From a virus: a stretch of DNA of 21,409 bases. The DNA is taken from positions 1 through 21,409 of IMG/VR virus record IMGVR_UViG_3300021438_000073, one strand, 5' to 3'. The notes below the pieces were generated by a model. That model saw nothing but the letters and a program-made list of their open reading frames with translations, made no database searches and was not told where the DNA came from. Below are positions 1 to 21,409 of the stretch, piece after piece. Position 1 is the first letter of the stretch, and each line of letters begins with the position of its first letter. The position numbers and the translations under genes were made by a program.

Positions 1-83
1 GGGATGACGTACAAAGCCTCATCAGACTGTCAGTGGTGTACTTAGCCTTTGCTTTCTTGATTGCCATTGTGCTGTTCTATTGA
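1..83 (+). CDS. C-terminal end of a small membrane protein (partial)
   Basis: The frame starting at position 3 is open from the left edge to a TGA at 81-83. It reads DDVQSLIRLSVVYLAF and then continues as hydrophobic residues (AFLIAIVLFY) to the stop, so the protein ends in one clear transmembrane helix. Its start lies outside the window. A strong rightward terminator follows 49 bp downstream, which supports a real transcribed gene ending here. Small phage proteins with a soluble helical part and one C-terminal membrane helix are common, but no function can be assigned from 26 residues. This gene converges on the leftward operon that ends at 125. Confidence 0.55.
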   Translation, partial: DDVQSLIRLSVVYLAFAFLIAIVLFY

Positions 84-124
84 TATAACAAATCGCTCCT
101 AGCTTTTAGCTAGTGTTTTCCTCC

Positions 125-727
125 CTAGACTGACCCTGCTTCGGTGGGGTCTTTTTTTATGATCTGCTCCCGATATTGTTTCAAAGCTTTGCCTCTGTGT
201 GCGCTATTGCCTGACAAATCCCCGCGCTTGCGCCAAAAACTGGCATCTTTTTTCTTGTCAGACGGTTCTGTTTCAAAAAAGAATAGCTGAGGCTGAATAT
301 TCAACACCCAATGGTTGATGTCTCGCATACGCCTGACACCGCCTTGCGTGACAGCTTCGCACACAAAACCCATAGCTTGCCAGAACTTGTTTGCCTCAAT
401 ATCTGATCCACATCTCAGCTTTATTGTAGCAGTTTCAAAGGCTTGGCAACGTGTTGTAAGGTCTCGAACGAGTGCCGCACCATAAAGCTGGCCCCGTAAA
501 TCGTATTGGATGCACGCTTGGTGGATGCGGCAAATCACGCCAAAAGCCCCGTGGTAAACATACCCACACGGCTCTGCATTTAGCTCGGCAAGGATTATCC
601 GTTGGTTTTCAACCTCACGCTCAAACACCTGTTTCGGGAAAAAAGCCAACTCCTCGGCATTTTTTCTTTGCAAGCTGTCAATGTAGGTCAGGTCTGCCAA
701 TGTTGCGCTGCGTGTCGTAAAATCCAT
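125..727 (-). CDS. GNAT-family N-acetyltransferase
   Basis: A 200-aa protein with the layout of a GCN5-related acetyltransferase in roughly residues 1-145. It has an N-terminal RSATLADLTYIDSLQ segment, a central strand ending in the acetyl-CoA pyrophosphate loop region (LRGQLYGAALVRDL, about residues 77-90), and the late IEANKFWQAMGF segment (about 110-121) typical of the C-terminal half of the fold. Residues 150-200 are a lysine-rich tail outside the domain. The ATG at 727 follows a GGGGAGA ribosome site. It is the last gene of the short leftward operon. Such enzymes recur in phages of this kind; the substrate is unknown. Its final codons contain the rightward terminator at 132-158. Confidence 0.75.
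   Translation of the reverse strand: MDFTTRSATLADLTYIDSLQRKNAEELAFFPKQVFEREVENQRIILAELNAEPCGYVYHGAFGVICRIHQACIQYDLRGQLYGAALVRDLTTRCQAFETATIKLRCGSDIEANKFWQAMGFVCEAVTQGGVRRMRDINHWVLNIQPQLFFFETEPSDKKKDASFWRKRGDLSGNSAHRGKALKQYREQIIKKDPTEAGSV
132..158 (+). terminator. Rho-independent terminator with UUCG tetraloop
   Basis: GACCC at 132-136 pairs with GGGTC at 147-151. The inner part is T.G, G.T and C-G, closing a TTCG loop at 140-143 (the very stable cUUCGg tetraloop). Seven T follow at 152-158. The T tract is on the plus strand, so it stops rightward transcription arriving from the gene that ends at 83. The whole element lies inside the last codons of the leftward acetyltransferase gene. Confidence 0.8.
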
Positions 728-809
728 TTTGTTGTCTCCCCGCTAGGGTGGTAGCTGGCAATTCATAGTTGGGGATTCTAGGGCCATCCGTGTTAGCCAC
801 AAATGGCAT
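678..809 (-). CDS. Possible 43-aa ORF
   Basis: The ATG at 809 lies one base after the stop of the 96-aa gene. The frame runs 43 codons to TGA at 678-680, overlapping the start of the acetyltransferase by 50 bp. The peptide begins MPFVANTDGPRIPNYELPAT and ends NIGRPDLH. Position, spacing and composition look like a real small gene and it fills an otherwise empty 83-bp gap. It has no domain I recognise, no strong ribosome site of its own (it would rely on coupling), and the overlap could make it a chance ORF. Confidence 0.35.
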   Translation of the reverse strand: MPFVANTDGPRIPNYELPATTLAGRQQNGFYDTQRNIGRPDLH

Positions 810-810
810 C

Positions 811-1101
811 CTAATCGTCATTATAGGGCTTGCGAGCAGTGTTGGGTGACCGATAGGTTGGATCGAAGTCTAAAACATTCTCACATGGAACCATGTATTC
901 TTTGCCTTCGCGCAAGCGAGCTGCCATGTATTGAGCCTTCTTTTGCATCCCTTTATGGACAAAATACTTCCACCAATCCTCTGCCGATTGGTCTCCAGCT
1001 CTGACCATGTGACCAATTTGGTCACCGTCTGAGCGTTGTTTCATAAAATACAAGGCTTGTTCTTCGAACTTGCCTAACGCTACTTCTCGTTGTTTGCCCA
1101 T
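811..1101 (-). CDS. Hypothetical protein, 96 aa
   Basis: I do not recognise this family. It is a soluble, charged protein with aromatic patches (DWWKYFVHKGMQKKAQYMAA, about residues 42-61). It overlaps the 3' end of the replication-type gene upstream by 22 bp, so it is probably translated by coupling with it. A role linked to replication is possible from position only. Confidence 0.65.
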   Translation of the reverse strand: MGKQREVALGKFEEQALYFMKQRSDGDQIGHMVRAGDQSAEDWWKYFVHKGMQKKAQYMAARLREGKEYMVPCENVLDFDPTYRSPNTARKPYNDD

Positions 1102-1700
1102 AGTTCTTCCATCCTTTTGTAATGTTCTTGCAAAAATGCGTCTTGCTCTTCCTTGGTTTTAGGCTTCGCTGGCTCGTCAACCAGCTCATCCAGCCACCTC
1201 TCAGCGTTTAGCCACGTGCTGGCATGTGGCACGTAGTCTGGCTCTGGAAAGCCCTTGCTACCCTTCCATGCCTCCAGCCTCGCCAGAATGGTCTCTGGCT
1301 CTGCCTTTTTGATCGCCTTTGCATAAGCCTTCTGTGCTGCTCCTTTACCCACCTTCCGTGGGTAAGCAGACCAGAATTGATGAAAAGATGATGAGGGGGA
1401 AGTTAAGGAAGGGGGGGATATGTTATTAATATATTCACTGGGGGGGAAACCATTAGAAGGGGGAGAAGAAGGTAACGTTACTGAAACGTTACATAACGTT
1501 ACGTCACGTGACATAACGTGACCAGCAGTCTTTTCCCTATGCCTTCTTTGCCTATCCCTAGCTTTTTCCCTGACACGTTCCAACGCTTCGCTCTCAATGT
1601 TTTTGACCTCATCGGCAACAACCTGAGTAACGGCAAGCATCTGCTCTGGAGAGCAGCCTTTCTCCACCATGATAGCCAGCACCTTTGTGATGATGCTCAT
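1080..1700 (-). CDS. Putative phage replication protein with an origin-like linker
   Basis: A 206-aa protein in three parts. Residues 1-55 are helical and end in a basic stretch (REKARDRQRRHREK). Residues 58-108 are a low-complexity Ser/Pro/Val/Thr linker. Residues 109-165 carry the block FWSAYPRKVGKGAAQKAYAK followed by a PHASTWLNAERWLDE motif. That C-terminal block recurs in phage proteins annotated as replication initiator or DnaT-like. The call as a replication protein is an inference from this motif and from the repeat array lying in the linker, as in lambda O. The ATG at 1700 is 3 bp after the stop of the regulator gene, behind GGGGTAA. Confidence 0.6.
   Translation of the reverse strand: MSIITKVLAIMVEKGCSPEQMLAVTQVVADEVKNIESEALERVREKARDRQRRHREKTAGHVMSRDVTLCNVSVTLPSSPPSNGFPPSEYINNISPPSLTSPSSSFHQFWSAYPRKVGKGAAQKAYAKAIKKAEPETILARLEAWKGSKGFPEPDYVPHASTWLNAERWLDELVDEPAKPKTKEEQDAFLQEHYKRMEELWANNEK
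1395..1522. other. Candidate replication origin inside the replication gene
   Basis: Within 130 bp lie five phased 8-bp repeats (1474-1522), an 18-bp stretch with a single G that is otherwise only A and T (1418-1435), and four runs of G on the plus strand (1395-1399, 1411-1417, 1440-1446, 1459-1463). Repeats beside an AT-rich, easily melted stretch within an initiator-type gene is the arrangement of lambda-type origins. This is an inference from layout; no origin activity is shown by sequence alone. Confidence 0.45.
1473..1522. repeat. Five iteron-like repeats with 10-11 bp period
   Basis: AACGTTAC at 1474-1481, 1485-1492 and 1495-1502, then the variants CACGTGAC at 1505-1512 and AACGTGAC at 1515-1522. 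Start-to-start spacing is 11, 10, 10 and 10 bp, one turn of the helix, so every copy faces the same way. Copies one and four extend to perfect palindromes (GTAACGTTAC, 1472-1481; GTCACGTGAC, 1503-1512). They encode the Val/Thr-rich linker of the replication-type protein. Confidence 0.75.
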
Positions 1701-1703
1701 GGC

Positions 1704-1916
1704 TTACCCCTGTGCGTTAAGCCTCTCGACAGCTTCTTGCTCGAACTGAGCAAACTGGTCATCTTGCTGCAAACGTATCAAATGCAATCCAGCTTTCATC
1801 AAAATTCTTATTGCCTCGACATCAGATTTTACTCGATTGTCGTAACGAAAATCCTCGATTTCAGCCCAGAAGCTCTCAGGAAAAAGCAGTGATTTTCTAA
1901 TGACTTGTTCGGACAT
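1704..1916 (-). CDS. Ribbon-helix-helix transcription regulator
   Basis: A 70-aa protein with the size and pattern of the CopG/Arc fold: a short N-terminal strand (QVIRKSLLFPESF, about residues 4-16), helix one (AEIEDFRYDNRV), a turn, and helix two (DVEAIRILMKAGLHLI, about 32-47), then a short acidic helical tail. Such proteins bind operators as dimers and often repress their own promoter. It is the first gene of the leftward operon. The ATG at 1916 is preceded by AAGGAGAC at a good distance. A candidate operator overlaps its -10 box. It may act as the switch between the two divergent operons. Confidence 0.7.
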   Translation of the reverse strand: MSEQVIRKSLLFPESFWAEIEDFRYDNRVKSDVEAIRILMKAGLHLIRLQQDDQFAQFEQEAVERLNAQG

Positions 1917-1944
1917 TTTAGTCTCCTTGGTTAGATTGAACGCA

Positions 1945-1958
1945 GTGTTTTATAACAC
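1945..1958. promoter_or_regulatory. Candidate operator (inverted repeat)
   Basis: GTGTT at 1945-1949 and AACAC at 1954-1958 are perfect 5-bp inverted arms around TTAT. The element covers the -10 box of the leftward promoter. This is where an autorepressor such as the adjacent ribbon-helix-helix protein would be expected to bind; the link is inference. Confidence 0.4.
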
Positions 1959-1977
1959 AAACTAAATTTTTATTCAA
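1949..1977 (-). promoter_or_regulatory. Leftward promoter of the regulator/replication operon
   Basis: On the minus strand TTGAAT (1977-1972), a 17-bp spacer and TATAAA (1954-1949). It sits 33 bp upstream of the regulator start, with an AAGGAGAC ribosome site between. Near-consensus spacing and boxes for a sigma-70 promoter. Confidence 0.65.
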
Positions 1978-1983
1978 ACTGAA

Positions 1984-2012
1984 TTGACAGCGCTAATTAA
2001 TCAATATATATG
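1984..2012 (+). promoter_or_regulatory. Rightward promoter of the early operon
   Basis: A perfect TTGACA at 1984-1989, 17-bp spacer, and TATATG at 2007-2012. It precedes the first gene of the rightward operon by 19 bp. Back to back with the leftward promoter; the two -35 boxes are only 6 bp apart, so RNA polymerase is likely to compete between them. Confidence 0.6.
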
Positions 2013-2031
2013 TATTACACAGAGGGGTCAC

Positions 2032-2250
2032 ATGAAACAAGAAACTGAACGCAATCTACAGTACTTGAGCAACATGCACACAGTGCTGGAAATGGCAAAA
2101 CACGGACTTTACAGCTTGCAGCCGCAGCAGATGAGCCGTGAGGTGTTAGCGATCTATGCTGATATGTTACATGGCCTGAACCTTCTGCAAATAGACATAC
2201 AGAGCGCAAGCTTTGACATCAAAAACGGAAGACCAAGAGGAGAAGGCTAA
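2032..2250 (+). CDS. Hypothetical protein, 72 aa
   Basis: First gene of the rightward operon. A helical protein without a domain I recognise. The frame is open further upstream, but only a TTG lies there, inside the -35 box. The ATG at 2032 follows GAGGGG at a suitable distance and lies downstream of the promoter, so it is chosen as the start. The stop overlaps the start of the exonuclease gene (TAATG at 2248-2252). Confidence 0.65.
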   Translation: MKQETERNLQYLSNMHTVLEMAKHGLYSLQPQQMSREVLAIYADMLHGLNLLQIDIQSASFDIKNGRPRGEG

Positions 2251-3170
2251 TGGCTAGTGGTGGACACATAATTGGAGAAGGCTTTGCGCCAGAGGACCGT
2301 AAGAACGCATGGTGGGCTACAGACTCGAGACGGGCAGTTTCGGGTCAGCTCCTTGACGTGCTGCTGGAAAAGCGGGGCGAGAAGGAACGTGCTGATTTAT
2401 CAGGCATCGAAGCGGTACAAATGGGCCTCTTTCTGGAAAGCGCAATCGGGCGGTTGTGGGAAGAACAGACTGGAATATCAGTTCGTGATCTTGACGTAGC
2501 TGGTACGCACAGCACAGAACCCTGGCTACGAGCACATGGTGACTTCTGGACTGGTGACAAGGGATTGCTGGAAGTTAAAAACTTTGGGGATCACCAGTAC
2601 AAAAAATACCCTGAGATGGACGACCATTGGAGCAAGCTGCCTGAACAGGACATTGTGCAGTGCATCCATGAGGCGACAGTTTTTGACGTGGACCATATTT
2701 ACTTTGCGGTGTTGTTTGGCGGTCAGCGGTTTCGTTGGTGGCGTATAGACGTTACGCCTGAGATGAAGACAGACTTTATCCAGCGTGCTGCCGGCTGGTG
2801 GGCGATGCACAAGACAGGGCAACTGCCAAGCCCAGAGACGGTCGAACAGGCTCAGTCGATCTACCGCAAAGATGACGGCACAAGCATGATGGCGACTAAA
2901 GTGATCGAGGAATATGTCGAGGCTTTGCGTCATCTGAAAGCACAGATCAAGGATCTGGAAGCCAAAGAAGAGTTTGCACAGGCAAAACTCATGGCTTTCA
3001 TGGGTGAAAAGGCTGAGCTGGTCAATGTGGCTGGTGATATTCTGGTGACATGGAAGACAGCTAAGGCATCTAAACGGTTCAACGCCAAGCGTTTTGAACA
3101 GGAAAATCCTAAACTTTATGAGCAGTATAAAGATGAAACAGCAGGCTCAAGACGCTTCCTCGTCAAATAA
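2250..3170 (+). CDS. YqaJ-like phage recombination exonuclease
   Basis: A 306-aa protein of the YqaJ/lambda-exonuclease type, which digests one strand of a DNA end so that an annealing protein can pair the exposed strand. Visible motifs: MGLFLESAIGRLWEEQTG (about residues 58-75, with the early glutamate at 63), then GDFWTGDKGLLEVKNFG with D98 and the E108-x-K110 pair of the PDDEXK core, then the VQCIHEATVF stretch (about 136-145) matching the conserved Q-x-x-H/M helix of this family. Residues 215-250 form a likely coiled coil. It is translationally coupled to the gene before it. The annealing-type protein at 4113 is the natural partner. Confidence 0.85.
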   Translation: MASGGHIIGEGFAPEDRKNAWWATDSRRAVSGQLLDVLLEKRGEKERADLSGIEAVQMGLFLESAIGRLWEEQTGISVRDLDVAGTHSTEPWLRAHGDFWTGDKGLLEVKNFGDHQYKKYPEMDDHWSKLPEQDIVQCIHEATVFDVDHIYFAVLFGGQRFRWWRIDVTPEMKTDFIQRAAGWWAMHKTGQLPSPETVEQAQSIYRKDDGTSMMATKVIEEYVEALRHLKAQIKDLEAKEEFAQAKLMAFMGEKAELVNVAGDILVTWKTAKASKRFNAKRFEQENPKLYEQYKDETAGSRRFLVK

Positions 3171-3321
3171 ACCGAGGTTAAAGAAGTATGAACAATACGA
3201 GACAGACACTCATAAAGTCGTCATTCTTGTTGATACAGAAACAAACGGTAACTTGTATGCCGAAGCACACGTTACTCCGAAAGTGAAGTCAAATGATTAT
3301 CGTTCACAAATCATTATCTGA
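3133..3321 (+). CDS. Hypothetical protein, 62 aa
   Basis: Overlaps the exonuclease 3' end by 38 bp. It begins with a Gln/Ser/Lys-rich segment and ends in a beta-like stretch (THKVVILVDTETNGNLYAEA). The start is uncertain: ATG at 3118 is in frame too and neither has a strong ribosome site. It fills an otherwise empty gap in a tightly packed operon, which is the main support. No function assigned. Confidence 0.45.
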   Translation: MKQQAQDASSSNKPRLKKYEQYETDTHKVVILVDTETNGNLYAEAHVTPKVKSNDYRSQIII

Positions 3322-3811
3322 ATATGAAAAATATAAGACTTGCAGAGAGGGATATTGGAAGATTGAAGAAAATAAATATGGCTTTAGTGCATTAAAAAAA
3401 TATGGAAAATATTCTCATCACGAAGAGCACCATAGACCACATACGAAATTAGATAACTGTAAAATGTGTAAACGGTTATTTAATAAAAGCTGGCTTAAAT
3501 ACAATCGTTTTGTTCGCACGAGGGCGGAAGCTTTTGAGAAAGTATTTTACGATGATGGTTTTTATTGCACTGGTTGTTATACCAAAGTTGAAGCTTACAA
3601 TCGTAAATTAAATGAACTCATAGAAACTAAACGCATCATATACAAATTATTAAAGGAGATAAAACATGTCGAAAAGCATCAAAACAGCGGGCGATCTGCG
3701 GGAGTTTCTCATCAACATGATGATTGGAGTGAAGAACGGGCATCAAGAGCTGGAGAGCGCACGAGCTATTGTAAAGATAGCGGGTCAAATCAACGAGTCA
3801 CTATATGCTGA
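3293..3811 (+). CDS. Zinc-ribbon-like protein, AT-rich, with an overlapping tail
   Basis: Residues 1-125 are rich in Lys, Tyr, His and Glu and carry two CxxC pairs, CKMC (about residue 56) and CTGC (about residue 97), spaced as in a zinc ribbon. I do not recognise the family; HNH-type or DNA-binding roles are possible but no HNH motif is seen. Bases 3293-3660 are clearly more AT-rich than the genes on both sides. From 3666 on, the frame only reads across the next gene (146 bp overlap) and turns into Ser/Arg/His-rich sequence with no sign of selection. This suggests a recently acquired gene whose original stop has been lost. Confidence 0.55.
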   Translation: MIIVHKSLSEYEKYKTCREGYWKIEENKYGFSALKKYGKYSHHEEHHRPHTKLDNCKMCKRLFNKSWLKYNRFVRTRAEAFEKVFYDDGFYCTGCYTKVEAYNRKLNELIETKRIIYKLLKEIKHVEKHQNSGRSAGVSHQHDDWSEERASRAGERTSYCKDSGSNQRVTIC

Positions 3812-3899
3812 AATCAAAGCAGCCAAGATGAATTTAGATGCTGGCAAAGAAGCCGCAGCATTAGGTTATCTTCCTATTGGTAAAGTTGAAATTGAATAA
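3666..3899 (+). CDS. Conserved small helical phage protein, 77 aa
   Basis: The ATG at 3666 follows a strong AAAGGAG site. The protein is almost all helix (DLREFLINMMIGVKNGHQEL, then ARAIVKIAGQINESLYAEIK) and ends ALGYLPIGKVEIE. I recall similar small phage proteins next to recombination genes but no known function. The strong ribosome site and regular composition make this the real gene where it overlaps the tail of the zinc-ribbon ORF. Confidence 0.7.
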   Translation: MSKSIKTAGDLREFLINMMIGVKNGHQELESARAIVKIAGQINESLYAEIKAAKMNLDAGKEAAALGYLPIGKVEIE

Positions 3900-3910
3900 G
3901 GATTGGCAAA

Positions 3911-4138
3911 ATGATGAAGACAGAAGTTAGATTATTTAACGAAAAAACCAAATCAATGCTGACGTTTACTGATTGTGGCGATGGTGACATGGTCGTCATT
4001 GTTACAAACAACAGCCAAGCGGCAGCAGCGTATTTTCCTTTGAAAGACATTTTTGATTTCATCTCAAAGGTTTACGACATCGAGTTATTAAAAGATCAAG
4101 AGGGAGACGAAGATGAGCAATCTAATTCCGGTCAATGA
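3911..4138 (+). CDS. Hypothetical protein, 75 aa
   Basis: A small acidic protein with a beta-rich first half (EVRLFNEKTKSMLTFTDC, MVVIVTN) and a C-terminal helix followed by an acidic tail (DQEGDEDEQ). ATG at 3911 or 3914, behind AAGGA. It overlaps the annealing-protein gene by 26 bp, so the two are probably coupled. No family recognised. Confidence 0.6.
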   Translation: MMKTEVRLFNEKTKSMLTFTDCGDGDMVVIVTNNSQAAAAYFPLKDIFDFISKVYDIELLKDQEGDEDEQSNSGQ

Positions 4139-4853
4139 CATGAGAAGTATGGCGCAAGCCATTGTTAAGTCAGGGTTTTACGGGTTTAAGTCTGAGGATC
4201 AGGTCATGGCTATCATGGCTGTTGCTCAGGCTGAGAACAAGCACCCAGCAACGGTTGTGCAGGAATACGACATTATCCAAGGTCGTCCTGCTCTTAAGTC
4301 ACAGGCAGTGCTGGCTCGCTTCCAGCTTGCAGGTGGCAAGGTTGAGTATGGCACATATACCGATGACAAGGTGGAAATGACATTCTCACACCCTGCTGGT
4401 GGCACTCTGACGCTATCTTGGACCATGAAACAAGCACACGACATTGGGCTTGCCAAGAAGGATAACTGGAAGAACTATCCACGCGCCATGCTGGCTGCTC
4501 GTGTGATCTCTGAAGGTGTACGTCGCGTATACCCTGCTTGCATCCTTGGTCATTATGCCGTGGAAGAAGTGATGGACTTCGATAAACCTTTTAACAAGGA
4601 ACCTGTGCAGATTGCTCAGATTGAGCTGGCAGAGGAGATTGAGGAAGACCACACTGGCAAGCTTCCCCTGTACATTCCAGACGGTAATGGTGATCGCAAG
4701 GTTCACATGTGGGTCAACGAAGATGGTTGGCCTGATGCTTACATGGAATTGACCGAGCGCATCAGTGACTCGAAAAAACTTTCTGACGAGGAAAAGAGTT
4801 CTCGTTTGATCCAGCTCTCAACAGTTAACAAAGACATATTGGAGAAAATGTAA
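4113..4853 (+). CDS. Putative single-strand annealing protein (RecT/Red-beta-like)
   Basis: A 246-aa protein. Its core matches a phage family I associate with RecT-type recombinases: an N-terminal MAQAIVKSGFYGFKSEDQVM helix pair, then IIQGRPALKSQAVLARFQLA (about 54-73), a beta hairpin, a DNWKNYPRAMLAARVISEGV block (about 120-139) and a VYPACILGHYAVEEVMDF end. The C-terminal third (about 160-246) is variable and acidic. Such proteins coat single-stranded DNA and anneal complementary strands. Its place between the exonuclease and the SSB-like protein supports the call. The start follows AGGGAGACGAAG. Confidence 0.65.
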   Translation: MSNLIPVNDMRSMAQAIVKSGFYGFKSEDQVMAIMAVAQAENKHPATVVQEYDIIQGRPALKSQAVLARFQLAGGKVEYGTYTDDKVEMTFSHPAGGTLTLSWTMKQAHDIGLAKKDNWKNYPRAMLAARVISEGVRRVYPACILGHYAVEEVMDFDKPFNKEPVQIAQIELAEEIEEDHTGKLPLYIPDGNGDRKVHMWVNEDGWPDAYMELTERISDSKKLSDEEKSSRLIQLSTVNKDILEKM

Positions 4854-5104
4854 TGGCTAAGAAATTAGGTTTTGGGTCGCTGCGGGTTAATGACAAGAAG
4901 CAAATGCCTTCTCACCCAGACTATACAGGCTTTGTGATCCTGTCTGAGGACGCTAAGGCAGGTGATGAGATCAAGCTCGGCGCTTGGAAGAATGACTATA
5001 ACGGCATCAATCTCAAGCAAAACACTTGGAAGCCAGACGGTCAGCAGCAGCAGGCTTACCCACGTCCGATTGGCAAGCACAGCGACTCGGAAGTCCCCTT
5101 CTGA
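4853..5104 (+). CDS. Small ssDNA-binding-type protein with SSB-like C-terminal tip
   Basis: Only 83 aa. It has a beta-rich body (SHPDYTGFVILSEDAKAGDE, then KLGAWKND), a Gln-rich linker, and ends DSEVPF. That last hexapeptide resembles the acidic DDDIPF tip by which bacterial SSBs recruit replication and repair proteins. It lies between the annealing protein and the junction resolvase and overlaps both (TAATG and TGATG). A full OB fold would be tight in about 65 residues, so it could instead be an adaptor that mimics the SSB tip. The function is inferred from tip and context. Confidence 0.55.
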   Translation: MAKKLGFGSLRVNDKKQMPSHPDYTGFVILSEDAKAGDEIKLGAWKNDYNGINLKQNTWKPDGQQQQAYPRPIGKHSDSEVPF

Positions 5105-5475
5105 TGGGCAAGGCACAGCGCACCAAGGGCCACCAGTTTGAGCGCGACATAGTCAATCTTTTGAAAGAGAAAGGCTATGACGCAGCTCGGAACCTAACAC
5201 AGACACGCGACAGTGGGGGCGACATCAACCTCCCCCGCTGGCTGATTGAGTGCAAACGATACGCGAATATCGGACGTGTTTATGATTGGCTGGATCAGGC
5301 AGTCACAGCAGCGTCAGGCATACAGAAACCCATTGTCGTAGCCAAGGCAGACCGCAAAGAAGAGATTGTCATCATGCGTCTGTCAGACTTTTTAGAGGTG
5401 ATGCATGTTGTGGAAAGCCAAGCACCTAATACTAAAGTTTATAAGGGGATTGAGAAAGCCCCGCCGTCTATCTGA
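5104..5475 (+). CDS. Holliday junction resolvase-like nuclease (Hjc type, PDDEXK)
   Basis: A 123-aa protein from the ATG at 5104. An upstream in-frame extension exists, but 5104 overlaps the previous stop as TGATG and begins MGKAQRTKGHQFERDI, as Hjc proteins do. Catalytic pattern of the PDDEXK nucleases: E13, D40 (in RDSGGDINLP), E49 and K51 (in LIECKRY). The length is typical for archaeal/phage Hjc. It would cleave four-way junctions from recombination or branched DNA before packaging. It completes the exonuclease, annealing protein, SSB-like set. Confidence 0.8.
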   Translation: MGKAQRTKGHQFERDIVNLLKEKGYDAARNLTQTRDSGGDINLPRWLIECKRYANIGRVYDWLDQAVTAASGIQKPIVVAKADRKEEIVIMRLSDFLEVMHVVESQAPNTKVYKGIEKAPPSI

Positions 5476-5488
5476 AAGAGAGCAGTTG

Positions 5489-5602
5489 ATGGAGCAGCTT
5501 AAGATACTGCGCCAACATCACAAGTCAACAAAACAAGTACACGCTCGATTAAGAGCAGTTACGCACATACAATTGAAACAACACATAGCGAGAGTGCCAT
5601 GA
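5489..5602 (+). CDS. Possible 37-aa basic peptide
   Basis: ATG at 5489 behind GAAAGAGAG; 37 codons; the stop overlaps the next start as ATGA at 5599-5602. The product is basic and helical (RQHHKSTKQVHARLRAV). It fits exactly between two coupled genes, which is the evidence for it. No family known. Confidence 0.45.
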   Translation: MEQLKILRQHHKSTKQVHARLRAVTHIQLKQHIARVP

Positions 5603-5961
5603 CGATATCAATGGACAAACAATACCGCACCAGAGACGGGCGGGAAGTGCGGATTTATGCGGTGGATGGCGGGGCGGATAATGACCTGATTCACGGCGCG
5701 GTTAAAGATGTAACTGGGTGGGATCTTTTCGTATGGCGGCATACTGGATGCTACAAATGGGATTGTTCAGAAAGTGAACATGACCTCATAGAAGTCAAAC
5801 CCCGCATCCAGCGTGAACTGTGGATGAATGTGTATCATAAATGTACCGGCGTTGGGCATGAAACGAAAGAAAGCGCCGACCAAGCACATGCGGTAAATGG
5901 CGAACCTCGTTTAGCCTGTGTCAAAATCACAATAGACTGCGAAGAAGGGGAGGGATTGTAA
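5599..5961 (+). CDS. Conserved phage protein of unknown function, 120 aa
   Basis: Begins (after a possible alternative ATG at 5611) QYRTRDGREVRIYAVDGG and ends ITIDCEEGEGL. I recall this pattern, with the central HDLIEVKPRI and NVYH segments, from many phages of Proteobacteria where it is annotated only as hypothetical. Predominantly beta, with no catalytic motif seen. It overlaps both neighbours (ATGA before, TAATG after), so it belongs to the coupled early operon. Confidence 0.75.
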   Translation: MTISMDKQYRTRDGREVRIYAVDGGADNDLIHGAVKDVTGWDLFVWRHTGCYKWDCSESEHDLIEVKPRIQRELWMNVYHKCTGVGHETKESADQAHAVNGEPRLACVKITIDCEEGEGL

Positions 5962-6431
5962 TGAACAAAAGAAAATTTGTCACCTCTGCCATCTGGCCTG
6001 ACAAGCATAAGCAGATATTGCTTGAAATGCACGCAGCAGGACACACAGCTCTGGAGATCGCCATCAAGCTTAACAGAACACGCAACTCGGTCATAGGCTT
6101 TATTCATCGTTCTGGACTATCCAAGAGCAGGCCAAAGAAGCCAGTAGCACCTAAAGTCGAACGCAAGCCACAAGAACTTAAACCTGCAACGGTACACAAA
6201 CTATTTCCTAAACCTATCGTTGAAGTAAAGAAACCCAAATCAACGGACGGAGTGTTATTCGTCTTTACAACCAATAGAAATTGTAAATACATAGAAGGTG
6301 AGCCCGACGGGGCTAATACACGGGTCTGCGGCAAAAGATCTATGACGGGCAAGAGCTGGTGTTTCGAGCATCATGCTTTAGTCTATAACAAGCAACCAGT
6401 ACTTAACTTTAGGGGTCAATTACATGGCTAA
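5961..6431 (+). CDS. GcrA-family cell-cycle regulator homologue
   Basis: A 156-aa protein with the two-part design of GcrA. Residues 8-54 form a helix-turn-helix (WPDKHKQILLEMHAAGHTAL, then NRTRNSVIGFIHRSGLS). A basic/Pro linker follows (about 55-100). The C-terminal region carries CKYIEGEPDGANTRVCG and SWCFEHHALVY, matching the GcrA C..G.P....F.FCG....YC..H pattern. In Caulobacter and relatives GcrA binds sigma-70 polymerase and activates promoters bearing methylated GANTC. A phage copy may redirect host transcription or mimic the host cell-cycle state. No GANTC site was found in the promoters marked here. Strong sign of an alphaproteobacterial host. Confidence 0.8.
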   Translation: MNKRKFVTSAIWPDKHKQILLEMHAAGHTALEIAIKLNRTRNSVIGFIHRSGLSKSRPKKPVAPKVERKPQELKPATVHKLFPKPIVEVKKPKSTDGVLFVFTTNRNCKYIEGEPDGANTRVCGKRSMTGKSWCFEHHALVYNKQPVLNFRGQLHG

Positions 6432-7155
6432 AATATTTATCTCAACACCTTGCTATGCTGGGCAATGTCACGCTCTTTACATGACAAGTATTCTTAATCT
6501 ACAGGCTGTCTTTGGACAAGCTGGGCATACTGCTATGGTAAGTGTGCTTGTCAACGAAAGTCTTATCACTCGTGGACGAAATTCACTGGTTAATCAGTTT
6601 ATGAAAACAGATTCTGATTATTTATTCTTCATTGACTCAGACATTCAATTCTATGGTGACCAGGTCTTGCCAATGATTGAAGCTGACAAAGACATTATCT
6701 GTGGGATTTACCCTAAGAAAGAAATCAACTGGCAACAGGTTGAAAAAGGTGTCAAAAATGGAGAAGACGCTAAGAATCTTAAGCATTACACTGGCAGTTG
6801 GGTGCTCAATCTTGTTGATTACGTTGGTAGCGTTACTGTCCCTGTTGGTAAGCCTTTAGAGATTTGGGCAGGTGGCACTGGATTTATGCTTATCAAACGT
6901 AAAGTTTTTGAAGAATTGAAACCTAAAACACCAAGTTATATTAATGACGTAGTAGATCTTTCTCAATCAATTGCACCTCGTGAACGCATATGGCAATACT
7001 TTACAGAAAGCATTGAACCTGAGACAGAGCGCTTACTTTCTGAGGATTATCATTTTTGTCGGCAGTGGCGTTTGCATGGTGGCAAGATCTATGCAGCCCC
7101 TTGGGTGCAACTGTCTCACCACGGCACTTATGCTTTTGATGGTAGGCTCATGTAA
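6424..7155 (+). CDS. Glycosyltransferase, GT-A fold
   Basis: A 243-aa protein. It opens with a short strand (AKIFISTPCY), has SLITRGRNSLVNQFM (about 47-60) and DYLFFIDSDIQF with the metal/nucleotide-sugar binding D71-x-D73, then an AGGTGFMLIKRKVFEEL segment (about 149-163) and LSEDYHFCRQWRLHGGKIYA (about 204-223), all typical of phage/cyanophage glycosyltransferases of the nucleotide-diphospho-sugar fold. It overlaps the GcrA gene by 8 bp. The acceptor is unknown: phage DNA, virion protein or host envelope are all possible. Confidence 0.75.
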   Translation: MAKIFISTPCYAGQCHALYMTSILNLQAVFGQAGHTAMVSVLVNESLITRGRNSLVNQFMKTDSDYLFFIDSDIQFYGDQVLPMIEADKDIICGIYPKKEINWQQVEKGVKNGEDAKNLKHYTGSWVLNLVDYVGSVTVPVGKPLEIWAGGTGFMLIKRKVFEELKPKTPSYINDVVDLSQSIAPRERIWQYFTESIEPETERLLSEDYHFCRQWRLHGGKIYAAPWVQLSHHGTYAFDGRLM

Positions 7156-7268
7156 TGGATAGAGAAACATTTAAGTTCTTACTTTTATCTAGCACTACCA
7201 TGTATTCAGTGCAGCACTTGGTGGCTTCTTACAACCACCTTGTGCGTAGCATCAAGAAGAAGGATTAG
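7155..7268 (+). CDS. Possible 37-aa peptide at the end of the early operon
   Basis: ATG at 7155 overlaps the stop of the glycosyltransferase (TAATG). 37 codons to TAG at 7268, giving MDRETFKFLLLSSTTMYSVQ and a basic C-terminal end (SIKKKD). It runs 17 bp into the 3' end of the convergent endolysin gene. Support is the coupling and the absence of any other content in the gap. Confidence 0.45.
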   Translation: MDRETFKFLLLSSTTMYSVQHLVASYNHLVRSIKKKD

Positions 7269-7773
7269 ACATATCAAGAGCGCGTTTTTGTACTGCATCG
7301 ACGCGCTTTTGCCAGCCTTTACCAAACGTATCCCATGTGTTGAGCTGTTTCATAAATTGCAACCGTTCATTGCACAGCTTAATGATACAAGCATCAGGGC
7401 TTAACGTCTTTACCTGTTGCACAGTACGATCACCCATAATGCCATCAGCAGGTACGCTGGCAATGTTCTGGATGTATTTAGTAGCCTGTCTGGGGCCAGA
7501 GTTTACAGCAAAGTCAAACAAAGCATAATCAAGACCTGCTGGCATATCATCACCACGCACTTTGTCCCAATACATTTTCTTGTACAACGGACCAACAGTG
7601 TCAGGTGTTAAAGCCTTCATCTCATCCTCAGTGACAGCTCTGCCAAGGAACGCCTCATAGGTTGCCTTGGTTACGCCAAGATTTGTCATGCCTCCAGGAT
7701 CGGCTTTGTTGTTTACGAACCCACCTTCAGACTTGAGAACCAGTGCTAGACTTTGAGTAAAGTTATCTTTCAT
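7252..7773 (-). CDS. Endolysin, GH108 N-acetylmuramidase with PG-binding domain
   Basis: A 173-aa lysozyme. Residues 12-32 give the family signature LKSEGGFVNNKADPGG, followed by TNLGVT, with E16 in EGG as the catalytic acid. YALFDFAVNSGPRQATKYIQ (about 83-102) closes the muramidase domain, and residues 103-165 match the C-terminal peptidoglycan-binding module typical of these proteins (ADGIMGDRTVQQVK). It degrades the host cell wall at lysis. No signal peptide is seen, so it depends on the holin encoded just upstream, with which it overlaps as ATGA. Confidence 0.88.
   Translation of the reverse strand: MKDNFTQSLALVLKSEGGFVNNKADPGGMTNLGVTKATYEAFLGRAVTEDEMKALTPDTVGPLYKKMYWDKVRGDDMPAGLDYALFDFAVNSGPRQATKYIQNIASVPADGIMGDRTVQQVKTLSPDACIIKLCNERLQFMKQLNTWDTFGKGWQKRVDAVQKRALDMSNPSS
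7276..7310 (+). terminator. Possible terminator at the convergent junction
   Basis: AGCGCGT at 7279-7285 and ACGCGCT at 7301-7307 are perfect 7-bp inverted arms with a 15-nt loop. AAG (7276-7278) and TTT (7308-7310) extend the stem. The T tract is short and mostly within the stem. It lies in the endolysin coding end, 8 bp after the rightward operon stops. The arms also reflect a repeated QKR codon pattern, so it may be chance. Confidence 0.35.
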
Positions 7774-8159
7774 TTGGTTAACCCCTTATATTTTTCCCAT
7801 GACCGTAAACCACCCATGCCAAGCATACCAAACATAAGCTGCCACAGACTGTCATCTAGCTTAGGTGGCGTTGATACAGCCAAATGTAAAGAGGTAGCAA
7901 TCCACATACCTAAAGGGGAAACAAGATATTGATAGGCCAATGCAAGAGCACAGACCCAGCCAATCATAGGCCTCCAGCCAGCAACAAATAGATTCGGGTT
8001 AGAAGCCTCAACTGCGTTGACATCTGTTTGTGCCTTATCCCATTGCTGTAAAGAAGATCTTAATTCTGCTTCAGCCTTGGCTTTTGCTTCAGGATCTGGA
8101 ACAAACTTATCCAGAACTTTCAAGCCAGCAGCAATAGCATCATCTATACCAAAAGCCAT
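7770..8159 (-). CDS. Holin of the three-TM GTA type
   Basis: A 129-aa protein. A soluble helical N-terminus (about 1-50, PDPEAKAKAEAELRSSLQQW) is followed by a membrane part: FVAGWRPMIGWVCALALAYQ, a middle hydrophobic segment (SPLGMWIATSLHLAV) and WQLMFGMLGMGGLRSWEKYK. The GWRP-IGW and GMLG-GGLR-YEK signatures match the holin family first described from gene transfer agents, common in alphaproteobacterial phages. It forms lesions in the inner membrane for release of the endolysin, the next gene in the operon. Confidence 0.85.
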   Translation of the reverse strand: MAFGIDDAIAAGLKVLDKFVPDPEAKAKAEAELRSSLQQWDKAQTDVNAVEASNPNLFVAGWRPMIGWVCALALAYQYLVSPLGMWIATSLHLAVSTPPKLDDSLWQLMFGMLGMGGLRSWEKYKGLTK

Positions 8160-8821
8160 CAGGCTCTCCGTTTATTGCCTTCAAGGAAGAACTCAGCAGT
8201 CACGCTGTTAGGATTGCCGTCTAAACGATAATTCACCGTATGCTTTTCACTACCGTCAAAGTTAGGGAAGTATTTGCTGGCAACCTCGTAAAAGATCCGG
8301 TCCCTACCCCAGCCACCATTCCACACATGTCCGACACTGACAGCCACATGCCGAGATAGCATATAGCAATTTGTATCTACAAAATGCGTTATTTTACCAA
8401 GGCTTTCGCAGTTATCTTCACAGATCAGTTTACCCGATTTGTCCACAATTTTGCGGTACGAGTAAGCCCAGTCCAGAGCTTTGCGCTCAATGGTATCAAT
8501 AAGAGAACTAACATGCTCAGGGTCAAACCAGTTGTCTTGGTCAAGGAAACATAGGTAATCAGTGTTGACCAAATGTCCTATAGCAGCATACACCCTGTGT
8601 CCATAAAAACCGTTAGCACCGACGTTTTCAGGCAAAGCCATAAAACTTAATCGAGGATCATCATCAAACGGTTGGGTAATATGGTAAACACGATCCTCAA
8701 ACTCAGGACCGTCTACCACAACCAATACCCGTGTATCTTCATAAACTTGTGCAAGAGCGCTGCCGACAGCATCAAATAAAGTATCAGCGCCAATCGTCGG
8801 TATAACAATTGTTACCGACAT
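8159..8821 (-). CDS. Family 2-type glycosyltransferase
   Basis: A 220-aa GT-A enzyme. N-terminal SVTIVIPTIGADTLFDAVGS, VLVVVDGPE with D38, and FLDQDNWFDPEHV with the D94-x-D96 metal-binding motif; the end holds NGGWGRDRIFYEVA. The frame is open to a TTG at 8827, but that is only 3 bp from the AAGGAG site, whereas the ATG at 8821 is 9 bp away, so 8821 is chosen. It lies in the late operon beside the lysis genes and is not closely similar to the glycosyltransferase at 6424. Virion or surface glycan modification is the likely role. Confidence 0.8.
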   Translation of the reverse strand: MSVTIVIPTIGADTLFDAVGSALAQVYEDTRVLVVVDGPEFEDRVYHITQPFDDDPRLSFMALPENVGANGFYGHRVYAAIGHLVNTDYLCFLDQDNWFDPEHVSSLIDTIERKALDWAYSYRKIVDKSGKLICEDNCESLGKITHFVDTNCYMLSRHVAVSVGHVWNGGWGRDRIFYEVASKYFPNFDGSEKHTVNYRLDGNPNSVTAEFFLEGNKRRA

Positions 8822-9039
8822 CCCCAACGTCTCCTTGCAGCCTTGCCTCTAGGTCCAGACCACTTTTTTGACCTAGCACAAAATGATTTATGCCTAGGGT
8901 TCTTGGGATCTTTAGTCGGAGCTTTGAGCTTGCTGCCAGTCGCACGATTGTACTTCTTGCGACCTTTCTCAGTTAAACCACCGCCCTTGCTCACAGAAAG
9001 CTTTTCACCACGTCCTACGGATAAAGATGGACCTGCCAT
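8812..9039 (-). CDS. Small basic phage protein (DUF6321-like)
   Basis: 75 aa, strongly basic. It shows the recurrent phage pattern GGGLTEKGRKKYNRATGSKL, then KAPTKDPKNPRHKSFCARSK, ending KAARRRWGC. I recall this family as DUF6321; that name is from memory. Likely a nucleic-acid-binding or virion-associated protein. It overlaps the glycosyltransferase start by 10 bp and the preceding 48-aa gene as TAATG. Confidence 0.75.
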   Translation of the reverse strand: MAGPSLSVGRGEKLSVSKGGGLTEKGRKKYNRATGSKLKAPTKDPKNPRHKSFCARSKKWSGPRGKAARRRWGCR

Positions 9040-9185
9040 TATCGCCTCGCTGTTCGTTTAGACTGTTTAAACGCTTTAGCTGTAGGAGCACCCTTGCTGC
9101 CAGGCTTACGCATACGTTCTCCAGACCCCTTAGCGATCCGTTCCCGCTTGGCATGGATGTTTGCGTAAAGCCCTCGCTTTGCCAT
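9039..9185 (-). CDS. 48-aa basic protein (MAKRGLYANIHAKRERI family)
   Basis: A short gene that is easy to miss. ATG at 9185, TAA at 9041-9039. The sequence starts MAKRGLYANIHAKRERIAKG and continues with SGERMRKPGSKGAPTAKAFK. This pattern recurs in many phages, often beside the DUF6321-like gene as here. Extremely rich in Lys and Arg, so nucleic-acid binding in the virion or during packaging is likely. Overlaps both neighbours by 1-3 bp. Confidence 0.75.
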   Translation of the reverse strand: MAKRGLYANIHAKRERIAKGSGERMRKPGSKGAPTAKAFKQSKRTARR

Positions 9186-9538
9186 TACTTACCCTCACCT
9201 GGAGTAAAGTAGCACTCAGAGGTTGTGCTTTCTGTAATGAAAGCAATATACAGATTTGTTCCAGGGCTGAACTGCTGATTGACTGTATATACAATCTGAA
9301 CGCCAGGACTTACCAACATAGCGTAAGATGGAGAACCAGCAGCAGGTAAGGTACAAGTGACGTTTGATTGATTGCTCACAACAAAATAAACAGCCTTGCC
9401 ACCGTTTTGAGATTCATGGCTTGATACAAGCAATTGCTGGCAAGGACCGTCAGAAGTAATAGTTAACGTCTGACTGGTTGTTGTCGCGTTTGCCTTGTAG
9501 GTTTTGCCCATAGGCTGAAACGAAGAGATAATGGACAT
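9185..9538 (-). CDS. Small beta-rich structural protein, paralogue of 20175-20504
   Basis: 117 aa, almost all beta strand, Thr/Ser-rich. It opens MSIISSFQPMGKTYKANATT and ends CYFTPGEGK. The same opening (F-x-PMG-x-T) and ending (TPG-x-G) frame the 109-aa protein at 20175-20504, so the two are probably diverged copies of one family. Decoration, head-fibre or tail-associated role inferred from composition and location in the late operon. Coupled to neighbours on both sides. Confidence 0.65.
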   Translation of the reverse strand: MSIISSFQPMGKTYKANATTTSQTLTITSDGPCQQLLVSSHESQNGGKAVYFVVSNQSNVTCTLPAAGSPSYAMLVSPGVQIVYTVNQQFSPGTNLYIAFITESTTSECYFTPGEGK

Positions 9539-9756
9539 TAGATTGTCCCCTTCTCCGGCTTGGAAACAGGGCTGTTCTTCACATCTTGTGGATTAGATCC
9601 AAAGTCCCACACAGGATGAAAGCCACCTTGAGGAGCACGACCTGGCTGGAACGTCGCACCACGCCCCTGACCATAGCTGTCACGAGGCTTCTGAGGACGG
9701 GTTGGTACAGCGATCTCATTCACTGTGGGAGCTATGTGATTCGGACGATCTTTCAT
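9538..9756 (-). CDS. Pro/Arg-rich hypothetical protein, 72 aa
   Basis: The frame is open further back, but the ATG at 9756 has AAGGAG directly upstream and gives MKDRPNHIAPTVNEIAVPTR, so it is the chosen start. The protein is disordered and rich in Pro, Gly and Arg (GQGRGATFQPGRAPQGGFHP). Overlaps the small membrane protein gene by 41 bp. No family known; position suggests a virion or late protein. Confidence 0.65.
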   Translation of the reverse strand: MKDRPNHIAPTVNEIAVPTRPQKPRDSYGQGRGATFQPGRAPQGGFHPVWDFGSNPQDVKNSPVSKPEKGTI

Positions 9757-9952
9757 GTTTAGTCTCCTTAGCAATCGAAGGGATGAATACCAGTATAGCA
9801 AATCCCCCTGCGACGTACATCCTTAATGGAGTTGGGTCGTACATGACCCAGCAGGACAGGATGAACACCATAAGAAGGCTTAGTAGAGTTAAAAGTCTTC
9901 CGGTTAACACCGACAGACCTACGCGAATGATAGTCAGAATTGTTGCATCCAT
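9716..9952 (-). CDS. Small membrane protein, two TM helices
   Basis: 78 aa. Hydrophobic segments at about 15-37 (LTGRLLTLLSLLMVFILSCW) and 43-58 (RMYVAGGFAILVFIPS), then a polar Ser/His/Glu tail. AGGGG precedes the ATG at 9952. It could be a second holin or antiholin, or a membrane protein used during DNA entry; lysis genes lie 2 kb away in the same operon. No specific family recognised with confidence. Confidence 0.65.
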   Translation of the reverse strand: MDATILTIIRVGLSVLTGRLLTLLSLLMVFILSCWVMYDPTPLRMYVAGGFAILVFIPSIAKETKHERSSESHSSHSE

Positions 9953-9979
9953 GTTTATGACCCCTGTTAAACATAGATG

Positions 9980-10171
9980 TTATACATCAGGATCTGTCTT
10001 AAAGCCAGAACCCCATTCATCTTCAGAAACTTTTTGTTTCAGCTTCTCAAGATTAATAGCTCTGTCAATGATCTTGAGCTTCTCGTCTATGTCTAAAGTA
10101 TTCATAGACTTGAGCAGCTCTGAAACTGCTTTCTCAAGATCTGGGTTTATGCCATTGTTTTTCTTACTCAT
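9980..10171 (-). CDS. Small helical protein, 63 aa
   Basis: Starts ATG at 10171, overlapping the stop of the large upstream gene as ATGA, so coupled to it. It is a charged coiled-coil-like helix (DLEKAVSELLKSMNTLDIDE, then KLKIIDRAINLEKLKQK) with an acidic, Gly-containing end. No family known. It may be a partner or chaperone of the internal virion protein encoded just upstream. Confidence 0.6.
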   Translation of the reverse strand: MSKKNNGINPDLEKAVSELLKSMNTLDIDEKLKIIDRAINLEKLKQKVSEDEWGSGFKTDPDV

Positions 10172-11751
10172 AATCCACCAATAATTTTGCTACCACCAGT
10201 CAATCCTAGACCAGCTAAAGCACCACCCCCTAAAATTTTTGCACCACCTCTTACAATTTCAGACCCTCTTAATAAAGATTGCAATTCTTTTAATTGCATA
10301 AGATTTCCATACATTTGAGGGGTGCTTAACCAATCTATATTATTGTCTATAACTTTTTGAACATCAGCAGGTGATTTTGCTGCTTTTAATTCTAAAGATA
10401 ATTTATCTTTAGCCAATTCTTGTACAAATGGCTCATTGTTACCAGTCAGACGGCGAAATGCCTCAACAGAATCTCTGCTTTCAAATGCTTTATTAATGAT
10501 ATTTTTTGTATCATACGCAGGTAAATCACCAATATATTCACCAGCTCGTTTTGTAACTTTTTGACCAAAAGCCATGTCAGCTAAGTTTATAGGTTCAGAC
10601 AATTTAGCATATTGTGACAAAACATTATCAAATCCTGCGCCTTTGGGAGAATTTAATACTTCAGTCATAATTTTTTCAAGATCTCGCGCAGTTTGTACGG
10701 CAGCTCCACCATAACCTTCGGCTTTTTGGTCAGCTATTTCTCCAAGACGACGACGTTCTAAGTCCATACCGCGAGCATTAGGGTATGCTTCTCTTCCAGA
10801 AATTTGTTTAGATGGATTTTCCATTCTAGACAAAGTATCTCTAATTAAATTTAATTGTTCTTGACTTCTAGAACCTTCAGGTAGTTTAAGAGCATATTCT
10901 CTTATCCTATCCGCATATTCATTCCGCATAGCATCTTGGTATGGCTCTACACGAGCATAATATTTTTCAAATAATTCTTTTGCGTCTTTTTGCCTATCTG
11001 CAATTGAATCTTTCAAGCGTTGAATAACGGTTTTTGATATTTTATCTCCAGCTTCACTTTGCGTAGAAACAGTGCTGGGTATTTTTTCTAAAATTGTTTT
11101 TTCTGGTGAAACAGCTGTTTTTACAGCTTTTGCAACAGCAGGAACTCCTTCTATAAGTGCTTCACCTGCCGGACCAAGAACTGCTCCTCCAACAGCAGAA
11201 ATGCCAGCTTGCTCTGCTTTTTCTTGCAATCTTTTTGTTTGGTCTGTTTCTCTAGTTGGCTCTAAAGCTCCATAAACGCCACCAGTCACAGCTCCTTCTT
11301 TTGCAGCTTGCAAAGCTCTTCCACCAAAAGTTGCAGCTTCAGAAATTTTAGGAACATAACCAGCAGCTTTAGCCGCAAGACCTGGCGTAAATAAAGTTCC
11401 CAACATCGTTGGTATATAACCAGCACGAGTAGCGTATGGAGACCGCTCAAATGCTTGTTGATATTCACTTTCGAGTTTTTTTGCTGCTTCAGCAGATGCT
11501 TTGCCACCGTATTCTTGAGGCAAAAACTCTCCCAACCCGTAAACAGGTTCCATAATAGCTGTTTTAGCGCCAGTCAAAACATCAGAAAAAGTTGACGGTT
11601 CTTGTTTGCCATAACCAATTTTTTTTGAAAAATCTTCAAAAGCCATGTCAGAGTAATACTTTTTGTGTATACCCTGTGCCAATTGTTCATCCGAAAGATC
11701 ATTGTATTGAGGAAACTTTTGACGAACACTTTCTATAGTCATGTCTGCCAT
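10168..11751 (-). CDS. Internal virion / DNA-ejection type protein, 527 aa
   Basis: The N-terminus carries IESVRQKFPQYNDLSDEQLA, then HKKYYSDMAFEDFSKKIGY (about residues 6-47), a motif I know from large phage virion proteins thought to be ejected with the DNA. It is followed by Ala/Gly-rich membrane-active stretches (AATFGGRALQAAKEGAVTGG and ISAVGGAVLGPAGEALI), a long charged helical middle (about 230-420) and a Gly-rich hydrophobic end (GGGALAGLGLTGGSKIIGGL). No lytic transglycosylase motif was seen. It heads a row of four such proteins, which supports a podovirus-type virion. Its DNA is noticeably AT-rich. Confidence 0.65.
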   Translation of the reverse strand: MADMTIESVRQKFPQYNDLSDEQLAQGIHKKYYSDMAFEDFSKKIGYGKQEPSTFSDVLTGAKTAIMEPVYGLGEFLPQEYGGKASAEAAKKLESEYQQAFERSPYATRAGYIPTMLGTLFTPGLAAKAAGYVPKISEAATFGGRALQAAKEGAVTGGVYGALEPTRETDQTKRLQEKAEQAGISAVGGAVLGPAGEALIEGVPAVAKAVKTAVSPEKTILEKIPSTVSTQSEAGDKISKTVIQRLKDSIADRQKDAKELFEKYYARVEPYQDAMRNEYADRIREYALKLPEGSRSQEQLNLIRDTLSRMENPSKQISGREAYPNARGMDLERRRLGEIADQKAEGYGGAAVQTARDLEKIMTEVLNSPKGAGFDNVLSQYAKLSEPINLADMAFGQKVTKRAGEYIGDLPAYDTKNIINKAFESRDSVEAFRRLTGNNEPFVQELAKDKLSLELKAAKSPADVQKVIDNNIDWLSTPQMYGNLMQLKELQSLLRGSEIVRGGAKILGGGALAGLGLTGGSKIIGGL

Positions 11752-11754
11752 AAA

Positions 11755-13047
11755 TCACCTCAAGCCTAATGGATCTTCTGTTGTAATGGGTTTCGTAGTA
11801 GTTTGAGAAGGTTGAGACATTTGTACACCTTCTTTTTCAAGATATTTCAAAAATGTCTGTCTAGCTTTAGGTGATAACAATTTTATAAAGTCTTCGTCTG
11901 TCTTGCCAGTTCCTGCTTTGTAAAGATCAGCAGATTGAGCCAAACGACCAGCAATAAGTCGTTTTGCAACGTCAATAGAACCCAAAATTTGGTCAGGTGA
12001 TCTATTAGCTCCAAAATTGCTTTCAGCTTCTTTACGATCAGCAAGAGCGCCAGCAACACCAGTACCAGCCCTAACCAATTCTGATGCAACAAATTGTTTA
12101 GCTGTATTGAAATTAGTAACCTGTGGAGCACCCATTTCTGTTTTAAATCTGTTAACTACACTATTGATAGCATTAACATTTTTATTTTTTTCAGCCAAAG
12201 CTAATTCTTCAAGCAAACTTAAATGTTGAGCAACTGTTCCTGTGGCGGCAATTTGTTGACCTCCTTTATATTGAGGATCAGTCCAATGCCTTTCAGTTGT
12301 GCCTTGTGTTTTAATTCCTTGCAAAATTTCAGCTTTTTTGATTGCAGCATCATAAGCCATTGTTTGAGTAATAGTTTTTTCTATTACTTCTAAAGTCTTC
12401 AGTGCACCTTGCTGGTCAACCATTGCAGCAATCATTGGTGCTCCTGCTTTAACAGCAGCTAACTTGGCAGCGTCGTGACCAGCTTGCAGATTAGATTTTG
12501 AAATTTCTATAGCATTACGAAAATCAGACTCTAATTGACGAGCATGGTTTTCCCATTGTTTCATCTGATCGTCGTAGCGTTTCTGTTCAAAAGCTATGCG
12601 TTCTTTATTGCCTTCACGGTAACCATTAAACAAGCCAGCCATAGCTTGCATAGCCCCAGTACCACTTGCCAATCCTTTGTTGCCAAGCATAGCACCAGCC
12701 ATAGGAAGAAGAGCGCCAAGGCCAATCAAACCTTGCATTGTGTGCTCTTCAATATCGCGCTTAGGCATTTCACCACGCGCAGCTTTCATGGCTTCAAATT
12801 GTTTAGATGCTGTATCAGCAAAAGCTCGGCTTGCTCCAAGTTCACCTTTAGCTAATGCTTCAGCTTGCTTTTGTTTAATTTGCTCTACTCGTCCAGTAGA
12901 CTCAGCAGCACTTTTAATACCACCAAACATAGCATCGGCGCTGTCACCCAAAATACCACCAGTACCCAATGCTTTTTTTAAGCCAGTTTCAGTTTCTGGC
13001 GACATTTTGATTTCTGGTTCTTTTTGCTTTTCGTTCTCGTCAGCCAT
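11755..13047 (-). CDS. Internal virion-type helical protein, 430 aa
   Basis: A mostly helical, Ala/Lys/Gln-rich protein. Charged N-terminus, a hydrophobic Gly/Met-rich segment at about 108-140 (LIGLGALLPMAGAMLGNKGL), then long amphipathic helices (FEQKRYDDQMKQWENHARQL) and a C-terminal domain ending with TTEDPLGLR. No enzymatic motif. Neighbouring genes, similar composition and length suggest a component of the ejected internal core, but this is inferred by context, not by a recognised domain. Confidence 0.55.
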   Translation of the reverse strand: MADENEKQKEPEIKMSPETETGLKKALGTGGILGDSADAMFGGIKSAAESTGRVEQIKQKQAEALAKGELGASRAFADTASKQFEAMKAARGEMPKRDIEEHTMQGLIGLGALLPMAGAMLGNKGLASGTGAMQAMAGLFNGYREGNKERIAFEQKRYDDQMKQWENHARQLESDFRNAIEISKSNLQAGHDAAKLAAVKAGAPMIAAMVDQQGALKTLEVIEKTITQTMAYDAAIKKAEILQGIKTQGTTERHWTDPQYKGGQQIAATGTVAQHLSLLEELALAEKNKNVNAINSVVNRFKTEMGAPQVTNFNTAKQFVASELVRAGTGVAGALADRKEAESNFGANRSPDQILGSIDVAKRLIAGRLAQSADLYKAGTGKTDEDFIKLLSPKARQTFLKYLEKEGVQMSQPSQTTTKPITTEDPLGLR

Positions 13048-13050
13048 AAC

Positions 13051-14271
13051 TTAACCTTTCAACATGCCGCCAGCGACAGCCCCGCCAAGAGCCGCATACA
13101 TTTGATTTGCAGCTTGGTTAGCTTGTTGTTGCAATCCCAAAGACATGCCCAAACCTTGAGTTGTCGCATTGATTTGGTTGTTAATGGCGTTTTGCAACAT
13201 AGTGTTACCAGGAGCAATAAGAGCCAAAGCCTGAGCTTGTTGACTTGCCAACAACTGTTGACGCAATGCTTCTTCCTGCAACGCAGTTTGCACCGCACCA
13301 ACGCCACCTGAGCGAGCAGATGCTTGAGCGGCACGAGCCTGAGCAGCTTGATATGCTTGCTGGTTAGCAGGTGACAAAGCACCCTGTAAGGCTTGAGACA
13401 ACTGAGTATAGCCAGGCCCAATCAACGGAGCAGCAAGTTCTTTTTGCTGTTGTGCAGCTTGGTTGTATGCAGCAGCAATTTGAGCCTGTGCAGCCTTAGC
13501 TTGAGCCGCAGCCCGTTGTTGACCTAAATAACCTAACAATCCACCAGCACCAGCAATGCCAAGACCTAACAAGTTTTTTGGTTGAGAAAGACTTTTTAAA
13601 AGTTCATCTGTAAAAGATTTTTTTTCTTCAGGTGTTTTAGCTTGATCTACAGGAGGAGGGGTTGTTACTGCTGCACTTTTACCAGCATCAGCAATTAATT
13701 GTTGTACGCCAACGTCTTCACGACCGCCACCTTGAGCAGCCACTCTGGTGTCAAGACTTAATGCTGGTGTAACTCCTGGTATTGTTGTTGTGGCAAACCT
13801 TTGATTTGCTTCATCATAACCTACTGAAGGCATACCTGCTACGTTAGGAGCATTGTAAAAACTGTACGGTGATACAGCTTGTTGAAGCAAGGAAGTTTGA
13901 TCTGCACTAACTACTGGCTGATAATAAGAAACATCAGGCCCATAAGTTTGCCCCCCAGACGTTATACCTAAATCAGCATATGTTGGACCGTATTCTTGAC
14001 CACTAGTAGTTGGTGCGGGTGTGACATCAGGCACAAAACCATAATCATATGCCGGAATCCCATCATCAAACTCAAGCAAACCAGTGTCAGGGTTACGAGA
14101 ACCGCGACCACCCCTGTCTTTAAGAAGTTTAGCTTCTTTAGGGGTAATATGAGCCAGAACGGTGTCACGTCCACGGCCTTTGCTTGCTAACACTTTTGCA
14201 AGTGTTTTCAATGGCATAGTGCCAGTTACTTCAGTCTGTAACACTTCAGCTAGATTGTGTTTGCGTGCCAT
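13051..14271 (-). CDS. Internal virion-type protein, Ala/Gln-rich, 406 aa
   Basis: The N-terminal domain has RGRDTVLAHITPKEAKLLKD, then GGRGSRNPDTGLLEFDDG (about residues 32-71), a motif I have seen at the head of phage virion proteins: LAHI-P-EA-LK-GG-G-NP-TGL-EF. The middle is Tyr/Gly/Pro-rich and disordered. About residues 235-406 are Ala/Gln-rich helix (AAAQAKAAQAQIAAAYNQAA) with a hydrophobic Gly-rich segment (LLGLGIAGAGGLLGYLG). The start overlaps the upstream gene by 26 bp. Likely DNA-ejection or portal-associated; exact role unknown. Confidence 0.6.
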   Translation of the reverse strand: MARKHNLAEVLQTEVTGTMPLKTLAKVLASKGRGRDTVLAHITPKEAKLLKDRGGRGSRNPDTGLLEFDDGIPAYDYGFVPDVTPAPTTSGQEYGPTYADLGITSGGQTYGPDVSYYQPVVSADQTSLLQQAVSPYSFYNAPNVAGMPSVGYDEANQRFATTTIPGVTPALSLDTRVAAQGGGREDVGVQQLIADAGKSAAVTTPPPVDQAKTPEEKKSFTDELLKSLSQPKNLLGLGIAGAGGLLGYLGQQRAAAQAKAAQAQIAAAYNQAAQQQKELAAPLIGPGYTQLSQALQGALSPANQQAYQAAQARAAQASARSGGVGAVQTALQEEALRQQLLASQQAQALALIAPGNTMLQNAINNQINATTQGLGMSLGLQQQANQAANQMYAALGGAVAGGMLKG

Positions 14272-15070
14272 CGCTACTCGGTCCTACTGGAGCACCCTCT
14301 TTCAAGGATGCTACGTTCCAAACATTTTGTGCGGGTTTCTGACTATCCGTACCACCCAAGAAACTACTACCTGGAGTATACCCTAAAGTGGGGGATGCAA
14401 GCAATGCACCACCAATAGGAGCCGTAGATTGCGTCGCTGCCGTTTTACCAGAAATTGTAGGCTGCGTATAAGTTGTTGGTCCAACCGATGCTGCTGTAGC
14501 TCGACGGGTTGGAGCATCAGGTGCAAAAGCCTGACCTAAACCATAAGATATAGCACCACCTAACAATTTAGATTCAGTGCCACCTAAACCTAATCCTTCA
14601 GACAAACCACCAGTCAAACCACCGCCAAGACCGCCGAGCAAGATACCTTTTCCAATATCTCCTCCGGTCAAACCAGCGCCTAAACCACCCGTAACGGCTC
14701 CGGTTACACCTTTTTGTAATGCTGAACCCAAAGCAGTAGAGCCAGCAAAAGTTGGTTTTAATTCAGGACCATAAACACCAACAGCGGCGTCTTCCAGCAT
14801 AGCTCCGAGAGATCCGGATACAACAGAGCCAACGCCTCCGGTGAGGCCACCGACTAACATGCCCTGCCCAATATCACCGCCTTGCACAGCAGCGGACAAA
14901 GCTCCGGTTCCAGCTCCGATGATAGCTCCACCAACAACCTGGCCAACTGTCGTCGTTCCAATAATGGCCGCAGATGCAGCCTCAGCACCAAGCAAAGCAG
15001 AGCCAACCGCACCAGCGGTGATCCCTAATTCACCCAATCCTATAGCGGCAACAATAGCAACAGCGGGCAT
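14246..15070 (-). CDS. Glycine-zipper membrane-active virion protein, 274 aa
   Basis: Residues 1-165 are almost only Gly, Ala, Ile, Leu, Val and Ser with many GxxxG patterns, such as VGQVVGGAIIGAGTGAL. Two similar blocks, GGDIGQGMLVGGLTGGVG (about 64-81) and GGDIGKGILLGGLGGGLTGG (about 136-155), point to an internal duplication. Residues 175-274 are polar and disordered. Proteins of this type insert in membranes; in a row of internal virion proteins it may form the channel through the host inner membrane during DNA ejection (inference). Confidence 0.6.
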   Translation of the reverse strand: MPAVAIVAAIGLGELGITAGAVGSALLGAEAASAAIIGTTTVGQVVGGAIIGAGTGALSAAVQGGDIGQGMLVGGLTGGVGSVVSGSLGAMLEDAAVGVYGPELKPTFAGSTALGSALQKGVTGAVTGGLGAGLTGGDIGKGILLGGLGGGLTGGLSEGLGLGGTESKLLGGAISYGLGQAFAPDAPTRRATAASVGPTTYTQPTISGKTAATQSTAPIGGALLASPTLGYTPGSSFLGGTDSQKPAQNVWNVASLKEGAPVGPSSDGTQTQSS

Positions 15071-15570
15071 TATAGATCCAATTCATACTTGTAAGCAGGA
15101 ACCATTTTACCACCAATCATCTGCTGTGACTGAGAAATTTTAACAGGCAGACCCGTTTGTTGGGCAATTTTGTTAAAAGCAGGTGAAGTGGCATAAGAAA
15201 CAGCTCTTTTAAAACCCATTTCTTTTAAGCTATTAACCCCAGCTTGATAGCGTTTAACCAACGAATCCGGTGGCTCTACAGTAAATGTATGAAACTCAAC
15301 CTCACCAGGAGCTTTAGGTTTTAACAAAAAAACAGTATTGCCAATTTGCAACAGTTGAACCATTTTGCGCTGCACCATAGTTCCTAAAGTAGACATAAAT
15401 TTATTTATATCTAAATCAGGCATTTCTCTTTTGGCAGATGCTTGGATGATCTGAGCTGAATTCAATTTGACGTTTTCAGCTACTTTACCCGTCTTTTTCT
15501 GACGAATAGCACCCATAACGTCTTTTTGTTTAGACGTTTTACCAACTAAAGGCTGAGACGGTGCGACCAT
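15070..15570 (-). CDS. Hypothetical virion-region protein, 166 aa
   Basis: The frame is open further upstream, but the upstream part is the shadow of the neighbouring gene (Cys-rich). The ATG at 15570 overlaps that gene's stop as TAATG and gives MVAPSQPLVGKTSKQKDVMG. A basic N-terminal third is followed by a mixed alpha/beta part (VQLLQIGNTVFLLKPKAPGE, VEPPDSLVKRYQAGVNSLKE). No domain recognised. Structural or assembly role by context. Confidence 0.6.
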   Translation of the reverse strand: MVAPSQPLVGKTSKQKDVMGAIRQKKTGKVAENVKLNSAQIIQASAKREMPDLDINKFMSTLGTMVQRKMVQLLQIGNTVFLLKPKAPGEVEFHTFTVEPPDSLVKRYQAGVNSLKEMGFKRAVSYATSPAFNKIAQQTGLPVKISQSQQMIGGKMVPAYKYELDL

Positions 15571-15911
15571 TACGTTAACCCCAAAGCTACAGCAATCTGC
15601 TCGTGAGCAAGCACATGCTCGGCAAGCCATTGGTAAAAATCATCCTCTTTTCGCCAATCAGCGTCAAGCATATTAAAAGGATTAGATAAACCTAATTGCG
15701 AGGCAAAGAACTGATGCTCGACTTGATGTGCCAGCAGCCAATCGTCTAAATTTTCAGGATCGGCATAAACAATAGGAAACGCTGGAACTTGTATCCCTTG
15801 GTCAAAAAAAGTGTCACGAAATAGCTGATGCTGGGTAGAGTTTTCAAACAAGAAAACATCTAACCCCTCAATATCTCCGAACTCAACAAGGGAAAGCGTC
15901 TCAAAATTAAT
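15570..15911 (-). CDS. Conserved-looking 113-aa protein with an apparent ATT start
   Basis: The frame has no ATG, GTG or CTG near its head. The only common start codon is a TTG at 15851 with no ribosome site. Upstream of it the frame stays open for 23 more codons (stop at 15921-15923) and reads NFETLSLVEFGDIEGLDVF, which flows naturally into LFENSTQHQLFRDTF. A strong GGAGG lies 5 bp before an ATT at 15911-15909. The simplest reading is initiation at ATT (as in infC), giving 113 aa; a base error or mutation from ATG is the alternative. The protein is acidic, with DDWLLAHQVEHQFFASQLGL and DWRKEDDFYQWLAEHVLAHE. Function unknown; structural/assembly context. Confidence 0.6.
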   Translation of the reverse strand: MNFETLSLVEFGDIEGLDVFLFENSTQHQLFRDTFFDQGIQVPAFPIVYADPENLDDWLLAHQVEHQFFASQLGLSNPFNMLDADWRKEDDFYQWLAEHVLAHEQIAVALGLT

Positions 15912-15924
15912 AGCAGCCTCCTAC

Positions 15925-16158
15925 TCACTTGTCCGCTTTCTTGTCCAGCTTATCAAATATCTGTTTCAGAATGTCTTTAATCTCAGCAATGTCATTCCGG
16001 TAGTCATCTTTAGATACATAAGATGTATGAAGATCTCTCTCGATCTCTTTCATGTCTTCCTGCAATGTACGAACAGCATCCCAAATAACCTTGAGAACCC
16101 ATCCAACGACAGCGCCAGAGCAAGCAGTTATAAGGTTAATGGTATCCTGACTCATCAT
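15925..16158 (-). CDS. Small membrane-anchored coiled-coil protein, 77 aa
   Basis: One N-terminal membrane helix (about 8-26, INLITACSGAVVGWVLKVIW) followed by a long charged coiled coil (LQEDMKEIERDLHTSYVSKD, then IAEIKDILKQIFDKLDKKAD). The design recalls haemolysin-XhlA-like or holin-accessory proteins, and also some spanin-type proteins, but no signature decides. Start overlaps the previous stop as TAATG-type coupling. Confidence 0.65.
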   Translation of the reverse strand: MMSQDTINLITACSGAVVGWVLKVIWDAVRTLQEDMKEIERDLHTSYVSKDDYRNDIAEIKDILKQIFDKLDKKADK

Positions 16159-16538
16159 TATGCACCTGTAGAATAAATAGTTCCAGAAGAAGCACTTGTA
16201 TCTGACATAGATATATTTTCAACAACAGGCACAATAATTGTAGGATCTAATTCCCACATCAAAGTGTCTGAGTTTAAAATATAATTGCCGTCAGGTTTGG
16301 GTGGAATAAAAGCGTCATAATTTGCATCGTAAGTAAATCCTACACCTGCAAAATGCTTTCTAAAACTTCTGTTGTATGACGTTTGTTTCCAATTTGTATA
16401 GCCACCTGACCATTGAGATAAAAACACAATACCTTTTGGTTCAGATTGCGGATAAGGCAAATCATCCAGTGTTTCGTTGGAAACAACACAAACTTCAATC
16501 ACAACATTATTGTCATCAAGTTTTGCAAAGTGTGCCAT
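16158..16538 (-). CDS. Marine-phage type structural protein, 126 aa
   Basis: Start chosen at the ATG at 16538, giving MAHFAKLDDNNVVIEVCVVS, the usual opening of this phage family; an in-frame ATG at 16559 would add seven residues overlapping the upstream gene. Later segments GIVFLSQWSGGYTNWKQTSY, then NRSFRKHFAGVGFTYDANYD and AFIPPKPD are also typical. I recall it from marine and cyanobacterial phages as a small virion/tail-associated protein. It follows the large appendage gene directly. Confidence 0.75.
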   Translation of the reverse strand: MAHFAKLDDNNVVIEVCVVSNETLDDLPYPQSEPKGIVFLSQWSGGYTNWKQTSYNRSFRKHFAGVGFTYDANYDAFIPPKPDGNYILNSDTLMWELDPTIIVPVVENISMSDTSASSGTIYSTGA

Positions 16539-16539
16539 G

Positions 16540-18393
16540 TTACGCCGTATAAGTTCCATTGCCTGTGTATTTGATAATAGTATTAGATCCTGACGTTGTA
16601 ACTGTCGGAGACCCAGTTACGTTTGCAGAATAAGATGTTGTCGGTATAGATAATATCACAACACCAGATCCACCCGCAGCAGCCGTTTTGTTACTAAACG
16701 CACCGCCGCCACCGCCACCACCAGTATTAACGGTTCCAGTCGTAGCGTTGCCGTTTGAACCACCACCGTTGCCACCACCTCCAGTGCCACCAGATACACC
16801 TGCTATATTTGCAGTTTGAGTTGTAAATGGGCTAGTTGTTGTGTTGTAACCACCACCGCTATACGTCATTTGAGCGTTATTGGGGCTTGCATCAAAAAAC
16901 CCTGTTCCATAACAAGTTAATAAACTTGTATTAGCAACAACAGGTAATATCGTTGTTGGTGGAGTAAAATTGCTGCTATAAATTACACTTTTTGTATATC
17001 TAAAATTGCTTATATATCCATTAGTAGCTTGAGTACCACTTGTTCCATCAGCACAACCAACATAAAAATTTGATCCGCTGTCATAAATTGTAAAATTCAT
17101 AGAAGCACTTGTACCTACGCCATTAAGGTAGGTTGTTAAAGTAGTTCCATTTCTTACTACAGCAAAGTGATACCAAGTTCCTGTTGTAATGCCAGAACTC
17201 ATACCTTGGTTAAAACCCCAACTAGAACTAGTATTTGCAATTACAAGTTGCACAGTTCCACTGCTATCAACATTAACAACAGGTCCAGCAAATTGACCTG
17301 AAGAAGCTCTTTTGCAAAAAATTCCATTAAAATTTTTCAAAGTATTTAAATAAAACCAACATTCTACAGTAAAATTACTGCTTCCAAATACAAGGGCAGA
17401 TGAATCTGGAGCAGACAAATAGCTGCTACCATCAAAATATACACTACCAGTTAATGTTCTTACGTCTCCACCGCCACCGCCGCCTCCAGCGTATGTAACA
17501 GAAGAACCCGTTATAGATGAAGCTAGACCATTGCCGCCTGTTCCAGCCGTCGTAGAAGCATTACCTCCAGCGGCTCCAGCTCCACCACCACCACCGCCTA
17601 TATAATATCCTGTGGTGACGTTACCGCCTGTACCACCCGCATATCCTTGACCAGACGTACCATTTGCAGAAGGAAAGAAATAATTGCTACCTCCTCCAGA
17701 CCCACCAACCGTAGGAGCTCCTGCATAAAATCCAGCACCAGCACCACCGCCAACTGCTGTAATTGTTGTCAAACCAGAACCTGAAATACTGGAATTAGAA
17801 CCAGCTAAACCGGCAGAACTACTATTGCCCGTTGCAGAAGAACCACTACCACCAGCTCCAACAGTTATTGAATATGTTATTCCAGAAGAAATAGCTACCG
17901 TTCCAGTTAATACACCGCCTCCGCCTCCTCCACCAGCGTCGTTGTATCCACCGCCACCACCTCCTGCAACAACCAAATAAGAAGCTGTTGTAATAGACAC
18001 GGTATTAGATATGCTGTATGCGCTGTCACCTACAGCATTTGTTGCATAAACAGCAAAATAGTAGGAGCCACCTGATAAACCTGTAACGGTAATTGGGGAA
18101 GTTGGTGGAGATCCCGTAAGAATTGTTTTAGTGCCACCTGGATAAATAATGGCTGTAATGCTTGTAATGGGAGATCCACCATTATAACCAAGTGTAAAAG
18201 GTATTGTTGCAGTTGTGCCTGAAACAGTTACAGTTCCTAACGCAGGAGAATTAGGTATGTTAGGTGAAAAGCCAGGCCAATTACGAGCATAAACAGATTC
18301 TTGGTTATCATCTAAATGCCAAACGCCAGGCGCACTAACACTTGTTGTGCGGTTTTGAGGACCAATAATGCCACCATTGCGCCGTGTAGACAT
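16540..18393 (-). CDS. Phage appendage/adhesin: FN3, glycine-rich and LamG-like domains
   Basis: 617 aa. Residues 1-46 form a head (MSTRRNGGIIGPQNRTTSVS ... GVWHLDD ... ARNWPG) that I know from phage tail appendages. Residues 47-136 are a fibronectin-III-like domain. Residues 138-309 are a glycine-rich domain (YLVVAGGGGGG, YSITVGAGGSG, GGAGAG). Residues 311-525 are a concanavalin-like/LamG domain (VYFDGSSYLSAPDSSALVFG, FTVECWFYL, GTWYHFAVVRNGTTLTTYLNG-type core, GYISNFRYTKSVIY). Residues 530-580 return to the glycine-rich pattern, ending GGSGVVILSIPTT, and 581-617 are a beta tail. Receptor or glycan binding is likely. The LamG part appears inserted into the glycine-rich domain. Confidence 0.78.
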   Translation of the reverse strand: MSTRRNGGIIGPQNRTTSVSAPGVWHLDDNQESVYARNWPGFSPNIPNSPALGTVTVSGTTATIPFTLGYNGGSPITSITAIIYPGGTKTILTGSPPTSPITVTGLSGGSYYFAVYATNAVGDSAYSISNTVSITTASYLVVAGGGGGGYNDAGGGGGGGVLTGTVAISSGITYSITVGAGGSGSSATGNSSSAGLAGSNSSISGSGLTTITAVGGGAGAGFYAGAPTVGGSGGGSNYFFPSANGTSGQGYAGGTGGNVTTGYYIGGGGGGAGAAGGNASTTAGTGGNGLASSITGSSVTYAGGGGGGGDVRTLTGSVYFDGSSYLSAPDSSALVFGSSNFTVECWFYLNTLKNFNGIFCKRASSGQFAGPVVNVDSSGTVQLVIANTSSSWGFNQGMSSGITTGTWYHFAVVRNGTTLTTYLNGVGTSASMNFTIYDSGSNFYVGCADGTSGTQATNGYISNFRYTKSVIYSSNFTPPTTILPVVANTSLLTCYGTGFFDASPNNAQMTYSGGGYNTTTSPFTTQTANIAGVSGGTGGGGNGGGSNGNATTGTVNTGGGGGGGAFSNKTAAAGGSGVVILSIPTTSYSANVTGSPTVTTSGSNTIIKYTGNGTYTA

Positions 18394-18746
18394 TAGCTAA
18401 TAACCTCGTAAGAGCATGTCACAGTGATTTTGCTTGCAGTGTTAGCCGTTGCACGAAGGCTGTCACCTTCCAACAACCAAAGCTGTTTAGATAAAATATC
18501 CAAAGTAGAACCGCTAGGGATACTAATGTTAGACGCTACGTTGTAAGCAGTGCTGCTGCGATACAAATCAATTGTAATGTTGTAAGACGAAGCATTGTCA
18601 TTGTTTGCACAATACAAACCATCAATCTTGTAAACAGAATTGCTGGCAGCAGGATTAGATACAATCGTTGTAGCCGTTGCACCTGCTGAAAACACTGCCG
18701 TGTTAGCGTAAATACTTGATACGTTTACGATATTAGGATTAGCCAT
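18393..18746 (-). CDS. Small conserved tail/structural protein, 117 aa
   Basis: Starts MANPNIVNVSSIYANTAVFS and ends SYEVIS; internal VSNPAASNSVYKIDGLYCAN and WLLEGDSLRATAN. I recall this pattern from many phages of aquatic bacteria, where it sits between fibre genes and is annotated hypothetical. All-beta composition. It shares the ATGA-type junction with the 304-aa fibre gene and the appendage gene. Confidence 0.7.
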   Translation of the reverse strand: MANPNIVNVSSIYANTAVFSAGATATTIVSNPAASNSVYKIDGLYCANNDNASSYNITIDLYRSSTAYNVASNISIPSGSTLDILSKQLWLLEGDSLRATANTASKITVTCSYEVIS

Positions 18747-19660
18747 TAGCCGCCTCCGAAGATAATTGCCATTGCGATGGCCTTGCCTATGCCAATACCA
18801 CCAAGGTTAGAAAGTGCTTGCGATGCGTTATTTGCCCCTGTCCCACCACGGGAAATAGGAAGAATTGAAGTGCTTGGAGTACCAGCAAACTGAGTGAATG
18901 TAATAGCCGTTGTTCCTAAAGTGACAGGCGCAGGAGTTTGTTGCACCCAAATTGTGTTGCCTAATGTAGCTCCACTATCAACATAGAAACTATCGCCAGC
19001 AGCTATTTCAGTTGTATCGTTATAATCTGTAGCACGAGTCAGAATAAACGTAGTCGTCGCGTTGCCTGTCCTCGTTACCGTATAAACACCATTCTGAGCC
19101 TGGGCAGTCTGATCTTTAATTAAAACACGTTGCGTTGCAGCAGGAGAAGATCCGTCAAGAGACAATGCACCATTGGCAGTCGCTGTTAATGTAGCGCCAT
19201 TTCCTAATGTACCGTTTGAATAAGTTACCGAAAGATTAGCTGTAGAAGCATAATTAACCGGAATCTGAGCATTTAATCCGTTAACAGCAGCATTAAGAGT
19301 GTTAATGTTAACAATAGCAGATCCAACATTAGAGTTGGTATATGTGACATTACCGCTATAAAAACTAATGTTAGGAGCAAGTCCAATATTACCAGTCGTT
19401 GTAATAGGACCACCAGTTAAATTGGCATCAGTGTTAATTAAAGTAACTGTACCGTTAGAACCGGCAGCAACTGTTTGAGAGACCCAAGCTGTGCCATTAG
19501 AAACAAGAACATTTCCTGTGTTTCCAGGAGTAGGCACAACAAGAGTTATAGTTCCATTTGATGTAATTGGAACTCCAGTAAAACTAAATCCGTTAGACGA
19601 TGAAGCGTTAATAGATGTTACCGTCCCGCCACCGCCTGCTGATGAAGCTGTCTTTAACAT
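18746..19660 (-). CDS. Tail-fibre type protein with repeat modules, 304 aa
   Basis: Residues 12-62 form a fibre repeat (GTVTSINASSSNGFSFTGVP, ending SNGTAWVSQ) closely matching the incomplete gene at 20925-21409. Residues 150-259 are a second module (LTATANGALSLDG, RVLIKDQTAQAQNGVYTVTR, LTRATDYNDTTEIAAGD) common in phage fibres. Residues 268-287 carry the ISRGGTGANNASQALSNLGG motif that links fibre domains. The N-terminus starts in mid repeat without any virion-attachment domain. AGGAG lies 6 bp before the ATG at 19660. Upstream it faces the divergent HNH gene. Confidence 0.75.
   Translation of the reverse strand: MLKTASSAGGGGTVTSINASSSNGFSFTGVPITSNGTITLVVPTPGNTGNVLVSNGTAWVSQTVAAGSNGTVTLINTDANLTGGPITTTGNIGLAPNISFYSGNVTYTNSNVGSAIVNINTLNAAVNGLNAQIPVNYASTANLSVTYSNGTLGNGATLTATANGALSLDGSSPAATQRVLIKDQTAQAQNGVYTVTRTGNATTTFILTRATDYNDTTEIAAGDSFYVDSGATLGNTIWVQQTPAPVTLGTTAITFTQFAGTPSTSILPISRGGTGANNASQALSNLGGIGIGKAIAMAIIFGGG
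19475..19627 (-). repeat. Fibre repeat, copy within the 304-aa gene
   Basis: Encodes about 51 residues from GTVTSINASSS to AWVSQ. The copy at 21150-21302 encodes the same pattern with conservative changes (SSSYGFSFSGGPVTSSGTLT against SSSNGFSFTGVPITSNGTIT). Confidence 0.7.
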
Positions 19661-19688
19661 TGACTACTCCTGAACCATAATTTATAAT
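19660..19688 (+). promoter_or_regulatory. Near-consensus promoter of the HNH gene
   Basis: TTGACT at 19660-19665, 17-bp spacer, perfect TATAAT at 19683-19688, 30 bp before the HNH start. It begins on the start codon of the opposite-strand fibre gene and covers that gene's ribosome site. The best sigma-70 match in the window, so the HNH gene is probably expressed independently of the late operon. Confidence 0.75.
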
Positions 19689-19713
19689 CCATCCCGACGT
19701 TAAACTCAGGAGT
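19666..19713. repeat. Inverted repeat made of the two divergent ribosome sites
   Basis: ACTCCTGA at 19666-19673 and TCAGGAGT at 19706-19713 are perfect 8-bp inverted arms. Each contains an AGGAG ribosome site, one for the fibre gene on the minus strand and one for the HNH gene on the plus strand. In the HNH transcript only the downstream arm and possibly none of the upstream arm would be present, since transcription should start near 19695. Confidence 0.6.
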
Positions 19714-19718
19714 TAAAC

Positions 19719-20180
19719 ATGAAGCATTGTAAATGGTGTAAACAAGAAAAGCCACTGTCAGAATTTCATAAACATTTAAACATGAAAGACGGGTATTTAA
19801 ACAAATGCAAAGTTTGTTCTTATGAAGAACAAAAAGAATATAGAAAAACAGAAAAAGGAAAATTGGTAAGGGCGAAAGAAAAACAATATCCGGAAGCAAA
19901 AAAACGTTACAAACAAAGTGAGAAAGGGAAACTAAAAGCAACCCAATATAAAAGGCCAAAAGATAGGGAAGCTGCAAAAAATGCAGTGTCTTACGCATTG
20001 CGTTCTGGAAAGTTAATTCGACAACCATGCGAAATTTGCGGAAAAAAAGGTGAAGCTCATCATTGGTCTTATTTGCCTGAACATAGACTTGACGTGCAAT
20101 GGCTTTGTCGCCATCACCACAATCAACTCCATATTGAACAGTCAAATTTAAAATCATGGTCACACCGTGAAGGTCTATAA
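19719..20180 (+). CDS. Free-standing HNH endonuclease
   Basis: 153 aa. N-terminal zinc-binding part: CKWCKQEKPLSEFHKH, then CKVC (about 4-32). A long Lys/Glu/Tyr-rich basic linker (about 36-85). The C-terminal HNH core is PCEICGKKGEAHHWSYLPEH (about 104-123), then VQWLCRHHHNQLHIEQ. This is the usual build of mobile HNH endonucleases of phages. It is the only plus-strand gene in 14 kb of late operon and sits exactly between the 109-aa and 304-aa genes, overlapping the former's end by 6 bp. AGGAG is 6 bp from the ATG and a strong promoter precedes it. Probably a recently inserted selfish gene. Confidence 0.8.
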   Translation: MKHCKWCKQEKPLSEFHKHLNMKDGYLNKCKVCSYEEQKEYRKTEKGKLVRAKEKQYPEAKKRYKQSEKGKLKATQYKRPKDREAAKNAVSYALRSGKLIRQPCEICGKKGEAHHWSYLPEHRLDVQWLCRHHHNQLHIEQSNLKSWSHREGL

Positions 20181-20504
20181 CCCGTCGCCAGGAGTAATAT
20201 AAATAACAGCCGTACCGCTGGACGTAATACCTGTGAAGTATTGGTTAGCGTTAAACGTCAAGATTTCGTCAGTGCCTGGAAGCAAGGGGAAAGCTCGACC
20301 AGTTGAAGTGACAATTGCTGCATTACCTGATGCTTGGCTGGAAGTGTCGCCAAAACCAAGGAAAACCACAACAGTACCGCTATTGATGACACGGTATTGA
20401 GTACCACCAATGGTCGTTGATAAGCACTGAACGGGCGTAGGAGCAGACGTTGCCGCTGTAAACGTCACCGTATTTCCCATTGGTGTAAATGCTTGAATAC
20501 CCAT
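20175..20504 (-). CDS. Small beta-rich structural protein, paralogue of 9185-9538
   Basis: 109 aa. It opens MGIQAFTPMGNTVTFTAATS and ends VIYITPGDGL, with RVINSGTVVVFLGFGDTSSQ between. Same framing motifs and length class as the protein at 9185-9538, so likely a duplicated decoration or fibre-associated protein. The upstream gene stop overlaps its start. The HNH gene was inserted immediately after it. Confidence 0.7.
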   Translation of the reverse strand: MGIQAFTPMGNTVTFTAATSAPTPVQCLSTTIGGTQYRVINSGTVVVFLGFGDTSSQASGNAAIVTSTGRAFPLLPGTDEILTFNANQYFTGITSSGTAVIYITPGDGL

Positions 20505-20923
20505 TATTCAACTCCTGCTGGAAGTGGAGCAAAATCAAATCCTGTATAATAATACCCATTTGGAGTTACATAATCAGGGCATGCTACCCAATATAACGGG
20601 CTTGGCACAGTTGTTTGAGCTGTTGAAACAGCCACAACTCTATAACCTAACACAACAGGAGGCGAATAGTTGTTGTCATATATTTTATCATTAGGAGAAA
20701 TTAACGCATATTCTTGTGGTGGAGGAGGCACATACGGAGCAACAGGTCCATAAACTCCCGCCTGAAGATCTGTATATAATTGACGACCGTATTCTTCTGG
20801 ATCATTAGGAGATGCAGTAAAAGGAATATAATTTGAAAATGTATCAAATTTAACACTGCAATTAATTGCACTGTTTTGAGCATTTGCATAAACAGGATTT
20901 TTTACGCCTTCAATTGTTGGCAT
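20504..20923 (-). CDS. Putative fibre-associated or assembly protein, 139 aa
   Basis: Opens MPTIEGVKNPVYANAQNSAI, has KFDTFSNYIPFTASPNDPEE, then YGRQLYTDLQAGVYGPVAPY and a Pro/Tyr-rich second half. The NP-Y-N ... C-VKF-T ... I-F-A-DPE-YG-Y pattern is one I associate with phage tail-fibre assembly or tail-tip proteins. No enzyme motif. Position directly after a fibre gene supports this. Confidence 0.55.
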   Translation of the reverse strand: MPTIEGVKNPVYANAQNSAINCSVKFDTFSNYIPFTASPNDPEEYGRQLYTDLQAGVYGPVAPYVPPPPQEYALISPNDKIYDNNYSPPVVLGYRVVAVSTAQTTVPSPLYWVACPDYVTPNGYYYTGFDFAPLPAGVE

Positions 20924-20924
20924 T

Positions 20925-21409
20925 TTAAGCTATCCTTTGAAATAAATTATTACCAATAGAATACTGACCGCCTCCGCAAAACATATAAGTTCCTGGAGGA
21001 TTAGTCCCGCCAGGAGAATTAACATCATGGCAAAAAAAATCACTGCCACTAAAAATAGATCCAGGTGACCCACTATATCCTGTACTAACAAATTGCCCAA
21101 ATACATATGCTCCTACTGCGGCAAATACATTAATGGGAGATGGAGACGTAGAAGAAACCCAAGCAGTCCCATTGCTGGTCAATACGTTTCCGGATGTTCC
21201 AGGAGTAGGGACGTTTAAAGTTAACGTACCAGAAGACGTAACAGGTCCACCACTAAAACTAAAACCATATGATGAACTTGCGTTAACGCTAGTAACTGTA
21301 CCAGCAGAAATAACTTGAGATACCCATGCTGATCCATTGCTAACTAAAGCGTTTCCTGCATTTCCAGGAAAAGGACCAGTAAGTGTTAATGTTCCATTTG
21401 TATCAATTG
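20925..21409 (-). CDS. Tail-fibre protein, 5' end outside the window
   Basis: The minus frame is open from the right edge to TAA at 20927-20925. The TTG at 21182 is not needed as a start, because the coding pattern continues unbroken to the edge (161 codons). From the edge it reads a partial repeat ending GNALVSNGSAWVSQ, a full repeat GTVTSVNASSSYGFSFSGGP to SNGTAWVSS, then a C-terminal 75-aa domain (SPINVFAAVGAYVFGQFVST, FFCHDVNSPGGTNPPGTYMF). Repeats are those of the 304-aa fibre gene. The N-terminal attachment domain must lie to the right. Confidence 0.75.
   Translation of the reverse strand, partial: IDTNGTLTLTGPFPGNAGNALVSNGSAWVSQVISAGTVTSVNASSSYGFSFSGGPVTSSGTLTLNVPTPGTSGNVLTSNGTAWVSSTSPSPINVFAAVGAYVFGQFVSTGYSGSPGSIFSGSDFFCHDVNSPGGTNPPGTYMFCGGGQYSIGNNLFQRIA
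21150..21302 (-). repeat. Fibre repeat, copy in the incomplete fibre gene
   Basis: Encodes about 51 residues matching 19475-19627. A further partial copy (PGNAGNALVSNGSAWVSQ) runs from 21315 to the right edge, so the incomplete gene carries tandem copies. Confidence 0.7.

Follow-up and report, generated by a model that had tools for sequence, protein, structure and literature searches.

The initiator-like gene and its repeat array

The window, by which we mean the whole stretch of viral DNA analysed (21,409 bp), carries a minus-strand gene at 1080–1700 whose 206-aa product resembles phage replication initiators. Profile searches matched this protein to phrog_270 (1.9e-24), phrog_9327 (8e-19) and phrog_9474 (1e-13). 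The match to phrog_270, a replication initiation protein family, covers residues 91–190, that is, the C-terminal domain, and so bears out an earlier sequence-only reading that had likened this block to phage replication proteins. A Pfam search of the 206-aa protein gave no match, so the PF09681 profile is not matched. An AlphaFold model, used for local structure only because its pTM was low (0.29), placed helices at residues 3–13 and 18–60 (pLDDT mostly >85) and left the linker at 66–100 mostly below 50; a short helix is thus followed by a 43-residue helix ending in a basic motif, and then by a disordered linker. A fold search with this model returned no significant match. The features of the locus are as follows.

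1080–1700, minus strand: 206-aa replication initiator-like protein with a helical N-terminus, basic motif, disordered linker and C-terminal FWxxYPRK domain
1395–1463, C on the coding strand: four C-tracts enclosing an AT-rich stretch (1418–1439); probable melting region
1472–1481, no strand: iteron 5 in coding order, GTAACGTTAC, a perfect palindrome
1483–1492, no strand: iteron 4, GAAACGTTAC
1493–1502, no strand: iteron 3, ATAACGTTAC
1503–1512, no strand: iteron 2, GTCACGTGAC, a perfect palindrome
1513–1522, no strand: iteron 1, ATAACGTGAC, the unit closest to the basic motif
1530–1574, minus strand: basic motif VREKARDRQRRHREK, residues 43–57, the proposed DNA-binding helix
2250–5104, plus strand: neighbouring recombination genes for a YqaJ/RecE-like exonuclease, a RecT-like annealing protein and an SSB-like protein

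From their sequence similarities, the genes at 2250–5104 fit a phage replication-recombination region, and the 21,409-bp fragment showed neither a helicase nor a polymerase gene. A phage-encoded GcrA-like cell-cycle regulator (5961–6431; PF07750, 1.6e-14) points to an alphaproteobacterial host. Elsewhere in the window, a GNAT acetyltransferase gene (125–727) shares its strand with the initiator gene, and an HNH-endonuclease-like ORF (19719–20180) lies on the plus strand between minus-strand genes.

The array at 1472–1522, about 180–230 bp into the initiator gene, consists of five tandem 10-bp units with the consensus GTMACGTKAC and encodes HVMSRDVTLCNVSVTL, residues 61–76 of the linker. The sequence-only reading had described five copies of an 8-mer spaced by 11, 10, 10 and 10 bp, which we reproduced on the plus strand; the repeat is real, but its unit is better described as a 10-bp near-palindrome. 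As two of the iterons are perfect 10-bp palindromes, the 8-mer matches the opposite strand too, and MACGTKAC occurred nine times on both strands of the window (1.55 expected; 0 of 100 shuffles reached nine). On the plus strand five copies fall within 60 bp, and shuffles reached two at most (3 of 2000 shuffles). The iteron cluster is far above chance expectation. All five units have GTMACG on the coding strand, where it is the better-kept half-site.

The element next to the iterons is an array of C-tracts, not a simple AT tract, with plus-strand complements G5 (1395–1399), G7 (1411–1417), G7 (1440–1446) and G5 (1459–1463) and a 22-bp AT-rich stretch between the two G7 runs. None of 2000 synonymous resamplings reached the four tracts of at least five C found in the window. 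Judging from its position, 1395–1463 is probably the melting zone.

We then asked at which level the repeat is constrained. When the gene was resampled synonymously with the phage’s own codon usage, the four TMACGTKA units observed were reached in only 2 of 200,000 trials. Since a spacing of 10 bp is not a multiple of 3, successive units fall in different reading frames (here 2, 0, 1 and 1). Resampling and frame use together indicate that the repeat is a feature of the DNA and the peptide largely its by-product, as the sequence-only reading had suspected for the Val/Thr-rich linker. That reading had also proposed an alignment of homologues as a check, and in distant relatives the repeat was indeed kept in the DNA where the peptide differed; across related loci, 83, 51 and 42 units fall in the respective frames, and 18 loci use all three.

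Recurrence of the iteron and its partner motif

A three-unit pattern matched 26 stretches in viral contigs, many of them in linkers of replication-like ORFs, and a reversed control (CAKTGCA x3) gave 18 matches, none in an initiator-linker context as judged by reading. We dropped three-unit matches in bacterial genome contigs as evidence, these being mostly (CGTCA)n microsatellites; (CGTCA)n and (ACGTG)n repeats recur in many bacterial genomes (L057–L135), notably those of Streptomyces and Burkholderiales. A two-unit pattern, designed to avoid 5-bp microsatellites, matched at least 119 viral stretches. Among the matches listed there were 51 clusters, which by reading comprise about 40 initiator-like ORFs, 3 RNase H genes and 8 sites elsewhere. 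The same pattern was found in 0 of 385 alphaproteobacterial genomes, and a search with profile A1 in 1 of 289; no prophage set was obtained. BLAST with the repeat itself gave no match in phages and plasmids, and scanning the proteins of viral contigs with the N-terminus recovered few loci.

Successive GTMACG half-sites in 59 linkers were spaced by 10 bp in 76 cases and by 11 bp in 18, again with the consensus GTMACGTKAC. Over 46 of these loci, 148 half-sites fell in 10.9 kb of linker compared with 8 in the remaining 24.8 kb of ORF sequence, counts that are biased upward in that most loci had been picked by DNA pattern. The cleanest test is therefore the set of PF09681 replisome organisers, which was chosen by protein: at least one exact TMACGTKA unit was present in 14 of 17 named phages, and phiS13 carried variant ACGT units. 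For the ACGT hexamer count in these phages the combined p was 6e-6, single loci often being individually weak. Altogether the iteron occurs in Staphylococcus, Streptococcus, Listeria, Enterococcus and probable alphaproteobacterial phages.

In relatives the basic segment takes the form R-x2-N-x2-R-x3-[HYFQ]-R-x-K and lies nearly always just 5′ of the array, directly upstream and usually at most 20 codons away. An alignment of 24 diverse proteins showed one arginine in 24/24 and a second, five residues on, in 23/24. A motif model built from Firmicutes PF09681 proteins recognised 18 of 25 alpha-type proteins (p = 4e-12), the threshold being the 95% point of equally R/K-rich control segments, and scored the window motif above every such control; the reverse test, with a model trained on alpha-type proteins, recognised 16 of 19 Firmicutes proteins (p = 3e-13). 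By these model scores, the basic motif is common to the short alphaproteobacterial-type N-termini and the Firmicutes PF09681 replisome organisers. There are exceptions to the pairing. Bacillus phage 031MP004 has the motif and no units, a few arrays occur where the gene has no clear motif (L063, L118, L033), and in three cases the iterons lie inside an RNase H gene and not an initiator gene (L195, 4507–4527; L200, 2025–2064; L210, 11321–11341). L200 and L210 carry a separate helix-turn-helix-like gene about 1 kb from these iterons, and in L232, which has a PF09681-type initiator, an HNH-endonuclease-like domain is inserted between basic motif and array.

To see which half of the protein the array follows, we examined relatives sharing the C-terminal domain only. 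Half-site matches numbered 0 in 80alpha gp20, TP901-1 Rep, Paraburkholderia phage IPK (L037) and an Octadecabacter phage (L036), and 1 in a viral contig (L009); the corresponding linker of 80alpha, IPK and L009 contains palindromic repeats of other kinds. The unit being missing from such relatives, some of which have other repeats instead, the sequences indicate that the iteron type tracks the N-terminal and not the C-terminal half of the initiator. BLAST grouped the part upstream of the motif into 16 clusters and the C-terminal part into 22. Distant relationships surely exist within these 16, but clear N-terminal differences separate the short helical type, the PF09681 type and a few singletons. 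As far as these clusters can tell, C-terminal domains vary freely among proteins with the basic motif and array, and the replication start appears to be carried along within the initiator gene.

The flank of the array differs between groups. In most alpha-type genes, C5–C8 runs (coding strand) alternate with AT-rich words such as TATAA or TAAAGAAATTAA immediately 3′ of the array, the C-tracts exceeding what codon usage predicts, and a simple pattern indicates that G-quadruplex-like structures are possible on the other strand in 16 of 25 alpha-type linkers. The Firmicutes counterpart consists of GA/AT-rich hexamers, for example GATATAGATAAAGA, and is possibly a melting region as well. In five loci (L300, L301, L304, L308, L311) hexamer repeats such as GATATAGATAAAGA or ACAGATACAGAT follow the iterons on the 3′ side and encode the peptides DIDIDK or DTDTDT.

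A candidate origin within the initiator gene

Our proposal, to which we give a probability of roughly three in four, is that the initiator gene contains a lambda-type origin, with the array as the part that the initiator binds. Such an intragenic origin had been suggested by the sequence-only reading and gains support from the phrog_270 match of the gene, from conservation at the DNA level and from a position like that of the lambda and 80alpha elements. The initiator would fold at its N-terminus into a helical hairpin whose long second helix ends in the conserved basic segment (residues 43–57), and this segment would bind the GTMACGTKAC units. With a 10-bp spacing the bound molecules would all sit on one face of the DNA and form a compact nucleoprotein array. 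The adjacent C-tract/AT-rich stretch would open, and the C-terminal domain would recruit the host helicase, a step suggested by the lack of a visible helicase or polymerase gene in the fragment. We infer each of these elements, from binding and the residues responsible for it to melting, helicase recruitment and origin activity. GC skew, another proposed check, changes sign near 1.5–2 kb, but gene orientation changes there too; because skew tracks gene orientation it is uninformative, and we rejected it as evidence.

Among other explanations, the one that survives best, though we consider it unlikely, is that the array is an operator through which the initiator or another phage regulator controls transcription of the replication genes and not the start of replication. 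Palindromic 10-bp sites suit dimeric regulators, the array is some 180–230 bp inside the gene, and a small gene of repressor-like type (phrog_4738) is found just upstream. However, the site is well within coding sequence in all architectures and not at promoters, the interval 1300–2100 holds a single weak promoter-like match (chance level), and the array follows the initiator’s own N-terminal half across unrelated phages. Less probable still is that something other than the initiator binds the array, be it another phage factor or one of the host, such as a nucleoid or initiation protein. Such a factor would suit the three RNase H genes that carry an array but no basic motif, and the encoded protein is itself a proposed binder; yet a single host factor common to Staphylococcus, Streptococcus, Listeria, Enterococcus and probable alphaproteobacterial phages is hard to envisage, and the iteron tracks the encoded basic motif.

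We give very little credence to the repeat being a by-product of selection for a Val/Thr-rich linker peptide, or a microsatellite-like expansion. The linker is of low complexity and bacterial three-unit matches were mostly microsatellites, but this reading is contradicted by the synonymous resampling and by the use of all three frames, the units differ among themselves in a way unlike a fresh expansion, and they recur at the same position in the gene; we regard it as already largely refuted. Least plausible of all are RNA hairpins acting in termination or translation control, since the terminator count, with one match (1492–1472, minus strand) against an expected 0.6, is close to that of shuffled sequence and a terminator needs no 10-bp phasing of adjacent self-complementary units.

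Relation to known origins and initiators

The closest precedent for an origin at this position is that of phage lambda, in which iterons and an AT-rich tract lie in the middle of gene O; among lambdoid O genes, iteron number alters the length of the protein linker (PMC7466680). The window resembles oriLambda in having iterons, here the putative initiator-binding sites, in mid-initiator gene, and may share with it a strand-opening tract that follows them. It differs in its unit, which measures 10 bp, has ACGT as its core and leaves hardly any spacer, in its N-terminus, a helical hairpin with a basic segment at its end and no Pfam match, and in its putative melting zone, which is partly C-tract. 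Intragenic repeats between N- and C-terminal domains are likewise a feature of 80alpha ORF20 and SPP1 G38P. ORF20 is needed for initiation, and its authors propose an origin within the ORF20 gene (PMC5499656); a putative rep_origin is annotated in ORF20 in the 80alpha record. The C-terminal domain of ORF20 is common to the ACGT-iteron proteins, but its N-terminus is different and so are its palindromes (TTTTCCAACGTTGGAAAA, ACCGTTAACGGT). The PF09681 (Phage_rep_org_N) organisers of phi11, A500, phiEf11 and phage 55 carry the same basic motif with GTMACGTKAC-type units on its 3′ side. In contrast, the window protein has no PF09681 match, its motif is preceded by a helical hairpin only, and C-tracts stand 3′ of its array in place of the GA/AT-rich hexamers of the Firmicutes linkers.

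Eukaryotic bZIP basic regions have an N-x7-R spacing within a basic helix facing an ACGT palindrome. The same spacing occurs in window-type basic motifs facing their ACGT palindrome, except that the dimerising part would here be N-terminal and not C-terminal. The motif profile had no match in PDB at E≤10 and motif members hit no bZIP family in Pfam, and homology to bZIP proteins was rejected for want of a sequence match to bZIP families or structures; a bZIP-like reading of ACGT by the basic helix is speculation by analogy. A broader version of our proposal is doubtful: a portable origin cassette, made up of the basic-helix segment and its own 10-bp ACGT iterons behind it, would have been swapped between unrelated initiator domains in phages of several bacterial phyla, its helix reading the ACGT palindrome in the major groove much as eukaryotic bZIP basic regions do, by convergence.

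The principle of an intragenic origin is already known. We found no description of a GTMACGTKAC-type iteron in the literature searched, a search whose scope took in few of the older phage-origin papers, and provisionally the short iteron and its link to a common basic motif appear undescribed. If our reading is true, GTMACGTKAC arrays behind a basic helix would make origins recognisable in the sequences of a large number of temperate phages, among them those of Staphylococcus, Streptococcus, Listeria and Enterococcus and many uncultivated ones, and the odd Val/Thr-rich linkers (SRDVTLxNVT) would be explained as DNA sites read through three frames. The window type would then offer a clean case of a binding domain and its DNA sites travelling together, since the sites are contained in the gene that encodes the domain, and the co-evolution of initiator and origin would become testable.
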